NCBI GenBank assembly: GCA_017419405.1
Contig: JAFOLH010000008.1
Coordinates: 372,001 to 436,000, forward strand
DNA from: Renibacterium sp.
GTDB lineage: Bacteria; Actinomycetota; Actinomycetes; Actinomycetales; Micrococcaceae
Length of the DNA stretch: 64,000 nucleotides
Direction: 5' to 3'
In this document: positions 1 through 64,000 of the stretch, one piece after another
Numbering within the stretch: the first letter of the stretch is position 1
How the letters are laid out: every line of letters starts with the position of its first letter
The notes under the pieces: generated by a model
Databases searched by the model: none
What the model was told of the DNA's origin: nothing
The model's input: only the letters and a program-made list of their open reading frames with translations
Position numbers and translations under genes: made by a program

Positions 1-1317
1 GCCGGCCAGTTCGAAGGCCGCGAGAAGGAACTCTCCGCAGCATTCCGTTCGGTTACCAAGCAGGTCGTGCGCCAGCGCATCCTGAAGGACCAGATCCGGA
101 TCGACGGCCGTGGCCTGACGGACATCCGCCAGCTCACCGCCGAGGTCGAGGTGCTGCCCCGGGTGCACGGTTCGGCGATCTTCGAACGCGGCGAAACCCA
201 GATCATGGGCGTGACCACCTTGAACATGCTCAAGATGGAACAGCAGATCGATTCGCTGTCCCCGGTCACCCGCAAGCGCTACATGCACAACTACAACTTC
301 CCGCCCTACTCCACCGGTGAAACCGGCCGGGTGGGTTCGCCCAAGCGCCGCGAAATCGGCCACGGCGCACTCGCCGAGCGCGCCATCGTGCCGGTGCTGC
401 CTTCGCGTGAAGAGTTCCCCTACGCGATCCGCCAGGTCTCCGAGGCGCTCGGTTCCAACGGCTCCACCTCGATGGGCTCGGTCTGCGCTTCGACGCTGTC
501 GCTGCTCAACGCCGGTGTGCCGCTGAAGGCTCCGGTGGCCGGCATCGCGATGGGCCTGGTTTCCGATCAGGTCGACGGTCAGACCCGCTACGCGGCACTC
601 ACCGACATCCTGGGTGCTGAAGACGCCTTCGGCGACATGGACTTCAAGGTGGCCGGTACTTCCGAGTTCGTCACCGCGATCCAGCTCGACACCAAGCTCG
701 ACGGCATCCCGGCTTCGGTCCTGGCCGCGGCGCTCAAGCAGGCCCGCGAAGCCCGCTTGCACATCCTGGGTGTGCTCAACGCCGCGATCGACGTGCCGGA
801 CGAGCTCTCCGAGTTCGCGCCGCGGGTCATCGCGGTCAAGATCCCGGTCGACAAGATCGGCGAGGTCATCGGGCCCAAGGGCAAGATGATCAACCAGATC
901 CAGGAAGACACCGGCGCGGACATCTCGATCGAAGACGACGGCACGGTGTACATCGGTGCGACCAACGGCCCTTCGGCCGATGCCGCCCGATCGGCGATCA
1001 ACGCAATCGCCAACCCGCAGGTCCCGGAGATCGGCGAGCGTTACCTGGGTACCGTGGTCAAGACCACCACGTTCGGCGCGTTCGTTTCGCTCACGCCGGG
1101 CAAGGACGGTCTGTTGCACGTCACCGAGCTGCGCAAGATCAACGACAACAAGCGCGTGGACAATGTCGACGACGTGGTCTCGGTCGGCCAGAAGATCCAG
1201 GTGGAAATCACCAAGATCGACGACCGTGGAAAGCTTTCGCTCTCCCCGGTGGTGGCTGATTCGGAAGACTCCGAGGACGCCGTTGCGGAAGCTGCCGAAT
1301 CGGTGGCCGCCGAGTAA
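1..1317 (+). CDS. pnp: Polyribonucleotide nucleotidyltransferase (PNPase), 3' part
   Basis: This is the C-terminal 438 codons of PNPase, open from the window edge and in frame from base 1. PNPase degrades RNA phosphorolytically from the 3' end. The fragment covers the second RNase PH domain (GETQIMG and [12 protein letters not shown] signatures, and the [17 protein letters not shown] stretch [10 protein letters not shown]), a KH domain around nt 826-960 with the loop IGPKGK, and an S1 domain around nt 1036-1245 ([13 protein letters not shown]). An acidic tail ends the protein. The GTG at 67 is an internal codon, not a start. The gene is followed by an M16 peptidase on the same strand after one intervening minus-strand gene. 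Identity is certain; only the N-terminal half is missing. Confidence 0.97.
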
Positions 1318-1346
1318 CGGTCAGCTGTTCGGGACTCGTCCCAAGC

Positions 1347-2564
1347 TCACCGGAGCGCCCTGTGCCTACTGGCACGGGGCGCTTTCTCGTTTCCGCGGGC
1401 AAACGCCGCGACCGTGCCGAGCAGGGACTCCAATGGGCCGCGCCGACCCCAGAGGTAATAGCCGATGCCGAGCAGCAAGGACCCGACCAGGATCAGCCAG
1501 AACAGCTCCTCGGGCAGATACTCGACCGCGGCGAAGGTCAGCAGGGCCAAAACCCCGACATGCCCGACGTAGAGCGTCAGCGGGATCCGGCCGATGACCG
1601 CGAACGGCAGTACGAGCGGGCGCAGCCGGCGGGCAAGCAAGAGGAATCCACCGATCACCGCCAGCGCGGTTCCGGCGGTGCCGAGCAAATCGAAGGGCGA
1701 ACCGGAGTGCGGCGTGGACACCGCCAACCACCACCAACTCTCATCCTGGCGCTCGGCCAGGGATCGGACGTAGAGCAACGGCTCGAGATAGAACTCCGAG
1801 CCCTCGGCGGTGCGGCGCAAGGCGGCCAGACCGCCGCCGGAGTAAAGCAGCAGATCGCTGATCAGCCGGCTGGCCACGGCCAACAGGACGCCGCCGACCA
1901 GCATCGTCCAGGCCAACCGGAGTTTGCCCAGATCCGATCTGGCCAGCGCCAAACCGAGCAGCAGGTAGCCGAGCCATTGGAGTGCCGGATAGGTGCCGGT
2001 CAGCAGCAGGTCCGGCAGGAAGGACGGCGTGAACAGGTTCAGCCAACAGGGATTTCCGTCCGTCACCGCTTCGGTGCCCATGCTCTGCCACAGCCCGGCC
2101 CTGAGCGGAAAGGCCAGGACCGGGCTCAAGGCCAGCCAGCCGAAGGCCAACGGGAAGAGCACTCGCGGGCCCAAGGTCGTGAAGGGCAGCAGCAGGAGGA
2201 AAAGCAACGCGTACTGGCAGAGGATGATTGCCACGTTGACGTCCCAGAGCCCCATCGTGAGACCGATGCCGAAGAGCACCACGGCCCGGGCCGTGATGCC
2301 GCGCAGGTCAGCGCTGAAGAGCTTTCCGCGATGGCGCTGCGAGCCGCCGGTCATCAGGCCCAGGCTCAGCCCGGCGAGTACTGCGAACAAGGCCGAGGAG
2401 CGCCCGGAAAAAACCAAACCCACCAGGGTCGGCTCGGCGGTCTGCCCGTCGTAGAGCGGGAGGACATGTGCGGCGATCATCCCGATCAACGCGAGTCCAC
2501 GGGCTGCGTCGACGCCGGCGAGGCGCGAGGAAGTGCCGTTGCTGCGGTCTGGCATAACGATCAT
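1347..2564 (-). CDS. Multi-pass membrane protein, HGSNAT/DUF418-like acyltransferase type
   Basis: A 405-residue protein with about ten hydrophobic segments. The N-terminal pattern (GVDAARGLALIGMIAAHVLP, then FSGRSSALFAVLAGLSL) is typical of actinobacterial membrane proteins of the heparan-alpha-glucosaminide N-acetyltransferase / DUF418 group, which are thought to move acyl groups across the membrane; the substrate is unknown. The C-terminal part (RIPLTLYVGHVGVLAL) fits the DUF418 tail. Two starts are possible, ATG at 2564 and ATG at 2555, and neither has a clear Shine-Dalgarno. It converges on pnp and is divergent from the M16 peptidase gene. The fold assignment is good; the function is not established. 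Confidence 0.75.
   Translation of the reverse strand: MIVMPDRSNGTSSRLAGVDAARGLALIGMIAAHVLPLYDGQTAEPTLVGLVFSGRSSALFAVLAGLSLGLMTGGSQRHRGKLFSADLRGITARAVVLFGIGLTMGLWDVNVAIILCQYALLFLLLLPFTTLGPRVLFPLAFGWLALSPVLAFPLRAGLWQSMGTEAVTDGNPCWLNLFTPSFLPDLLLTGTYPALQWLGYLLLGLALARSDLGKLRLAWTMLVGGVLLAVASRLISDLLLYSGGGLAALRRTAEGSEFYLEPLLYVRSLAERQDESWWWLAVSTPHSGSPFDLLGTAGTALAVIGGFLLLARRLRPLVLPFAVIGRIPLTLYVGHVGVLALLTFAAVEYLPEELFWLILVGSLLLGIGYYLWGRRGPLESLLGTVAAFARGNEKAPRASRHRALR
1354..1383. terminator. Hairpin terminator after pnp
   Basis: A 13-bp stem (arms 1354-1366 and 1371-1383, one G-T pair) with a four-base TACT loop is followed by a T-rich stretch (TTCTCGTTT). It lies just past the pnp stop codon and inside the last codons of the convergent minus-strand gene. 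Confidence 0.75.
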
Positions 2565-2654
2565 GCTCTCACGGCAATCGCCGCCGGGATGCCGGATCGG
2601 GGCTTTGCCGCCAGATGCATGGAATTCTCCCAGACTGCCATAAACTGGAGGCCT

Positions 2655-4022
2655 ATGCCTTCCATTCAGCTATTGCTCACTGCGCACCACTCAGCTGCCG
2701 GTGGGAATGCCGCAGCAGAGTCCACTCTTTTGGCCGGTTCGCCAGGCGGCTCCACAGTCCGTCGTTCCGTACTACCCGGCGGAGTCCGGGTACTCACCGA
2801 ATCGATGCCCGGCCAGCGCAGCGCAACGATCGGGTTTTGGGTCGGCGTCGGGTCCCGGGACGAAGCCGAAGGGCAACACGGCTCGACGCATTTCTTGGAG
2901 CATCTGCTGTTCAAAGGCACTTCCCGGCGCACCGCGCTCGAGATCGCCTCGGCTTTCGACGAGGTCGGCGGCGAGTCGAATGCGGCGACGGCAAAAGAAA
3001 GCACCTGCTACTACGCAAGAGTGCTCGACGCGGATTTGCCGATGGCGATCGACGTGATCGCCGATATGGTGACCTCGGCGGTATTGGATGCCGAGGAACT
3101 CGAAGCCGAGCGGGACGTGATTTTGGAAGAGATCGCGATGGACGGCGATGACCCCACCGACGTGGCGCATGAAAAGTTCGTCGCCTCGGTGCTGGGGCAG
3201 CATTCGCTGGGCCGGCCGATCGGCGGGACCCCGGAGGCGATCCGCGGCGTTTCCCGGGAATCCGTGCTGGCGCATTACCGGAGGTTCTACCGGCCGGATG
3301 AACTGGTGGTCACCGCGGCCGGGGGACTGGACCACGATGCGGTGTGCGACCAGGTGCTGACCGCCTTGGAGTCCGCGGGCTGGGAGCTCGATCCCGAGGC
3401 CGCCCCGGTGCCCCGGCGTTCGGTGCAGCCGGCGCCGATCTCCGGAGCGCCCGGCCTCCAGGTGATCAAGCGCCAAGTGGAACAGGCGAACATCATCGTG
3501 GGCTGCCCGTCGATCACCGCGACCGACGAGCGCCGGTTCGTGATGAGCGTGCTCAACGCGATTCTGGGCGGCGGCATGTCTTCCCGGTTGTTCCAGGAAA
3601 TCCGGGAAAAACGCGGTTTGGTGTATTCGACCTACTCGTTCGCCTCGTCGTATGCCGACGCCGGGTACTTCGGCATGTATGCCGGTTGCGCACCGCAGAA
3701 GGTGCCGCAGGTGCTCGCGCTGCTGGGTGCGGAGTTGGACAAGCTGGCAGCCGACGGGGTGACCGCCGAGGAGCTGGGCAAGGCGATCGGGCAGCTTTCC
3801 GGCGGCATCGTCTTGGCGCTGGAGGACACCGGATCGCGGATGTCCCGCTTGGGCCGGGCCGAACTGGTCTCCGGCGAATTCCTGGACATCGACGAAACTT
3901 TGGCGCGGATCCATTCGGTGACCGTGGCACAAGTGAACGCGCTCGCCGGCGAGCTGGCGGCCGCACCCCGGACCATGACCGTCGTCGGGCCGTTCGATGA
4001 AACGGAACGCTTCGGGCTCTGA
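2655..4022 (+). CDS. M16 family zinc peptidase (pitrilysin/processing-peptidase type)
   Basis: A 455-residue zinc metallopeptidase of the M16B type, which clips short peptides in a clam-shell of two homologous halves. The inverted zinc motif HFLEH is at residues 79-83. The third ligand is expected among the glutamates of ERDVILEEIAMDGDDP near residue 159. The second half keeps the FQEIREKRGLVYS signature that supplies the conserved Arg/Tyr pair. The open frame extends far upstream, but ATG 2655 is preferred because GGAGG lies three bases before it and the protein then has normal length. A TAAACT -10-like box at 2641-2646 sits just ahead. Such genes typically sit between pnp and dapB in actinobacteria. 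Confidence 0.93.
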   Translation: MPSIQLLLTAHHSAAGGNAAAESTLLAGSPGGSTVRRSVLPGGVRVLTESMPGQRSATIGFWVGVGSRDEAEGQHGSTHFLEHLLFKGTSRRTALEIASAFDEVGGESNAATAKESTCYYARVLDADLPMAIDVIADMVTSAVLDAEELEAERDVILEEIAMDGDDPTDVAHEKFVASVLGQHSLGRPIGGTPEAIRGVSRESVLAHYRRFYRPDELVVTAAGGLDHDAVCDQVLTALESAGWELDPEAAPVPRRSVQPAPISGAPGLQVIKRQVEQANIIVGCPSITATDERRFVMSVLNAILGGGMSSRLFQEIREKRGLVYSTYSFASSYADAGYFGMYAGCAPQKVPQVLALLGAELDKLAADGVTAEELGKAIGQLSGGIVLALEDTGSRMSRLGRAELVSGEFLDIDETLARIHSVTVAQVNALAGELAAAPRTMTVVGPFDETERFGL

Positions 4023-4050
4023 CTTCTCGCTGGATCAGCGGCGGTTTCCC

Positions 4051-4106
4051 GAGGGGGGCTGTCCTGGTCGTCGCGTTGCACGCGTGGCGGTCGGGACAGC
4101 CCCCTC
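4051..4106. terminator. GC-rich hairpin after the M16 peptidase gene
   Basis: Arms at 4051-4064 and 4094-4106 pair over 13 bp (GGGGGCTGTCC core, one bulged G) around a 29-base loop. There is no T-run, so factor-independent termination is plausible but not certain. Confidence 0.55.
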
Positions 4107-4145
4107 GCCGTTTGCCGGATGGCCCGGCAGACACCGTGAAACTTA

Positions 4146-4189
4146 AATGATACGAATCATTGACAAATGTATCTCACAGTGTCTAACTT
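4146..4189 (+). promoter_or_regulatory. Promoter with overlapping palindromic operator of first mpaB-like gene
   Basis: A consensus -35 TTGACA (4160-4165) and a -10 TAACTT (4184-4189) are 18 bp apart. A perfect dyad AATGAT-acga-ATCATT (4146-4161) overlaps the -35, and GATAC (4149-4153) is mirrored by GTATC (4169-4173) flanking it. This is a natural site for a TetR-like repressor. Nearly the same arrangement precedes the second copy at 5395-5436. The leader then runs about 70 nt to the start codon and ends in a shared ATTTCTAAGCTC element. Confidence 0.7.
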
Positions 4190-4263
4190 TACTGAAAGGC
4201 AACTTACTGAAGAGTAACTTACCGAACGGCTCGTCCGATTTCTAAGCTCGAAGGGGTGCATCA

Positions 4264-5379
4264 ATGTCACAGGCGACTAAGAATGCCGGCAACCGTGGAA
4301 CCAGGTTGGCCGCGAAGCGGGCCGGCGAGGCGCCGGCCAGGCCGGACTGGGGGTTCTTCGGCCCGGACTCGGTGGCCTACCAAGTCTGGAGCTACCCGAC
4401 CTCGATCGCGTTGGGATTTTCCCGGGCGGTGTCCGTGGAATTCCTGGACCCGCATTTGACTGCCTCGGTGGTGGCCACGGATCAGGTGATGCAGCGCACG
4501 CAATTGCGCTACGACCGCACCATGCAATACTTCACCGCGGTTTTGTACGCCGATGCCGAGACGGTGCTCAAGTTCTCCGACATGCTGATGAAGATCCACT
4601 CCCGCGCCAATGGGCACGATCCGGTGACCGGCAAGGAATTCGACGCGAACAATCCGGATTCCCAGCTTTGGATCCACATCACGGCTTGGCATTCGATCAT
4701 CAAGATGTACGAGAAGTTCGGCCCGGGAAAACTCAGCCGGGAGCGGGAAACCGAGTACTGGGCGGATTGCGCCAAGGCTGCGGAGTTCCAAACCATCGAT
4801 CCGGCCAAGGTCCCTCGTTCCCGGGAGGCCGTGCGCGCCTACTTCGAAGACTGGCGGCCGAGCAACACCGCCACCGAGGGCGGCCAGGCGCATTACGACT
4901 TTTTGGTCAATGGCGTGGAAAAGGTGCTCGGCGACGGCCTGGGGCGCAGTGCTGCGCTGGCCGGCAAGGTGCTCAATGTGCTGACTTCGCGGGCGATCCT
5001 CTCCACCTTGCCGCGCTGGGCGAACACCATGGGCGGTATGCGCTACACCAAGCTGGACGCCTTGATCATGGCTACCGTGGGCACGCCGGCGGTGAAGGCC
5101 TTCCACAAATACTTGGCCACCCACCCCAAGGCGTTTTTGAAATTGCTGGACACGATCACCCCGCTGTCCACGCCGATTCTGGATCCGGTGCTCAACGACA
5201 AACTTCCGCTGGCGGACAAGGTTTACGAGATCGCCGAGGCGCGGGAGAAGTTCGGCCACACCACGTCGCCGATCGAGCAGTTCGCGGCATTCCGCGAGGC
5301 TCGGGCGCAAGGCAAGGGGCCCAAGCCGTATACGCCCCGGCACCACGACGAAATCCTGGCCTTCGACCAGCCCAGTTGA
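4264..5379 (+). CDS. MpaB/DUF2236 family oxygenase-like protein, copy 1
   Basis: A 371-residue member of the oxygenase MpaB / DUF2236 family, which contains rubber oxygenase (Lcp)-type haem proteins and the fungal MpaB acyl-chain-cleaving enzyme. Family-conserved features are PDWGFFGPDSV near residues 27-37, KIHSR with His112, and WIHITAWHS with His138 and His143, which are candidate haem or substrate-site residues. No signal peptide is visible, so a cytoplasmic or membrane-associated enzyme is likely. ATG 4264 follows AAGGGG at 7 nt. The next gene is a close paralogue with its own copy of the promoter, so the two are separately controlled duplicates. The substrate is unknown. Confidence 0.85.
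   Translation: MSQATKNAGNRGTRLAAKRAGEAPARPDWGFFGPDSVAYQVWSYPTSIALGFSRAVSVEFLDPHLTASVVATDQVMQRTQLRYDRTMQYFTAVLYADAETVLKFSDMLMKIHSRANGHDPVTGKEFDANNPDSQLWIHITAWHSIIKMYEKFGPGKLSRERETEYWADCAKAAEFQTIDPAKVPRSREAVRAYFEDWRPSNTATEGGQAHYDFLVNGVEKVLGDGLGRSAALAGKVLNVLTSRAILSTLPRWANTMGGMRYTKLDALIMATVGTPAVKAFHKYLATHPKAFLKLLDTITPLSTPILDPVLNDKLPLADKVYEIAEAREKFGHTTSPIEQFAAFREARAQGKGPKPYTPRHHDEILAFDQPS
5233..5367 (+). repeat. Near-identical 135-bp 3' segment shared with 6481-6615
   Basis: Bases 5233-5367 and 6481-6615, the last 45 codons before the final residues of the two mpaB-like genes, differ at three positions only, while DNA immediately upstream is clearly diverged. The sharp boundary suggests recent gene conversion between the copies. 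Confidence 0.85.
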
Positions 5380-5394
5380 TTGGCTGGAATTCAG

Positions 5395-5436
5395 AGATAC
5401 AAACTATTGACAAATGTATCTCCGGTTGTCTAGTTT
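5395..5436 (+). promoter_or_regulatory. Duplicated promoter/operator of second mpaB-like gene
   Basis: A -35 TTGACA (5407-5412) and a -10 TAGTTT (5431-5436) with the same 18-bp spacing as in copy 1. The inverted repeat AGATAC (5395-5400) / GTATCT (5416-5421) brackets the -35. The string ATTGACAAATGTATCTC is identical to the first promoter, and the downstream ATTTCTAAGCTC leader element is also shared. Confidence 0.7.
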
Positions 5437-5511
5437 TACTGCCAAGCAAAGATCTGAATAGCGCACCACATTCCCTTCGCAACAATTTCTAAGCTCAAAG
5501 AGGTGCTGGAG

Positions 5512-6621
5512 ATGACTGAGACGATCAAGAACCACGGCAATCGGGAAGCCAGATTGGCCGCCAAGCGCGCCGAGCCGGTCGGGCCGCGGCCGGACTGGGG
5601 GTTCTTCGGCCCCGAGTCCGTCGGCTATCAGGTTTGGCTCTATCCGACGTCGGCCCTGCTCGGCTTCCTGCGTGCCGTGTCGGTGGAGTTCCTGGATCCG
5701 CATTTGACCGCATCGGTGCTGGCCACCGATCAGGTGCGGCAGCGGACCCAACTGCGCTACGACCGCACGCTGCAGTACTTCGCGGCGATTCTGTATTCGG
5801 ATGCGGAAACCATGCTGAAGTACTCGGACATGCTGATGAAGATCCATTCCCGGGCGCACGGGACGGACCCGGTGACCGGCAAGGAATTCGATGCCAACAA
5901 TCCGGATTCGCAGCTCTGGATCCATATGACCGCATGGCACTCGATTCTGAAGATGTACGAAATGTTCGGTCCGGGCAAGCTGAGCCGGGAGCGGGAACTC
6001 GAGTACTGGGCGGATTGCGCCAAGGCCGCGGAGTTCCAGACCATCGATCCGGAGACCGTGCCGCGGTCCCGGGAGGCGGTGCTGGCCTACTTCGCAGATT
6101 GGCGGCCGCGCAACACCGCGACCGAAGGCGGCCAGCAGCACTATGACTTCCTGGTCAACGGAGTCGGCCAGTTCGCCAGGCAGAGTTCGGACTGGAAGAT
6201 CAAGATTGCCGGCCGCGCGCTGAACGTGATCACTTCGCGGGCAATCCTCGCCTCACTGCCGGCCTGGGCCAATGCCATGGGCGGCATGCGCTACCGCCCG
6301 GTGGATGCGATCTTCATGAAGCTCGTCGGCAACCGTGCGGTGCGTTTTTCGCACAAGTACCTGGCTGATCATCCCGAGTTCGCGATCAAGGTGGTCGAGA
6401 CTCTGGCACCGCAAGCAGTATCGATTATCGAGCCGATTTTCCGCGGTGAGCCCCCCTTGGTGGACAAGGTCTACGGCATTGCCGAGGCGCGGGAGAAGTT
6501 CGGCCACACCACGTCGCCGATCGAGCAGTTCGCGGCGTTCCGCGAGGCCCGGGCGCAAGGCAAGGGGCCCAAGCCGTATACGCCGCGGCACCACGACGAA
6601 ATCCTGGCCTTCGACAAATAA
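5512..6621 (+). CDS. MpaB/DUF2236 family oxygenase-like protein, copy 2
   Basis: A 369-residue paralogue of the preceding gene. By eye the first 200 residues are about 85% identical, the middle (roughly residues 215-325) is strongly diverged, and the last 45 residues are almost identical. The conserved KIHSR and WIHMTAWHS histidines are kept. ATG 5512 is chosen because AGAGG lies 8 nt upstream and because it aligns with the start of copy 1; an in-frame GTG at 5503 is less likely. It is monocistronic, with a duplicated promoter in front and a 24-bp terminator hairpin behind. The different central domain suggests a different substrate or partner for each copy. Confidence 0.85.
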   Translation: MTETIKNHGNREARLAAKRAEPVGPRPDWGFFGPESVGYQVWLYPTSALLGFLRAVSVEFLDPHLTASVLATDQVRQRTQLRYDRTLQYFAAILYSDAETMLKYSDMLMKIHSRAHGTDPVTGKEFDANNPDSQLWIHMTAWHSILKMYEMFGPGKLSRERELEYWADCAKAAEFQTIDPETVPRSREAVLAYFADWRPRNTATEGGQQHYDFLVNGVGQFARQSSDWKIKIAGRALNVITSRAILASLPAWANAMGGMRYRPVDAIFMKLVGNRAVRFSHKYLADHPEFAIKVVETLAPQAVSIIEPIFRGEPPLVDKVYGIAEAREKFGHTTSPIEQFAAFREARAQGKGPKPYTPRHHDEILAFDK

Positions 6622-6630
6622 CGGTCCCGG

Positions 6631-6680
6631 GCGAAGGGGCGGGTGCCGTTGATCCCGATCAACGGCACCCGCCCCTTCGC
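6631..6680. terminator. Perfect 24-bp bidirectional terminator hairpin
   Basis: Arms 6631-6654 and 6657-6680 are perfectly complementary over 24 bp with a two-base CC centre. It fills the gap between the convergent mpaB-like copy 2 (stop 6621) and the monooxygenase gene (stop 6696). Confidence 0.85.
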
Positions 6681-6695
6681 GCGTCGGTGCCCGGT

Positions 6696-7928
6696 TCAGG
6701 CCGAAGCAGGTTGCCGGTCCTGCGCCGAGTAGTCCTTGAGCGGATAGCCGTTGACGATGTCCAGGAAAAGCGGGCTCTGCGTGGCGATCGCGGCCGGATC
6801 CATGGACTCGGCGGAGCCGAAGTTGTAATTCCGGACCAGGAAGGGCAACTGCTGGTTGTTCTCCACGAAGTGCCGGATTTCGAGCTCGTAGTTTTCGAAG
6901 GCCGCCGCGAACTCGCCGTCCGCGGCGGCGAGTTCGCCGGCGAGGACATAGGCGCCGACCAGCGCGACGGAGGTTCCCTGCCCGGACATCGCGCTCGGGC
7001 AGAAGGCGGCGTCGCCGACCAAGGCCACCCGGCCGTTGGACCAGCGGTCCATCCGGGTCTGGCTCATCGAATCGAAGTAGAAGTCCTCGGCTTGCCACAT
7101 GCTCTCGATCAACTGCGGCATGATCCATTGCCGATCCGCGGCGAAGTAGTCGGCCACGATCTGCTTTTGCTGCGCCTTGTCGCGGTAGTCGTAGTCGAGG
7201 TCGGTCGCCAGTACCCGGAGCATCGCCCGGGACACCGTGTTCTGCTTGGCGACGTAGAGCAGGGTCAGCGATTCGTCGGTCAACCGGGCGACTTGCCAGC
7301 GGTCGAGGCCGAGGTAGTTCGGCACGCTGAAGATCGCGGCATAGTTCGTGACGCCTTCTCGGATATTGACCGGGTGCACATAATCGGCCTCGGGACCGAA
7401 GGCCAGTTTGCGCACCCGGGAATGCAGCCCGTCGGCGCCGATCACCAGGTCGAAGCTGCGGCGCGGGTTTTTCTCGAAGGCGACCTCGACGCCGTGGGCG
7501 GTTTCGCTCAGCTCGGTGACTGAATCACCGAAGAGGTACTCGACGTCGTCGCTGGTGGCTTCGTAGAGGATCTGGCCCAAATCGTCGCGCAGGATTTCGA
7601 CGTCGTCGTTGTCGATCACGCCGCCGCTGAAGGTGAATTCGCTGCTGCTGGAAATTTCTACTCCCGCAGCGTCGAGCGAGCTGGCTCCGCGCATATCGGT
7701 CCGCTGCTCCCGGATTGCTTCGAGCAGGCCCATTTTCTCGACCACGTCGATGGCCACCGCCCGGATGTCGATGGCCTGCCCGCCGTTGCGGGTGCCGTCA
7801 TTTCGTTCGACCAGAGTGACGTGGAATCCGTAGCGGTTCAGCCAATAGGCGACGGCCGGGCCGGCGATGCTGCCGCCGGAGACCAGCACGGTGGTGCGGG
7901 AACTGGTGGGAGATGGGATCTGGTTCAT
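6696..7928 (-). CDS. FAD-dependent aromatic/TetX-type monooxygenase
   Basis: A 410-residue class A flavin monooxygenase. The N-terminal dinucleotide-binding loop is the variant SGGSIAGPAVAYWL, followed by the acidic end of the fold (VERND). The DG motif reads GADGLHSRVRKL and the GD motif ALVGDAAFCPSAMSGQGTS. Such enzymes hydroxylate aromatic or polyketide substrates with NAD(P)H and oxygen, and some inactivate antibiotics. ATG 7928 is preferred over ATG 7955 because GAGAGG lies about 7 nt in front of it. The upstream region holds repeated TTACACTGTGT elements typical of a TetR-type operator. The substrate cannot be told from sequence. Confidence 0.87.
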   Translation of the reverse strand: MNQIPSPTSSRTTVLVSGGSIAGPAVAYWLNRYGFHVTLVERNDGTRNGGQAIDIRAVAIDVVEKMGLLEAIREQRTDMRGASSLDAAGVEISSSSEFTFSGGVIDNDDVEILRDDLGQILYEATSDDVEYLFGDSVTELSETAHGVEVAFEKNPRRSFDLVIGADGLHSRVRKLAFGPEADYVHPVNIREGVTNYAAIFSVPNYLGLDRWQVARLTDESLTLLYVAKQNTVSRAMLRVLATDLDYDYRDKAQQKQIVADYFAADRQWIMPQLIESMWQAEDFYFDSMSQTRMDRWSNGRVALVGDAAFCPSAMSGQGTSVALVGAYVLAGELAAADGEFAAAFENYELEIRHFVENNQQLPFLVRNYNFGSAESMDPAAIATQSPLFLDIVNGYPLKDYSAQDRQPASA

Positions 7929-7996
7929 GGCTTCGCCTCTCGGAAAGTGCTTCATGGATGACGCTTCACAGTCAACGCCGCAGGGATGTCGGATCG

Positions 7997-8058
7997 CTTA
8001 CAACCCGCTTACAGTTTCCTTACACTGTGTCTATTTATAGTTTCGTTACACTGTGTAC
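7997..8058. promoter_or_regulatory. Repeated TTACA operator array upstream of the monooxygenase
   Basis: CTTACA occurs at 7997, 8008 and 8019, exactly 11 bp apart, with GTTACA at 8045. The 17-base unit GTTTC(C/G)TTACACTGTGT is repeated at 8014-8030 and 8040-8056. The second copy completes a palindrome TACAC-T-GTGTA (8047-8057). A TATAAA -10-like hexamer for the minus strand lies between the copies (8034-8039). The rest of this 310-base gap (7929-8238) shows no gene; bases 8059-8220 are featureless apart from an AT-rich stretch at about 8138-8165. Confidence 0.65.
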
Positions 8059-8238
8059 TTAAGTCAACCGAGGCTGCGGCGTTCGGCGAATCGGCGGCGA
8101 TCCGGAGTTCGACGTCGGGCGCGGAGTGGCCGGCGTTTTATAACGAAAACATAACGCTAAATATTCGGACCCATCGCTGGACGGCTTTACCTCGAAGGAC
8201 TTGTGACAGTACAAGCTACGGGTAAAGGAATGATCATC

Positions 8239-8916
8239 ATGCGCAAGTCCATTTTCACCACCGTCGGAGCCATCGCCGCTTCCGGAGCACTCGTCTTCTC
8301 CTTGGCCGCCTGCTCGGGCAGCTCCAGCAGCTCGAACTCCAGCTCCGCGAGCAGCTCCAGCTCGGCAGCGGCGCCGAAGCCGGTTGCTTCGATTCCGTCG
8401 CTGAGCGGCGTCTCCACCGCAGTGAAGCTCGATGCCTCCTTCGGAGCTGCTTTGACCACCTTGGGCCTGACCCCGGGCGTGATCGGCACCGCAGCCCTGA
8501 CCGATGGTTCTTTGATCTTCCCGATCACCGGCGGAAAGGTCGATTACTACGACCCGGCAGCCAGCTACCGCCCCTACGTGCAAGGTCTGATCAGCCACGC
8601 AGGTTCCGGATTCTCGCTCACCGCCGGGGAGACCAAAGTCGACCTGACCAACTTCACCATTGATCCGGGCACCTCGAAGCTCTACGGCGACGTCGCGGTC
8701 AACGGCGCCGTGGCTGCCAAGCAGGCCTACATCTTCAACCTCGACGGCTCCACCCTGAAGCCGTTGCAGAAAGACGGCGACACCGCGATCCTGGAAGGCA
8801 CCCGGGTGCTGATCTCCGACGTCGCCGCGGGGCTGTTGAACAAGACGTTCAACACCGACGCCGTGAAGACCGACATGCTGGTCGGCGTTGCCAAGATCAT
8901 CGTCAACACCAAGTAG
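8239..8916 (+). CDS. Secreted lipoprotein of unknown function
   Basis: A 225-residue protein with a lipoprotein signal peptide: MRKS, a hydrophobic stretch, and a lipobox LAAC with Cys25. A Ser-rich linker (residues about 26-47) follows, then a globular domain with patterns such as LIFPITGG and SHAGSGFSLTAG. I do not recognise the domain with confidence; similar lipoproteins occur in other actinobacteria. ATG 8239 is selected over the ATG at 8230 because the AAAGGA ribosome site ends directly against 8230 and is nine bases from 8239. It is monocistronic, divergent from the monooxygenase, and ended by a strong hairpin. Confidence 0.8.
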   Translation: MRKSIFTTVGAIAASGALVFSLAACSGSSSSSNSSSASSSSSAAAPKPVASIPSLSGVSTAVKLDASFGAALTTLGLTPGVIGTAALTDGSLIFPITGGKVDYYDPAASYRPYVQGLISHAGSGFSLTAGETKVDLTNFTIDPGTSKLYGDVAVNGAVAAKQAYIFNLDGSTLKPLQKDGDTAILEGTRVLISDVAAGLLNKTFNTDAVKTDMLVGVAKIIVNTK

Positions 8917-8943
8917 GTTCCCGGCTCGCTTCGGAAATCACTG

Positions 8944-8991
8944 AACGGCTTTCTCCCACTGAGTCTCAGGACTCAGTGGGAGAAAGCCGTT
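8944..8991. terminator. Perfect 22-bp terminator hairpin
   Basis: Arms 8944-8965 and 8970-8991 pair without mismatch around a TCAG loop. It separates the lipoprotein gene from the convergent moaD gene and can act in both directions. Confidence 0.85.
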
Positions 8992-9050
8992 TAATCCCAC
9001 TGGGTTTCCCAACTCGCTGGGACCTGGCTCGCGGAGTGCGGCCGCTAGAG

Positions 9051-9311
9051 TCAGCCGCCGGCAAAGGGCGGAAGCACATCGACGGTGTCCGAATCCGACA
9101 ACGGGGTTTCGCCGCGGCGCACGGCCACCCCGTTGCGCAGGAACGAACAATTCGGCAGCAGATCCGGCAGTGCCGGTGCGGAATCGGATGCCGAGGCCGG
9201 ATGCCGGGCACCGAGCAGCCGGAGCAGCGCACCGAGCGTTCCCGGTGCCGGAAGCTGCTCTGCCTCCACCCCGGTTGCGGCCTTCGCGGCGGCGAAGTAT
9301 CGTACCTGCAC
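9051..9311 (-). CDS. moaD: Molybdopterin synthase small subunit MoaD
   Basis: An 86-residue ubiquitin-like sulfur carrier. Its C-terminal Gly-Gly (LPPFAGG) is thiocarboxylated and inserts sulfur into precursor Z together with MoaE. The N-terminal MQVRYFAAAKAATG is the usual first beta-strand and helix of MoaD. It starts with GTG at 9311, directly after the moaA stop codon with no spacer; GGAGG inside the moaA end serves as its ribosome site, so the two are translationally coupled. The partner moaE is 16 kb away, behind moeA-moaC-mog. Confidence 0.9.
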   Translation of the reverse strand: MQVRYFAAAKAATGVEAEQLPAPGTLGALLRLLGARHPASASDSAPALPDLLPNCSFLRNGVAVRRGETPLSDSDTVDVLPPFAGG

Positions 9312-10409
9312 TTATCCTCCGATGGCGCTCATCGAGCGGTCCGGCTGCACGTAATCCGCCGAATCCAAGCCGGTATGGTCCATGCCGTGCGCTTTCGGCT
9401 TGGACCACATGGCCGCACGCCAACGGTCGGCCACCTCGGCGTCGTCCGCGGTTGCCCGCAGCAAGCCGAGCAGATCGGTCTCTTCGCGGGAGAACAGGCA
9501 ACTCATCACCTTTCCCTCGGCGGTGATCCGAGTCCGCCGGCAATCCGCGCAGAACGGTTCGGTGACCGAGGCGATGATGCCCACGGTGCCGAGCAGCCCG
9601 GCGTCGCCCGGGCGACGGACTTCGAACCGTTCGGCCGGGGCGCCGTCGCGTCGCCGCGGATCCGGGGCGAGCTCGAACCTGGTGGACAGCAGGGCTTTGG
9701 TCTGGGCCGCGGTGACCATGCCGTCCCGGGTCCAGCCGTGATCGGCGTCCAAAGGCATTTGTTCGATGAAGCGCAGCTCGATCTGCCGGGACAGGGCCCA
9801 TTCCAGCAAATCCGGTGCTTCGGCGTCATTGATGCCGCGCATCAACACCGCATTGACCTTGACCGGGGCCAGGCCGGCGGCCAACGCCGCATCGATGCCG
9901 GCCAAGACCTGGTCCAAGAACGGTCGCCGGGTCAGCTGGGCGAAGGTCCCGGGGTGCAGGGAATCCAACGAAACATTGATCCGGGTCAGGCCCGCGGTCT
10001 TGAGCGCGGCGGCCTTTTTCGCCAAACCCACGGCATTGGTGGTCATCGATACCGGCAGCCCGGGATGTTCGCTGCGGATCGCGGAGATGATTTCCACCAG
10101 GTCCGCGCGCACCAACGGCTCGCCCCCGGTGAGCCGCAATTCGCGGACACCCAAGCGGGATACCCCGATCCGGACCAATCTGGTGATTTCCGCGGCGGTC
10201 AGCACCTGGTTCTTGGCCAGCCAGCTCAGCCCTTCCGCGGGCATGCAGTAGGTGCAGCGCAAATTGCATTTGTCGGTGAGCGAGATCCTGAGGTCGGTGG
10301 CCTGCCGTCCGAAGCGGTCCAGCAGCCCGGCACCGGACCGGGGCGCAGTATTGCCCGGGTTGCCTGTAGCGGGCATCCCCAAAGCGACGCGTCCGGAGCC
10401 GGATTCCAT
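9312..10409 (-). CDS. moaA: GTP 3',8-cyclase MoaA
   Basis: A radical-SAM enzyme of 365 residues that makes the first intermediate of Moco from GTP. The N-terminal cluster motif CNLRCTYC has Cys48, Cys52 and Cys55. The C-terminal second cluster is CADC followed by SCLF after 13 residues. The GTGGEPLVR-like stretch (LTGGEPLVR) and the C-terminal Gly-Gly (SAIGG), needed for activity in this family, are present. ATG 10409 is supported by a TAGCGT -10 box six bases upstream, implying a leaderless mRNA. moaD follows without a gap. Confidence 0.95.
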   Translation of the reverse strand: MESGSGRVALGMPATGNPGNTAPRSGAGLLDRFGRQATDLRISLTDKCNLRCTYCMPAEGLSWLAKNQVLTAAEITRLVRIGVSRLGVRELRLTGGEPLVRADLVEIISAIRSEHPGLPVSMTTNAVGLAKKAAALKTAGLTRINVSLDSLHPGTFAQLTRRPFLDQVLAGIDAALAAGLAPVKVNAVLMRGINDAEAPDLLEWALSRQIELRFIEQMPLDADHGWTRDGMVTAAQTKALLSTRFELAPDPRRRDGAPAERFEVRRPGDAGLLGTVGIIASVTEPFCADCRRTRITAEGKVMSCLFSREETDLLGLLRATADDAEVADRWRAAMWSKPKAHGMDHTGLDSADYVQPDRSMSAIGG

Positions 10410-10415
10410 ACATCA

Positions 10416-10421
10416 ACGCTA
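10416..10421 (-). promoter_or_regulatory. -10 box of moaA, leaderless layout
   Basis: TAGCGT on the minus strand lies six bases before ATG 10409, and there is no Shine-Dalgarno, so transcription probably starts at the A of the start codon. Confidence 0.5.
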
Positions 10422-10519
10422 CGCCACCGGAGCGGTCCCGGCGTACTCGGGCGTCCTGGGCAAAACTTACGAGTCGAAAACATCTCGGTCGAAGCTGTCC
10501 AGATCCGGCCCGAACCGCA

Positions 10520-10525
10520 TAAGGT
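10520..10525 (+). promoter_or_regulatory. -10 box of modA, leaderless layout
   Basis: TAAGGT is separated from ATG 10532 by six bases. The divergent moaA and modA promoters share a gap of about 120 bp; no obvious ModE-type palindrome was seen in it. Confidence 0.5.
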
Positions 10526-10531
10526 CGGGGT

Positions 10532-11374
10532 ATGAAACTTCTCCGTGCCCGCCCCGCGGCCGCTTTCGTCCTGGCTGCAGCCGTGCTGCCCGCCATCGCC
10601 GCGTGCGGCGGATCCGCTGCTGCGCCGGGTGACGCGAACAGCAGCCCGGGCACCGCCTCCGGAGCCACCGGGCAGATCACGGTGTTCGCTGCCGCTTCGC
10701 TGACCGACGTGATGAAAACGCTCACCGACAAGTACCGGCAGGAAAATCCCGGCATCCAATTCACGCTCAGCTATGCGGCGAGCTCGGCTCTGGTGCAGCA
10801 ACTGACCGCCGGTGCGGCCGCGGACGTCCTGGTGACCGCGGATGAAGCCTCCATCGCCTCGATCCCGCAGGACACGATCCTGGCACCGGGCACCACGATC
10901 ATTGCGAGCAATGAAATCGTGCTGGCGATCGCCCCGGGCAATCCGGGCAAGATCAGCACCCTGCAAGATGCCACCAAGGACAGCAAGATCGCAGTCTGCG
11001 CTCCGGCAGTGCCGTGCGGACGGGCCGCACAGCGGGTGCTGGACGCCGCGAAACTGACGCTGAGCGGGGCCAGCCAGGAAAACGATGTCAGCGCGGTGCG
11101 GACCAAGGTTTCCACCGGACAGGTCGACGCCGGGTTCGTCTACAGCACGGATGCCAAAGCGACCGCCGGGCAGGGCGTCACCAGTGTCAAACTCGATGAC
11201 CCGTCGCCGAACAAATACCCGCTGGCGATCACCAAGGCGGCCGCGGACAAGCCGGAGGTGCTCGGGTTCAAAACCTGGCTGGCCGGCCAGGAAGCCGCCG
11301 GAATCCTGGCGGCTGCGGGATTCGGCCCCGGCGCTGCCGGCAACTCCGCCAGCGCCTCGCCTTCCGGGAAGTAA
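10532..11374 (+). CDS. modA: Molybdate ABC transporter, substrate-binding lipoprotein ModA
   Basis: A 280-residue extracytoplasmic binding protein. The lipobox IAAC has Cys25. The mature part starts with ITVFAAASLTDVM, the classical ModA start whose serines bind molybdate, and continues with SYAASSALVQQL and ADVLVTAD. The final segment is a Ser/Ala-rich tail. It captures molybdate and delivers it to ModB. modB begins 12 bases downstream. The gene sits beside moaA, consistent with supplying molybdenum to the cofactor pathway. Confidence 0.94.
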   Translation: MKLLRARPAAAFVLAAAVLPAIAACGGSAAAPGDANSSPGTASGATGQITVFAAASLTDVMKTLTDKYRQENPGIQFTLSYAASSALVQQLTAGAAADVLVTADEASIASIPQDTILAPGTTIIASNEIVLAIAPGNPGKISTLQDATKDSKIAVCAPAVPCGRAAQRVLDAAKLTLSGASQENDVSAVRTKVSTGQVDAGFVYSTDAKATAGQGVTSVKLDDPSPNKYPLAITKAAADKPEVLGFKTWLAGQEAAGILAAAGFGPGAAGNSASASPSGK

Positions 11375-11386
11375 TCCCGGTCCTCG

Positions 11387-12202
11387 ATGCGTCAGTTCGT
11401 CCCATCCACCGTGCCGCGATGGCTCTGGGTTCCCGCCGGAATTGCGCTTTTCCTGCTCGCCGGTCCGCTGATCGCGCTCGTCGTGAAGGCGCCTTGGACG
11501 CAGTTGCCGGAGCTGTTGAGCAGCCCTGATGCGTTGCAATCGCTGTGGCTCTCCCTGCTGACCTCTTTCGCGTCGACCTTGGTCTGCGCAGTATTGGGGG
11601 TTCCGTTGGCGGTGCTGTTGAGCAAGCTGACCGGCTGGTGGATCGGTCCGATGCGCGGCCTGCTGCTGATCCCGTTGGTGCTGTCACCCGTGGTCTCCGG
11701 CATCGCACTGCTGTACTTCTGGGGACGCAATGGCTTGTTCGGCAGTCTGCTCGGCCAAATCGGGATCGACGTCGGTTTCACGCCTTGGGCGGTGGTGCTG
11801 GTCCAGGTCTTCGTTTCCCTGCCATTTTTCGTGATCTCCACGTTGACCAGCCTCAACGCGGTGGATCCGGAATTGGAAATGGTGGCTGCGACCAGCGGCG
11901 CCGGTGCCGGGCAGATCCTGCGCTACATCACGACGCCGTTGGCAATGCCCGGAATCCTGGTGGGCGCCTTGCTCGCCTTCGCCAGATCGCTGGGCGAATA
12001 CGGAGCCACGATCACCTTCGCGGGCTCGATCGCGGGCCGGACCAGGACCTTGCCGTTGCAGATCGAATTGAGCCTCAATTCGAACCAACCGCAAGCGGCG
12101 CTGGGGATTTCGCTCATGCTGATCGGGATTTACGTGGTGGTCCTGCTGCTGGCCAGGCTGGGCACCAACAGGCTCCCCGGTTCCAGGGCTCCGGGGCGCT
12201 GA
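11387..12202 (+). CDS. modB: Molybdate ABC transporter permease ModB
   Basis: A 271-residue permease with six predicted membrane helices. The cytoplasmic EAA loop, which contacts the ATPase, reads EMVAATSGAGAGQILRYI and is followed by the GEYGATITFAGSI stretch typical of ModB. No modC ATPase gene follows: the next gene is on the opposite strand and its 3' end overlaps modB by 73 bp. The ATPase must therefore be encoded elsewhere or be shared with another transporter. Confidence 0.93.
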   Translation: MRQFVPSTVPRWLWVPAGIALFLLAGPLIALVVKAPWTQLPELLSSPDALQSLWLSLLTSFASTLVCAVLGVPLAVLLSKLTGWWIGPMRGLLLIPLVLSPVVSGIALLYFWGRNGLFGSLLGQIGIDVGFTPWAVVLVQVFVSLPFFVISTLTSLNAVDPELEMVAATSGAGAGQILRYITTPLAMPGILVGALLAFARSLGEYGATITFAGSIAGRTRTLPLQIELSLNSNQPQAALGISLMLIGIYVVVLLLARLGTNRLPGSRAPGR

Positions 12203-13602
12203 CGGCGCCAGATCCACGCCGCCAACAACACCAGGACTGCGCCGGCCAAAGCGGACCTGGCCGTGACCATCGACTCCGGCAGCGGGGTGCTCAGGTAGAG
12301 CATGGTGAGCGCCACCACCACGCTGAAATATTCATAACGGCCGCTGAGTACGATCAAGGGCAGCAGCAGCAAGGCGTACCAGACGTAGGTGGGGCTGACC
12401 ACCAGCAACACCACTGAGACGAAGAGCACCTGGCTGTCCCAGGGCCGGTCCGGATCGGTCCTCCGCCAGAGCAGGATCCCGGTGCCCAGAATGACCAGCG
12501 CGCCCACGAGCACCGCCGCCTGAGGCGGCAGGAAAAGCGTCAACAACGCGAATCGGGATGTCTGCTGGGTCGAATCGTAGCCTTCTTCACTGAGGTAGCC
12601 GGGCAGGAAACCCAACACCCCGATCCCGGAAAGCAGCAGATACGGCAGGTACAAGACCAGGAACGTGCCGATCGAGACCACGATGAAGCGCCAGGGTTTG
12701 CGGTAGAGCATTCCCGGAGCGGCGATCACCGGGACCAGTTTCGTGGCGACTGCGGCGCCGAAGGCGATTGCGGATCCGGTGACCCGCCCCCTGGCCAGCA
12801 AGATCACCGCGAGCAGCAGCAACCCGGCGCCGAGCAGGTCCACATGCGCGTTGTTGATGCCCTCGATCACCACCAACGGGCTCCAGGCCCACCAGGCCAC
12901 GCGATCCAGCGGCAACGCGAACTTGCGGCTGAGCCGGAGCAACCCGAGCGTGACGCCCAGGGCGAGCAGCAGACCGGCTGCTTGGAACCCGATGAAGCCC
13001 ACTTCCGCGGGCAAGGGCAGCCGGACCAGGAAGAAATAGATCTCCGACGTCGGCGGGTAGATCGTGGGCACGTTGGGCCGGTTCACCGCAAAACAGACGC
13101 CATTCGACTTGTCCGGGATCGCCGGGAAGTTCGCCTTGTCGCAACTGCCGTCCGGCAGCGGGGCTTGGAACAACCACTCCGGCCGCAGGCTTTGCAGGGC
13201 CGGATCGGCGGGCACATGGTCGTAGGGCGAGATGCCGGCCTTCTGCACGATGCCGTCCCAGGCATAGCGGGCAGAATCGTTGCTGGTGGAGGGCGGGGCG
13301 CTCAACGCCGCAGCGCCCAGCAGCAAGGACCCCACGAGGACGAGGCCGGCCAAGGGGCGCAGCCGCCGGATGTCGCTTCCCGCCGGCTGCGCGCGGCGCA
13401 GGCAGAACACCGCCAGTCCGAAAACCAGCCAACAGGCCAAGGTCATGAAGAAATTGACCCGGCCGCTCTGCGCCGATTCCCGGGCCACGCCGGGGATCAA
13501 CCAGGCAAGCCGGGGCAGATCCATCAAGGACCAGACCATGGCACTGAGCAGTAGGACGAGCAAACCGGTTGCGACCAGCCAACGGGTTTTTGGTGTGTGC
13601 AT
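12130..13602 (-). CDS. GT87-like polyprenyl-phosphate-dependent mannosyltransferase (membrane)
   Basis: A 490-residue integral membrane protein with about ten helices. The first large extracytoplasmic loop carries NDSARYAWDGIV and KAGISPYDHVP, which resembles the Asp-containing catalytic loop of actinobacterial GT-C mannosyltransferases such as those of the alpha-1,6-mannosyl and PimE type. It probably adds a sugar from a lipid-phosphate donor to a cell-envelope glycan. The frame is open further upstream, but ATG 13602 puts the first helix at the usual place. Its end overlaps modB tail-to-tail. The sugar and acceptor are not known. Confidence 0.78.
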   Translation of the reverse strand: MHTPKTRWLVATGLLVLLLSAMVWSLMDLPRLAWLIPGVARESAQSGRVNFFMTLACWLVFGLAVFCLRRAQPAGSDIRRLRPLAGLVLVGSLLLGAAALSAPPSTSNDSARYAWDGIVQKAGISPYDHVPADPALQSLRPEWLFQAPLPDGSCDKANFPAIPDKSNGVCFAVNRPNVPTIYPPTSEIYFFLVRLPLPAEVGFIGFQAAGLLLALGVTLGLLRLSRKFALPLDRVAWWAWSPLVVIEGINNAHVDLLGAGLLLLAVILLARGRVTGSAIAFGAAVATKLVPVIAAPGMLYRKPWRFIVVSIGTFLVLYLPYLLLSGIGVLGFLPGYLSEEGYDSTQQTSRFALLTLFLPPQAAVLVGALVILGTGILLWRRTDPDRPWDSQVLFVSVVLLVVSPTYVWYALLLLPLIVLSGRYEYFSVVVALTMLYLSTPLPESMVTARSALAGAVLVLLAAWIWRRQRPGALEPGSLLVPSLASSRTTT

Positions 13603-13714
13603 GTTTCCAGAGTGCCGCATCGAGCCGGGAACCCGGCTCAGGGCGGGCCAACCGTTCGGTATTCGTAAGGACTGGGCAGGGCCTTTCCGCGCTGATCGGT
13701 GGTCTGATGGGAGC

Positions 13715-14878
13715 ATGGACCGGTTGACCCGATTTCTTCAAGCACGCATGGAGGGGGTTGCCACGCGGTTGCATTCACCGGTCCGCTCCACCCGGCTCAC
13801 CGTGGTGCTCGGCCGGTTGCTCGGGCCGGCGTTCTTGATCTGTTTCGGCACCGGCCTCTTCTCGCATTATCTGCAAGACCCGGGGGACATCACCTTTTTC
13901 CTAACCCGGCCGGTCTGGATCTACCAGGTGACCCAGGGCATCCATATCACCGTGGGGATTGCTTCGATCCCGTTGCTTTTCGCCAAGCTATGGTCGGTTT
14001 TCCCCGAACTGCTCAAGTGGCCGCCGATCAAAAACGTCTGGCACGGTCTGGAACGCGCCTCAATCGCGCTTTTCGTGTCCGCCTCACTGGTGGAACTGAC
14101 CATCGGCTTGATCAACACCTACAAGTGGTACCCCTGGCCGTTTCCGTTCCGGCAGACCCATTATTGGCTGGCTTGGGTCATTGTCGGTTCCTTGGCGTTG
14201 CACATCGCGGTGAAGTTGCCGATCATCGCCGGACACTGGCGCAAACGGCGGGAACCCGACGGCGCCAGCCGGCCCGCCGGCCGTTGGCCGCGCCGGGGAT
14301 TCCTGGCCGCCGTCGGGCTGAGCTCGTTCACCCTGGTGTTGACCACCGCCGGGCAGTCTTTCGGCTGGCTGGCCCCGTTCAACCTGTTCGCGCCGCGCCG
14401 GATGGGCACCGGGCCGCAAGCGGTGCCGGTGAACCGGACCGCGGCCGAGGCGAAAGTGCTGGCCTTGGCCAACGATCCGGGCTGGGCGCTGCAGGTGACC
14501 TTCCGGGGCCGCTCGGCTGCCTACAGCTTGGCGGAACTCGGTGCCATGCCGCTGAGCGAGCACCAATTGCCGATCGCCTGCGTGGAAGGCTGGAGCCAGT
14601 ATGCGAACTGGCGCGGCGTGCCGATCCGGGATCTGATCGCCACGGTCGGCGCCCCGGCGGATTCGCTGCTGCGGATCACCTCCTTGGAGCCCAACGGCGG
14701 CTATCGGATCATGACCATGCCGGCCGCCTATACCCAGGATGCGCAAACCATGGTGGCCTTGGAGCTCAACGGCGAAGTCCTGGATCTGGACCACGGCTAC
14801 CCGGCCCGGATCATCGCTCCGGGCCGGCCCGGAGTGCTGCAGACCAAATGGCTCAAGAGCGTGGAGGTACTCGGATGA
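13715..14878 (+). CDS. Membrane molybdopterin oxidoreductase: cytochrome-b-like domain fused to sulfite-oxidase-family domain
   Basis: A 387-residue fusion. Residues about 30-170 form four membrane helices with histidines suited to haem b (His77 in GIHITVG, His149 in RQTHYW, His163 in ALHIAVK). A further hydrophobic segment after the twin arginine WPRRGFL (Arg193-Arg194) is followed by an extracytoplasmic sulfite-oxidase/MsrP-type Moco domain. Cys289 in LPIACVEGWSQYANW is the expected Mo ligand. The arrangement resembles MsrQ (haem membrane partner) and MsrP (Moco reductase) joined in one chain. The C-terminal dimerisation domain of sulfite oxidases is absent. The next gene overlaps by ATGA. 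Confidence 0.85.
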   Translation: MDRLTRFLQARMEGVATRLHSPVRSTRLTVVLGRLLGPAFLICFGTGLFSHYLQDPGDITFFLTRPVWIYQVTQGIHITVGIASIPLLFAKLWSVFPELLKWPPIKNVWHGLERASIALFVSASLVELTIGLINTYKWYPWPFPFRQTHYWLAWVIVGSLALHIAVKLPIIAGHWRKRREPDGASRPAGRWPRRGFLAAVGLSSFTLVLTTAGQSFGWLAPFNLFAPRRMGTGPQAVPVNRTAAEAKVLALANDPGWALQVTFRGRSAAYSLAELGAMPLSEHQLPIACVEGWSQYANWRGVPIRDLIATVGAPADSLLRITSLEPNGGYRIMTMPAAYTQDAQTMVALELNGEVLDLDHGYPARIIAPGRPGVLQTKWLKSVEVLG

Positions 14879-15372
14879 GGCGCGCAACCTTGCGATCCGG
14901 ACTCAGGGAATTCTTCCGGCTGCCGCGGTTGTCCCGGAAGCAGCTGCCCCGGCTGGCGCTGGGCGCCCTGGGCCTGCTCGGGATCGGCGTGGGGATTTTC
15001 GGTCTGCCCACACAGCTCGAGGTGTCCCAGCTGATCGGATTGGCCGGCTGGCTGGCCGCGTCCTTGGTCCTGCACGACGGCATCCTGGTCCCGTTGAGCC
15101 ATCTCTTCGGCTTCGGCCTGCGCCGGCTCAGCTATGGCCTGCAGCCGGAATCCGCGGCGGTGGTCCGCACCGCGCTGCTGATCGGCGCGGTGTTGACCCT
15201 GGTTGGCTTGCCGCTGCTCAAGGCCCAGCAGGTGGCTAAAAACGTCTCCGTGCTGCAGGACGACTATCTGCTCAGCCTGGTCTTGTTCTGGGCCGGCCTG
15301 GTCTTGGCCGCAGCGGTCACCGTGCTGCTGCTGGAACGCCGGGCCCGGCGGGCGCGCCGGGACCGGGCTTGA
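14875..15372 (+). CDS. Small multi-pass membrane protein coupled to the Moco oxidoreductase
   Basis: A 165-residue protein with about four predicted helices and basic ends (MRRATLRSGLREFF at the start, RRARRARRDRA at the end). It is read from an ATG that overlaps the stop of the upstream Moco enzyme (ATGA), so it is almost certainly co-translated. I recognise no family. Co-expression suggests a membrane subunit or assembly factor of the fused cytochrome-b/Moco enzyme. Confidence 0.75.
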   Translation: MRRATLRSGLREFFRLPRLSRKQLPRLALGALGLLGIGVGIFGLPTQLEVSQLIGLAGWLAASLVLHDGILVPLSHLFGFGLRRLSYGLQPESAAVVRTALLIGAVLTLVGLPLLKAQQVAKNVSVLQDDYLLSLVLFWAGLVLAAAVTVLLLERRARRARRDRA

Positions 15373-15421
15373 CGGCTTGGCCCAGCCAACCGGCTCGGCT
15401 CGGCGAACCGGCTCGGTGGAC

Positions 15422-16108
15422 TCAGTTGCCGAGCAGACTGACCCGGCGACCGCCGCGTTCGACGCTGCCCAGCAGGGTCCAACCGGCATCGGCGGCATGG
15501 CGGTGCAACGGCTCGGAGCCCAGCCGGGCCCAATCGAAGGTCTCGCTGCTCCGACCGGCCGAATCGACCAGGATCGCTTGGTAGCGTGCTTCCAACCGCG
15601 TCAGCGGATCGGTTTCCACGATCAGCCGGGCACCGGGCGCCGCGATGCTGAGCAGATGGCCCAGCAGTGCCTGCGGGTCGCCGCCGATGCCGATATTGCC
15701 GTCCAAGAGGAGCAAGGTCTGGAAGTCCCCGGGCAACGGGTCGAAAATCGATTGTTCGAACACCGTGGCGCCTTGGCTTCTGGCCTGGGCGGCGGCCAGC
15801 GGGTTCGAATCCACCCCGTAAGCGGCCAGGCCGAGGTCTTCGGCGGCGACCAGCATCCGACCAGGTCCGCATCCGATGTCCAACACCGGACCGCGTGCGC
15901 CGCGCAACAGGGAACGTTCGAAGTCGTTCGCCCGGACCAACCAGTCCTGGACCCGGTAATGCACCGCGGGGACCGCCCCGGAGACATCGAGCACGCTGAG
16001 TTTCCCCTGGCCCACCGCGAGCGCGCGGGCATACGGTTCCGCCGAACCCCGGCCGAAAGTGTGCCGCGAGCCCGGCGACAGTCTGCTGGACACCAATTCG
16101 GCGCTCAT
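15422..16108 (-). CDS. Class I SAM-dependent methyltransferase
   Basis: A 228-residue Rossmann-fold methyltransferase. SAM motif I is VLDIGCGPGRML, with acidic motif II in YGVDSNPLAA and a motif-IV-like LLLLDGNIGIGGD. The start ATG overlaps the stop of the upstream DUF2064 gene (ATGA). It is the last gene of a tightly packed three-gene operon with two glycan-type genes, so a sugar, lipid or small-molecule methyl acceptor is more likely than RNA. The exact acceptor is unknown. Confidence 0.85.
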   Translation of the reverse strand: MSAELVSSRLSPGSRHTFGRGSAEPYARALAVGQGKLSVLDVSGAVPAVHYRVQDWLVRANDFERSLLRGARGPVLDIGCGPGRMLVAAEDLGLAAYGVDSNPLAAAQARSQGATVFEQSIFDPLPGDFQTLLLLDGNIGIGGDPQALLGHLLSIAAPGARLIVETDPLTRLEARYQAILVDSAGRSSETFDWARLGSEPLHRHAADAGWTLLGSVERGGRRVSLLGN

Positions 16109-16812
16109 CGGAGCGCTCCGAGATCTTCCCGCTGGACGGCGGCTTCGGCCGGGCCTGCGAAGGCCGCGGGGCCGGCTGCGAACGAGGCCACGTGTGCCGC
16201 GAAGCGGCTGTCCGGGCAGAGCCGCGCCACATGTTGCGCGTCCTCGAAATAGTCGACGTCGCGCAACTGCGGCAGCAACCCCACGGCCAGGCCGGCGCCA
16301 GTCAGCCGGTCGCGCTGGGCCTGCCCGGTGAATCCGGTGGACATCGGCACGCCCCGGATCAACTCCGGGTCCGGCTCGGCGAGGGCCAGGGCCCAGAAGC
16401 CGCCGTCGTCGGCCAAGCCCAACCAGGCATCGTGCCCGGGTTGCTCCGCGGACCAGTCGTCGAACATCGATTGCAGGTCCGCAGCGGCGAACTGCGGGGT
16501 ATCCATGCCCAGGATCAGCAAGGGGCCAGCGCTGGCGGTGCAGATCGCGGCCAGCCGCTCGTCCAGACCGCCGGCGGCCTGCGGGACCAGTTCGAAGCCT
16601 GCCGCATCGGATTCCCGGGCGGTGCCTTGGAAGACCAGCAAGCGGCGGCCGGCCGGCAGGAAACGGACCGTGTCCAGGGTTTGGCTCAAGCTGCTTTGCG
16701 CCAAGGCCGCGGCCTGGGCCGGACGCAACGGCGGGGTCAACCGGGTTTTCGCTTTCCCGGGCAGGCACTCCTTGGCGATCACCGCCACGGTGAGTTCGGC
16801 CGCGCGGCTCAT
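16105..16812 (-). CDS. DUF2064 / TIGR04282-type GT-A fold transferase
   Basis: A 235-residue protein of the DUF2064 family, related to the nucleotidyl/glycosyltransferase GT-A fold found in CofC and MobA. Diagnostic parts are VIAKECLPGKAKTRL at residues 10-24 and LILGMDTPQF and LADDGGFWALAL, which place acidic metal-binding residues. The family often neighbours GT2 enzymes and membrane transferases, and its reaction is not settled. It is coupled by four-base ATGA overlaps to the GT2 gene before it and the methyltransferase after it. Confidence 0.85.
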   Translation of the reverse strand: MSRAAELTVAVIAKECLPGKAKTRLTPPLRPAQAAALAQSSLSQTLDTVRFLPAGRRLLVFQGTARESDAAGFELVPQAAGGLDERLAAICTASAGPLLILGMDTPQFAAADLQSMFDDWSAEQPGHDAWLGLADDGGFWALALAEPDPELIRGVPMSTGFTGQAQRDRLTGAGLAVGLLPQLRDVDYFEDAQHVARLCPDSRFAAHVASFAAGPAAFAGPAEAAVQREDLGALR

Positions 16813-17501
16813 GGCCGGGCCCGATCCGGGGCTGCGACCCGGTCCGCGGCATGCGCCTGCAACTGCCGGGACATGTCGGCGACCGCGGTCAGCGTGCCGC
16901 GGAGCGTGCCGGTGACTTTCGACCTGCCGTCCCGGAGCCGGTAGGGGACCGGCCGTTCGATCACCCGCCAGCCCGCACGGTGCCCGGCGAGCACCATTTC
17001 CAGCGGATAGCCGCTGCGCCGGTCCTGCAGGTCCAAGCCGAGCAGGGCTTCGCGCCGGGCCAGGCGGAGCGGGCCCAGATCGGTCAGCGGATAGCCGGTC
17101 GCCCGGCGGATCCGGCGAGCCAGGAACCGGTTCGCGAGCCGGGCGTGCAATGGCCAGGCACCGGGCTCGGCTTGCCTGGCGCCGAGCACCAAATCGGCTT
17201 CGCCGGCGTCGATCAGGCTGCGGAACCCGTGCAGCAGACCCGGGTCGAGCGAGGCATCGGCGTCGCAGAAGGCCACCAGCGGGGCGGTCGCGGCGAGCAA
17301 ACCGGCGTGCGCCGCGCTGCCGAAGCCGCGGCGGTTTTCGGTGACCACCAGGGCGCCGGCCGCGGCGGCGATCTCCGCGGAACCGTCGGTGCTCCCGTTG
17401 TCCACCACGATCGCCCTGGAACCAGGGGGCAGCCCGGCCAGGACGGTGGGCAGGGCCGCCGCCTCGTTGAGGCAAGGGAGCACGATATCGATCTGGTTCA
17501 C
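16809..17501 (-). CDS. Family 2 glycosyltransferase (dolichol-P-mannose-synthase-like)
   Basis: A 230-residue GT2 enzyme. It begins with VLPCLNEAAALP, has the nucleotide-binding AIVVDNGSTDGS and the DAD-type metal motif FCDADASLD, and lacks membrane helices. Enzymes of this type transfer a sugar from a nucleotide to polyprenyl phosphate or glycerate. The GTG start at 17501 is supported by a TACCGT -10 box six bases upstream. It is first in a three-gene minus-strand operon and divergent from the response-regulator gene. It could supply the lipid-linked sugar used by the GT87-like enzyme upstream. Confidence 0.88.
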   Translation of the reverse strand: MNQIDIVLPCLNEAAALPTVLAGLPPGSRAIVVDNGSTDGSAEIAAAAGALVVTENRRGFGSAAHAGLLAATAPLVAFCDADASLDPGLLHGFRSLIDAGEADLVLGARQAEPGAWPLHARLANRFLARRIRRATGYPLTDLGPLRLARREALLGLDLQDRRSGYPLEMVLAGHRAGWRVIERPVPYRLRDGRSKVTGTLRGTLTAVADMSRQLQAHAADRVAAPDRARP

Positions 17502-17507
17502 TCTTCG

Positions 17508-17513
17508 ACGGTA
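17508..17513 (-). promoter_or_regulatory. -10 box of the GT2 operon, leaderless layout
   Basis: TACCGT on the minus strand is six bases from GTG 17501; no ribosome site is present. Confidence 0.5.
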
Positions 17514-17600
17514 GATTCCGAACCTGCGTGTCCGCTGCCCTAAATCATTACGTAACCGGGACGCTTGGCGGCAACACCGGTTCTGCGCTGCCGGGAATCT

Positions 17601-17606
17601 TATGCT
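17601..17606 (+). promoter_or_regulatory. -10 box of the response-regulator operon, leaderless layout
   Basis: TATGCT lies six bases before GTG 17613. The intervening TGGAAG is too close to the start codon to be an effective ribosome site. Confidence 0.5.
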
Positions 17607-17612
17607 TGGAAG

Positions 17613-18344
17613 GTGAACACTACGCAGGGGCCGGCCACACCGGAGGCCGGCAATCGCAAGATCCTTCTCGTCGAGGACGAAGAAGTGATCGCCCAAGTGG
17701 TGCGCGATTACCTGGTCAAGGCCGGCTACCAGGTGGAACAGGCCAGTGATGGTTTCACCGCATTGCACTTGGCCGGTTCCACACATCCGGACCTGATCAT
17801 CCTGGACCGGATGCTGCCCGGCCTGGACGGCGCCGAGGTTTGCCGCCGGATCCGGCAGACCATGAGTATGCCGATCATCCTGCTGACCGCCTTGGGCACG
17901 GAAGACGATCGGATCCTCGGTTTGGAGATGGGCGCCGACGACTATGTGACCAAACCTTTCTCACCGCGCGAGTTGGTGCTCCGGGTCAATTCGGTGCTGC
18001 GCCGCAGCGTCAAGGAATTCACCCCGGAACCGATCGTCGAGCTGGCCGGATTTTCCCTCAACCCGGCCTCCCGGGTGGTCAGTCTGGACGGCGTCGAACT
18101 GGCGTTGACCGCGCGGGAATTCGATTTGCTGGCCTTTTTCCTGCGCCGGCCGAACCAGGTTTTCAGCCGGGAGGATTTGATCCGCGCCGTCTGGGGCTGG
18201 GACTTCGGCGATCTGTCCACGGTGACCGTGCACGTGCGCCGATTGCGCGAAAAAATCGAGAAGAACCCGACCAAGCCGGTCTTCCTGCACACGGTTTGGG
18301 GTGTCGGGTACCGGTTCGACGCCCCGGGTGGCGGCAGCCAGTGA
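17613..18344 (+). CDS. OmpR-family response regulator
   Basis: A 243-residue two-component regulator. The receiver domain has Glu21-Asp22, phospho-acceptor Asp65 in LIILDRMLPG, and Lys114 in VTKPFSP. The C-terminal winged helix (ALTAREFDLLAFFLRRPNQVFSR split over the recognition region, then VTVHVRRLREKIE and GVGYRF) is of OmpR type and binds DNA. The cognate histidine kinase starts 16 bases downstream, and the kinase is coupled to a Moco enzyme, so this pair probably controls that enzyme in response to an envelope redox or chemical signal. Confidence 0.93.
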   Translation: MNTTQGPATPEAGNRKILLVEDEEVIAQVVRDYLVKAGYQVEQASDGFTALHLAGSTHPDLIILDRMLPGLDGAEVCRRIRQTMSMPIILLTALGTEDDRILGLEMGADDYVTKPFSPRELVLRVNSVLRRSVKEFTPEPIVELAGFSLNPASRVVSLDGVELALTAREFDLLAFFLRRPNQVFSREDLIRAVWGWDFGDLSTVTVHVRRLREKIEKNPTKPVFLHTVWGVGYRFDAPGGGSQ

Positions 18345-18360
18345 GGACCGGGGGAGCGCT

Positions 18361-19485
18361 GTGGCACTGAGCCAGTTTTTGACGATCTTCGGCTGGGTCC
18401 TGGGCTGGGCGCTGGCGATCGGTGCGATCACGCTGCTGTTGCTGCGGCTTTTGCGCCGGGCCTCGATCGTGCTGCAAGTGTGCCTGGTGGTCGTCGCCAC
18501 AGTGGCGGTCCTGGTGGCCGGGATGGTCAGTGCGTCCAACGCGATGTACATTTCCGCGCAGAACCTGGAAATCATCTGGTACATCGTCGGCACCGCCTCG
18601 ATCGTCGCGGTCGCGGTGGCCTCGGTGTTGGGACTCGGCCTGGCGCGTTACACGACGGGGTTGACCAATGCGGCGCATCGGATCGGGCTGGGCCAAACGG
18701 TTTCGCCGGAGCAGAACATGAGTTCCGAATTCAGCAGGCTGGCCCAGGAGCTGCAAGCCACCAGCGAGAAACTGGAGGCCTCCCGGCAGCGGGAAGCCGC
18801 GATGGAGGAGGCCCGGCGCGAGCTGGTCTCCTGGGTGTCGCACGATCTGCGCACTCCGCTGGCCAGCATGAAAGCGATGACCGAAGCCCTGGAAGACGGC
18901 GTGGTCACCGATGTTTCCGATTACCACCGGAAGATCATCGCGCAGGCCGACCAGATGGCGGTCCTGGTCAACGATCTGTTGGAACTGTCCAAGATCCAGT
19001 CGGGTTCGCTGGTGCTGCACACCGGGCCGATCGACCTCTACGACCTGGTTTCCGATGCGATCGCCGATCTGGCGCCGCTCGCCGCGGCCAAAGGCATCAC
19101 GGTCCAAGGCGACGACGTCGGCTCCACCGTGGTCGATGCGGACAGCGCCTTGATCTCCCGGGTGATCCGGAACCTGATCGTCAATGCGATCAGCTACTCG
19201 CCGGAACGCAGCACCGTCCGGCTGGCCGCGTCCAGCGACGCCGGGGATGCGCTGATCCAGGTCAGCGACGAATGCGGCGGCATCGACGAAGCGGATCTGG
19301 ACCGGCTTTTCGAGATGGGTTGGCGCAAGAGCACCGAGCGGTCCAGCTCGGCGTTCAGCGGAGCCGGCGTCGGTTTGAGCACGGTGGCCGGAATTCTGGC
19401 CGCGCATTCCGGAAGCGTCTCGGTGCAGAACACCGGCCATGGCTGCCGGTTCACCGTGCGGATCCCGAAAGCGATGCCGGAGTGA
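18361..19485 (+). CDS. Membrane sensor histidine kinase
   Basis: A 374-residue kinase with three N-terminal hydrophobic segments and almost no extracytoplasmic domain, so sensing is probably within or near the membrane. A coiled linker (residues about 125-150) leads to the dimerisation box VSHDLRTPLASM with His161. The ATPase domain has the N box NLIVNAISYS, the DECGGID G1 box and GAGVGLSTV as G2 box. GTG 18361 follows a GGGGGAG ribosome site. The downstream Moco oxidoreductase overlaps its stop codon by GTGA, an arrangement like the HprSR system next to MsrPQ in enterobacteria. Confidence 0.92.
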   Translation: MALSQFLTIFGWVLGWALAIGAITLLLLRLLRRASIVLQVCLVVVATVAVLVAGMVSASNAMYISAQNLEIIWYIVGTASIVAVAVASVLGLGLARYTTGLTNAAHRIGLGQTVSPEQNMSSEFSRLAQELQATSEKLEASRQREAAMEEARRELVSWVSHDLRTPLASMKAMTEALEDGVVTDVSDYHRKIIAQADQMAVLVNDLLELSKIQSGSLVLHTGPIDLYDLVSDAIADLAPLAAAKGITVQGDDVGSTVVDADSALISRVIRNLIVNAISYSPERSTVRLAASSDAGDALIQVSDECGGIDEADLDRLFEMGWRKSTERSSSAFSGAGVGLSTVAGILAAHSGSVSVQNTGHGCRFTVRIPKAMPE

Positions 19486-21023
19486 GCCGGCGGGTGCTCG
19501 ACGGTTGGGCGTTCCTGTCCGGGGTGCTCGCGGTGGCTTTCGGGGTCCTGGCCGGCGAACTGCTGGCCGGCTGGCTGAGCCCCTCGGTTTCCCCGGTGAG
19601 CGCAGTCGGGTCGATGGTGATCGACGGATTGCCGCCGGGGGTCAAAGACCTGGCGATCTCGCTCTTCGGCACTGCGGACAAAGTCGTCTTCCTGCTGGTC
19701 ATGGCCGTGGTCATCGGGGTTGCCGCCGGACTGGCCGGGGTGCTCGAAGCGCACCGGAAGAATGCCGGTTGGCTGCTGGTCGCGGGGTTCGGCCTGCTCG
19801 GCGCGGCTGCGGTCTTCGCCCGCGCGCAGGGGAGCACGGTCGCGCTGGCGCCGCCGGTTGTGGCAGCGCTGCTGTCCGTGGCCCTGCTGCGGATCGCGAT
19901 CGCCCGCTTGCGCGATTGGCGGACGGCTCAGGCTGATCCGACGGTTTCGCTCGAGACCGGCCGACGGCGTTTCTTCCAAGTCCTCGGAGCAAGCGCGGCC
20001 GGGGCGCTGCTCACCGGTCTGGCAACCGGCGTGGTGCGCGGCTCGGTGGCCAGCTACCAGGCGGCCCGGGACAAATTGAAGCTCCCGGCACCGGCTGAGC
20101 CGGCCGTGCCGATCCCGGCTGCGGCCCAGCTCGAGGTGCCCGGTTTGCGTCCCCTGGTGATCCCGAACGACCAGTTCTACCGGATCGACACCGCGCTCGC
20201 GGTGCCGGTGATCAATCCGGACGACTGGCAGCTCAAAATCACCGGGATGGTGGATCGGGAGGTCAGCATCACCATGGCCGAGCTGTTGGCGCAGCCAATG
20301 ATCGAGCGCTATGTGACGATCGCCTGCGTGTCCAACGAGGTCGGCGGCGATCTGATCGGCAACGCCCGTTGGCTTGGCTGGCCGGTCCGCGAATTCCTGG
20401 CCCGGGCCGGCGTGCAGCCGGGGGCGGACATGGTGCTTTCGCGTTCCCAGGACGGATTCACCGCGAGCACGCCGATCGAGGCGCTCACCGACGACCGGGA
20501 CTCGATCATCGCGGTGGGCATGAACGGGCAGTTGCTGCCTCTGGAACACGGCTTCCCCGCCCGGCTGATCGTGCCCGGGCTGTACGGCTACGTCTCGGCG
20601 ACCAAATGGCTCACCGAGCTGAAGGTGACCACCTTCCAAGCAGATCTGGCCTACTGGTCGACCCGGGGCTGGTCGGAACGGGGGCCGATCAAGCAGTCAT
20701 CCCGGATCGACACGCCGCGTTCCGGAGCCGCGGTGTCCTCCGGGAAGCTCGTCCTGGCGGGCAGTGCCTGGGCGCAGACCACCGGGATTTCCGAGGTCCA
20801 GGTGCAGGTCGACGACGGCCAATGGCAGAGTGCCACGCTCGCGGCCGGGATTTCCAAGGACACCTGGGTGCAGTGGAGCGCCGCCGTGGAGGTCGCCCCG
20901 GGACAGCACCGGGTGCAGGTCCGATCGGTCGACGCCGTCGGGCAGCCGCAGCGCGCTGAGTATGCGGCGCCGGCTCCGGACGGCTCCAGCGGTTACCACG
21001 CGATCCGGATCAACGCGCAATAG
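19482..21023 (+). CDS. Membrane-anchored sulfite-oxidase-family molybdopterin oxidoreductase
   Basis: A 513-residue protein. Residues 1-145 hold four membrane helices without the histidine pattern of the other Moco enzyme here. A twin-arginine segment RRRFFQVLGASAAG (161-174) precedes the catalytic domain, where Cys282 in VTIACVSNEVGGDLIGN is the Mo ligand. The last 100 residues form the Ig-like Mo-cofactor oxidoreductase dimerisation domain (VQVQVDDGQW, VQVRSVDAVG). It should act on the outer face of the membrane. It is coupled to the sensor kinase by GTGA. Substrate candidates are sulfite, sulfoxides or methionine sulfoxide. Confidence 0.88.
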   Translation: MSRRVLDGWAFLSGVLAVAFGVLAGELLAGWLSPSVSPVSAVGSMVIDGLPPGVKDLAISLFGTADKVVFLLVMAVVIGVAAGLAGVLEAHRKNAGWLLVAGFGLLGAAAVFARAQGSTVALAPPVVAALLSVALLRIAIARLRDWRTAQADPTVSLETGRRRFFQVLGASAAGALLTGLATGVVRGSVASYQAARDKLKLPAPAEPAVPIPAAAQLEVPGLRPLVIPNDQFYRIDTALAVPVINPDDWQLKITGMVDREVSITMAELLAQPMIERYVTIACVSNEVGGDLIGNARWLGWPVREFLARAGVQPGADMVLSRSQDGFTASTPIEALTDDRDSIIAVGMNGQLLPLEHGFPARLIVPGLYGYVSATKWLTELKVTTFQADLAYWSTRGWSERGPIKQSSRIDTPRSGAAVSSGKLVLAGSAWAQTTGISEVQVQVDDGQWQSATLAAGISKDTWVQWSAAVEVAPGQHRVQVRSVDAVGQPQRAEYAAPAPDGSSGYHAIRINAQ

Positions 21024-21048
21024 CGGTAGTGGCGCTGCTCGGCGTCGG

Positions 21049-22110
21049 TCAGTCGCGCAGCGGCGCTTGCGCGAATTCGGCCATCCCGGACTCGAAGTTC
21101 CAACGTTCCCGCCAACCTAGCTCGGCTCTGATCCGCGCGGAGCTGGCCGTGATGTGCCGGACGTCGCCGAGCCGGAATTCACCGGTGCGCACCGGCGCTG
21201 GGCCGGCGCAGGCCGCGGCCAGCGCGGCAGCCAGATCACCGACCGTATGGACTTGTGCCGAGCCGACGTTGTAAGCCCGGAAGGCGGTGTCCGGCAGCAC
21301 CGCGCTGCCCCGTTGGGTTTCGCGCAGCGCAGCGAGGTTCGCGCTGGCGATGTCGTCCACATGGATGAAGCTGCGCCGCTGCGCACCGTCTTCGAACAGC
21401 TTCGGGGCTTCGCCCCGGGACAGTGCCGAACGGAAGATGCTCGCCACCCCGGCGTACGGGGTGTTCCGCGGCATGCCCGGTCCGTACACATTGTGATAAC
21501 GCAGTGCGATCGCCCGGCCGCCGGATTCCCGGGCCCAGTTGGCGGCCAGATGTTCCTGGGCGAGCTTGGAGGTGGCGTAGACGTTCCGGGGATCCAGCAC
21601 GGCGTCCTCGGCCACCAGATCCGGGGCCAGCAGTTCGCCGGTTTCCGGGTGCCGCGGATCGAAGACCCCGTCGCGCAGATCCTGCAGCGACCGCGGGCCG
21701 GGGCGGACCAGGTTCCCGGAACCGTCCCGGTAGGCGCCCTCGCCGTAAACCACCATCGACGAGGCCAGGACCAGGCTGGCCACACCGGCCCGGTCCATCG
21801 CGGCCAACAGCACCGCAGTCCCTTGCACATTGGCGGCGACGTAGTCCGGAGCATCCTGGAAATCAACGCCCAGACCTACCTTGGCTGCTTGGTGGGACAC
21901 CGCATCGATGCCCTGCAACGCCCGGGCCGCGGTGTCCGGATCGGCCACCGACCCGGAGACCAGTTCGACGCCGTCGGGCAGCGCCGGGGCATTCCGGTGC
22001 ACTGCCGGGTCCAGCGAGTCCAACACCCGGACCTGCCAGCCTTGGGCCAAGGCCGCGGCCACCACGCGGGAACCGATGAATCCGGCGCCGCCGGTGACCA
22101 GCAGCCGCAT
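21049..22110 (-). CDS. NAD-dependent epimerase/dehydratase (extended SDR)
   Basis: A 353-residue extended short-chain dehydrogenase acting on a nucleotide sugar or related compound. The NAD loop TGGAGFIGSRV is at residues 6-16. The catalytic serines lie in LASSMVVYGEG and the YxxxK pair in NVYATSKLAQEH. The C-terminal substrate part has HNVYGPGMPRNTPYAG and RRSFIHVDDIA. It starts on an ATG overlapping the stop of the upstream phosphorylase by one base. Its place next to glycosyltransferases suggests a sugar-nucleotide supply role. Confidence 0.88.
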   Translation of the reverse strand: MRLLVTGGAGFIGSRVVAAALAQGWQVRVLDSLDPAVHRNAPALPDGVELVSGSVADPDTAARALQGIDAVSHQAAKVGLGVDFQDAPDYVAANVQGTAVLLAAMDRAGVASLVLASSMVVYGEGAYRDGSGNLVRPGPRSLQDLRDGVFDPRHPETGELLAPDLVAEDAVLDPRNVYATSKLAQEHLAANWARESGGRAIALRYHNVYGPGMPRNTPYAGVASIFRSALSRGEAPKLFEDGAQRRSFIHVDDIASANLAALRETQRGSAVLPDTAFRAYNVGSAQVHTVGDLAAALAAACAGPAPVRTGEFRLGDVRHITASSARIRAELGWRERWNFESGMAEFAQAPLRD

Positions 22111-22997
22111 CAATCCGCCTCCGGCGCCGACCGGCCGGAAACCACGACCGGTGCCGCTAGCACCGCCTGGACCGCTTCCGGGTCGATCCGCGGCTCCGGG
22201 CGGTAGCCGTCGTCGAGCTTGTCCAGGACCTGGGCCAGAACCGCGGCGACCCGGGATTGGGCGGCGCGCAGGCGGTGGAACACCAATTCCGCAGTGACCG
22301 GTTCGGAACCGTCGTGCCCGGTGTCCGAATCGGTGATGTACGCCAGGGTGGCGAAGCCCAGATTCAACTCGGCGGCGAGCACCGGCTCCGGGTACTGGGT
22401 CATGCTGACCAATTCCGCACCGGCCGAGGCGAGCCAATCGGATTCGGCCGGGCTGGTGAAGCGCGGTCCGTTGATCACGGCGACCACACCGCCGTCCTGG
22501 TGCGGTTCGGCCAAATCGCGGAGGCTAGCCAGGAGCGCTCCGCGCAGGTTTTCGCAATACGCCTCGGCGGCCGGAAGGTGCTGCACCCCGGCCGCGGTGC
22601 TGCCATCGTAGAAACTGTCCGCCCGGCCCCACGTGCGGTCGAAGAAATCGCTGACCACGGAAAAGCTGTCCCGGGGCTGGGTCGCCGCGAGCGAGCCGAC
22701 TGCGGCCGAGGAAATCACAGCACGCACGCCCAGTGAAGCCAAGGCCCAGATGTTCGCGCGGTAGTTGATCTGCTGCGGCGGCACTTTGTGCCCACCGCCG
22801 TGCCGGGGCAGGAAGGCCACCACCCGGCCGTTGAGCTCGGCAACCGTCACCGGCGCCGAAGTGGCCCCGAACGGCGTGTCCACCCATTGCGTGCGCAGGG
22901 TCCGGCTGCCGGGCAGCTGGTACATGCCGCTGCCGCCGATGATGCCGACCAGGGGCCGGGCTCCGTGGTCGGCGGTGCCGCCGAGTTGCGTGTCCAT
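22110..22997 (-). CDS. mtnP: S-methyl-5'-thioadenosine / purine nucleoside phosphorylase
   Basis: A 295-residue PNP/MTAP-type phosphorylase that cleaves 5'-methylthioadenosine or purine nucleosides with phosphate. Motifs are VGIIGGSGMYQLPG near the N-terminus, FLPRHGGGHKVPPQQINYRAN (phosphate site), VINGPRFTSPAES and the C-terminal DTGHDG region. The bacterial MTAP subgroup is the better match, but 6-oxopurine specificity cannot be excluded. It forms a two-gene operon with the epimerase, an unusual pairing. Confidence 0.85.
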   Translation of the reverse strand: MDTQLGGTADHGARPLVGIIGGSGMYQLPGSRTLRTQWVDTPFGATSAPVTVAELNGRVVAFLPRHGGGHKVPPQQINYRANIWALASLGVRAVISSAAVGSLAATQPRDSFSVVSDFFDRTWGRADSFYDGSTAAGVQHLPAAEAYCENLRGALLASLRDLAEPHQDGGVVAVINGPRFTSPAESDWLASAGAELVSMTQYPEPVLAAELNLGFATLAYITDSDTGHDGSEPVTAELVFHRLRAAQSRVAAVLAQVLDKLDDGYRPEPRIDPEAVQAVLAAPVVVSGRSAPEAD

Positions 22998-23108
22998 TCC
23001 CCCATTGTGCCAAGCGGAACCGGTGGATCCGGAGCGGAGGGCTTACGGATTGATGACGAGGCGGCGCACCGCCGGGCTGATCCGCGAGCGGCTGCGAGAA
23101 TGGTCGGT

Positions 23109-24293
23109 ATGCGGACGGTAACCGAACACCAAACGGCTGTGGCCGAACTCCTCCGGCCCCGCTTCGAAAAGCGCGGAGCCGAGTCGGTTCCGTTGCCGCA
23201 GGCACTGCACCGTTTGCTCGAGGAAGACCTCCGGGCACCGGTCGCACTGCCGCCGTTCGACAATTCGCAGATGGACGGATACGCCGTCCGCTCCGCGGAG
23301 TCCGGTGCCCGGTTGCCAGCACTGGCTGCGATAGCCGCCGGGCAGCAGGCGGCTCCGCTGCCGCCGGGCCGGACCGTGCCGATCATGACCGGCGCGATGC
23401 TGCCGGCCGGAGCGGACGCGGTGGTGCCAGTGGAAGCGGCGCAGCCGGCCCGATTCGTCGCGGCCGGGGAATCCGTACTGCTGCCGGAGGCTCCGGCGGG
23501 GCAATTCGTGCGCCGCGCCGGCAGCGACATCGCCATCGGTGCGCTCGCCGTGGCTGCCGGAACCAGATTGGGCCCGGCGCAGTTGGGGCTCCTGGGTGCG
23601 CTCGGGCTGGGCAGCGTGCCGGTGCTGCGCCGGATCACAGTGGCCGTGCTCAGCACCGGCGACGAACTGGCCGCGCCGGGGGAGCCGCTGCTGCCGGGCC
23701 GGATCTACGACGCCAACAGCACCTTGCTCGGGTCTGCGCTGAGCGAAGCCGGGGCAACCGCGGTGCTGCTGCCGACGCTACCGGACGACCCGGCCGGCCT
23801 CGACGCCGTGCTGGACGGATTGACCGGCGTCGACCTGCTGATCAGCACCGGCGGGATCAGCCAGGGGGCCTTCGAAGTGGTCAAACAAGGTTTGGCCGGG
23901 ATGGTGGAATTCCACCAGGTGGCGATGCAGCCCGGCGGCCCGCAGGCGATCGGCTCGGTACGGATCGGACCGCCGGGCGAAGAACGGACGATCCCGTTCC
24001 TGGGCTTCCCCGGCAACCCGGTGAGCACTTTGGTCTCCTTCGAAATGTTCCTGCGCCCGCTGTTGGCCGGACCGCGGAACCGGCTCCGTGCCCGGCTCAG
24101 CGCCGATGCCGCGAGCCCGCCGGGCAAACACCAGATCCGGCGCGGCCTGTTCGCCCAGGGAACCGTGCAGTTGCTGGGCGGCCCGGGCTCGCATTTGCTG
24201 CATGCCATGGCGCAAGCCAATGCATTGGTGCATTTGCCGCTGGGGGTGGCGGAGCTGGCCGCCGGCGAAGAAGTGGAAGTATGGCTGTTATGA
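23109..24293 (+). CDS. moeA: Molybdopterin molybdotransferase MoeA
   Basis: A 394-residue MoeA that inserts molybdate into adenylylated molybdopterin. Present are [13 protein letters not shown] near residues 48-60, [16 protein letters not shown], the catalytic-domain VLSTGDEL and ISTGGISQG, and the C-terminal GFPGNPVS. The start ATG 23109 has no ribosome site; a weak GAGAAT -10-like hexamer stands seven bases before it. It opens a four-gene Moco operon with moaC, mog and moaE, all joined by short overlaps. Confidence 0.95.
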
Positions 24294-24763
24294 AACTTTC
24301 GCATCTGAATGCCGCCGGCGAAGCGCAGATGGTCGACGTCTCCGGGAAACCCGAGACCACCCGGGAGGCCACCGCGCAGGCGGTGCTCCGCAGCACCGAA
24401 CAGGTGGTCGCACTGATCAGCGACGGAGGGCTGCCGAAAGGCGACGCGATGGCGGTGGCGAGGGTGGCCGGGATCATGGCCGCGAAGAAGACCCCGGAGT
24501 TGATTCCGCTATGCCATCCGTTGCCGTTGAGCAAGGTGACGATCGGCTTCGAACTCGATGGCGACCGGGTGCGGATCCTGGCCACAGTGCGCACCCGGGG
24601 CGTCACCGGGGTCGAAATGGAGGCGCTGACCGCGGCCAGTGTGGCCGCTTTGACGCTCTACGACATGATCAAAGCGGTGGACAAAGCGGCCGTGCTCGGG
24701 GAGATCAAGCTGCTCGCCAAATCCGGTGGCAAAAGCGGGGACTACCGGGCGGCGGAAGCATGA
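24290..24763 (+). CDS. moaC: Cyclic pyranopterin monophosphate synthase MoaC
   Basis: A 157-residue MoaC, which turns the MoaA product into precursor [19 protein letters not shown] at the N-terminus and [12 protein letters not shown] and [22 protein letters not shown] in the core are diagnostic. ATG 24290 overlaps the moeA stop (ATGA) and aligns with the E. coli protein start, so it is preferred over ATG 24281, which abuts the ribosome site. Confidence 0.95.
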
Positions 24764-25245
24764 CCGCGGAGTCCAGGCGGGCCGGAATCGTGGTGGCATC
24801 CACCCGTGCCGCGCGCGGGGAACGCGCGGACGCGAGCGCGCCGTTGCTGCAGAATTGGCTGGCGGACCGCGGCTTCACGGTGTTGCCGCCGGCGATTGCC
24901 GCGGACGGCGAACCGACCCGGGCCGCGATGCTGCAACTGCTCGGGCAGGGGGTGGACCTGCTGCTGACCACGGGCGGGACCGGGCTGACGCCGGACGACC
25001 GGACCCCGGAGATGACCAAGCCGCTGTTGCAACTGGAGATCCCGGGGTTGATGGAGGCGATCCGTGCCGCGGGCCTGCGGAACACGCCGATGGCGGCACT
25101 CAGCCGGGGCTATGCCGGGATCGCGCAGGGGGCGTTATTGCTGAACTTGCCCGGATCGGCCGGCGGGATCCAGGACGGACTAGCCGTTCTGGATCCGATC
25201 CTGGACCATTTGCTGGCACAACTGGGAGGCAGCCATGAACACTGA
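24760..25245 (+). CDS. mog: Molybdopterin adenylyltransferase (MogA/MoaB family)
   Basis: A 161-residue MoCF-fold protein that adenylylates molybdopterin before metal insertion by Moe[18 protein letters not shown] is the substrate-binding signature and [15 protein letters not shown] the second conserved loop. It overlaps moaC by ATGA and moaE by 11 bases. Actinobacterial members are named MoaB or Mog interchangeably. Confidence 0.93.
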
Positions 25246-25756
25246 TCGATCCGGACTTCCGGAGACCGGCGATCGGCCCGCGGTGCCGGCCGACCCCGCC
25301 GGCCACGTGGTTTTCGCCGCTTTGTCCGCCGGCCCGATCGGCCTGCCGGAAGCCTTGCTCGCGGTCGAATCCCCGCAGTGCGGTGCTGTGGTGGGCTTTT
25401 CCGGCGTGGTGCGCGATCACGACGGCGGACGGACGGTCAGCGCCTTGAGCTACAGTGCGCATCCCAGTGCGGAGCAGGTTTTCGGTGCGGTGCTGGCCCG
25501 GGTGGCGCAGGAGTTCCCGGGGACCAGGTTGTGGGCCCAGCACCGGGTCGGCGAGCTGCAGATCGGTGATCCGGCCTTGGTCTGCGCAGTCGCGGCTGCG
25601 CACCGGGGCCTGGCCTTCGCGGCCTGCAGCGCCTTGGTGGACCGGATCAAAGCCGAGGTGCCGATCTGGAAAGAACAGTTCTTCGCCGACGGCGGGGCGG
25701 AATGGGTCGGCGCCGGCTCGGCCGCGGATTCTGTTCCGCCGGAGCCGTCCCAGTAG
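25235..25756 (+). CDS. moaE: Molybdopterin synthase catalytic subunit MoaE
   Basis: A 173-residue large subunit of molybdopterin synthase that, with MoaD, forms the dithiolene. GAVVGFSGVVRDHDGGR and the active-site VDRIKAEVPIWKEQFFADG with its lysines are clear. A strong GGGAGG lies upstream of ATG 25235, inside the mog end. The N-terminal 25 residues are an extra Pro-rich stretch relative to compact MoaE proteins. Confidence 0.94.
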   Translation: MNTDRSGLPETGDRPAVPADPAGHVVFAALSAGPIGLPEALLAVESPQCGAVVGFSGVVRDHDGGRTVSALSYSAHPSAEQVFGAVLARVAQEFPGTRLWAQHRVGELQIGDPALVCAVAAAHRGLAFAACSALVDRIKAEVPIWKEQFFADGGAEWVGAGSAADSVPPEPSQ

Positions 25757-25779
25757 GCTGGTCGGGGGAGGCAGGAAGC

Positions 25780-26532
25780 ATGACGGAAAATTTGCGCGTT
25801 GCGGTGATCGGGGCCAATGGCCGGATGGGCGCGGCTGCGGTGGCCGCGATCGGCCGGGCCGATGGCTTGGAATTGGTGGCGGCCTTGGGCCGCTCCGATC
25901 CGCTCGAGCGTCTGCTGGAGACCCGGGCGCAGGTGGTCGTCGAACTGACCGTGCCGGACTCCTCGGAGCAGAACGTCCGGTTCGCGGTGCAGCACGGATT
26001 GCACGCGGTGGTGGGCACCACCGGTTGGGACGCCGGGAAACGGTCCGCTCTGGCCGGGCTGCTCGCCCAGAATCCGGGAGTGGGTGTGCTGATCGCGCCG
26101 AATTTCGCCCTCGGCTCGGTGCTGGCCACCCGGTTCGCGGCACAGGCCGCACGCTATTTCGATTCGGTCGAGATCATCGAACTGCACCATCCGCACAAAG
26201 TCGATGCCCCCTCGGGGACCGCGATCCGCACCGCACAGCTGATCGCACAGGCCCGGGCAGGTCTGCCACCGGCTCCGGATGCGACCGAGCAGGCGATGCC
26301 CGGCGCCCGCGGCGCCGTCGTCGACGAGGTGCCGGTGCATTCGGTCCGCTTGGCCGGGCTGACCGCGCATCAAGAAGTACTGTTGGGCTCCGCCGGCGAG
26401 CAGTTGAGCATCCGGCATGATTCATTCGGCCAGGATTCCTTCATGCCCGGAGTGCTGTTGGGCGTGCGCAAGGTCGCTTCGGTTCCCGGATTGACCTACG
26501 GGCTGGACGGCTATTTGGAGTTGGATTCGTGA
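25780..26532 (+). CDS. dapB: 4-hydroxy-tetrahydrodipicolinate reductase DapB
   Basis: A 250-residue NAD(P)H-dependent reductase of the lysine/diaminopimelate pathway. The nucleotide loop is VIGANGRMG (residues about 9-17). The catalytic signature ELHHPHKVDAPSGTA carries the general-acid histidine and lysine. ATG 25780 has GGAAG just upstream, 23 bases after moaE. In related genomes dapB follows the M16 peptidase directly; here the Moco block lies between them. The following gene is coupled by GTGA. Confidence 0.95.
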   Translation: MTENLRVAVIGANGRMGAAAVAAIGRADGLELVAALGRSDPLERLLETRAQVVVELTVPDSSEQNVRFAVQHGLHAVVGTTGWDAGKRSALAGLLAQNPGVGVLIAPNFALGSVLATRFAAQAARYFDSVEIIELHHPHKVDAPSGTAIRTAQLIAQARAGLPPAPDATEQAMPGARGAVVDEVPVHSVRLAGLTAHQEVLLGSAGEQLSIRHDSFGQDSFMPGVLLGVRKVASVPGLTYGLDGYLELDS

Positions 26533-26981
26533 AAACCAAGATTTGGGTAGGCCTGATCTGCCTGTTGCTGATCGGCTACATGGTGGTGCTGCTGCAGCGT
26601 GCGGTGCTGCTCATCGTGGACGACAACTGGATTGCCAAGGTGCTCGGCGTGGCGCTGATCCTGCTTCCGCCGATCGGTGCCTGGGCCCTGGTCCGGGAAT
26701 TGTTGTTCGGCTCCCGGATGCAGAAGCTGGCCAAGATCCTGGAGGCCGAAGGCGGACTCCCGGTGGACGATCTGCCCCGGACGCCGGGCGGCCGCATCGT
26801 CCGCGAGGCAGCCGATGCGGAGTTCGTGAAATACCAGCGTGAGGCCGAAGCCGCCCCGGACGACTGGCGGTCCTGGTTCCGGCTTTCCTGCGCCTACGAT
26901 GCCGCCGGCGATCGGAAACGTGCGCGCTCCTCGATGCGCGACGCGATCGCGATGTTCCGCAGCAGCCCAGTTCCGCAGTGA
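26529..26981 (+). CDS. Membrane protein of unknown function in the dapB operon
   Basis: A 150-residue protein with two N-terminal membrane helices (residues about 5-25 and 36-57) and a soluble tail. The tail has a TPR-like helical pair (WRSWFRLSCAYDAAGDRKRARSSMRDAI). GTG 26529 overlaps the dapB stop and its own stop overlaps the next GTG, so three genes are translationally coupled. No function is recognised; it is a common dapB neighbour in Micrococcaceae-like genomes as far as I recall. Confidence 0.8.
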   Translation: MKTKIWVGLICLLLIGYMVVLLQRAVLLIVDDNWIAKVLGVALILLPPIGAWALVRELLFGSRMQKLAKILEAEGGLPVDDLPRTPGGRIVREAADAEFVKYQREAEAAPDDWRSWFRLSCAYDAAGDRKRARSSMRDAIAMFRSSPVPQ

Positions 26982-27826
26982 TCCCGTTCCGCGCTGAAGC
27001 CACGAACCCCCAGGACGGCGTGCCGATCGCCTGGGATTCGGTGGGCGCGACCGATCGGGAGACCGTGCTGCTGGTGCACGGCAGCGCGCTCTCCAAGGCG
27101 ATTTGGCGGGGCATGGGCTATGTCGCGGCGCTCACGGAACAGTACCGCGTGGTCAGCATGGACCTGCGCGGGCACGGGCGCAGCGGCAAGCCGCATGATC
27201 GTGCCGATTACCGGCTCGACCGGGTGCTCGCGGACGTGCTGGCGGTTTTGGACGCCGCAGGCGTGCGGCAGGCGCACTATCTCGGCTATTCCTTCGGCGC
27301 CCGGCTGGGCTTCGGCCTCGGCAGCGTGGCGCCGGAGCGGATGGCCTCCTTCGTTTCACTGGCCGGAAGCTACCGGATCACCCCCGGATCGATCGCCGAA
27401 TTGTTCTTCCCGGGTTACGACGCGGCCTTGGCCTCCGGTGGCATGGACGGGTTCATCGCCGGCTGGGAAGGCCGCACCGGGCGTCCGGTGGATCCGGTGA
27501 CCCGGATGGCGTTCAAAGCCAATGATCCGCTCGCCTTGCGTGCCTATTTCGCGCAGACCGAAGCCGGGGAAGGAGTTCCGGAGTCGACGTTGCGCGAATT
27601 CCCGGTGCCGGCGTTGCTGCTGGCCGGTACCCGGGACACCCGGAGGTTGGCCGATTCCCGCCGGGCCGCCGAACTGATGCCGCACGCGCGGCTGGTGGAA
27701 CTTCCCGGCCGGAACCACGGCGACACCCTGGTCCCGGCGGCGCCGGTGCTCGCCGAAATACTGCCCTTCATTGCGGCCCATCCGGTGCGTCCGGAGCCGC
27801 CGACTCCCGGACTGCCAGCTCCTTGA
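26978..27826 (+). CDS. Alpha/beta hydrolase
   Basis: A 282-residue alpha/beta-hydrolase-fold protein. The oxyanion loop LLVHGSALSK, the strand VVSMDLRGHGRSGKP, the nucleophile elbow GYSFGAR (Ser) and the C-terminal GRNHGD with the catalytic His are in the usual order; the acid is likely the Asp of LLLAGTRDTRR. The substrate is unknown. It is coupled to the preceding membrane-protein gene (GTGA) and its 3' end overlaps the convergent SGNH hydrolase gene by 59 bp. Confidence 0.87.
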   Translation: MIPFRAEATNPQDGVPIAWDSVGATDRETVLLVHGSALSKAIWRGMGYVAALTEQYRVVSMDLRGHGRSGKPHDRADYRLDRVLADVLAVLDAAGVRQAHYLGYSFGARLGFGLGSVAPERMASFVSLAGSYRITPGSIAELFFPGYDAALASGGMDGFIAGWEGRTGRPVDPVTRMAFKANDPLALRAYFAQTEAGEGVPESTLREFPVPALLLAGTRDTRRLADSRRAAELMPHARLVELPGRNHGDTLVPAAPVLAEILPFIAAHPVRPEPPTPGLPAP

Positions 27827-28652
27827 GCAGGACCGGCACCAAGAACTTCGCGGTGCGCCGGTATCCGGTCCCGGACGGGTGGAACCGGTCCACGGAGAAC
27901 ATTTCTTCCGGATGGTCCCGGAACAGCGGGCCGGCCAATCGCCCCAGCAGCACGTATTTGACGCCGGCCGATTCGGCCGCCTGGGCTTGCGCGGCGGCCA
28001 TTCGTTTGGAAGCGACCCGGACCACGGAGCGCAGGGGCTGGGGCACCGGCCGCAGCGTGCCCAGATCCGGGCAGGTGCCGACGACTACCCGCGCACCCAA
28101 GGCCTGCAGCCGGACGATCGCCTCGCTCAGATGCGGGACCGCCTGGGCCGGGCTGATCCGGTGCGTGACGTCGTTCCCGCCGACGACGATCACCGCCAGA
28201 TCCGGCCGGTAGCCTTCCGGAAGCCCGTCGATCTGGTTTTCCAAGGCACTTGATTCGCTGCCGACCACCGCCGCGGTGCGCAGGTTCACCGCACGGCCGG
28301 TCTTTTTCGCCAACTCCCGCGCGATCCGGGCCCCCAAGGTGTCCTTCGGCCGTTCCGCACCCAGCCCGGCCGCGATCGAGTCGCCCAGGATCAGCAGCCG
28401 TACCGGGTTTCCGAGCTTCTTCTTGTAGGTCTTGTCCGCATTGAGCGCGATTTCACCGAGCGGCTTGCCGATCCGGCGTCGGGCCATTCGGCCTTGCGCT
28501 TTGAACAGGTAGAAGGCTGCGGCGCCGGCCGCCGTGGCGGTGCCTGCCGTTGCGGCCGCGCCGATGCCCACGGTGCGCACGAGCCGGGGCCATCGTTTCG
28601 GCGCCCCGGCGGGGTTCGGCTGCGCCGGGGTCTGTGGCTGGAGTGGGCTCAC
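27768..28652 (-). CDS. Membrane-anchored SGNH/GDSL hydrolase
   Basis: A 294-residue esterase-like protein. An N-terminal hydrophobic segment (residues about 27-50) is followed by block I LGDSIAAGLGAE (catalytic Ser), block III VVGGNDV and block V SVDRFHPSGTGY with Asp and His. It is probably a signal-anchored envelope enzyme acting on lipid or sugar esters. GTG 28652 is supported by a TACACT -10 box six bases before it. Its end overlaps the alpha/beta hydrolase gene. Confidence 0.85.
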   Translation of the reverse strand: MSPLQPQTPAQPNPAGAPKRWPRLVRTVGIGAAATAGTATAAGAAAFYLFKAQGRMARRRIGKPLGEIALNADKTYKKKLGNPVRLLILGDSIAAGLGAERPKDTLGARIARELAKKTGRAVNLRTAAVVGSESSALENQIDGLPEGYRPDLAVIVVGGNDVTHRISPAQAVPHLSEAIVRLQALGARVVVGTCPDLGTLRPVPQPLRSVVRVASKRMAAAQAQAAESAGVKYVLLGRLAGPLFRDHPEEMFSVDRFHPSGTGYRRTAKFLVPVLLKELAVRESAAPDAPDGPQ

Positions 28653-28658
28653 GCTGCC

Positions 28659-28664
28659 AGTGTA
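28659..28664 (-). promoter_or_regulatory. -10 box of the SGNH hydrolase gene, leaderless layout
   Basis: TACACT on the minus strand is exactly six bases from GTG 28652 and no ribosome site is visible. Confidence 0.5.
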
Positions 28665-28856
28665 ACGGGAGCGGCTGTGTTACCGGGTGGGGCTAATAGG
28701 TGGCGTTGTGCGCGCAGTGCCGGGGACCGGTGCGACTGGCCCCGGCGGTTTCTGGACGGCAGCTGGCAATTGCCGGCCACCCCTTGCGCCGGGCCGGGCA
28801 GCGGAGTACATCTTGAGGTATTGCTGTTTCACCGTGATGAGCAAGGAGAAGCGCCT

Positions 28857-30071
28857 GTGCCGAAGCGAATTTGGCCGGCGAACACCGCCGCAGTGGGCGT
28901 TCTGGTCTGCCTCGGATTGGGTACCCCGGCCATGATGGCGCTCAGCGCGCCCGCACAGCCGGCTCCTGCCCCGGTCGCCGCGCTCGCTTCCGGAACCGGT
29001 CCGGCCGGGTCGCTTCCTGCCGGGTACGACGATTTGGACGACGTCCGGCAGTGGCGCCAAGAACGGCAGACGGCGCGTCAGCTCGCCGATCTGGTCGCGG
29101 CGAATGCCCAGCCGCTGACCGCGGCGATGACCGTGGTGGCGAGTTTCGTGGTCACCGAGCACAGTCAGCCGTTGTTGCCGGTCGATCCGGAATGGCTGGC
29201 CCGTACCGCGCAGCAGACCGGGATCCCCAGCCGGGCGTTGCAGGCCTATCAGGGCGCGGCCTTGTCCATGGCCCGGAGCAACCCCGGCTGCCAACTGGGC
29301 TGGGTGACGTTGGCCGGGGTCGGCAGCGTCGAATCCAACCACGGCCGGTATTCCGGAGCCAGCATCGGGCCGGACGGCAATGTCAGCGGCGCGATCCTGG
29401 GGCCGGTGCTCGACGGCAACGGGTTCGCCGGGATTCCGGATACCGACGGCGGGCTCTACGACGGCGACAAACAATGGGACCGTGCAGTGGGGCCGATGCA
29501 GTTCATCCCGTCCACCTGGGCCCGGTGGGGCACCGATGCCAACGGCGACGGCAAGGCGGATCCGTCGAACATCGACGATGCCGCGATGAGCGCGGCGCGT
29601 TACCTGTGCGCCAGCGGCGGGTCGTTGGCCAGCCCGGAAGGTTGGATGCGGGCGATCCTCTCCTACAACCACTCGGTCGATTACACGCGCAGCGTCCGGG
29701 CCGCGGCCGACGGTTATGCGGCGGCGACCGGCGCCGATCCGATCCCGACGGAACCGCCGTTGAGCGATCAGGACAAGCAGGACCAGGGCCGCGACAAAGA
29801 CGCGAAGCAACCCGATCCGAAGCCGGAGCAGCCGACGACGCCGCCGGTTACTCCGCCGACGACGTCGCCGGTTACTCCGCCGACGACCTCGCCGACGACG
29901 CCGCCGGTTACTCCGCCGACGACCCCGCCGACCACCGAGCCGCCGACAACCCCGCCGAGCACGCCGTCGACCCCTCCGGCGACCGGGCAGCCGGGCCCGG
30001 AACCCAGTGTGCCGAAATCCAACCCGGGTGCCGATCAGGGTCTCCCGGCGCCGTCGTCGGCTACCTCCTGA
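28857..30071 (+). CDS. Secreted lytic transglycosylase with Pro/Thr-rich C-terminal tail
   Basis: A 404-residue exported murein hydrolase of MltB-like SLT type. An N-terminal signal or anchor (residues 7-33) precedes a helical region and the catalytic domain with Glu159 in AGVGSVESNHGR, then VGPMQFIPSTWARWGTDANGDG and AARYLCASGG, typical of actinobacterial transglycosylases. The final 95 residues are acidic/Lys and then PPTT/PPVTPPTTS repeats, probably a wall-spanning linker. GTG 28857 has AAGGAG eight bases upstream. Confidence 0.88.
   Translation: MPKRIWPANTAAVGVLVCLGLGTPAMMALSAPAQPAPAPVAALASGTGPAGSLPAGYDDLDDVRQWRQERQTARQLADLVAANAQPLTAAMTVVASFVVTEHSQPLLPVDPEWLARTAQQTGIPSRALQAYQGAALSMARSNPGCQLGWVTLAGVGSVESNHGRYSGASIGPDGNVSGAILGPVLDGNGFAGIPDTDGGLYDGDKQWDRAVGPMQFIPSTWARWGTDANGDGKADPSNIDDAAMSAARYLCASGGSLASPEGWMRAILSYNHSVDYTRSVRAAADGYAAATGADPIPTEPPLSDQDKQDQGRDKDAKQPDPKPEQPTTPPVTPPTTSPVTPPTTSPTTPPVTPPTTPPTTEPPTTPPSTPSTPPATGQPGPEPSVPKSNPGADQGLPAPSSATS
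29834..29952 (+). repeat. In-frame tandem Pro/Thr-coding repeats
   Basis: The unit CCGGTTACTCCGCCGACGAC recurs three times with shortened variants (ACGCCGCCGG, ACCTCGCCGA) and encodes PVTPPTT-like repeats of the transglycosylase tail. The purity at DNA level suggests length variation between strains. Confidence 0.8.
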
Positions 30072-30093
30072 ACCAAAGCCAGTACCGCCATCA

Positions 30094-30124
30094 TTGAACG
30101 AATTCCAGTTCGAGCGGGTAACGT
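30094..30124 (+). promoter_or_regulatory. Promoter of dapA, leaderless layout
   Basis: TTGAAC (30094-30099) and TAACGT (30119-30124) are 19 bp apart; the -10 is seven bases from ATG 30132 and there is no ribosome site. Confidence 0.55.
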
Positions 30125-30131
30125 TTTACTT

Positions 30132-31061
30132 ATGGCAGACCAGTCCCGCAATTACCCGTTCGGCACCCTCCTCACCGCGATGGTGACTCCGTTCACCGCC
30201 GATGGCCAGGTGGACTTGGACCAGGCGGCGGCGCTCGCGGTGAAGCTGGTCGACGACGGCTGCGACGGCCTGGTGGTCACCGGCACCACAGGTGAGACTT
30301 CGACGCTGACCGATGCGGAAAACCTCGCGATGTTCCAAGCGGTCAAGGACGCTGTGGGCGACCGGGCCGCGATCCTGGCCGGCACCGGAACCAACGACAC
30401 GGCGCACTCGATTGCGCTGTCGCAGAAGGCGCAGGCGCTCGGTGTGGACGGGTTGCTGATCGTGACCCCCTACTACAACAAACCGAGCCAGGCCGGCGTC
30501 CGGGCGCACTTCGAAGCGATCGCCGATGCCACCGAACTGCCGATCATGGTTTACGACATTCCCGGTCGCACCGGGATCCCGATCGCCACTGAGACCATCC
30601 TCCAGTTGGCGGAGCACCCCCGGATCACCGCGCTCAAGGACGCCAAAGCGGACTTCGGCGCGGTCACCCGGGTGCTCGCCGGCAGCGACCTCGACGTGTA
30701 TTCCGGCGATGACGGGCTGACCTTGCCATGGATGGCCGCCGGCGCCGTCGGCGTGGTCAGCGTGACGGCGCATGTGGCGACCCGAAAATTCCGGGCACTG
30801 GTCGATGCTGCCCTGGCCGGCGATTTCGGCACGGCGCGCGCGCTGCATTTCGAATTGGATCCGGTGATCCGCGCGGTGATGACGCATGTCCAGGGCGCGG
30901 TCGCGGCCAAACAAGTTCTGACGTGGCAGGGAGTACTGCCCAACCCAGCGGTGCGATTGCCGTTGGTGCAACCGAGCGGGTCTGAACTCGCTCCTATCGT
31001 GGCCGACCTACGGGAGGCCGGAATGGAATTCGACATCAATATTTTGGACAGCACAGTATGA
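30132..31061 (+). CDS. dapA: 4-hydroxy-tetrahydrodipicolinate synthase DapA
   Basis: A 309-residue class I aldolase that condenses pyruvate with aspartate semialdehyde. The Schiff-base Lys169 is in ITALKDAKADF, Tyr141 in VYDIPGRTG, and the Thr pair in GTTGETSTLT near residue 51. All key residues are present. The ATG has no Shine-Dalgarno but a good promoter directly before it. rnj follows with an ATGA overlap, so diaminopimelate synthesis and RNase J are co-transcribed, as in many actinobacteria. Confidence 0.96.
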   Translation: MADQSRNYPFGTLLTAMVTPFTADGQVDLDQAAALAVKLVDDGCDGLVVTGTTGETSTLTDAENLAMFQAVKDAVGDRAAILAGTGTNDTAHSIALSQKAQALGVDGLLIVTPYYNKPSQAGVRAHFEAIADATELPIMVYDIPGRTGIPIATETILQLAEHPRITALKDAKADFGAVTRVLAGSDLDVYSGDDGLTLPWMAAGAVGVVSVTAHVATRKFRALVDAALAGDFGTARALHFELDPVIRAVMTHVQGAVAAKQVLTWQGVLPNPAVRLPLVQPSGSELAPIVADLREAGMEFDINILDSTV

Positions 31062-32749
31062 CCCAAGTAGCCCAACCAGGACTGCGTACGCCGCCCGCGC
31101 TCAAAGAAGGAACCTTGCGGATCGTACCGCTGGGCGGGCTCGGCGAGATCGGCCGGAACATGGCCGTCTTCGAAATCAACGGGAAACTGCTCATCGTCGA
31201 CTGCGGGGTGCTCTTCCCGGAGGAGACGCAGCCTGGAGTCGATCTGATCCTGCCGGATTTCTCTTACATCGAGGACCGGTTGGACGACGTCGTGGCGGTG
31301 GTGCTCACGCACGGCCACGAGGACCACATCGGGGCGGTGCCGTACTTGCTGCGGTTGCGCAACGACATCCCGCTGATCGGTTCGCAGCTGACCTTGGCCT
31401 TGATCGAGGCGAAGCTGCAGGAGCATCGGATCAAGCCGTACACCATGGCGGTGACTGAGGGCCAGGTGGAGCAATTCGGCCCCTTCGAATGCGAATTCGT
31501 CGCGGTGAACCACTCGATTCCGGACGCGCTCGCGGTATTCATCCGTACTGCCGGCGGGAACGTCCTGCACACCGGCGACTTCAAGATGGACCAGTTGCCC
31601 TTGGACGGCCGGATCACCGACCTGCGCGCCTTCGCCCGATTGGGCGAAGAAGGCGTGGACTTGTTCATGGCCGATTCGACCAATGCCGATGTGCCCGGGT
31701 TCACCACTGCGGAGCGCGAGATCGGCCCAGTGCTGGATTCGCTCTTCGGCCAGGCCGAGAAGCGGATCATCGTGGCGTCCTTCTCCTCGCATGTGCACCG
31801 GGTACAGCAAGTGCTCAATGCGGCGGCGCTGCACGGCCGGAAAGTCGCCTTCGTCGGCCGGTCCATGGTGCGGAACATGGGCATCGCCGCGCAATTGGGT
31901 TACCTCAATGTGCCGGACAACATCCTGGTCGACATGAAGAACATCGACAACATGCCGGACTCCAAGGTCGTGTTGATGAGCACCGGCTCGCAGGGCGAGC
32001 CGATGGCCGCGCTGTCCCGGATGGCGAACGGGGACCACCGGATCCAAGTGGGCCAGGGCGATACCGTGATCCTGGCTTCCTCGCTGATCCCGGGGAATGA
32101 GAACGCGGTGTTCCGGGTGATCAACGGACTGCTCAAGCTCGGCGCGGACGTGATCCACAAAGGCAGTGCGAAGGTGCACGTCTCCGGCCACGCTGCGGCG
32201 GGGGAGCTGCTGTACTGCTACAACATCATCAAGCCGCGCAACGCGATGCCGGTGCACGGCGAGACCCGGCATTTGATCGCCAACGGCAAAATCGCGCAGT
32301 CCGCCGGCGTGCCGGCCGAGAACGTCCTGCTGACCGACGGCGGAACCGTGGTGGACCTCAAAGACCACGTGGCGCGGATCGTCGGCCAGGTGGAATGCGG
32401 CTTCGTCTACGTGGATGGATCCAGCGTCGGCGAAGTCACCGAAACCGATTTGAAGGACCGGCGGATCCTGGGCGACGAGGGTTTCATCTCGATTGTCACC
32501 GTGGTGAACCGGACCACTGGAAAAATCGTCTCCGGGCCGGAAATCCACGCCCGGGGCGTGGCCGAAGAGGATTCGGTGTTCGACGAGATCATCCCGAAGA
32601 TCAACGCCGCGCTCGAGGAAGCCGTGATGGCTTCCAAGGACCACACCGCCTATCAGTTGCAGCAAGTGGTGCGCCGCGTCGTGGGGACCTGGGTCAACCG
32701 GAAACTGCGCCGCCGCCCGATGATCATCCCGGTGGTGCTGGAGGCTTAG
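31058..32749 (+). CDS. rnj: Ribonuclease J
   Basis: A 563-residue metallo-beta-lactamase/beta-CASP RNase with 5'-3' exo- and endonuclease activity. The zinc motif THGHEDHIGA has His85, His87, Asp89 and His90. HTGDFKMDQ and MADSTNADVPG give further ligands, and beta-CASP elements SSHVHRVQQ and HVSGHA follow. The C-terminal domain is of normal length. It starts within the dapA stop codon. A strong terminator follows. Confidence 0.96.
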   Translation: MTQVAQPGLRTPPALKEGTLRIVPLGGLGEIGRNMAVFEINGKLLIVDCGVLFPEETQPGVDLILPDFSYIEDRLDDVVAVVLTHGHEDHIGAVPYLLRLRNDIPLIGSQLTLALIEAKLQEHRIKPYTMAVTEGQVEQFGPFECEFVAVNHSIPDALAVFIRTAGGNVLHTGDFKMDQLPLDGRITDLRAFARLGEEGVDLFMADSTNADVPGFTTAEREIGPVLDSLFGQAEKRIIVASFSSHVHRVQQVLNAAALHGRKVAFVGRSMVRNMGIAAQLGYLNVPDNILVDMKNIDNMPDSKVVLMSTGSQGEPMAALSRMANGDHRIQVGQGDTVILASSLIPGNENAVFRVINGLLKLGADVIHKGSAKVHVSGHAAAGELLYCYNIIKPRNAMPVHGETRHLIANGKIAQSAGVPAENVLLTDGGTVVDLKDHVARIVGQVECGFVYVDGSSVGEVTETDLKDRRILGDEGFISIVTVVNRTTGKIVSGPEIHARGVAEEDSVFDEIIPKINAALEEAVMASKDHTAYQLQQVVRRVVGTWVNRKLRRRPMIIPVVLEA

Positions 32750-32770
32750 ACTCCTAGCCCGACCGAGTAC

Positions 32771-32815
32771 CGGAAGGTGCGCCGGACCTCCGGGTCCGGG
32801 GCACCTTCCGTTTTT
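32771..32815 (+). terminator. Rho-independent terminator of dapA-rnj
   Basis: A 10-bp outer stem (32771-32780 with 32801-32810) encloses a second stem (CCGGAC/GTCCGG) and is followed directly by TTTTT. This is the clearest intrinsic terminator in the window. Confidence 0.92.
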
Positions 32816-32828
32816 GCTTCGGGTTCGC

Positions 32829-33494
32829 TCAGGCGGCGGCGAGGTCCTTGGCCAGTCCGGCGACGAGTTCGGCCACCGCGGCTTTTCGCATCCGCCGGTA
32901 GTTGCGGGTGAACGGTATGAACTTCCAGCTCACGATGGTCGCTTCGCCGCCAGGTTCGACACGGCGGAAGCTGATCCGGAATCCCCACTGCTCGCCCCAG
33001 AACGGATGCTGCGACTTGCCCCAGAACGGATTGCCGGTAAGGACTCGTTCGAGCGAAATCTCGGCATTGGCGCGGCTCCCGGATCGCAGGCTTTGCGGGC
33101 CCGGTGCGCCAGGCAGCTTGACGAAAAGCTCCAGCCGTTCGTCGTCCCAGGCCAGGATCGGGGCGCCGGCCATACCGGTTTTGTACTTTTCGCCGAAGGG
33201 CGAGATCGCGTAGACCAGAGGCGTCAGATCCTGTTCCTGGTATCCCTTGGCCACGGCGAGGGCGATGATTTTTTCGGTCTCCACACTGGCCTTGGCATTG
33301 AGCCGTTTGACCACGAGCGCCACAATAGCCGCAAGAACGAGCAGAATGGGGGTGATCATTGCGGCCAGCGGCAGCCAATTGTCTGCCCAGAGCGGATTGG
33401 TCGTGGCGGTGACGTAGAGCTGCCAGACGAGGCTCCCCATGAGCAGGATGTACAGAAAAATCCTGAAAAACCGCCAGAACCGCAAGTGTTTCAT
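32829..33494 (-). CDS. Uncharacterised two-helix membrane protein, paralogue A
   Basis: A 221-residue protein with two N-terminal membrane helices (about 10-28 and 42-64) and a cytoplasmic or external domain. It shares a clear template with the gene upstream of it: WRFFR at the start, GYQEQDLTPLVYAIS, AGAPILAWDDERLELFV, WGFRISFRR, WKFIPFTR and MRKAAVAEL. The domain may be PH-like (beta-rich, with a W-x-x-x-R pattern), but I cannot assign it. ATG 33494 overlaps the stop of paralogue B (ATGA). Confidence 0.75.
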   Translation of the reverse strand: MKHLRFWRFFRIFLYILLMGSLVWQLYVTATTNPLWADNWLPLAAMITPILLVLAAIVALVVKRLNAKASVETEKIIALAVAKGYQEQDLTPLVYAISPFGEKYKTGMAGAPILAWDDERLELFVKLPGAPGPQSLRSGSRANAEISLERVLTGNPFWGKSQHPFWGEQWGFRISFRRVEPGGEATIVSWKFIPFTRNYRRMRKAAVAELVAGLAKDLAAA

Positions 33495-34207
33495 CGATTC
33501 TCCTGGTCGGCATTTTGGCGAAGCTCAGTTGCCAGGCCATCGGTGCCGGAACCCGTCAGCTCGGCGAAGAGTTCCGCGACCGCGGCTTTCCGCATCATCG
33601 ACCAGGGGCCGCGCGGAAAAGGGACGAACTTCCAGGTCTGAGTAGTCCCATCCTGAGTGGGGACGGCCCGGCGGAACGTGATCTGAATGCCCCAGTGTTC
33701 GCCGCCGATCGGATGGACCAGAGCGATTCGGCGCAGTTCGATGCTGCTGCCGGAACGGACGCCGGAGAGCGCCCGGTAGGGAGCCTTTGCCCCTGGCGGA
33801 TTGACGAAGAGTTCAACTCTGTCTGCATCCCAGGCCAAGACCGGTGCGCCGGCGGTACGGGCTTGGAATCGTTCCGAGCTCGGCGAGCGTGCGGAAAATG
33901 CGTAGGACAGCGGAATGATGTTCTGTTCTCGGTATCCCTGGTCCAAGGCGACTTGGATGGTCTTCGCCGTATTTTTGTGCGCCTCGATACGCCATAGCCG
34001 GAACAGGATCAGTACGACTCCGAGAAACAGCACGAAGACCCCGATGCCGAGCAGCACGATCAATAGCCAATCGCCGTCTTGGGCAAGCCTTCGCGTCGGA
34101 GTGAATCCAAGCTGCCAGATGAAATTCGCCAGATTGATGACACCGAGGGTAAAGAGGACGCCGAAGAGCAGGTACCTGAAATAGCGCCAGAACGATGCCC
34201 GCTCCAT
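33491..34207 (-). CDS. Uncharacterised two-helix membrane protein, paralogue B
   Basis: A 238-residue paralogue of the following gene: two membrane helices (about 12-30 and 48-68), then GYREQNIIPLSYAFS, AGAPVLAWDADRVELFV, WGIQITFRR, WKFVPFPR and MRKAAVAEL. It carries a short extra C-terminal tail. ATG 34207 has GGAGG four bases upstream. The pair was probably made by tandem duplication followed by strong divergence and may form a heteromeric membrane complex. No function is recognised. Confidence 0.75.
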   Translation of the reverse strand: MERASFWRYFRYLLFGVLFTLGVINLANFIWQLGFTPTRRLAQDGDWLLIVLLGIGVFVLFLGVVLILFRLWRIEAHKNTAKTIQVALDQGYREQNIIPLSYAFSARSPSSERFQARTAGAPVLAWDADRVELFVNPPGAKAPYRALSGVRSGSSIELRRIALVHPIGGEHWGIQITFRRAVPTQDGTTQTWKFVPFPRGPWSMMRKAAVAELFAELTGSGTDGLATELRQNADQENR

Positions 34208-34266
34208 TAATCCTCCTGATTTAGATTCAAAAGGAGTCTAACCAAAGAGGCCGTGACGACAAAGGC

Positions 34267-34587
34267 CTACCGCAATCCGGCCGCCCGCAGCAGCGCCGTC
34301 GTGATCGCCGCCAGCAGCACGGACAGGATCAGCGGAACTTTGAACCAGCTCGCCAGGCCGCCCGCCAGTACACCAACGGGCAGTGCGAAACCGGCGAAAT
34401 GCGTTCCGGAGAACAGTGCGCTGCTGACCGCGACGGCGGCCAGCAACACGACGGTGCCGCGCTCCACGAGTGACTGGACACCGGGGGAGAAGTCCAGGCT
34501 GGCACGGAGGAACACCCCGCCGCTGCGCAAAGCGTAATTCGCCAGGCCGAAGCTCACGATGGCGATGAAGACAGCATTGGGATTCAC
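34267..34587 (-). CDS. azlD: AzlD-type branched-chain amino-acid exporter subunit
   Basis: A 106-residue membrane protein with four hydrophobic segments, starting with NPNAVFIAIVSFGLANYALRS-like sequence (the conserved N-terminal Asn/Arg region of AzlD) and RASLDFSPGVQSLVERG. It works with AzlC to export branched-chain amino acids or analogues. GTG 34587 overlaps the azlC stop (GTGA). Confidence 0.87.
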   Translation of the reverse strand: MNPNAVFIAIVSFGLANYALRSGGVFLRASLDFSPGVQSLVERGTVVLLAAVAVSSALFSGTHFAGFALPVGVLAGGLASWFKVPLILSVLLAAITTALLRAAGLR

Positions 34588-35258
34588 GCTATGCTCCGTC
34601 TCGGCAGTACCAGCAGCAAGGCGCTCAGGGCGAGCAGCGGAGCCAGTCCGGCGGGCAGGAACGGCGTCGCCGCCAAGCTGAGCGCGGCGCCCGCGGCGGC
34701 GGCCAGGATGGTCCGCCGTTCGCGCATCGCGGGCAGGACCAAAGCAAGCAGCACGGCTGGAAACACGGCATCCAGGCCGAGCGATTCGGGTCGCTGCACG
34801 ATCTGGCCCAGACTCGCCCCGAGCAGCGCGCCGAGCGGCCAACACAGCAGGATGCCCAAGCCGCAAAGCCAGAAAGCTGCACGTTTGCGGCGCAGCCCGA
34901 TTTGGCTTTTGGCCACCGCCACGGATTCGTCGTTGACCAGATGCGCGCCGAAAAATTTCCGCCAGCCCGGCCGCAGGAACTCGCCGGCGCTCACGCCGTA
35001 GACGAAGTTCCGCAGATTCACCAGCAAGCCGGCGACGACGGCGGCCAGCAGATTTCCGCTGGCTGCCGCAATGCCGACGAAGAGGAACTCCGACGATGAG
35101 CCCAGGACCAGAATGGCCAGGGCCAGAATCTGCCAGAGCGGAAAGCCGGCAGCCGTGGCGGTCACGCCATAAGACACGCCGACTATCCCGACGGACAAAG
35201 AAATGAGCGCTATCGACCGTATCGTAGAACGATCGAGTGTTCTCCATATCGAACGCAT
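34584..35258 (-). CDS. azlC: AzlC-type branched-chain amino-acid exporter subunit
   Basis: A 224-residue AzlC family permease. Typical elements are the SYGVTATAAGFPLWQ turn, LGSSSEFLFVG (AzlC QF/xF motif region), LLVNLRNFVYG and HLVNDESVAVA. ATG 35258 lies inside a GAAC-gcatgt-GTTC dyad and has no ribosome site, so the true start or a leaderless transcript is uncertain. It is divergent from an XRE-cupin gene that presumably regulates it. Confidence 0.85.
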   Translation of the reverse strand: MRSIWRTLDRSTIRSIALISLSVGIVGVSYGVTATAAGFPLWQILALAILVLGSSSEFLFVGIAAASGNLLAAVVAGLLVNLRNFVYGVSAGEFLRPGWRKFFGAHLVNDESVAVAKSQIGLRRKRAAFWLCGLGILLCWPLGALLGASLGQIVQRPESLGLDAVFPAVLLALVLPAMRERRTILAAAAGAALSLAATPFLPAGLAPLLALSALLLVLPRRSIA

Positions 35259-35264
35259 GTGTTC
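35226..35264. promoter_or_regulatory. Two GAAC/GTTC dyads between azlC and its XRE-cupin regulator
   Basis: AGAAC (35226-35230) pairs with GTTCT (35239-35243), and GAAC (35251-35254) with GTTC (35261-35264). They lie at the start of azlC and upstream of the regulator gene, as expected for an autoregulated operator. Confidence 0.5.
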
Positions 35265-35324
35265 TACTGTGGAGGAGGGAGTCGTTGTTCGTCAAGGCGA
35301 ACGATCATACGAAAAGGAGAACGT

Positions 35325-35879
35325 TTGTCGCTGAACACGCCAAGAGAGCTGGTGGCCTCCGGGTTGAAGCGGGAGCGGGCCAAAGCTGGCTTGAGCCTTT
35401 CCGAGACGGCCCGGCGGGCTGGCATCGCCAAGTCGACGCTTTCCCAGCTCGAATCCGGCGAAGGCAATCCCGGCGTCGAAACGCTGTGGGCGATCTGCAC
35501 TGCCTTGGAGATCCCGTTTTCCCGTCTGGTCGATCCGCCGCAGGTGCGCAGCCAGGTGGTCCGGGCGGGGCAAGGGGCGCGGTTCGCGGCCGAAGGCGCA
35601 GACTACGTGGCGACATTGCTCGCGGTCTGCCCGCCGCACGCCCGACGGGATATTTTCCTGATCGTCGCCGAACCCGGCAGCGCCAAGGCTTCGGACCTGC
35701 ACCCGGCCGGAACCGTGGAGCATGTGGTGATCAGCTCGGGCTCGGCGCTGGTCGGCCCGGCCGGGGCCCCGGTGGAATTGCACCCCGGGGACTACATTTC
35801 CTACCCGGGGGATGCACCGCACGTCTTCCAAGCCTTGGTGCCGGGAACCTCGGCCGTGCTGATTTCGGAATCGGTTTAG
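35325..35879 (+). CDS. XRE-family regulator with C-terminal cupin domain
   Basis: A 184-residue regulator. Residues about 10-65 form the helix-turn-helix (KAGLSLSETARRAGIAKS, then TLSQLESGEGNPGVETLW). Residues about 80-180 form a cupin sensor domain (HVVISSGSALVG, LHPGDYISYPGDAPHVFQAL). The TTG at 35325 is the start because AAAAGGAGA ends five bases before it; no better ATG or GTG exists. Divergent azlCD suggests it senses an amino acid or related ligand and controls the exporter. Confidence 0.85.
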   Translation: MSLNTPRELVASGLKRERAKAGLSLSETARRAGIAKSTLSQLESGEGNPGVETLWAICTALEIPFSRLVDPPQVRSQVVRAGQGARFAAEGADYVATLLAVCPPHARRDIFLIVAEPGSAKASDLHPAGTVEHVVISSGSALVGPAGAPVELHPGDYISYPGDAPHVFQALVPGTSAVLISESV

Positions 35880-35946
35880 GCCGGTGGTGGCTGGATTCCG
35901 GCAAGCTTTTGGCCCGTAAATCCCGGGATAGTGCTAGCAATAGCAG

Positions 35947-35952
35947 TACCGT
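35947..35952 (+). promoter_or_regulatory. -10 box of ftsK, leaderless layout
   Basis: TACCGT is six bases before ATG 35959; the intervening GAAGAT is not a usable ribosome site. Confidence 0.45.
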
Positions 35953-35958
35953 GAAGAT

Positions 35959-38757
35959 ATGGCGACTCGAACTTCCCCCGTGCGCCCGTCAACTGGTCGT
36001 GCCCCGAGCAAGGCGAAAACACCGGCTGGCGGCACCCGCGCGCGGTCCCAAGCACCCGAACCCGAGATCAAACCCGTCTGGCCGGTACGCGCCGCCGTCG
36101 GGCTCTGGCAAGGGCTGGGGCACCTGGTCGGCGGCGGCGTGCGCCGGATCGGCCACGATGTTTCGGACCTGGAGCCGGAAAGCCGGCGCGACGGCAGTGC
36201 CTTGCTGCTCCTGCTCTTGGCCGTGGGCATCGCCACGTTCGAATGGTGGGGCTTGAAAGGCTGGTTCGCGGACGGCGTGCACGGCGTGGTTGCTGGCAGC
36301 ATCGGTTGGATGGGCTTGCTGCTGCCCCTGATGCTGTTCATCGGCGCGATCCGGCAGTTCCGGTACCCGCAGAACGTGCGGTCGAACAACCGGGTGGCGA
36401 TCGGCTTCACCGTGATGACCGTCGCCGGGGCCGCGATCGCGCACATCGTCGGTGGGCAGCCTTCGTTGGCCAGCGGCTTCGACGGGGTCAGCCAAGCCGG
36501 CGGAACCATCGGCTTCCTGGCCGCTGCGCCGTTTTCGGCGTTGAACGTGTGGCTCGCTGTGCTGATCTACGCCTTGTTCGCGTTCGTCAGTGTCCTGATT
36601 GTCACGGCGACGCCGTTCCGGGCGATCCCGTCCCGGCTCGGCCAGCTTTACGAGCACTTGATGGGCCAGGACCCGCACGAAAAGACCTCGGACAACGGCC
36701 ATGACCAGAGCTACCTCTACGACCGCGACGGGGCCGAGCCGAAGCCGAAGCGCGAGAAGAAGCCGTTGTTCGGGCGGAAGAAATCCGACGCTGAAGAAAC
36801 CTCGGTGTTGGACCGGTTCAACGGCGATGAAGCCTTCGAACACGCCCTGGTCGATGCCGATCCGGTGGACACTGCGCCGACCACGCCGTTGGTGCCCCCG
36901 GGAGTCCGGCGACCCACCAAGGCGGAAATCGCCACGGAGAAGCTCAAGGCTTCCCAGGGTTTGGCCGCCGAGCCGGTGACCGAAGCCTTGGCCACCTTGC
37001 CTCCGGTCCCCACGGTCAACCCCACGGTCGCGGTCAACAAACTCGTGCCGCAGGTTCCCAATACCCCGATTCCGCAACGTTCCGAGCAGTTGAGCCTGGC
37101 CGGCGACGTCACCTACACGCTGCCGGATTCGGAGTTTCTGGCCCCGGGCACGCTGCCCAAGGAACGTACCGAGGCCAACGACGCGGTGGTTGCCGCCCTG
37201 ACCAATGTGCTCACCCAATTCGGCGTGGACGCCCAGGTCACCGGGTTCTCCCGCGGCCCGACCGTGACCAGGTATGAGATCGAGCTCGGCGCCGGAACCA
37301 AGGTGGAGCGGGTCACCGCGCTGTCCAAGAACATCTCCTACGCCGTGGCCAGCGCCGATGTGCGGATCCTTTCGCCAATCCCGGGCAAGTCTGCGATCGG
37401 CATCGAAATCCCGAACACCGACCGCGAGACGGTCTCCCTGGGCGATGTGCTGCGAAGCCAGAACGCGCGGCGCACCGATCACCCGATGGTGATGGGCGTG
37501 GGCAAAGACGTCGAGGGCGGCTTCGTGGTCGCGAACCTCGCCAAGATGCCGCACTTGCTGGTGGCCGGCGCCACCGGTGCCGGCAAGTCGTCCTTCGTGA
37601 ACTCGATGATCACCTCGATCCTGATGCGTTCCACCCCGGACGAGGTGCGGATGGTCATGGTGGACCCGAAGCGCGTGGAGCTCACCGCCTACGAAGGCGT
37701 GCCGCACCTGATCACCCCGATCATCACCAACCCGAAGAAGGCCGCCGAGGCGCTGCAGTGGGTGGTCCGCGAAATGGACACCCGGTACGACGACCTTTCC
37801 AACTTCGGCTTCAAGCACATCGACGACTTCAACAAGGCGGTGCGGGCCGGCAAGGTGAAGCTGCCGCCGGATTCCAAGCGGATCCTCAAGCCGTACCCGT
37901 ACCTGCTGGTGATCGTGGACGAGCTTGCCGATCTGATGATGGTGGCACCGCGCGACGTGGAAGATTCGATTGTCCGGATCACCCAGCTGGCCCGGGCCGC
38001 CGGCATCCACTTGGTGCTGGCCACGCAACGGCCTTCGGTCGACGTGGTCACCGGTTTGATCAAGGCGAACGTTCCTTCCCGGATGGCCTTCGCGACGTCG
38101 TCGGTCACCGACTCGCGGGTGGTCCTGGACCAGCCCGGCGCCGAGAAGCTCATCGGCCAAGGCGACGCGTTGTTCTTGCCGATGGGTGCTTCCAAAGCGA
38201 TCCGCGTGCAGGGCGCTTGGGTGACCGAATCGGAAATCCACCAGGTGGTGGAGCATGTCAAGGGGCAGTTGCAGGCGGTGTACCGCGAGGACGTCGCGGT
38301 GGAAGCCCCGAAGAAGCAGATCGACGAGGAGATCGGCGACGACCTGGATGTACTGCTGCAGGCGACCGAGCTGGTAATCACGACGCAGTTCGGCTCGACG
38401 TCGATGCTGCAGCGCAAACTGCGCGTCGGCTTCGCCAAGGCGGGCCGGCTCATGGACCTGCTGGAGTCCCGCGGCGTGGTGGGGCCCTCCGAGGGCTCGA
38501 AGGCGCGCGATGTATTGGTCAAGCCGGACGATTTGGCGGCGACCTTGGCCGCGATCCGCGGCGACGGGCCGCCGGCCGGTTCGGCGGTGGACCCGACGGT
38601 CGCGGCACTGGCGGCCAATGCGAATGTGAATCAGGGATTCGCCGAGCCGGTGGATCTGGTCGCCCAGGATCTGGACAACCGGACGCAGGCGATCGACTAC
38701 CACGACGGCGGCGACGACGAAAGCGGCGAAGACGCCTGGCAGCTGACCGGGCGCTGA
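35959..38757 (+). CDS. ftsK: DNA translocase FtsK
   Basis: A 932-residue septal DNA pump. A basic N-terminus is followed by four membrane helices (about 80-230), a charged linker, and the motor domain with Walker A GATGAGKSSF (nt about 37570-37600), Walker B VIVDELADLMM and the LATQRPSVDVVTGLIKANVPS stretch. The C-terminal gamma domain (FAKAGRLMDLLESRGVVGPSEGSKARDVLV) should recognise polar KOPS-like sites. It resolves chromosome dimers and clears DNA from the septum. Confidence 0.96.
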   Translation: MATRTSPVRPSTGRAPSKAKTPAGGTRARSQAPEPEIKPVWPVRAAVGLWQGLGHLVGGGVRRIGHDVSDLEPESRRDGSALLLLLLAVGIATFEWWGLKGWFADGVHGVVAGSIGWMGLLLPLMLFIGAIRQFRYPQNVRSNNRVAIGFTVMTVAGAAIAHIVGGQPSLASGFDGVSQAGGTIGFLAAAPFSALNVWLAVLIYALFAFVSVLIVTATPFRAIPSRLGQLYEHLMGQDPHEKTSDNGHDQSYLYDRDGAEPKPKREKKPLFGRKKSDAEETSVLDRFNGDEAFEHALVDADPVDTAPTTPLVPPGVRRPTKAEIATEKLKASQGLAAEPVTEALATLPPVPTVNPTVAVNKLVPQVPNTPIPQRSEQLSLAGDVTYTLPDSEFLAPGTLPKERTEANDAVVAALTNVLTQFGVDAQVTGFSRGPTVTRYEIELGAGTKVERVTALSKNISYAVASADVRILSPIPGKSAIGIEIPNTDRETVSLGDVLRSQNARRTDHPMVMGVGKDVEGGFVVANLAKMPHLLVAGATGAGKSSFVNSMITSILMRSTPDEVRMVMVDPKRVELTAYEGVPHLITPIITNPKKAAEALQWVVREMDTRYDDLSNFGFKHIDDFNKAVRAGKVKLPPDSKRILKPYPYLLVIVDELADLMMVAPRDVEDSIVRITQLARAAGIHLVLATQRPSVDVVTGLIKANVPSRMAFATSSVTDSRVVLDQPGAEKLIGQGDALFLPMGASKAIRVQGAWVTESEIHQVVEHVKGQLQAVYREDVAVEAPKKQIDEEIGDDLDVLLQATELVITTQFGSTSMLQRKLRVGFAKAGRLMDLLESRGVVGPSEGSKARDVLVKPDDLAATLAAIRGDGPPAGSAVDPTVAALAANANVNQGFAEPVDLVAQDLDNRTQAIDYHDGGDDESGEDAWQLTGR

Positions 38758-38771
38758 TCAGCGCTCATGCC

Positions 38772-38814
38772 GTAGCAGAGGCCTCCGGGAGATTGGACCG
38801 GACGCCTCTGCTAC
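38772..38814. terminator. 17-bp hairpin between ftsK and the convergent SDR gene
   Basis: Arms 38772-38788 and 38798-38814 pair with one mismatch around a nine-base loop; no T-run on either side, but the position fits a shared terminator. Confidence 0.7.
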
Positions 38815-38818
38815 ACGG

Positions 38819-39670
38819 TCAGCGTTTGCCCGTAGTGGGCTGCTGCCGGCCTTCCCTGCCGACGAAGCTGTCCATGGTGCCGTAGATGCCGAAGACCCGG
38901 TCCGCCATCAGGTCCCAAGCCCGGGTGGGCAGGGTGCCTTTGAGGATTTTGCCCAGTTGGGTGGTCCAGGGCATGATCACGAAGGGTTTCCCCGGCTTCA
39001 TGTAGCGCCAGACTTTTGTCACCACTGCTTCTGGGGTGAGGATCGGGGTCATCAGGATTGTTTTGACGCCTTCGAACATTCCGGTGGCGATGTAGGTGGG
39101 GCAAACCGTCGTGACTTTGATATTGCCGTGCCCGGTTTTCAGCAATTCCAGCCGCAGTGAATCGCTCCAGCCCACCGCGGCCCATTTCGAGGCGGAATAG
39201 ACGCTCATTTTGGGGTTGGAGACCAGACCGCCGGCGGAGGCGATGTTCACGATCCGGCGTTCGGTGCCGCCTTCCATCATGGCCGGCAGGAATGCCCTGG
39301 TGATGTGCATCGGGGCCAGCGCGTTGATCCGCATCACGAGTTCGATGTCCACCTCGTGATCGTGTTCCCAGAAGTACTTGCCGCGCACGATCCCGGCGTT
39401 GTTGATCAAGACATCCGGAACCCCGACGTCGGCCAGCACTTTCCCGGCCGCGTCCCGAATCGCCTCGAGCGAGCTGACGTCGACGGTGTAGCAATGCACA
39501 TCGCAGTCCGGGAGTTCGGCGTCGGCCTTGGCCAGCAGATCTTCATTGATGTCCCAAAGAACGACGTGGGCCGCCCCGTCCTGGGCAGCGAGATCGGCAT
39601 AGAGCCGGCCCATTCCCATCGCCGCACCGGTGATCAAGACGGTTTTTCCGCGCAGATCGATTTTGCTCAT
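38819..39670 (-). CDS. Short-chain dehydrogenase/reductase
   Basis: A 283-residue classical SDR with the nucleotide loop TGAAMGMGR (residues about 15-23), NNAG in VLINNAGIVRG, and catalytic Ser, Tyr and Lys in NIASAGG and YSASKWAAVGW. The C-terminal 70 residues resemble lipid-directed SDRs (KPGKPFVIMPW). ATG 39670 overlaps the stop of the flavoprotein gene (ATGA), with GGAGGAGG upstream, so the two act together. A keto-reduction of a lipid intermediate is a reasonable guess. Confidence 0.88.
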   Translation of the reverse strand: MSKIDLRGKTVLITGAAMGMGRLYADLAAQDGAAHVVLWDINEDLLAKADAELPDCDVHCYTVDVSSLEAIRDAAGKVLADVGVPDVLINNAGIVRGKYFWEHDHEVDIELVMRINALAPMHITRAFLPAMMEGGTERRIVNIASAGGLVSNPKMSVYSASKWAAVGWSDSLRLELLKTGHGNIKVTTVCPTYIATGMFEGVKTILMTPILTPEAVVTKVWRYMKPGKPFVIMPWTTQLGKILKGTLPTRAWDLMADRVFGIYGTMDSFVGREGRQQPTTGKR

Positions 39671-41373
39671 TTCTGATCCTCCTCCATTGCAGGAATCAAC
39701 TTTCCCGGGTTCATGATGCCGGTCGGATCGAGTGCGGCTTTGATACTCCGCAAAACGTCCACCCCCAGAGGCCCGATTTCCGCCGCCAGGTAGGGCGCGT
39801 GGTCGGTCCCGATGGCGTGATGGTGGGTGATGGTGGCCCGTTCCTTCACGATGGCTTCGCTCGCCGCCGCCTTGATCCGCTGCAATTGCTGCAGCGGATC
39901 ACTTTCCTGGCCGGCCAGGAAAGTGAAATACAACGACGCGCCGCCAGGATACACGTGCGAGACATGGGCTTGCGACCAGCCGGATTTCCCGCCGTCGGAA
40001 ATCGCCCCCAGGATCGCCTGGTTCACCGCCTCGTGCAGGGCCGGCAGTCGGTCCCAGGACGTGGCGGTCTCCAAGGTCTCCACGAGCACGCCGATGTCCA
40101 GCAGCCGGTCCCGGAGGTAGGGCGCGCTGAAGCGGCCGTGTTCCCAGGAGGTCGCCGGGGCCGAGCTGAGGTACACCGCGCCGGCGGCGCGCAGCAGCTT
40201 CGCACACTGTCGGCGAGCCGCCGCGGTCGCGGCTTTTCCGCCTTCCCAGACGAAAAGGGCCAAAGCCGGCTGGGGCATGCCGCGCAGGGCCAAGTATTTG
40301 CGCAGCGCGGCGATTTTGGCTCCGCCGGCCAGCCGCAAGGTGGATTCGGTTTCCTCGCGGTCGCTGAGCCGGGCGACTGCCGGCAGTGGGATTCCGGCCT
40401 GCACGAGCGCGCGCAGCGCCTCGGTGCCGGATTCGAAATCGGCGAAGGCCCACGCACCATGGCGTTTGTGTTCCGGTTGCGGCACGATCGCCATCGTGGC
40501 CTTGGTGATCACGCCCAGAGTGCCTTCGGAGCCGACGACGATGCTGCGCAGGTCCGGACCGGCAGCGGTCGCCGGGGCGAAGCCGCCCAAATCCAGGGTG
40601 CCGCGCGGCGATTCCAAGCTCAGCCGGCGGACCAGCGCGTCGGAACGCCCGTAGCCGGTGGAGGCTTGACCGGCCGAGCGGGTGGCCAGGTATCCGCCGA
40701 GAGTGGCCTGTTGGTGGCTTTGCGGCAGGTGGCCGAGGGTGAATCCGTGCGCCGCGAGCGCCGCCTCGATTGCCGGGCCGCGGATTCCGGTTTGGAAAGT
40801 GGCCAGCCGGTTGACCGGATCCAGCTCGAGCAATTGCGCCATCCGGCCCAGATCCAGGGCGACGGCGGCAGTGAAGGTTTGGCCGTTCGGCGCGCTCCTG
40901 ATCGGCTCCACGCCGCCGACGACGCTGGTGCCGCCGCCGAAGGGGGTGACCGCGATGTGCTCCCGGACGCAGATCTCCAGGATTTTCCGGATCTCCTGGT
41001 CCGAACCGGGGCTGAGCACCGCATCGGGGGCCGCCTGCGCGTTTCCGGTGCGCCGTCGATAGAGGTCCGGGGTGCTTTTGCCGCCGGCATGCAGCACCCG
41101 GTCCGCAGCGGCGGTTGACACGTGCTCCGCGCCCAAAGCGTCCCGGAACAGAGCCAGCCGGGACTCGTCCAGCGAACTTTCCGGCAGGCTCACCTGGTCC
41201 AGCCGCACCGGGAGGTGATCGCGGGCGACCGAGTCGAGTTCCAGCGCCGTACGCAGGAACGCCGTGGCGTGCCCCGGCAACTCAGCGGCCCGGGCCGGAT
41301 TTCCCCATCCGTACCAAACGGATCTGCCAACGTCTTCCGTAATATCTGCTCCCACCGCTACAGTGTTACACAT
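39667..41373 (-). CDS. FAD-binding oxidase, alkyldihydroxyacetonephosphate-synthase-like
   Basis: A VAO/PCMH-fold flavoprotein of about 568 residues. VTPFGGGTSVVGGVEP, GSEGTLGVITKATMAI and the C-terminal HHHAIGTDHAPYLAAEIG with its His cluster are characteristic of alkylglycerone-phosphate synthase homologues. The N-terminus WYGWGNP fits the same group. The start is uncertain: ATG 41373 is the most upstream sensible codon but shares CATG with the divergent TetR start; GTG 41355 is an alternative. It could make ether-lipid precursors or oxidise a glycerophosphate-like substrate. Confidence 0.82.
   Translation of the reverse strand: MCNTVAVGADITEDVGRSVWYGWGNPARAAELPGHATAFLRTALELDSVARDHLPVRLDQVSLPESSLDESRLALFRDALGAEHVSTAAADRVLHAGGKSTPDLYRRRTGNAQAAPDAVLSPGSDQEIRKILEICVREHIAVTPFGGGTSVVGGVEPIRSAPNGQTFTAAVALDLGRMAQLLELDPVNRLATFQTGIRGPAIEAALAAHGFTLGHLPQSHQQATLGGYLATRSAGQASTGYGRSDALVRRLSLESPRGTLDLGGFAPATAAGPDLRSIVVGSEGTLGVITKATMAIVPQPEHKRHGAWAFADFESGTEALRALVQAGIPLPAVARLSDREETESTLRLAGGAKIAALRKYLALRGMPQPALALFVWEGGKAATAAARRQCAKLLRAAGAVYLSSAPATSWEHGRFSAPYLRDRLLDIGVLVETLETATSWDRLPALHEAVNQAILGAISDGGKSGWSQAHVSHVYPGGASLYFTFLAGQESDPLQQLQRIKAAASEAIVKERATITHHHAIGTDHAPYLAAEIGPLGVDVLRSIKAALDPTGIMNPGKLIPAMEEDQK
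41359..41364 (+). promoter_or_regulatory. -10 box of the tetR-glpD operon, leaderless layout
   Basis: TACAGT is seven bases before ATG 41372. The following GTGTTACAC palindrome (41363-41371) overlaps the transcription start and the divergent flavoprotein start and is a good candidate for the TetR site. Confidence 0.5.
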
Positions 41374-41980
41374 GGAGTCACAAAGTACCAGTGTTTCATC
41401 AGGCAACCGCAGTAGCGCCGTGGACCGGATTCTCGACGCGACCCGGGCGGCGGTCATCTTGCACGGCGTGCGGCGCACCACGGTCCAGGACATCGCGGCC
41501 CGGGCCGGGATTTCCCGGATGACGTTCTACCGGCAACTGGGATCGGTCGACCATGCGGTGCTGCAGACGCTGACCCGGGAATTCCGCAATGCGGTCGCCG
41601 CGGCCACCGGCCACGCGACCGGGGGCACCGGACGGGACCGGCTGGTCAGCTTCGTCCTCGAAGGAGTCCGGCTCTATGCCGCGGACGAGATGGTCGCGTC
41701 GATTCTGGAACGGGATCCGGAGCTGCTGATCCCTTACCTCTCCGATCGGTTCGGGGCGAGTCAGGAGCTCATTCTGGCGGCACTGGCGCCATTGCTCGCG
41801 GCCGGGGTGGCCGACGGTTCGATCGCTGCGCGGTCCGCTACCGGCACCATGGTGTTGCTGATCATGCAAGCGGTGGCCCTGCCGGCCCGGATCTTGGAAG
41901 CCCGTGCCGAGTACCGGCAGGTACTCGAGGAGTTGGAACTGATGTTGCACCGCTACTTGGCTCCGGAGGCCACCCGATGA
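41372..41980 (+). CDS. TetR-family transcriptional regulator
   Basis: A 202-residue repressor. The N-terminal helix-turn-helix is DRILDATRAAVILHG, then TTVQDIAARAGISRMTFYRQLGS. The C-terminal ligand domain is about 140 residues. It is divergent from the AGPS-like flavoprotein and overlaps glpD by ATGA, so it probably represses both directions from the short shared control region. The ligand may be a fatty acyl or glycerolipid compound. Confidence 0.9.
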   Translation: MESQSTSVSSGNRSSAVDRILDATRAAVILHGVRRTTVQDIAARAGISRMTFYRQLGSVDHAVLQTLTREFRNAVAAATGHATGGTGRDRLVSFVLEGVRLYAADEMVASILERDPELLIPYLSDRFGASQELILAALAPLLAAGVADGSIAARSATGTMVLLIMQAVALPARILEARAEYRQVLEELELMLHRYLAPEATR

Positions 41981-43578
41981 GTTGGATCAATGAGCGGTCC
42001 CGGGCCGCCTCGCTGGCCTCGATCCAGGAGCAGGAGGTGGACCTGCTGGTGATCGGCGGCGGAATCACCGGTGCCGGCGTCGCCCTGGATGCGGCGAGCC
42101 GGGGGCTCAGCGTGGCATTGCTGGAAAGCCAGGACCTGGCGTCCGGAACCAGTGGGTTCAGTTCCAAGCTGATCCACGGCGGGCTGCGCTACCTGGCGAA
42201 AGCGGACGTCGGCGTCGCCTGGGAGTCCGCGCTGGAGCGCCGCTGGTTGATGGAGTTCATCGCGCCGCATCTGGTGCGGCCGTTGGGTTATCTGGTCGCC
42301 GAAGCGAAAGCCTCGCCGCGCTGGGAGTTCTGGGCTGCCGGGTTCGGCGTGCTGCTGGCCGACGGGATGCGCCGGCTCAGCGGACTGTCCGGGCAATACC
42401 TGCCGCCGCCGCAACGGCTCACCGCGGCTGCGGCGCATCGACTGGCCCCGGAGGCGGATCCGGACCGGATGCGCAGTGCGCTGCTGTACTGGGACGGGCA
42501 GCTCGAAGACGATGCTCGGTTGGTGATCGCCGTGGCGCGCACCGCCGTGAAACACGGAGCGCACGTGCTCACCGGGCTCAAGGCGATCGCCGCCACCGAC
42601 CGCACGGTCACCGCGCTGGACGAGCGCACCGGCGGGCTGCTGAACCTGCGGGCTGGCTCCGTGGTCAACGCCACCGGGGTTTGGGCCGGCCAATTGGAAG
42701 GTTCGCTCGACGTGCTGCCGAGCCGGGGGAGCCATCTGGTGGTCGCCGCGGAGCGCCTGGGCAATCCGCGAGCTGCCTGGACCGCTCCGGTACCCGGGCA
42801 CTTCGGCCGTTACGTCTTCGCCCTGCCGCAATCGAACGGGCAGGTGTATTTGGGTCTGACCGACGAACTCGACCGGGGTGCTGACGGGCATGCCACCGCG
42901 GTGCCGGAATCCGATGTCGAGTTTTTGCTGGAAACCGTCAACCGGACGCTCGCCGAGCCGCTGCTGCCAACGGACGTCCTGGGCCGCTTCGCCGGTCTCC
43001 GGCCGTTGATCAGCAAGTCCGGGGACGGCGCTCCTGGGCAGAGTGCGGACGTTTCCCGGCGGCACGTGCTGCTGGATCTGCCCGGCCGTCCGATCACCAT
43101 CGCCGGGGGCAAGCTCACCACCTACCGGAAAATGGCCGAAGACGCGGTGGATTCGGTGTTGCGCCGCCTGGGCCGGGAAGCTACCTGCGTCACCCGCAAG
43201 CTCGCCCTGGTCGGCGCGGCGCCGGCGGCAGAGCTTGCAGCGCTCGGAGCCCCGCTCCGGCTGGTGCACCGATATGGCAGCGAAGCCCGGCTGGTCGAGT
43301 CCTTGTCCCGGATCGAGCCGATGCTTGCCGAAGAAGTCGCCACGGGTTCCGGGGTCACCGGCGCCGAATTGTTCTTCGGCGTGGTGGCCGAGGGTGCCAG
43401 CAGCGTTCCGGACTTGCTGGCGCGGCGCAGCCGGCTGGCTTTCGTGCCGGAACTCGCCGCTGCCGCCACGGAACGAGCCGGGGAGGTCCTGGACGCCGCG
43501 AACCAATGGTTGGCCCAGCGCGGTTCGCCCGGGCCGGACGAAGGATTCGGGCCAGGGGCGTTGGCCGGCTCCGGCTAA
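41977..43578 (+). CDS. glpD: Glycerol-3-phosphate dehydrogenase (FAD)
   Basis: A 533-residue respiratory glycerol-3-phosphate dehydrogenase. The FAD loop VIGGGITGAGVALDAASRG is near residues 25-43. Then come SGTSGFSSKLIHGGLRYL, VVNATGVWAG, FALPQSNGQVYLGLTDE and IAGGKLTTYRKMAEDAVD, all diagnostic. It feeds electrons from glycerol 3-phosphate to quinone. It is coupled to tetR by ATGA. A regulator plus AGPS-like gene next to glpD is, from memory, also found in mycobacteria (the Rv2249c-Rv2251 region). Confidence 0.93.
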   Translation: MSWINERSRAASLASIQEQEVDLLVIGGGITGAGVALDAASRGLSVALLESQDLASGTSGFSSKLIHGGLRYLAKADVGVAWESALERRWLMEFIAPHLVRPLGYLVAEAKASPRWEFWAAGFGVLLADGMRRLSGLSGQYLPPPQRLTAAAAHRLAPEADPDRMRSALLYWDGQLEDDARLVIAVARTAVKHGAHVLTGLKAIAATDRTVTALDERTGGLLNLRAGSVVNATGVWAGQLEGSLDVLPSRGSHLVVAAERLGNPRAAWTAPVPGHFGRYVFALPQSNGQVYLGLTDELDRGADGHATAVPESDVEFLLETVNRTLAEPLLPTDVLGRFAGLRPLISKSGDGAPGQSADVSRRHVLLDLPGRPITIAGGKLTTYRKMAEDAVDSVLRRLGREATCVTRKLALVGAAPAAELAALGAPLRLVHRYGSEARLVESLSRIEPMLAEEVATGSGVTGAELFFGVVAEGASSVPDLLARRSRLAFVPELAAAATERAGEVLDAANQWLAQRGSPGPDEGFGPGALAGSG

Positions 43579-43581
43579 GGT
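43576..43581 (+). promoter_or_regulatory. -10 box of pgsA overlapping the glpD stop codon
   Basis: TAAGGT begins with the TAA stop of glpD and is seven bases from GTG 43589, so pgsA can be transcribed without a leader. Confidence 0.45.
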
Positions 43582-43588
43582 AGAGCAT

Positions 43589-44224
43589 GTGACGGACGAA
43601 CGAGCAAATGCCTCCGCGGCGCCCCCGGACCGGGTTCCGCCGTTGAACATCGCCAATGTGCTCACCGTGCTGCGCATTGTCATGGTGCCGTTCTTCGTCT
43701 GGTTCCTGCTAGCCGACGGGCAACAGTACTCCTGGTGGCGCTGGGTCGCGGTCCTGGTGTTCACGGTGGCGATCTACACCGACAAGCTGGACGGCGATTT
43801 GGCCCGGAAACACGGCTTGGTCACCGATTTCGGCAAGATCGCCGATCCGATCGCGGACAAAATGTTGATCGGCGCCGCGTTGATCCTGCTCTCCGCATTC
43901 GGCGAGTTGCCCTGGTGGATCACGGTGTTGATCCTGTTGCGCGAAGTCGGCATCACGGTGCTGCGGTTCGTGGTGATCCGGCACGGGGTGATCCCGGCTT
44001 CCCGCGGCGGGAAAATCAAAACGGTTTTGCAGACGGTTGCGATTTTCCTGTATTTGCTTCCCCTCACCCCGCAATGGCCCTGGCTCGGGATGATCGCCTT
44101 CCTGGTCATGCTGGCCGCGTTCGCGGTGACGTTGTTGACCGGCGTCGACTACCTCGTGCAGGCCGCCAGGCTGCGGCGCTCCGGGAACCAGCCGGCGGAG
44201 GCCCGGGAAGGCGACCGGGGTTGA
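43589..44224 (+). CDS. pgsA: CDP-diacylglycerol-glycerol-3-phosphate phosphatidyltransferase family
   Basis: A 211-residue CDP-alcohol phosphatidyltransferase. The full motif D-x2-DG-x2-AR-x8-G-x3-D-x3-D is met by TDKLDGDLARKHG followed by TDFGKIADPIADK. About five membrane helices follow. It makes phosphatidylglycerol phosphate. GTG 43589 has no ribosome site. cinA starts on TTG within its stop codon. The order pgsA-cinA-clgR is conserved in actinobacteria. Confidence 0.93.
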   Translation: MTDERANASAAPPDRVPPLNIANVLTVLRIVMVPFFVWFLLADGQQYSWWRWVAVLVFTVAIYTDKLDGDLARKHGLVTDFGKIADPIADKMLIGAALILLSAFGELPWWITVLILLREVGITVLRFVVIRHGVIPASRGGKIKTVLQTVAIFLYLLPLTPQWPWLGMIAFLVMLAAFAVTLLTGVDYLVQAARLRRSGNQPAEAREGDRG

Positions 44225-44766
44225 CCGGGGCCCAGGTCGATCTGCCGGAACTCGTCGGCCTCCTGGCCCGACGCGGGTTGACCCTGGCTACGGCGGAATC
44301 GCTGACCGGCGGACAGCTGGCCGCGGATCTGGTTGCAGTCCCCGGGGTCTCCGCAGTTTTCCGCGGTGGTGTGGTCGCATACCAGAACGAGGTGAAGGCG
44401 GCTCTGCTCGGGGTCTCGGAGCGCCTGCTCCAGGAGCGCGGTTCGGTGGATGCCGGCGTCGCGGGGCAGATGGCGCTGGGCGCCTGTGCCGCGACCGGGG
44501 CGCGGATCGGGCTGGCGACCACCGGTGCCGCCGGCCCTGATCCGCACGACGGCAAGCCGGTCGGCACAGTTTTCGTGGCGGTGGCCTTCGACGGCGTGCT
44601 CGAGGTCGCGGAGCACCATTTCGACGGCGGACGGGCGCAGATCCGCAGGCTCGCGGAACAGTCCGCGCTCGCCCTGTTGGCCGCGGTACTGGCCGCGGAT
44701 ACCGGAAGCGCGGCTTCACAGGATTCTCTCGGGAAGCAAGCGGGAACAAAACAAATCGATGGTTAG
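44221..44766 (+). CDS. cinA: CinA C-terminal-domain protein (NMN deamidase type)
   Basis: A 181-residue protein consisting only of the CinA C-terminal deamidase domain. ATAESLTGGQLAADL carries the catalytic region, and GGVVAYQNEVKAALLGV, LATTGAAGPDP and GTVFVAV complete the fold. It probably hydrolyses nicotinamide mononucleotide. The start is TTG 44221, which overlaps the pgsA stop (TTGA). Confidence 0.9.
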   Translation: MTGAQVDLPELVGLLARRGLTLATAESLTGGQLAADLVAVPGVSAVFRGGVVAYQNEVKAALLGVSERLLQERGSVDAGVAGQMALGACAATGARIGLATTGAAGPDPHDGKPVGTVFVAVAFDGVLEVAEHHFDGGRAQIRRLAEQSALALLAAVLAADTGSAASQDSLGKQAGTKQIDG

Positions 44767-44857
44767 TTATTGATTATGTCTGCAGCGGCTGGACAAGCCG
44801 CCTAGGATTAAACCAACGATCCCCATCCTGGGGAACTGACAAGGAGCAACGATACAG

Positions 44858-45292
44858 ATGGTGAAACAACCCGTATCCGTAAACGGCGTAGTTCGCTGGC
44901 GGGATGTGGGTTTGGCAGACGACGCCAAGGTGGCTCCCGGAGCGCATAAAAAGCTGGTGGTGCTTCGCCACGAAATTGGGGACGTTTTGCGAGACTTGCG
45001 TCAGCGCCAAGGGCGGACTCTTCGCGAGGTATCACACAACGCGCGCGTTTCGCTCGGCTATTTGAGCGAAGTGGAGCGCGGCCAGAAGGAAGCGTCCTCC
45101 GAGCTGCTTTCCTCGATTTGTTCGGCTTTGGACGTCCCGCTCTCGCTGATGCTGCGCGAGGTGAGCGACCGCCTCGCGGTTGCCGAGGGAGTGTCGATTC
45201 CGGACACCGTCCCGCAGGAATTCTCCGCCCGTTACGGGCGTACGCTCGACGATGAGTTCTCCGCGGAGTTCCCGGCCCCGGCCTTCAACTAG
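44858..45292 (+). CDS. clgR: ClgR-like XRE-family transcriptional regulator
   Basis: A 144-residue regulator with an N-terminal extension and a helix-turn-helix at about residues 40-95 ([21 protein letters not shown], then [21 protein letters not shown]). This and its place behind pgsA-cinA match ClgR, the activator of clp protease and stress genes. The C-terminal AEFPAPAFN is short and may serve as a Clp-sensitive tail. AAGGAG lies about a dozen bases ahead of the ATG. A GCGGCT/AGCCGC hairpin (44785-44801) precedes the promoter region. Confidence 0.85.
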
Positions 45293-45300
45293 ACGCACTC

Positions 45301-45369
45301 CCGACGGCGAGGCCGTCGGCTTGGACAAAATAATGAGTGGACCGGCTGATTCGATCAGCCGGTCCACTC
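45301..45369. terminator. Two consecutive hairpins between clgR and the MarR gene
   Basis: First stem 45301-45308 with 45312-45319 (8 bp). Second stem 45335-45349 with 45355-45369 (15 bp, perfect). They separate convergent genes and probably terminate both. Confidence 0.8.
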
Positions 45370-45386
45370 GTTTCTGGTATTCGGGT

Positions 45387-45926
45387 TCAGGCGCCGGGTG
45401 CCGGGGGAGTCGCCTCGTCGTCCTTGGCGGTGTTCTCGAAGTCCTCGTTGAATTTCCCGAGCAGTCTGGCGAATTGCCGGACGTCGGCCGGCGACCATGC
45501 CGCCAAACGGTCGTCCATGGCCTTCTTCCGCGCGGATTGGCTGGTGCGGATCCGATGCGTGCCCTTGCCGGTCAGATTGATCAATTGGGCCCGGCCGTCC
45601 AGCGGGTCGTCCAATTTGTGGATCATGTCGATCTTTTCCAGAAAGGCGATCTGGCGGCTGACGGAAGGCTTTCCGACGCCGATGTTGGCGGCCAGGTCGG
45701 TCAGGCGCATGGGCCCTTCGCGGTCCAGGATCGCCAACAGCCCGTAAGCAGCCGGTTCCAAATCGGGATGCACCTCTCGGGCAAGTTGGTAGGAAACCGC
45801 CCGGGACCGGCGCCAGAGCAGGCTCAGTTGCGCTTCTGCAGATTCGATGGCCGCTTCATCGGGGCTTTCGGAACCAGCGTCCGTGGACGGGGGACTATCT
45901 CGGCGGCCGTTTCTTTGGGTCGTCAT
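45387..45926 (-). CDS. MarR-family transcriptional regulator
   Basis: A 179-residue winged-helix regulator: QLSLLWRRSRAVSYQLA dimer helix, MRLTDLAANIGVGKPSVSRQIAFLEK recognition region split over helix 3-4, and DDPLDGRAQLINLTGKG wing. The start is ATG 45926; a TTG directly before it is in frame but unlikely. A TAGTAT -10 box stands six bases before ATG. Its target may include itself through the ATACTA/TAGTAT dyad. Confidence 0.9.
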   Translation of the reverse strand: MTTQRNGRRDSPPSTDAGSESPDEAAIESAEAQLSLLWRRSRAVSYQLAREVHPDLEPAAYGLLAILDREGPMRLTDLAANIGVGKPSVSRQIAFLEKIDMIHKLDDPLDGRAQLINLTGKGTHRIRTSQSARKKAMDDRLAAWSPADVRQFARLLGKFNEDFENTAKDDEATPPAPGA

Positions 45927-45932
45927 CAAACC

Positions 45933-45957
45933 ATACTAGTCGCTGGAAGGGTAGTAT
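45933..45957. promoter_or_regulatory. ATACTA/TAGTAT dyad with -10 box of the MarR gene
   Basis: ATACTA (45933-45938) and TAGTAT (45952-45957) are perfect inverted repeats. On the minus strand the first is the -10 of the MarR gene. The pair may be a repressor site or two facing -10 elements. Confidence 0.45.
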
Positions 45958-46005
45958 TCTCAGCGATTTGCCGGAAAACACCCAGTCCATGGGAGGATCA
46001 CAGTT

Positions 46006-46227
46006 ATGCGCGTGAGTGAGTTTTGGAGCCTGATGGACGACGAGTTCGGCGCCGGTTACGCCCGTTCGCTCGGCCGGGACCTGGTGCTCACCGACGTCGG
46101 CGGCCGTTCCGCGCTGGAAGCGCTCGAGGCCGGGATCGACCCGAAAGCGGTCTGGCTCGCGGTCTGCGATGCCAAAGACGTGCCGCTGCAACGCCGGCTC
46201 GGAAAAGACCGCAAGCCCAAACGCTGA
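46006..46227 (+). CDS. DUF3046 protein
   Basis: A 73-residue protein starting MRVSEFWSLMDDEFG and containing ARSLGRDLVLTDVGGRSA and LEAGIDPKAVWLAVCDA, the DUF3046 pattern. It is found immediately upstream of recA in most actinobacteria; the function is not known. GGGAGG lies nine bases before the ATG. Confidence 0.93.
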   Translation: MRVSEFWSLMDDEFGAGYARSLGRDLVLTDVGGRSALEALEAGIDPKAVWLAVCDAKDVPLQRRLGKDRKPKR

Positions 46228-46268
46228 GCGGGCAGTACCGGGATCGGTGCGACACGCCGGAACGGCAT

Positions 46269-46284
46269 TCGAATATCTGTTCGG
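46269..46284 (+). promoter_or_regulatory. LexA box in the recA promoter
   Basis: TCGAAT-ATCT-GTTCGG matches the actinobacterial LexA site TCGAAC-N4-GTTCGA with substitutions at two edge positions. A -10-like TAGGCT follows at 46292-46297, so the box overlaps the -35 region. The gap 46228-46488 holds no gene; recA has a leader of roughly 190 nt. Confidence 0.8.
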
Positions 46285-46488
46285 ATAGCGGTAGGCTCTG
46301 GAGCAGAAATGAATCGTCTGCATCGTCGGACGCTTGGTGAAAGTTATCCACATTGACTGCGCTTCGCGGAGTACCGAGGGATATTGTCGGTGGCTCCCCG
46401 TAGCGTCTTGGATAACGGATGCGGGAACCCCCGGATCGCAGGCCAGGTACCGACGCGGTATCGGAAAAGAAAGCATCGAGGTGTCACA

Positions 46489-47547
46489 ATGGCAGCATCG
46501 CCAGACCGCGAAAAGGCCTTGGAAGCCGCACTCGCGCAAATCGACAAGCAGTACGGCAAAGGCTCGATCATGCGGTTGGGCGATGAAGTCCGGGCCCCGA
46601 TCGAGACGATTCCCACCGGCTCGATCGCTCTGGACGTCGCTTTGGGCATCGGTGGTTTGCCGCGCGGCCGAGTGGTGGAAATCTACGGCCCGGAGTCCTC
46701 CGGAAAGACCACCGTCGCACTGCATGCCGTGGCCAACGCCCAGCGCAACGGCGGGATCGCCGCGTTCATCGATGCGGAGCACGCCTTGGACCCGGACTAT
46801 GCCGCGAAGCTCGGCGTCGACGTGGACGCTTTGTTGGTCTCCCAACCGGACACCGGTGAGCAGGCGCTGGAAATCATGGACATGCTCATCGGATCGGGCT
46901 CCATCGACATCGTGGTGATCGACTCGGTGGCGGCCCTGGTCCCGCGCGCTGAAATCGAAGGCGAAATGGGCGACAGTCACGTCGGCCTGCAAGCCCGGTT
47001 GATGAGCCAAGCGCTCCGCAAGATCACCGGCCGCTTGAGCCAGACCAAGACCACCGCGATTTTCATCAATCAGCTCCGCGAAAAGATCGGCGTCTTCTTC
47101 GGCAGCCCGGAAACCACCAGTGGTGGAAAGGCGCTGAAGTTCTACGCCTCGGTGCGCATCGATGTCCGCCGGATCCAGACGCTCAAGGAAGGCGCGGATT
47201 CGGTCGGCAACCGGACCAAAGCGAAGATCGTCAAGAACAAGATGGCTCCGCCCTTCAAGGTGGCTGAATTCGACATCATCTACGGCCAGGGCATTTCCCG
47301 CGAGGGCGGCATCATCGATATGGGCGTGGAACACGGAATCATCAAGAAGTCGGGCTCTTGGTTCACCTACGATGGGGACCAGCTCGGTCAAGGCATGGAA
47401 AATTCCCGCCGCTTCCTTCGGGACAACCCCGAGTTGGCCGAAGAGCTGGAACGTTTGATCAAAGAGAAACTCGGCGTCGGCATCAAAGCGGTCAGCGAGG
47501 GCGATGCCGGAACCGCGCCGCAGTTGCGCTCGGTAGACGGAGCCTGA
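46489..47547 (+). CDS. recA: Recombinase RecA
   Basis: A 352-residue RecA without intein. Walker A GPESSGKT is at residues 67-74, loop L1 region [20 protein letters not shown] and L2 region [17 protein letters not shown] are intact. It forms filaments on single-stranded DNA, drives strand exchange and triggers LexA cleavage. ATG 46489 with GAGGTG upstream gives the usual N-terminus. A LexA box lies about 205 bases upstream. recX follows after 150 bases. Confidence 0.97.
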
Positions 47548-47700
47548 ACTGGTTGACTGAACAACCGGTTCGATGCGCCACTGGTTCAAAAAGCAACTGG
47601 TCCGATGCGTAGCTGGTCGGGTGGTCGAATGGCCGGAGCGAGGCAGGAGAATCGTGATGCGGTTTCACGGAAGTAGCGTCCACCGGGCAGGGGCCGAGTG

Positions 47701-48348
47701 ATGGCGGGCCGCTCCGGATCCCGAGCCGATAAGTCCCGGGCCGCGGGTCGGCGGCGCCCGGGAGCCGGTTCGACTGTCGATGCCGCAGGGCCGGGCGCCG
47801 ATGCGGCTGCAGGCAGAGGCTCCGGCGCTGCCGGCAAAAGTCTCAGCCCGGAGGCCGAAGCCAGGGCGATTGTGCTCCGGCAGCTCACGATGGCGCCGAA
47901 GAGCCGGCATCAATTGGCTGCCAAGCTCGCCGAGCGCGAGGTTCCGGCCGAGGCCGCGAAAGCGGTCCTGGACCGGTTCGAAGAGGTCCGGTTGATCGAT
48001 GACGCCGAGTTTGCCCAGATGTGGGTGCGCTCCCGGGCTCGCAACAAATCGCTGGCCCGGGGTGCACTCCGGCGGGAACTGTCCGAAAAGGGAATCGCCA
48101 AGGAGCTGGCCGAAGCCGCATTGGAACAGCTCAGCGAGACGGACGAGCGAAGCTCGGCGGCAGAGTTGGTAAGGCGCAAATTGCGCTCAGCACGTCCGGC
48201 GCGCGATCGTGAAGAGCTCGACAAACACCGGCGGCGCCTGGTGTCGATGCTGGCTCGGAAGGGCTATTCCTCGGGGCTGGCTTTCGAGGTAGTGAATCGG
48301 GAACTCGGCGAGCTCGAGCCGAGTTCCGATGCTTGGGACACGCTGTGA
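47701..48348 (+). CDS. recX: RecX regulatory protein
   Basis: A 215-residue RecA modulator. A basic, Ala/Gly-rich N-terminal 45 residues precede the three-helix repeats: MAPKSRHQLAAKLAEREV, IDDAEFAQMWVRSRARNKSLARGALRRELSEKGI and RRRLVSMLARKGYSSGLAFEVV. ATG 47701 is chosen; GTG 47698 immediately before it is also possible. The gap after recA (47548-47700) contains short direct repeats of ACTGGT(T/C)C and CGATGCG but no hairpin with a T-run. Confidence 0.9.
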   Translation: MAGRSGSRADKSRAAGRRRPGAGSTVDAAGPGADAAAGRGSGAAGKSLSPEAEARAIVLRQLTMAPKSRHQLAAKLAEREVPAEAAKAVLDRFEEVRLIDDAEFAQMWVRSRARNKSLARGALRRELSEKGIAKELAEAALEQLSETDERSSAAELVRRKLRSARPARDREELDKHRRRLVSMLARKGYSSGLAFEVVNRELGELEPSSDAWDTL

Positions 48349-48400
48349 GAGCTTCCGATGGGCTGCATCATGCGGCTAATCGGGTTAGTCTGAACTACAT

Positions 48401-49669
48401 ATGTTCAAGTTCAGCCTGAGATTGAAGCGTGCGGCGCCGGCTTTTCTGCTTGCCGGCTTGCTTGTGGTGTCCGGATTCGCTGTCTCGCCCGCGCAAGCTG
48501 ATGACGCGCCGCCGAGCGGGTATCCGAGCTGGCAGGATGTGGAGAACGCGAAGCAAAACGCTTCCGCAACCGCTGCCGAGGTGGACAAGATCAATGCACT
48601 CTTGGCGAACTTGCAGGATTCCGCGGTCAGCTTGGGCAATGCCGCGATCCAGGCCTTGAGCGAGTATTCCGCGGCCAAAGCCGAATTGGCGGCGGCAAGT
48701 ACCCGGGTCGAGGTGCTCAACGGCCAATTGCAGCAGGCGGACGCGGCATCGCAGCAGCTCAAAAAAGAAGCCGGAGCGCTGGCTGCCCAGTCGTACAAAG
48801 CCGGCAGCAGCAGCCTCGGGATTTTCTCCGCGATCGACGCGATTCAGTCAACCGACAGTCTGCGGCGGCTGGATCTGGTGAACATCGTCACGCAGAACGC
48901 GGCCGATCTGTACGCGAAGGCTGAATCCGCGCGGAAAGCCACCGCCTCATTGCAGGCGCAGCAGAAACAGGCCGAGGCGGAGCGCAGCCGGCTCAGCGAT
49001 GCCGCCCAACGGTCCTCGGATGCCGCGGCGGCAGCGCAGAAGGCCGTCGAGGACCAGGTAGCCGGGACCAAGACGCAAAGCGATACGCTCAATGCCCAGT
49101 TGGCGTCGCTGAACAACACGGTGCTGGACACCACGCAGAAATACCAGCAGGGCGTCGAAGCCCAACGGGAATACGAGCAAGCTCAGCAGGCGAAGGCGGC
49201 CGCTGCCGCGAAAGCGCAGGCCGAAGCGGATGCGCGTGCGGCACAGGCAGCCCGTGACGCCGCCAAGCCGCAGCCCGGAACCGGGGGTGGGACTCCGCCG
49301 CCGGTTAATCCGCCGACCAATCCGCCGGTGACCCCGCCGACGAATCCGGGTGGCGCGGTGAACAACCCGGCGGGGGCCCAAGCGTTCGCTTCGGCGAATT
49401 TGGGCACCTTCGGCTGGGGACAGGATCAATTCGGCTGCTTGCTGCAACTGTGGAACCGGGAATCGAACTGGTTGACCACGGCGACCAATCCGAGCAGCGG
49501 GGCGTATGGGATCCCGCAGTCGCTGCCGGCTGGGAAGATGGCCTCGATCGGTGCCGACTGGCTGACCAATTACCAGACCCAGGTGATCTGGGGGCTCAAT
49601 TACATCAAGGGCCGCTATGGTTCGCCGTGCGGGGCCTGGGCCCATTCGCAGTCCGTGGGCTGGTACTGA
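48401..49669 (+). CDS. Secreted coiled-coil protein with C-terminal transglycosylase-like domain
   Basis: A 422-residue exported protein. The signal peptide ends near AQADDAP (residues about 30-38). Residues about 45-285 are Ala/Gln/Lys-rich coiled coil, as in peptidoglycan hydrolase regulators. A Pro-rich linker (PPPVNPPTNPPVTPP) leads to a lysozyme-like domain with the candidate catalytic Glu in LWNRESNWLTTATNPSSGAYGIPQ split over the active-site cleft, ending in HSQSVGWY. It resembles the aggregation-promoting/Rpf-type C-terminal domain and probably remodels cell wall. Confidence 0.85.
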   Translation: MFKFSLRLKRAAPAFLLAGLLVVSGFAVSPAQADDAPPSGYPSWQDVENAKQNASATAAEVDKINALLANLQDSAVSLGNAAIQALSEYSAAKAELAAASTRVEVLNGQLQQADAASQQLKKEAGALAAQSYKAGSSSLGIFSAIDAIQSTDSLRRLDLVNIVTQNAADLYAKAESARKATASLQAQQKQAEAERSRLSDAAQRSSDAAAAAQKAVEDQVAGTKTQSDTLNAQLASLNNTVLDTTQKYQQGVEAQREYEQAQQAKAAAAAKAQAEADARAAQAARDAAKPQPGTGGGTPPPVNPPTNPPVTPPTNPGGAVNNPAGAQAFASANLGTFGWGQDQFGCLLQLWNRESNWLTTATNPSSGAYGIPQSLPAGKMASIGADWLTNYQTQVIWGLNYIKGRYGSPCGAWAHSQSVGWY

Positions 49670-49694
49670 TTCCCCGGTTCCGCGGCCCGGGGCT

Positions 49695-49700
49695 TAAGAT
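49695..49700 (+). promoter_or_regulatory. -10 box of miaB, leaderless layout
   Basis: TAAGAT lies six bases before GTG 49707 and no ribosome site is present. Confidence 0.5.
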
Positions 49701-49706
49701 TGGTGA

Positions 49707-51272
49707 GTGACTTTGACCGCCGACCAGCCCGAGACCACAGCATCGCCCATCGGAACCCCGGGCCTGCCCGCCGGGGAATCGACCCGGCGCACCTACCAGG
49801 TGCGTACTTTCGGCTGCCAGATGAACGTCCACGATTCCGAGCGGATGGCCGGATTGCTGGAGAGCTCCGGGCTGGTCCGCGCCGACGGTGAGCTCGCCGA
49901 CGTCGTGGTCTTCAACACCTGCGCGGTACGTGAGAACGCGGACAACAAGCTGTATGGGAATCTGGGTCAGCTGGCCCCGGTCAAAGAAGCCAACCCGGGA
50001 ATGCAGATCGCGGTCGGCGGCTGCTTGGCGCAAAAAGACCGGGACACCATCCTCAAACGCGCGCCGTGGGTGGACGTGGTTTTCGGCACGCACAATGTCG
50101 GTTCGCTGCCGACTCTGCTCGAGCGGGCCAGGCACAATGAGGACGCGCAACTGGAGATCCTCGAATCCCTGGACGTTTTTCCGTCGACCTTGCCGACGAA
50201 GCGCGACGCGGTGTATTCCGGATGGGTATCGATCTCGGTCGGCTGCAACAATACCTGCACCTTCTGCATCGTCCCTTCGCTTCGCGGCAAAGAGCGGGAC
50301 CGCCGGCCCGGGGACATCCTGGCCGAGATCCAGGCCTTGGTCGACGACGGCGCCATCGAGGTGACCCTGCTCGGCCAGAACGTCAATTCGTACGGCGTCG
50401 AATTCGGCGACCGGCAGGCTTTCTCCAAGCTGCTCCGGGCCTGCGGCGAGATTCCGGGCTTGGAGCGGGTCCGCTTCACCAGTCCGCACCCGGCGGCCTT
50501 CACCGATGACGTCATCGAAGCCATGGCGCAGACACCGAACGTGATGCCACAATTGCACATGCCGCTGCAGTCCGGTTCGGACAAGGTGCTCAAGGACATG
50601 CGCCGTTCCTACCGGTCCACGAAGTTCCTGGGCATCCTGGAAAAAGTCCGGGCGCAGATCCCGGACGCCGCGATCTCCACGGACATCATCGTCGGCTTCC
50701 CCGGCGAGACCGAGGCGGACTTCCAGGCCACGCTGGATGTCGTGGCACAGTCGCGGTTCGCCACGGCCTTCACCTTCCAGTATTCGAAGCGCCCGGGCAC
50801 CCCGGCGGCGGATCTGCCGGATCAGCTGCCCAAAGCCGTGGTGCAGGAGAGGTTCGAACGGCTGACCGCGCTGCAGGATCGGATCTGTGCCGAGGAAAAT
50901 GCCCGACAGATCGGCCGCGAGGTGGAACTCATGGTCACCGCCGGCAGCGGCAAGAAGTCCGCCGAGACGAACCGTCTGTCCGGCCGGGCAAAGGACAGCC
51001 GGCTGGTGCATTTCGCGGTTCCGGACGGCGCCGAGGCGCCCCGTCCCGGAGACCTGGTCACCGTGACGATCACCGGGGCTTCGACCTTCCACCTGGTGGC
51101 GGACCCGCTGCCGGGCAGCGTTTACCGGCTGCGCAAATCCCGGGCCGGCGATGCTTGGGACCGTTCGCAAGCGGAATCCTGCGGAGTTCCGGCGCCGGCG
51201 GGGGATTCGCCGGAAGGCAAACGTTCGGTTTCGCTCGGCATGCCGGTGATTCCGGTTCGTGCCGGAGCATGA
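49707..51272 (+). CDS. miaB: tRNA-2-methylthio-N6-dimethylallyladenosine synthase MiaB
   Basis: A 521-residue radical-SAM methylthiotransferase. The UPF0004 domain supplies Cys37, Cys72 and Cys106 for the second cluster. The radical-SAM motif CNNTCTFC has Cys180, Cys184 and Cys187. A TRAM domain lies near residues 415-480 ([15 protein letters not shown]). The C-terminal 45 residues are an extra tail. It modifies A37 together with MiaA, whose gene overlaps the end by 14 bases. Confidence 0.95.
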
Positions 51273-52203
51273 GCCGCCGCACGTGACGGGACCGTCGGGC
51301 GGGGAGCCTGGCCTGATCGCGGTGGTCGGGCCCACCGGGACCGGAAAGTCGGAGCTCGGTCTGCAACTCGCCGAGGAGCTCGGCGGGGAGATCATCAACG
51401 CCGATTCGATGCAGTTCTACCGTGGCATGGACATCGGCACCGCGAAACTTCCCCTGGCCGAGCGGCGCGGTGTACCGCACCACCTGATGGACACCTTGGA
51501 AATCACGGAAGAGGCCAGCGTCGCCCGGTTCCAAGCCGAGGCGCGCCAGGCCATCGCCGATATCCGAGCCCGGGGACTGCACCCGATCCTGCTGGGCGGC
51601 TCCGGGCTGTATGTGCGGGCCGTGCTGGACGTGCTGGAGTTCCCCGGCACCGACCCGAAGCTGCGGCGTCGGCTCGACGCCGAACTGCAACAGGACGGGG
51701 CCGGCGCTTTCCGAGCCCGCTTGCGCGCCGTCGATCCGGAATCCGAGCAGCGGATCGGCGACGACAAACGTCTGGTCCGGGCTTTGGAGGTGTACGAGCT
51801 GACCGGGCGGCCGTTCTCTTCCTTCATGCCCAAGCGGCAATATTTCCAACCGGCTCGTCAAATCGGTTTGAACGGCGACCGCGGAGTGCTGCACGACCGG
51901 CTGGCCCGACGCGTTGACACGATGGTCGAGCAGGGTCTGCTCGCCGAGGTCCGGACCCTGGCCGGGGCCGGCTTGCGGGACGGGCGCACCGCCTCCCGGG
52001 CCCTGGGCTACCAGCAATTCCTGCGCGTCCTCGACGAAGCCGGCTATTCCACTGCCGACGCTGCCGCGGATACCGTGGTGGCGACCCGGCAGTTCGCCCG
52101 GCGGCAGAGCACCTGGTTCAATGCCGACCCGCGGATCAGTTGGTTCGACTTCGCCGACCCGGATTTGTTGCGTTCCGCGCTGGCCCGGATCCGACCGGGC
52201 TGA
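51259..52203 (+). CDS. miaA: tRNA dimethylallyltransferase MiaA
   Basis: A 314-residue prenyltransferase for tRNA A37. The P-loop is [13 protein letters not shown], then [18 protein letters not shown] and the PHHLMD and [11 protein letters not shown] motifs. The C-terminal ARRQSTWFN contacts tRNA. GTG 51259 lies inside miaB; GTG 51283 is an alternative start that would remove the overlap. The two genes are co-expressed and act in sequence. Confidence 0.94.
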
Positions 52204-52211
52204 GCGATGGC

Positions 52212-52217
52212 TAAACT
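52212..52217 (+). promoter_or_regulatory. -10 box of dapF, leaderless layout
   Basis: TAAACT is six bases before ATG 52224; GGAAG in between is only one base from the ATG, too close for ribosome binding. Confidence 0.5.
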
Positions 52218-52223
52218 GGAAGC

Positions 52224-53159
52224 ATGAATTCATCGGCTGTTGCGGCGGACCTGACGAGCCTGACCGGGGTGGCCTTCAGCAAGGGGCACGGAACCGGCAA
52301 CGACTTCATCCTGATCGCGGATCCCGAGGGGGAGCAGCAGATCAGCGCCGCAGCGGTGGCCGCGGCCTGCGACCGGCACCGCGGGATCGGAGCGGACGGT
52401 CTGATCCGGGCGGTGCGGTCGCAGGCATTGCCTGAGGCGCGGGAGTTGCTGGCCCGGCATCCGGACGCCGAATGGTTCATGGACTACCGCAATGCCGATG
52501 GCTCGATTTCCGAGATGTGCGGCAACGGGGTGCGGGTATTCGTGCAGTTCCTGCTCGATTCGGGTCTGGTCGCATTGGCACCCGGTGACGTGTTGGGCAT
52601 CGGTACCCGGGCCGGAATCAAATGGGTCAGCCGCACCGATCAGGGTTTTGCGGTAGACCTGGGGCCGTGGAGCTTCAGCCATCCGGAGACTGCCTTGGAA
52701 CGCGGCGTGGATTCCCTGGTCACCGCCGATTCCCTCGACGTGACTCGACCAGGTTTGTCGATCAGCACCGGGAATGCGCACACCGTGGTGGCCCTGGCGC
52801 AGCGCAGTGAACTCGACGAGCTGGCGCTGCATCGCGCCCCGGTGGTCGAACCGGCGCCGGAAAACGGTTCGAATGTGGAGTTCGCCCTGCCGCACGACCC
52901 GCTGGTGCTGGACGGCATTGCGGAGATCAGCATGCGGGTATTCGAGCGGGGGGTCGGCGAGACACTGTCCTGCGGCACCGGAGCCTGTGCCGCAGCGGCG
53001 GCCACCCGGTTCTGGGCCGGCGCCGGGGCACCCGACCTCTGGCGGGTCAATGTGCCCGGCGGGGTGCTGGGTGTGCGCTTCTTCACCGCGGCCGACGGCG
53101 AGGAGCACGTGGAACTTTCCGGGCCGGCCGTGATCGTGGCGCAGGGCGTCTTCGGCTGA
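52224..53159 (+). CDS. dapF: Diaminopimelate epimerase DapF
   Basis: A 311-residue cofactor-independent epimerase giving meso-diaminopimelate for lysine and peptidoglycan. The two catalytic cysteines are Cys99 in [13 protein letters not shown] and Cys250 in [22 protein letters not shown] near residue 21 and HTVVAL complete the site. Like dapA it appears to be transcribed without a leader. Confidence 0.95.
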
Positions 53160-53267
53160 GCGGTTCCCGGCGCCGGAGCTCTTCCTGGAAATCGCTGCCA
53201 AAAAGATGGAGTACCCTTTCTGCTTGGCGATGATGCTGCCGAGGCATCAGGCAGAAGGAGCAACAGC

Positions 53268-54779
53268 ATGGCGAGCGAGAGCCGGGCCGGAACCGAGCAG
53301 CGTGCCCGGGCACTGGCGGCCGAGGTCCGGGCCGAGGACGAGGGCTATCACAAGGGCCTGAAAAACCGGCAGATCCAGATGATCGCCATCGGCGGTGCGA
53401 TCGGCACCGGTCTGTTCATGGGTTCCGGCGGACGCCTGGCCAATGCCGGCCCGTCATTGGTGCTCAGCTACGCGATCTGCGGGTTCTTCGCCTTCATCAT
53501 CCTCCGGGCGCTGGGCGAACTGGTGCTGCACCGGCCGTCGTCGGGCTCGTTCGTCTCCTACGCGCGCGAATTCTTCGGCGAAAAGGCCGCTTTCGTCACC
53601 GGCTGGATGTACTGGCTCAACTGGGCGATGACTTCGATCGTCGATTCGACCGCCGTCGCGCTCTACATGAACTTCTTCGGCAAATACTGGCAGCCGCTCG
53701 GCGAGGTGCCGCAGTGGGTCTACGCGCTGGCCGCCCTGGTCATCGTGCTTGCCCTGAACCTGGTCTCGGTGAAGGTCTTCGGCGAACTCGAATTCTGGTT
53801 CGCCTTGATCAAGGTGGTGGCCCTGGTCGCCTTTTTGCTGGTCGGGATCTATTTCGTGATCTTCGGTACCCCGGTTCCGGGGCACGAGGTCGGATTCAGC
53901 CTGATCGCGGACAACGGCGGCATCTTCCCGAACGGGATCCTGCCCGCGGTCGTGGTGATGCAGGGCGTGGTCTTCGCCTACGCCTCGGTGGAACTGGTCG
54001 GCACCGCGGCCGGCGAGACGGAGAACCCGGGCAAGGTCATCCCCAAGGCGATCAATACCGTGATTTTCCGGATTGCGGTCTTCTACGTCGGTTCGATCGT
54101 GTTGTTGTCCCTGTTGCTGCCGTTCAGCGCCTACAAGGAAGGTGAAAGCCCGTTCGTGACCTTCTTCGGTTCGATCGGGGTGCAGGGCATCGATGCGATC
54201 ATGAACCTGGTGGTGCTCACCGCGGCCCTTTCCTCGCTGAACGCCGGCCTCTATTCGACCGGCCGGGTGCTCCGTTCGATGGCGATGGCCGGATCCGCGC
54301 CACGGTTCGCCGCCCGGATGAACAAAGCCGGCGTGCCGTACGGCGGCATCGCGCTGACCGCCTTCATCGGACTGCTCGGGGTGATCCTCAATGCGGTCTT
54401 CCCGTCGCAGGCGTTCGAAATCGTGCTCAACATCGCATCGCTGGGCATCATCTCGGCCTGGGGCATGATCGTGCTCTGCCAAATGCGATTGGTGGCCTGG
54501 GCCGGGAAAGGGCTGCTGGTGCGGCCGGCCTTCCGGCTCTTCGGATCGCCGTACACCGGGTATTTGACGCTGTTCTTCCTCTTCGCGGTACTGGTCCTGA
54601 TGGCCTTCGACTACCCGGTCGGGACGTTCACGGTGTCTTCGCTGGTGCTGATCATCCCGTTGCTGATCGCCGGCTGGTTCTTCTTCCGCGGCCGGATCGC
54701 AGAACTCGCCCGGGAACGGGAAGGGTTCACCGGGGCGTACCCGATCGTCGCGAACCGGCCCCCGAAGCCGGAGAAATAA
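53268..54779 (+). CDS. Amino-acid permease (APC superfamily, AAT family; AnsP-like)
   Basis: A 503-residue transporter with 12 predicted helices. The N-terminal [24 protein letters not shown] signature region, [24 protein letters not shown] and the [25 protein letters not shown] consensus are of the amino-acid/proton symporter family. The best remembered relatives are L-asparagine permeases, but substrate cannot be fixed. ATG 53268 has AAGGAG nine bases upstream. It is monocistronic. The 108-base gap before it shows nothing else distinct. Confidence 0.88.
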
Positions 54780-54791
54780 GCTGTTCCCGGT

Positions 54792-55397
54792 TCAGGCCGG
54801 CCGGTGCACCTGCAGGATCCGGAAGGATTTCGCGGTGCTGTGCCGGGCCACCTCCAGCTCCGGGAAAGTCTCGGCGAGCCAGCGCTGCAGCGAGTCCGAG
54901 CCCAGGTTCTTCTGCACCACCAAGTAGGCGCTGCCATCAGGAGCCAGCCGGGGGAGCCAGGTGTGCAGGATCCCGTGCAGCACTTCCTTGCCGACCCGGA
55001 TCGGCGGGTTGGACCAGATGGTTTGGAACTGCAGGGTGGCGTCGATCTGTTCCGGCAGCCCGGTCCGGAGATTGGCCAGACCGAGGGCCGCGGCGTTGTC
55101 CGCGGTCAAGCCGAGTGACCGTTCGTTGACGTCCACTGCGTAGACCGTGGCGTTCGGGGAGTGCAGGGCCAGGCTCAGCGCGATCGGCCCCCATCCGCAA
55201 CCGATGTCCAGCAGGTTGCCGGCTTCCGCCGGAGCGGGTGCCCCGGCGAGCAGGACGGCGGTGCCTTTGTCGACCCCGTCGGGCGAGAAGATCCCGGAAT
55301 CCGTTTGCAGGAGGCGCTCCTGGCCGGCCAGGACGACCCGGAGTTCGCGGCGTTTGTGGCTGCTGCCGGGCTGGGCGCTGAAGTAATGATCGGACAT
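54792..55397 (-). CDS. RsmC/RlmG-type class I methyltransferase
   Basis: A 201-residue methyltransferase: DIGCGWGPIALSLAL SAM motif and WSNPPIRVGKEVLH, the N-P-P motif of base N-methylating rRNA enzymes. SSHKRRELRVVLAGQERLLQTDSGIFSPDGVD is the usual N-terminal segment, read here in parts. It probably methylates rRNA. Two ATGs are adjacent; 55397 is preferred because a TAATCT -10 box stands seven bases before it. Confidence 0.85.
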   Translation of the reverse strand: MSDHYFSAQPGSSHKRRELRVVLAGQERLLQTDSGIFSPDGVDKGTAVLLAGAPAPAEAGNLLDIGCGWGPIALSLALHSPNATVYAVDVNERSLGLTADNAAALGLANLRTGLPEQIDATLQFQTIWSNPPIRVGKEVLHGILHTWLPRLAPDGSAYLVVQKNLGSDSLQRWLAETFPELEVARHSTAKSFRILQVHRPA

Positions 55398-55404
55398 CAT
55401 GGCA

Positions 55405-55410
55405 AGATTA
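55405..55410 (-). promoter_or_regulatory. -10 box of the methyltransferase gene, leaderless layout
   Basis: TAATCT on the minus strand is seven bases from ATG 55397 and four from ATG 55400; the former spacing matches the other leaderless genes. Confidence 0.5.
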
Positions 55411-55471
55411 CCGCACTGGATTGCGCCTGGTCTCGGCATCGCCGGCCGGCTCCGGATGGCGGTCATGGCCT

Positions 55472-55479
55472 GATATACT
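55472..55479 (+). promoter_or_regulatory. Extended -10 promoter upstream of hflX
   Basis: TG-A-TATACT (TG extension 55471-55472, hexamer 55474-55479) is the best -10 element in the window. No convincing -35 precedes it, as is usual for extended -10 promoters. It is six bases from the ATG of a five-codon ORF and about 300 bases from hflX. Confidence 0.65.
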
Positions 55480-55485
55480 TGGAGC

Positions 55486-55503
55486 ATGTTGATTTTCCTC
55501 TGA
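55486..55503 (+). CDS. Putative five-codon leader peptide MLIFL upstream of hflX
   Basis: ATG TTG ATT TTC CTC TGA encodes Met-Leu-Ile-Phe-Leu. The ATG is exactly six bases after a strong -10 box, so the transcript would be leaderless and begin with this ORF. The peptide resembles the hydrophobic macrolide-resistance pentapeptides known from E. coli (Met-X-Leu/Ile-Phe-Val type). Its position before hflX, a ribosome-splitting factor, suggests translational control in response to ribosome-targeting drugs. This is inference and the ORF is too short for any homology support. Confidence 0.45.
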   Translation: MLIFL

Positions 55504-55777
55504 TCCACCAAACGTTCTCTGCCGCTGTCTGTGCGGCGACGTTGGCCTGCTGAATCGCGTTGCACGCAGATTCGCCGCTGGAAATCCGAGGAATACATGC
55601 CACCCCCTTTCTCGTTGCGCTGTTGCGCATTCCACTGTGAACGGTCCGACGACGCTTTTCGCCTGCCGCCGGCCAATCCCTGATCGCGCTCAAATACGCG
55701 CCATTGGACCAGGAAACCGAACTCCGCCGCGGTTGCGGACGCGTTTGCCGTTGCCGCCGATATCTCAGGAGGTCCCC
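55504..55777 (+). promoter_or_regulatory. Leader region of hflX with possible hairpins
   Basis: The 275 bases between the mini-ORF and hflX hold no convincing gene. Stems are possible at 55521-55537 (GCCGC/GCGGC) and in a CCGC-ggtt-GCGG segment near 55730, followed by a short T stretch. Alternative pairing could make this an attenuator or mask the AGGAGG site at 55767-55772. Confidence 0.4.
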
Positions 55778-57478
55778 ATGACCGAACTCAAACCCCTTGC
55801 CGGTACCGGCAACACCGAAGACCGAACTGCCGGTGTTGTCAGTGCGCCGGACTACGATGGAACCCTCAGCTCTTCAAAGGAGAATATGACCACGCAGGAA
55901 AATGCCGAACCGTCAGCCGTGCAGCCGGAATCCGGCAACCAGGACGCCGGGCAGGATATGAGTCCGGCGGAGATCCAAGCCGTCATCGACCGGATCCTCG
56001 CCAAAGACACCGGAGGCGAACTTCCCGAATCGGCTGCGGACGCGGGTGTCCTGGCTGGCCGGGCCCAGGCGTTGAGCCGCTTGGCGCGCGAACACGGCGA
56101 TTACGACGGCGATCAGGAAGATCTGCAGGAACGGCGGGCGCTCGGCCGGGTCGCCGGGTTGTCGACCGAACTCGACGATGTCACCGAGGTCGAATACCGG
56201 CAGCTCCGGCTGGAACGTGTGGTGCTTGCCGGGTTGTGGAGTGAGGGGACTCTGGCCGACGCCGAGAATTCCCTCCGCGAATTGGCGGCGCTCGCGGAAA
56301 CGGCGGGTTCGGAAGTCCTGGACGGCCTGGTGCAACGCCGCTCGAAACCGGATCCGGGGACTTTCCTCGGCTCTGGAAAAGCCCTCGAACTCAAGGACGT
56401 GGTTTCGGCGACCGGAGCGGACACCGTGGTGGTCGACGCCGAATTGGCGCCGTCCCAACGCCGCGCCTTGGAGGACATCGTCAAGGTCAAGGTGATCGAT
56501 CGGACCGCCCTGATCCTGGACATCTTCGCGCAGCACGCGAAGTCGCGGGAAGGCAAAGCCCAAGTCGAATTGGCCCAGCTCGAATATCTCCTGCCGCGGT
56601 TGCGCGGTTGGGGCGAATCGATGTCTCGCCAGGCCGGTGGCCAGGTGGGCGGCGCCGGCGCCGGCATGGGATCCCGAGGGCCTGGTGAAACCAAGATCGA
56701 GCTGGACCGGCGACGGATCCGGAGCCGGATGGCCAAGCTGCGCCGGGAAATCGCCGCGATGAAGCCCGCCCGGGAAACCAAACGGGCCAATCGCCGCCGT
56801 TCCGAAATTCCTTCAGTGGCGATTGCCGGATACACCAACGCCGGCAAATCGTCGATCCTGAACCGCTTGACGCATGCCGGAGTATTGGTGCAGAACGCGC
56901 TCTTCGCGACCTTGGATCCCACGGTGCGCAAGGCGGAAACCGCGGATGGGTTCGGCTTCACACTGGCCGACACGGTCGGCTTCGTCCGTTCGCTGCCGAC
57001 CCAGCTGGTGGAGGCCTTCCGGTCGACGCTGGAGGAAGTGGCGGATGCCGATTTGATCCTGCACGTGGTGGATGTGGCGCACCCGGACCCGGAAGGGCAG
57101 ATCGCCGCGGTCCGGCAAGTGCTGGCCGAAGTCGATGCGCGGAAGATCCCGGAAATCATCGTGCTGAACAAAGCCGATGCCGCGGATCCGATCGTGGTGC
57201 AACGCCTGATCCAGCGCGAGCCGCATTCCGTGCTCGTCTCGGCCCGGACCGGACAGGGGATCGAGGAACTCCTGGAGCTGGTCAGCCAGTCGATTCCCCG
57301 CCCGAATGTGGAACTGGAACTGTTGATTCCCTACGACCGCGGCGATCTGGTGAGCAAACTGCACCAATCGGATGCCGAGATCGTGGCTCAGGAACACCAG
57401 GAAACCGGAACCCGGCTCAGCGTCAAAGTGCGCGAGGGCCTGGCCGCGGAATTGGCGGCGTTCGCCGTCGAGGCGTGA
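55778..57478 (+). CDS. hflX: Ribosome-associated GTPase HflX
   Basis: A 566-residue HflX that splits stalled or idle 70S ribosomes. A 100-residue acidic, low-complexity N-terminal extension precedes the HflX domain (GSGKALELKD, VVVDAELAPSQRRALED, FAQHAKSREGKAQVELAQLEYLLPRL in parts, GMGSRGPGETKIELDRR). The G domain has G1 GYTNAGKSS, G3 DTVGF and G4 NKAD. ATG 55778 has AGGAGG five bases before it; ATG 55886, also with AAAGGAG, would give a protein without most of the extension. Confidence 0.94.
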   Translation: MTELKPLAGTGNTEDRTAGVVSAPDYDGTLSSSKENMTTQENAEPSAVQPESGNQDAGQDMSPAEIQAVIDRILAKDTGGELPESAADAGVLAGRAQALSRLAREHGDYDGDQEDLQERRALGRVAGLSTELDDVTEVEYRQLRLERVVLAGLWSEGTLADAENSLRELAALAETAGSEVLDGLVQRRSKPDPGTFLGSGKALELKDVVSATGADTVVVDAELAPSQRRALEDIVKVKVIDRTALILDIFAQHAKSREGKAQVELAQLEYLLPRLRGWGESMSRQAGGQVGGAGAGMGSRGPGETKIELDRRRIRSRMAKLRREIAAMKPARETKRANRRRSEIPSVAIAGYTNAGKSSILNRLTHAGVLVQNALFATLDPTVRKAETADGFGFTLADTVGFVRSLPTQLVEAFRSTLEEVADADLILHVVDVAHPDPEGQIAAVRQVLAEVDARKIPEIIVLNKADAADPIVVQRLIQREPHSVLVSARTGQGIEELLELVSQSIPRPNVELELLIPYDRGDLVSKLHQSDAEIVAQEHQETGTRLSVKVREGLAAELAAFAVEA

Positions 57479-57485
57479 GCATCTG

Positions 57486-59567
57486 ATGGTTGACCCAACG
57501 ATGACCGGCGTCGACCCGGACACGGTCGCGAAGGCCGGAAAGAAAAACCCGGAGCAGCTATCGCTGGCCCTGCTGGACGCGGCGGTGAACGCCATGGGCG
57601 GGCAACAGCGTCCGGGGCAGCACGAAATGGTCCGGCAGGTGGTGCGTTCGATCGAATCGGGCGACCACCTGCTGGTCCAGGCCGGGACCGGCACCGGAAA
57701 GTCGTTGGCTTATCTGATCCCGTTGATCGTGCATGCGCTCAACAATGACAAGCCGTCGCTGGTGGCCACTGCGACGCTTGCCTTGCAAGCCCAGATCGTG
57801 GGCCGTGATCTGCCCAAGCTGCTCGCTGCGATCGAACCGGAAATCGGCCGCAAAATCGACGTGGCGTTGGTCAAGGGCCGGAGCAATTACCTGTGTCGGC
57901 ACAAGGTCTCCGGAGGCTTCCCCACCGACGAACCGGAAGACGGCCAGCTTTTCGCGTTGGGCGAAGACACCTCGGTGGTGCATTTGCCGGGTGCGGGGCC
58001 GGCGACCGCTTTGGGCAAAGAGGTGGTCCGGCTGCGGGAATGGGCCGAAGACACCACGACCGGTGATCGCGACGAGCTCAACCCGGGGGTCAGCGACAAA
58101 GCTTGGCGGCAGGTCTCGGTGACTTCGATGGAATGCCTCGGCTCGCAGAAATGCCCGATGGCATCGGACTGCTTCAGCGAGCTGGCGCGGGCCCGCGGCG
58201 CCGAGGCCGATGTCGTGGTCACCAATCATGCGATGCTGGCGATCAGCGCCTTCGAGGGCTTGGCCGTGTTGCCGGAATACGACGTGGTGGTGGTCGACGA
58301 GGCGCATGAGCTGGTGGACCGGGTGACCAGCACCATCGCCGGCCAGCTGTCCGCGAACATGGTCACGGTTGCGGCCAGTGCGGCACGGAAGCACACCGCG
58401 ATCAACGTCGACGGACTCAATGCCGCCGCGGTGGCACTGGAGGAAGTCTTTTCCGGGGTGCCCAGCGGCTGGCTCCCGGATGGCCTGGATGCGCGCCAGA
58501 TCGATGTGGTCGGGATGCTCCGGGAGGCTTCCCGGGTGGCCCTGTCCGATTCCAAGGGCGAATCTTCGCAAGTGGCCGACGGTGGGCGCCAGATGGCCCG
58601 CTCCCGGCTGCTGCTCATTTTGGAGCTTTGCGAACGACTGATCGCGGCGGCCGATTCGGGCGAGGTGGTCTGGTTGTCCCGGCAGGGCGTATTCGATCCG
58701 AAACGCGGCTACTCCCCGGCCGACGAGTCCGAGCCGGGAACCATCAACATCGCTCCGTTGAGTGTCGCCATGAAACTCCGGGACGGGTTGTTCGGCGAAC
58801 ACACCGCAATTCTCACCTCGGCCACCTTGGCCATCGGCGCGGCGTTCGAGCCGACGGCGGGCGGCTTGGGGCTGCTGGGCGAAGGCGCACCGAGCTGGAC
58901 CGGAGCGGATGTGGGCAGCCCCTTCGACTATCCGAAACAGGGCATGCTCTACGTCGCGGCGCATTTGGCGAAACCGGGCCGGGGCAATTCGCCGGAGCAG
59001 CTCGACGAACTCGAGGCCTTGATCCGGGCTTCGGCCGGCGGAGCGCTGTGCCTATTCTCGTCGCGGAAAGCCGCCGAGGATGCGGCCGCGGAGCTGGGCA
59101 GCCGGTTGGATCTTCGGATCCTCTGCCAAGGCGAAACGTCGATGGCAGCTCTGGTGCGGCAGTTCGAAGCCGAACCGGACACCTGCCTCTTCGGCACCAT
59201 GTCGCTGTGGCAGGGGGTCGATGTGCAAGGCGCTTCCTGCCGCCTGGTCACCATCGACCGGATTCCGTTTCCGAGGCCGGATGATCCCTTGATGACCGCC
59301 CGGACCAGGGCGGTGGCCCGTTCCGGAGGGAACGGCTTCATGTCGATATCCGCCACCCACGCGGCGATCCGGCTCGCCCAAGGCGCCGGCCGGTTGATCC
59401 GCTCGTCGAGCGATCGGGGAGTGGTCGCCATTTTGGATTCCCGTTTGGCAACCGCACGCTACGGCGGGTTCCTCCGCGCGGCGCTGCCGCCGTTCTGGGC
59501 GACCACGGACCGCAAAATCGCCTTGGCCGCACTCGAACGGCTTGCCCCGAAAACGCCGGCGAAATGA
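57486..59567 (+). CDS. dinG: DinG-family ATP-dependent DNA helicase
   Basis: A 693-residue superfamily 2 helicase with an iron-sulfur domain. Walker A AGTGTGKS is at residues 66-73. The four cluster cysteines are in NYLCRHK and MECLGSQKCPMASDC. The DEAH box reads VVVDEAHEL, and motif VI AQGAGRLIRSSSDRG is present. It unwinds forked or RNA-DNA structures. It starts eight bases after hflX (ATG 57486; ATG 57501 is a second option) and probably shares its transcript. No LexA box was seen directly before it. Confidence 0.92.
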   Translation: MVDPTMTGVDPDTVAKAGKKNPEQLSLALLDAAVNAMGGQQRPGQHEMVRQVVRSIESGDHLLVQAGTGTGKSLAYLIPLIVHALNNDKPSLVATATLALQAQIVGRDLPKLLAAIEPEIGRKIDVALVKGRSNYLCRHKVSGGFPTDEPEDGQLFALGEDTSVVHLPGAGPATALGKEVVRLREWAEDTTTGDRDELNPGVSDKAWRQVSVTSMECLGSQKCPMASDCFSELARARGAEADVVVTNHAMLAISAFEGLAVLPEYDVVVVDEAHELVDRVTSTIAGQLSANMVTVAASAARKHTAINVDGLNAAAVALEEVFSGVPSGWLPDGLDARQIDVVGMLREASRVALSDSKGESSQVADGGRQMARSRLLLILELCERLIAAADSGEVVWLSRQGVFDPKRGYSPADESEPGTINIAPLSVAMKLRDGLFGEHTAILTSATLAIGAAFEPTAGGLGLLGEGAPSWTGADVGSPFDYPKQGMLYVAAHLAKPGRGNSPEQLDELEALIRASAGGALCLFSSRKAAEDAAAELGSRLDLRILCQGETSMAALVRQFEAEPDTCLFGTMSLWQGVDVQGASCRLVTIDRIPFPRPDDPLMTARTRAVARSGGNGFMSISATHAAIRLAQGAGRLIRSSSDRGVVAILDSRLATARYGGFLRAALPPFWATTDRKIALAALERLAPKTPAK

Positions 59568-59572
59568 GCTCA

Positions 59573-59626
59573 GGCGTGGAGCTCCACCCCTTGAAACGGC
59601 TTCGATAAGGGGTAAAACTCCACGCC
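59573..59626. terminator. Two-part hairpin between convergent dinG and lexA
   Basis: An outer 9-bp stem (59573-59581 with 59618-59626) encloses an inner 7-bp stem ACCCCTT/AAGGGGT. No T-run, but the position supports a bidirectional terminator. Confidence 0.7.
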
Positions 59627-59649
59627 CGACCGGGACTAGAGCGGGTTAG

Positions 59650-60390
59650 TCAGAGCGCACGCAGAACTGAAACGACTTTGCCCATGATCGTGGCGAAATC
59701 ACCCAGAATGGGCTCGTACTGGGTGTTCTGCGGGAGCAGCCAGGTGTGACCGTCGCGTTGCCGGAAAGTCTTCACCGTGGCCTCGTCGTCGAGCAGCGCC
59801 GCTACGATATCGCCGTTGATCACATCGTTCTGCCGTCGGACGACTACCCAGTCGCCGTCGCAGATCGCCGCATCGATCATCGAATCACCGGCGACCTTGA
59901 GCATGAACAGCTCGCCGTGGCCGACCAACTGCCGCGGCAAAGGCATCACGTCTTCGACCACCTGGTCCGCCAGGATCGGCCCGCCGGCGGCGATCCGGCC
60001 GACCAAGGGAACCATCGCGGTGTCCTGGGCGCTGCCCAGTTCCGCCACGTTCAAGCCTTTGGCAGTGCTGCGCAGACTCGTGGTGTCGGCGACACCCTCG
60101 ATGTCCACCGAACCGTCCTCGAGGGTCAGCGGAATCAGCACTTCCATGGCCCGGGGGCGTTTCGGGTCGCGGCGCAAGTAGCCCTGTTTCTCCAATTGCG
60201 ACAGTTGGTGCGTCACGCTGGACAGGCTGGCCAGGCCGACGACGTCGCCGATCTCGCGCATCGAGGGCGGGTATCCGTTGGAACTGATCGAGCGCTGGAT
60301 GCATTCGAGGATCTTCTTCTGCCGCATCGTAAGCCCCTTCAACCCGGAGCGCCGGGGAAGTGCACCGTTCGAACTCTCCTGTGCTGCCAT
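59650..60390 (-). CDS. lexA: SOS repressor LexA
   Basis: A 246-residue LexA. The N-terminal winged helix has [23 protein letters not shown], the self-cleavage bond is Ala135-Gly136 in [10 protein letters not shown], and the Ser170/Lys207 dyad is in [10 protein letters not shown] and [11 protein letters not shown] 60390 gives the usual length, but the frame stays open upstream to a TTG at 60546, and the LexA boxes lie 240-320 bases upstream. Either the mRNA has a long leader or translation starts further upstream. Confidence 0.94.
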
Positions 60391-60627
60391 GCCGATCCGC
60401 CCTTTCAGAGCCCTGAGCTGCTTGTCTAACGGTCTGTCCAAAACGCCGCCGAACATTGCTCCGGCGGAAGCCGGAGACCTGCCGGGGCAAAACTGTCGGT
60501 GCTCGCTGATGGACTGTCTCCATGAACGAAAACCGCACCGATCCAAGGGTTCCCGGACTCAGCAGCCCTGCTGTGGCCCGGATCCTCGGATCCGCTGACT
60601 TCACGGTAAGTCACCGCGGGCAAGAAT

Positions 60628-60643
60628 TCAAACATATGTTCTA
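60628..60643. promoter_or_regulatory. LexA box 1 between lexA and the LysM gene
   Basis: TCAAAC-ATAT-GTTCTA matches the LexA consensus core AAC-N4-GTT. On the minus strand a TATGTT hexamer inside it is a possible lexA -10 (TTGCCA 15 bases before). Confidence 0.8.
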
Positions 60644-60693
60644 GCGAGTCTTGGCAAGATTCGATGATGTGTGCTAAAAATATATCAGACGAT

Positions 60694-60709
60694 TCGAAAA
60701 CATGTTCTA
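60694..60709. promoter_or_regulatory. LexA box 2 between lexA and the LysM gene
   Basis: TCGAAA-ACAT-GTTCTA, 66 bases from box 1. For the plus strand, TTGGCA (60651) and TAAAAA (60675), 18 bp apart, would put the start of transcription just before this box. The rest of the 386-base gap between lexA and the LysM gene shows no gene. Confidence 0.8.
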
Positions 60710-60776
60710 TCGGCGGAGAATCCGGCCTTAGATCACTGGACTAGGTATTCGAATCGATGACAGGAAGGTGACAGCA

Positions 60777-61148
60777 ATGTCGGCAATCAGTATTCATTCG
60801 GTATCCAGGGTCTCCACCGGAGTTCCGGCCCGAGGAGGCCAACGTTCGCTTCGATTGACTCGACGCGGGAGGTTGGTGTTCATCGGTTTGCCGATGCTCC
60901 TGCTCGCGGTGGCCGCGCTGGTCTTGTCGGGCTTCTTGACTGCCCCTTTGAAAGCCGGAGTCGATGTCGGGGCCGGATCCGCGACATCGAAAGTGACCGT
61001 TGGCTCAGGCGAGTCGATCTGGTCGATCGCGGCCGATAGCGGGGTCAACCGGGACCTTCGGGACGTCGTCGCCGAAATCGTTCAATTGAACGAATTGGGC
61101 AGTTCCGTCCTCTCGCCCGGCCAGCAGATTTTCGTTCCGACCAAATAG
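60777..61148 (+). CDS. SOS-inducible LysM membrane protein
   Basis: A 123-residue protein with a basic N-terminus, one membrane helix (about residues 33-55) and a C-terminal LysM domain (VGSGESIWSIAADSGVN, SPGQQIFVPTK). ATG 60777 is preferred over GTG 60768 because AGGAAGG ends at 60768. Divergence from lexA with LexA boxes between matches the SOS-controlled wall proteins Rv2719c/ChiZ and DivS-like cell-division inhibitors. It likely delays division during DNA damage. Confidence 0.88.
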   Translation: MSAISIHSVSRVSTGVPARGGQRSLRLTRRGRLVFIGLPMLLLAVAALVLSGFLTAPLKAGVDVGAGSATSKVTVGSGESIWSIAADSGVNRDLRDVVAEIVQLNELGSSVLSPGQQIFVPTK

Positions 61149-61232
61149 CGGTCGAACGGTCGGCCCGGCCAAGGCCTGGTCAGATGGCCTGACGCCAACC
61201 GCACTATTTACAACTTCATGCCGCCGTCACCA

Positions 61233-61268
61233 GATGGGCCCCCGACGTTGGGACGTCGGGGGCCCATC
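61233..61268. terminator. Perfect 16-bp terminator hairpin
   Basis: Arms 61233-61248 and 61253-61268 pair perfectly around a TGGG loop, downstream of the LysM gene and before hisC. The remaining bases between 61149 and 61388 show no gene. Confidence 0.8.
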
Positions 61269-61376
61269 GCCGTCAAGCGCTGCCTTTCCAAGCGGCAATA
61301 CCGGCACGGTGGTTGAACCGTGACGATGGCGCTTCACCTTGTTTCGATGCTTTTCGCGGCTCGATAACGGCTCGCC

Positions 61377-61382
61377 TAGACT
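61377..61382 (+). promoter_or_regulatory. -10 box of the his operon, leaderless layout
   Basis: TAGACT is six bases before GTG 61389 and no ribosome site is visible. No his leader peptide or attenuator was found ahead of it. Confidence 0.5.
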
Positions 61383-61388
61383 GGATCG

Positions 61389-62528
61389 GTGAGTGAACAA
61401 GCATCTGAAGACCGGCTCGACCGGTTGGGCGCCTTGCCGATCAGAGACGACCTGCGCGGATTGGTGCCTTATGGCGCCCCGCAGCTGGACGTACCGATTC
61501 TGCTCAATGTCAACGAAAACACCCATGGTGTGCCAGATGATGCCCGGAAAGCGATTCTCGCTGCGGTGGAAGCTGCGCTGGCCGGGTTGAACCGCTACCC
61601 GGACCGCGAGTTCACCCGGTTGCGCGGGGCTCTGGCCGATTACCTCGGACACGGGTTGGCCGCCGAGAACATTTGGGCCGCCAATGGGTCCAATGAGGTT
61701 CTGCAGCAAATCCTGCAGGCTTTCGGCGGTCCGGGGCGAAGCTTGTTGAGCTTCCCGCCGACCTATTCGATGTATCCTTTGCTGGCCAGCGGCACCGGAA
61801 CCGAATACCTCGCCGGGCGCCGGGCCCCGGACTTCTCGCTGAGTGCGGATTCGGCTGCGGCCCAGGTAGCGGAACACCGGCCGAATCTGGTGCTGCTTTG
61901 TTCGCCGAACAACCCCACCGGAACGGCATTGGGCTTGGACGTGGTGGAAGCGGTGTACGCAGCCGGCGAAGCCTCGCAGACCATGGTGGTGGTGGATGAG
62001 GCGTATGCCGAGTTCGCGCAACAAGGGACGCCCAGCGCTTTGGAACTGCTGCCGGGCCGGAACCGCTTGATCGTCTCGCGGACCATGAGCAAGGCCTTCG
62101 CCCTGGCCGGTGCCCGGCTGGGTTATCTCGCTGCCGCGCCGGAAGTCGCGGACGCGTTGCGCCTGGTCCGGCTGCCTTACCACCTCTCGGCGCTGACTCA
62201 GGCGACCGCGGTTGCCGCACTGCAGCACTCGGCTTCGTTGCAGGCGAACGTGGCGGACATCAAGCTGCAGCGTGATCGGATCGTGGTTGGTCTGCAGGAT
62301 CTGGGACTGACCCCGGCACGGTCCGATGCGAACTTCGTCTTCTTCGGCTCGGTGCCGGATCCTCATGCGGTCTGGCAGGGCCTGTTGGCTGCCGGAGTGC
62401 TGATCCGCGACGTCGGGATCCCGGGCAGCCTGCGGGTCACTGCGGGAACTGAGGCGGAGACCAGCAAGTTCCTCAGCGTGCTCGCAGGTCTGCTGGGCAC
62501 TGGCCCGGCCGCGGATTCCGTAGACTAG
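61389..62528 (+). CDS. hisC: Histidinol-phosphate aminotransferase HisC
   Basis: A 379-residue class II PLP aminotransferase. The PLP lysine is Lys235 in [17 protein letters not shown], with Asp203 in VVDEAYAEF and NENTHG and CSPNNPTG as further signatures. It makes histidinol phosphate. hisB follows after 29 bases. GTG start as above. Confidence 0.95.
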
Positions 62529-62557
62529 ACCCATACCCGCAACGACAAAGGATTGCC

Positions 62558-63160
62558 ATGAGCTCGCGCATTGCCCGGCTGGAACGGAGCACCTCCGAGT
62601 CTTCCGTCTTGGTGGAACTGAATTTGGACGGCACCGGCCAGTCCGAGATCGAAACCACGGTGCCGTTCTACAACCACATGCTCACGGCGTTGTCGAAGCA
62701 CTCGCTGATCGACCTCACCGTGCGGGCCAGCGGCGATACGGACATCGATGTGCACCACACGGTCGAAGACGTGGCGATCAGCTTCGGCGAAGCCCTGCGG
62801 ACGGCCTTGGGCGACAAAGCCGGCATCCGTCGTTTCGGCGAAGCGAGCGTGCCGCTCGATGAGGCTTTGGCACACGCTGTGGTCGATGTCTCCGGCCGGC
62901 CCTACCTGGTGCACGGCGGTGAACCGGCGGGCCAGGAATACCACCTGATCGGCGGTCATTTCACCGGTTCCTTGACCCGCCACGTCTTCGAAGCGATCAC
63001 CCTGCACGCCCAGATCTGCTTGCACATGCGGGTTCTGGCTGGACGCGATCCGCACCACATCGTGGAGGCGCAGTTCAAGGCTTTCGCCCGCGCGTTGCGG
63101 GCCGCGATCGAATCGGATCCCCGGGTCGACGGAATCCCGTCCACCAAGGGCTTGTTGTGA
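62558..63160 (+). CDS. hisB: Imidazoleglycerol-phosphate dehydratase HisB
   Basis: A 200-residue monofunctional dehydratase. The paired metal motifs DVHHTVED (about residue 65) and [17 protein letters not shown] (about residue 168) are present, as are FYNHML and the FGEA segments. AAAGGA precedes the ATG by five bases. hisH overlaps by GTGA. Confidence 0.96.
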
Positions 63161-63819
63161 AACCCACGGTAACGGTCCTCGACTACGGCTCCGGAAATGT
63201 TCGTTCCGCGGTCCGCGCCCTGGAACGTGCCGGCGCCGAGGTGACGTTGAGTGCTGCTCCGCACGACGTCCTGGAAGCCGATGGACTGGTCGTGCCCGGC
63301 GTCGGCGCCTTCGCCACCGTGATGAAGGAGCTGCGCCAGGTCGACGCGCTCCGGATGATCGGGCGACGGGTCGCCGGCGGCCGGCCGGTGCTGGCGATCT
63401 GCGTCGGCCTGCAAGTGCTTTTCGAGAACGGGGTGGAGCACGGCAACTCGGAACCCGGCATGGGCGAATGGCCGGGCACGGTGGAACTGCTGCCGGCCGA
63501 GGTGGTTCCGCACATGGGCTGGAACACCGTCGAAGCGCCCGAAGACAGCATGCTGTTCGATGGCATCCGGGATGAGCGGTTCTACTTCGTGCACTCCTAT
63601 GGCGTGCAGAAATGGGACTTCGACGTGACCCAGCCGAAAATGCGTCCACCCAAAGTCACCTGGAGCGAGCACGGCGCCAAGTTCATTGCAGCGGTGGAGA
63701 ACGGTCCGCTGTGCGCCACCCAATTCCATCCGGAGAAATCCGGCGACGCCGGTGCCCGATTGCTGCGCAATTGGGTCGGCTCACTGAAGATTTCCGAACG
63801 GAAGCAGGTAACTGGATGA
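63157..63819 (+). CDS. hisH: Imidazole glycerol phosphate synthase, glutaminase subunit HisH
   Basis: A 220-residue class I glutamine amidotransferase that feeds ammonia to HisF. The triad is Cys82 in LAICVGLQ, His191 and Glu193 in [18 protein letters not shown] and VVPGVGAF form the N-terminal signature. The usual GICLGMQ is ICVGLQ here, a known actinobacterial variant. It is coupled to hisB and to the next small gene. Confidence 0.95.
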
Positions 63820-63974
63820 TCTCGCTCCTCTTGATGGGCTTGGGCGGTTTGATGATCGGCGGGGTGATCGCTTTCTGGCAGCAGAAGGTGCCGCGCTGGG
63901 TGCCGGTCTGCTTCGCCTTGGTCGCGGTTTTGGCCTTCGTCGCCGCATATCTGTTCACGATCAACCCCCAATAG
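63816..63974 (+). CDS. Small membrane protein in the his operon
   Basis: A 52-residue protein with two hydrophobic helices ([17 protein letters not shown] and [17 protein letters not shown]) and the short basic turn QQKVPRW between them. Its ATG overlaps the hisH stop (ATGA), and a purine-rich GAAGAAAG near 63985 suggests another gene just beyond the window, probably hisA/priA. The function is unknown, but the coupling argues that it is expressed. Confidence 0.78.
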
Positions 63975-64000
63975 CCGGACCCCGAAGAAAGAACCCGAGG

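Follow-up and report, generated by a model that had tools for sequence, protein, structure and literature searches.

A conserved, apparently leaderless mini-ORF upstream of hflX in Micrococcaceae and its possible role in antibiotic sensing

The window analysed here is a stretch of 64,000 nucleotides from Renibacterium sp. (GCA_017419405.1, contig JAFOLH010000008.1, positions 372,001 to 436,000); features are on its plus strand unless stated otherwise. Read from the start conserved in relatives, hflX occupies 55886..57478, and its product (scanned from 55778) matches TIGR03156, GTP_HflX, with E 2.3e-131. Downstream lies a helicase gene from 57486 (Helicase_C_2, E 1e-37), named dinG in the earlier note. 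Well upstream of hflX, next to a methyltransferase gene that runs divergently (MTS domain, E 1.6e-27), we found a putative distal promoter, P2, with the extended -10 TGATATACT at 55471..55479, which was read directly from the sequence and has counterparts in relatives. It is composed of TG (55471-55472) and the -10 TATACT (55474-55479), followed by the six bases TGGAGC and then by a mini-ORF of five codons at 55486..55503 (ATG TTG ATT TTC CTC TGA, encoding MLIFL; ATG 55486-55488, TGA 55501-55503). Direct reading thus confirmed the extended -10 six bases before the ATG of the MLIFL ORF. From this spacing and the missing Shine-Dalgarno (SD) sequence we infer that the mini-ORF start is leaderless.

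This arrangement is rare. The pattern TGATATACT, four to eight nucleotides and ATG matches once in the 3.76-Mb genome, with no match in the reversed control, and neither strand of the window holds a second -10 followed after 6-7 nt by an ATG ORF of 3-8 codons. A sigma-70 consensus scan, which requires a -35, gave no promoter in 55380-55900.

The conserved hflX start, ATG 55886, is preceded by the SD AAAGGAG, and an equivalent ATG is common to relatives. Just upstream lies a putative proximal promoter, P1, with the -10-like TACGAT at 55853..55858. Its counterparts, read by eye in relatives, follow TANNNT (TATTCT in the Arthrobacter group) and were seen, again by eye, also in loci without the mini-ORF. 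Since hflX has a conserved start and a -10-like site of its own, the leader would add regulated hflX expression rather than be its sole control.

A possible in-frame N-terminal HflX extension of 36 codons, with the SD AGGAGG and ATG 55778, spans 55778..55885. The distance of 275 nt to hflX given in the earlier note holds for this upstream ATG, which lies about 275 nt past the mini-ORF stop, and does not hold for the conserved start at 55886. In 40 of 47 loci of the Arthrobacter group (genus g10), a second in-frame start, preceded by an SD-like site, sits 90 nt further upstream. Over 132 loci the long start tracks the mini-ORF: both are found in 73, neither in 33, the mini-ORF only in 24 and the long start only in 2, a tally that includes one false mini-ORF (VSVGGPD, L224). 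A test for protein-level selection on the extension gave no sign of it in g10, where the three codon positions vary alike (0.145, 0.171, 0.156); for this reason we treat a long HflX form as just a possibility. Within g10 leaders, about 60-76 nt before the core hflX ATG, lies a 15-nt block, TCAGCCCAGCGCGAA, conserved to at least 95% at each position, third codon positions included, among 38 distinct g10 sequences.

Conservation of the mini-ORF and its peptide

Conservation of the mini-ORF in relatives had been set beforehand as a test on which the earlier proposal could fall, and the proposal stands up to it. The architecture (a -10, 6-7 nt, and an ORF of 3-7 codons) precedes hflX in 96 of the 132 loci compared, which represent 14 of 32 Micrococcaceae genera; apart from g10, most of the other 31 genera in this set are represented by one genome each. 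The false mini-ORF of L224 was removed by rule from this count and from the folding, register and SD analyses, and L188 was left out as a duplicate genome. Named loci are the best 80 of 585 confirmed relatives, and part of the fetched hflX regions was drawn from among the matches listed in the hflX search.

Among the 96 loci, the distance between -10 and ATG is 7 nt in 74 and 6 nt in 22, though 5-7 or 5-8 was allowed. TG of the extended -10 is present in 82, just 7 have an SD-like 4-mer before the mini-ORF, and the stops are mixed (38 TAG, 32 TGA, 26 TAA). Outside the hflX upstream zone, the loci of 45 relatives contain 2 such sites in 613,322 bases, neither with an extended -10.

Conservation is most pronounced in g10. 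MFLIFE behind a -10 occurs in 60 of 395 family genomes, once per genome (reversed control 0). All 60 matches belong to g10 and all are spaced by 7 nt where 5-7 was allowed, and hflX lies downstream on the same strand at all 30 fetched sites. The remaining 17 of the 77 g10 genomes carry a variant in the same place in 16 cases, the leader being lost in the other one; the mini-ORF is therefore present in 76 of 77 genomes. The variants are MFLNFK, MILNFK, MFLNSK, MILISK, MFMIFE, MFLVFE, MFIILV, MILNFQ and MFLI. Because 30 of the 47 g10 loci in the 132-locus set had been found with the MFLIFE pattern itself, 76 of 77 is the fair count for this genus.

BLAST of the window leader against seven genomes of its own genus returned the genome itself, the same species (99%) and, in one congener, a 39-nt match (85%) corresponding to the stretch of promoter and mini-ORF. 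All six of these genomes that have hflX possess the mini-ORF, encoding MLIFL in four, MFLFI in another and VKIFL, read from GTG, in the last. The seventh (G005, 97% complete) gave no hflX match at E <= 1e-80 and weak matches to other GTPases.

Peptides of other genera include MTLFFV, MTLIFV, MTYL, MTYLFFV, MLSFL, MRLFK and MLFFN, and further MWIYLR, MANK, MWNK, MKNL and MFTS. Named examples are Pseudarthrobacter enclensis (MFLIFE), Paenarthrobacter nicotinovorans (MFLVFE), Glutamicibacter nicotianae (MTFIFV), Sinomonas (MRLFK) and Micrococcus lylae (MFLMYL). The mini-ORF is absent in 18 of 32 genera, most of them seen in one genome, and none was found in 35 loci with other family or MAG labels (L050-L084; at most 700 nt searched). 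In Arthrobacter-labelled loci without the mini-ORF, the leader is missing and a methyltransferase gene lies close to hflX. In locus L198, a natural variant, the AUG-UGG with which MWNK begins is replaced by AUG-UGA, and the rest of the leader is intact. A record titled Vibrio cholerae strain 35D (L025), probably mislabelled, also contains an hflX locus of the Arthrobacter kind (76% identity).

The open-licence literature, among the matches listed, gave no description of a mini-ORF before hflX in Micrococcaceae. The published program uORF4u, which looks for conserved uORFs, is described as including an SD search, and leaderless uORFs may therefore be overlooked.

Comparison of the peptides revealed that their C-terminal ends are far from random, with an enriched register L-x-F-x-stop. 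Of 43 distinct peptides with at least 4 residues, 25 have F or Y in the penultimate position (11.1 expected), and of the 31 with at least 5 residues, 17 have L fourth from the end (7.4 expected); none of 20,000 shuffles, which permute residues 2 to n and ignore kinship within genera, reached either value. When one peptide per genus is taken, F/Y next to last averages 8.1 of up to 14 against 3.5 expected. The last residue is never F or Y among the distinct peptides. The exact LIF-x end is found in MLIFL of the window, MFLIFE, MTLIFV and MILIFV, and looser L-x-F-x in others. The register is missing from genus g8, from part of g28 and from some others, where the peptides are of a lysine type (MWNK, MANK, MKNK, MKK). 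Changes within the ORF among MFLIFE leaders are synonymous, and 16 leaders fetched through HflX encode MFLIFE in 14 cases, MFLVFE in one and MFLNFR in one. The RLR arrest motif is absent from 45 distinct peptides. The register coincides with that of MsrDL, an experimentally proven macrolide-arrest peptide, and the linkage to hflX is kept; both lend support to the suggestion, already made in the earlier note, that the peptide is a sensor.

The leader RNA between mini-ORF and hflX

Folding of the 48 nt that follow the mini-ORF stop (-16.2 kcal/mol) predicts a hairpin at 55508..55545, beginning 4 nt downstream of the stop codon. Its g10 counterpart, ACGGGY...RCCCGU, starts five nt past the stop in most leaders, and in 87 of 93 distinct leaders, folded without shuffle control, a predicted hairpin starts at most 14 nt from the stop. 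Folding in excess of shuffled sequences is greatest in the first 50 nt of the leader (mean z -0.81). When genera are averaged, this lead is slight (-0.45, compared with -0.35 to 0.12 in later parts), so the folding signal comes mainly from g10. The modelled hairpin thus usually starts near where a stop-stalled ribosome would end; the 5' arm of the g10 consensus hairpin corresponds to nt 27-31, and a ribosome at the MsrDL toeprint position (+31 to +33 in PMC10314930) would reach past it.

A further element, H2, was recognized in 56 of 60 g10 leaders (e.g. L012:2677-2700); it consists of GCG-AYGCA, a hairpin of variable size, and UUC-CGC. Its positions pair in 92.1% of cells against 90.5% in shuffles, 9 of 500 of which reach this value, and in 41.5-57.8% when the two sides are slid. 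The covariation score is 0.112, with no shuffle as high; both partners vary in only 2 of 9 pairs, for which reason we regard the covariation support for an H2 structure as weak to moderate. As a marker of a regulon H2 was discarded, its matches being found in 56 of 81 genomes, mostly at one site each. At gathering score, Rfam gave no match in the window, in eight hflX loci, where the search also covered H2, or in five MGTLIFE-site loci (see below).

The window leader (55504..55777) is rich in C and poor in G, its C-G excess being matched by 4.9% of same-length stretches of the window. In 23 named loci a median of 0.1% of same-length stretches is as extreme (range 0-22.9%). A consensus scan detected no intrinsic terminator on the hflX strand of the window leader or of L012, and one on the opposite strand of the window leader. 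Exposure of the SD by a ribosome at the mini-ORF stop was tried as well and rejected: over 71 leaders with a detectable upstream start the mean change in unpairedness is 0.016, with a rise of more than 0.1 in 10 leaders and a fall in 6 (thermodynamic fold; upstream-start SD only). The attenuation proposed in the earlier note thus finds no support in a classical form, there being no intrinsic terminator in the two leaders scanned and no systematic SD unmasking in the 71. Termination of the Rho type would fit the C-rich leader.

In one congener (L186, G001), a GNAT acetyltransferase gene (PF00583, E 1.6e-10) lies at 622-1206, between mini-ORF and hflX. The window leader (55580-55785) matches the end of this gene over 35 nt and possibly contains its remnant.

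Possible function of the mini-ORF

The end of the mini-ORF peptide often resembles a macrolide-sensing peptide, and the mini-ORF may therefore switch hflX on when antibiotics stall ribosomes. In the reading we prefer, to which we would give about an even chance, the mini-ORF is a leaderless, MsrDL-like arrest leader that sits on the distal hflX transcript and probably acts by releasing it from Rho-type termination. P2 would make an hflX mRNA whose first base is that of the AUG of the 3-7-codon ORF, and ribosomes would load on this AUG directly. With a tunnel-binding drug present (a cladinose macrolide being the likeliest), the ribosome would be halted at the stop codon by its nascent L-x-F-x peptide, as in MsrDL, and the halted ribosome would cover the 5' arm of the hairpin just past it. 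RNA polymerase would then continue through the C-rich leader by antitermination, probably by being spared from Rho. HflX output would rise under this induction, and HflX would split stalled ribosomes, while P1 would supply basal hflX expression.

MsrDL (MYLIFM) is the proven macrolide-arrest leader of the streptococcal ABC-F gene msrD (PMC10314930). As described there, it is likewise a very short hydrophobic ORF ending in L-I-F-x-stop that controls a resistance factor acting on the ribosome, and arrest at its stop covers the following RNA structure; the hflX case would be similar if arrest occurs. The msrDL leader, in the same account, has an intrinsic terminator with Rho excluded, an ABC-F target and a preference for a UAA stop; the hflX leader, in contrast, has an apparently leaderless start, a C-rich leader, mixed stops and no intrinsic terminator that we could find. 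The Listeria hflXr leader rli80 (PMC6310831) also places a small ORF before an hflX homologue. It encodes 14 residues with an RLR motif and works by a terminator/anti-terminator switch, whereas the Micrococcaceae ORF has 3-7 codons, no RLR and no intrinsic terminator found. Since terminator and RLR are both missing from our findings, we do not claim membership in the MsrDL or HflXr kind of attenuator. The leader ORF toiL of E. coli topAI responds to several drug classes, and Rho-dependent termination is part of its output, a likeness to the scheme above; it differs in being SD-led rather than leaderless, in acting by SD unmasking and in its target (PMC12121999).

Several observations count against the arrest reading: the lysine-type peptides, the 18 of 32 genera without mini-ORF, the AUG-UGA of L198, the lack of an intrinsic terminator in the two leaders scanned, the unchanged SD accessibility and the modest strength of the hairpin signal relative to shuffles. 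The mixed stops do so too, given the preference of MsrDL for UAA, as does the msrD system not being Rho-dependent (both from PMC10314930).

Several other explanations have to be weighed against arrest by the peptide. Leaderless mRNAs can use 70S ribosomes, and our main rival builds on this: the mini-ORF would be a general sensor of slow or unsplit 70S ribosomes, in which start and length outweigh sequence and many causes of stalled initiation or early elongation would act alike, HflX lowering 70S and so closing a feedback loop. Start, spacing and the length of 3-7 codons are indeed common across genera, while the peptide changes, lysine types included, and toiL sets a precedent for a response to several drug classes (same source). 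A sensor indifferent to sequence, however, sits badly with a C-terminal register so far from random and with MFLIFE kept in 60 of 77 g10 genomes; we consider it possible but rather improbable. Alternatively, the site may be maintained because the distal transcript needs its promoter, its start and its RNA structure, and the ORF would be translated only incidentally. Conservation does extend to the -10, the hairpin and the H2 element, and L198 bears a start-stop ORF within an intact leader; against this speak the synonymous changes among MFLIFE leaders and the recurrence of the register across genera, which make the explanation unlikely in our view.

Short peptides conferring macrolide resistance (E-peptides) are known from E. 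coli as pentapeptides with a consensus of their own. The mini-ORF peptide, similar in length and hydrophobic composition, might act in the same way in cis on its own ribosome, without arrest. Such a peptide would have no need of a long conserved leader or of a fixed place at hflX, both of which we find, and we hold this to be very improbable. That a chance ORF lies behind a chance promoter is scarcely credible at all: short ORFs are common in principle, but the two background sites in 613,322 bases stand against 96 of 132 hflX loci, and conservation refutes it.

Should the preferred reading, macrolide-dependent arrest on a leaderless hflX transcript, prove true, the system would combine a leader peptide that senses drugs with translation from a leaderless start, and an MsrDL-like arrest motif would have been reached in another phylum. 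It would also offer a candidate answer to how hflX is induced in actinobacteria without WhiB7. The AT-hook marks WhiB7; the eight Micrococcaceae genomes searched (the window's own, one congener and six g10) each encode exactly two WhiB proteins, all of which lack a GRP AT-hook, and no WhiB7-like protein was seen. In Streptomyces, hflX is activated by WblC/WhiB7, and sensitivity to erythromycin is raised fourfold in an hflX mutant (PMC7157823); this is antibiotic-linked control of hflX in an actinobacterium too, differing in being trans-acting.

A second, apparently leaderless mini-ORF, MGTLIFE

A search of 44 genomes for leaderless ORFs ending in LIFx-stop gave 38 sites, 24 at hflX and 14 elsewhere, the latter all encoding MGTLIFE (reversed control 0). 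MGTLIFE behind a -10 occurs in 43 of 395 genomes from five genera, once per genome, at a spacing of 6 or 7 nt (5-8 allowed) and with synonymous codon changes; it is found in none of the seven genomes of the window's own genus. The LIFE-stop end is common to MGTLIFE and to MFLIFE of the hflX leaders. Through the LIF-x-stop register a further group of small proteins, uncharacterised so far, comes into view that would stand under a leader of this type.

Tentatively, and with less confidence than for hflX itself, we suggest that Micrococcaceae might use leaderless LIF-x-stop arrest minigenes as a macrolide sensor, one for HflX and the second, MGTLIFE, for small basic proteins with VRW or MPHSS tails, which may be unrecognised ribosome-protection or hibernation factors. 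A mini-ORF that begins at the first base of its mRNA would tie sensing to 70S initiation, and splitting factor and sensor would therefore form a feedback loop.

Downstream genes are known from 21 of the 43 sites (L265-L285). The next gene begins 109-306 nt downstream. In 15 of these sites its product is small and basic, with 64-91 residues and a VRW end; in three it is likewise small and basic, with 85-87 residues and the end QMPHSS, and in L275 this type is placed after the VRW type. At one site no downstream protein was found. Five of the small proteins were searched against Pfam and NCBIfam without a family above cut-off, and two against the PDB without a confident relative. At the remaining two sites, both in genus g5, where Pfam gave no family above cut-off for the one protein searched, the product is longer (188-199 residues) and carries the same kind of tail, ending in KLRW.
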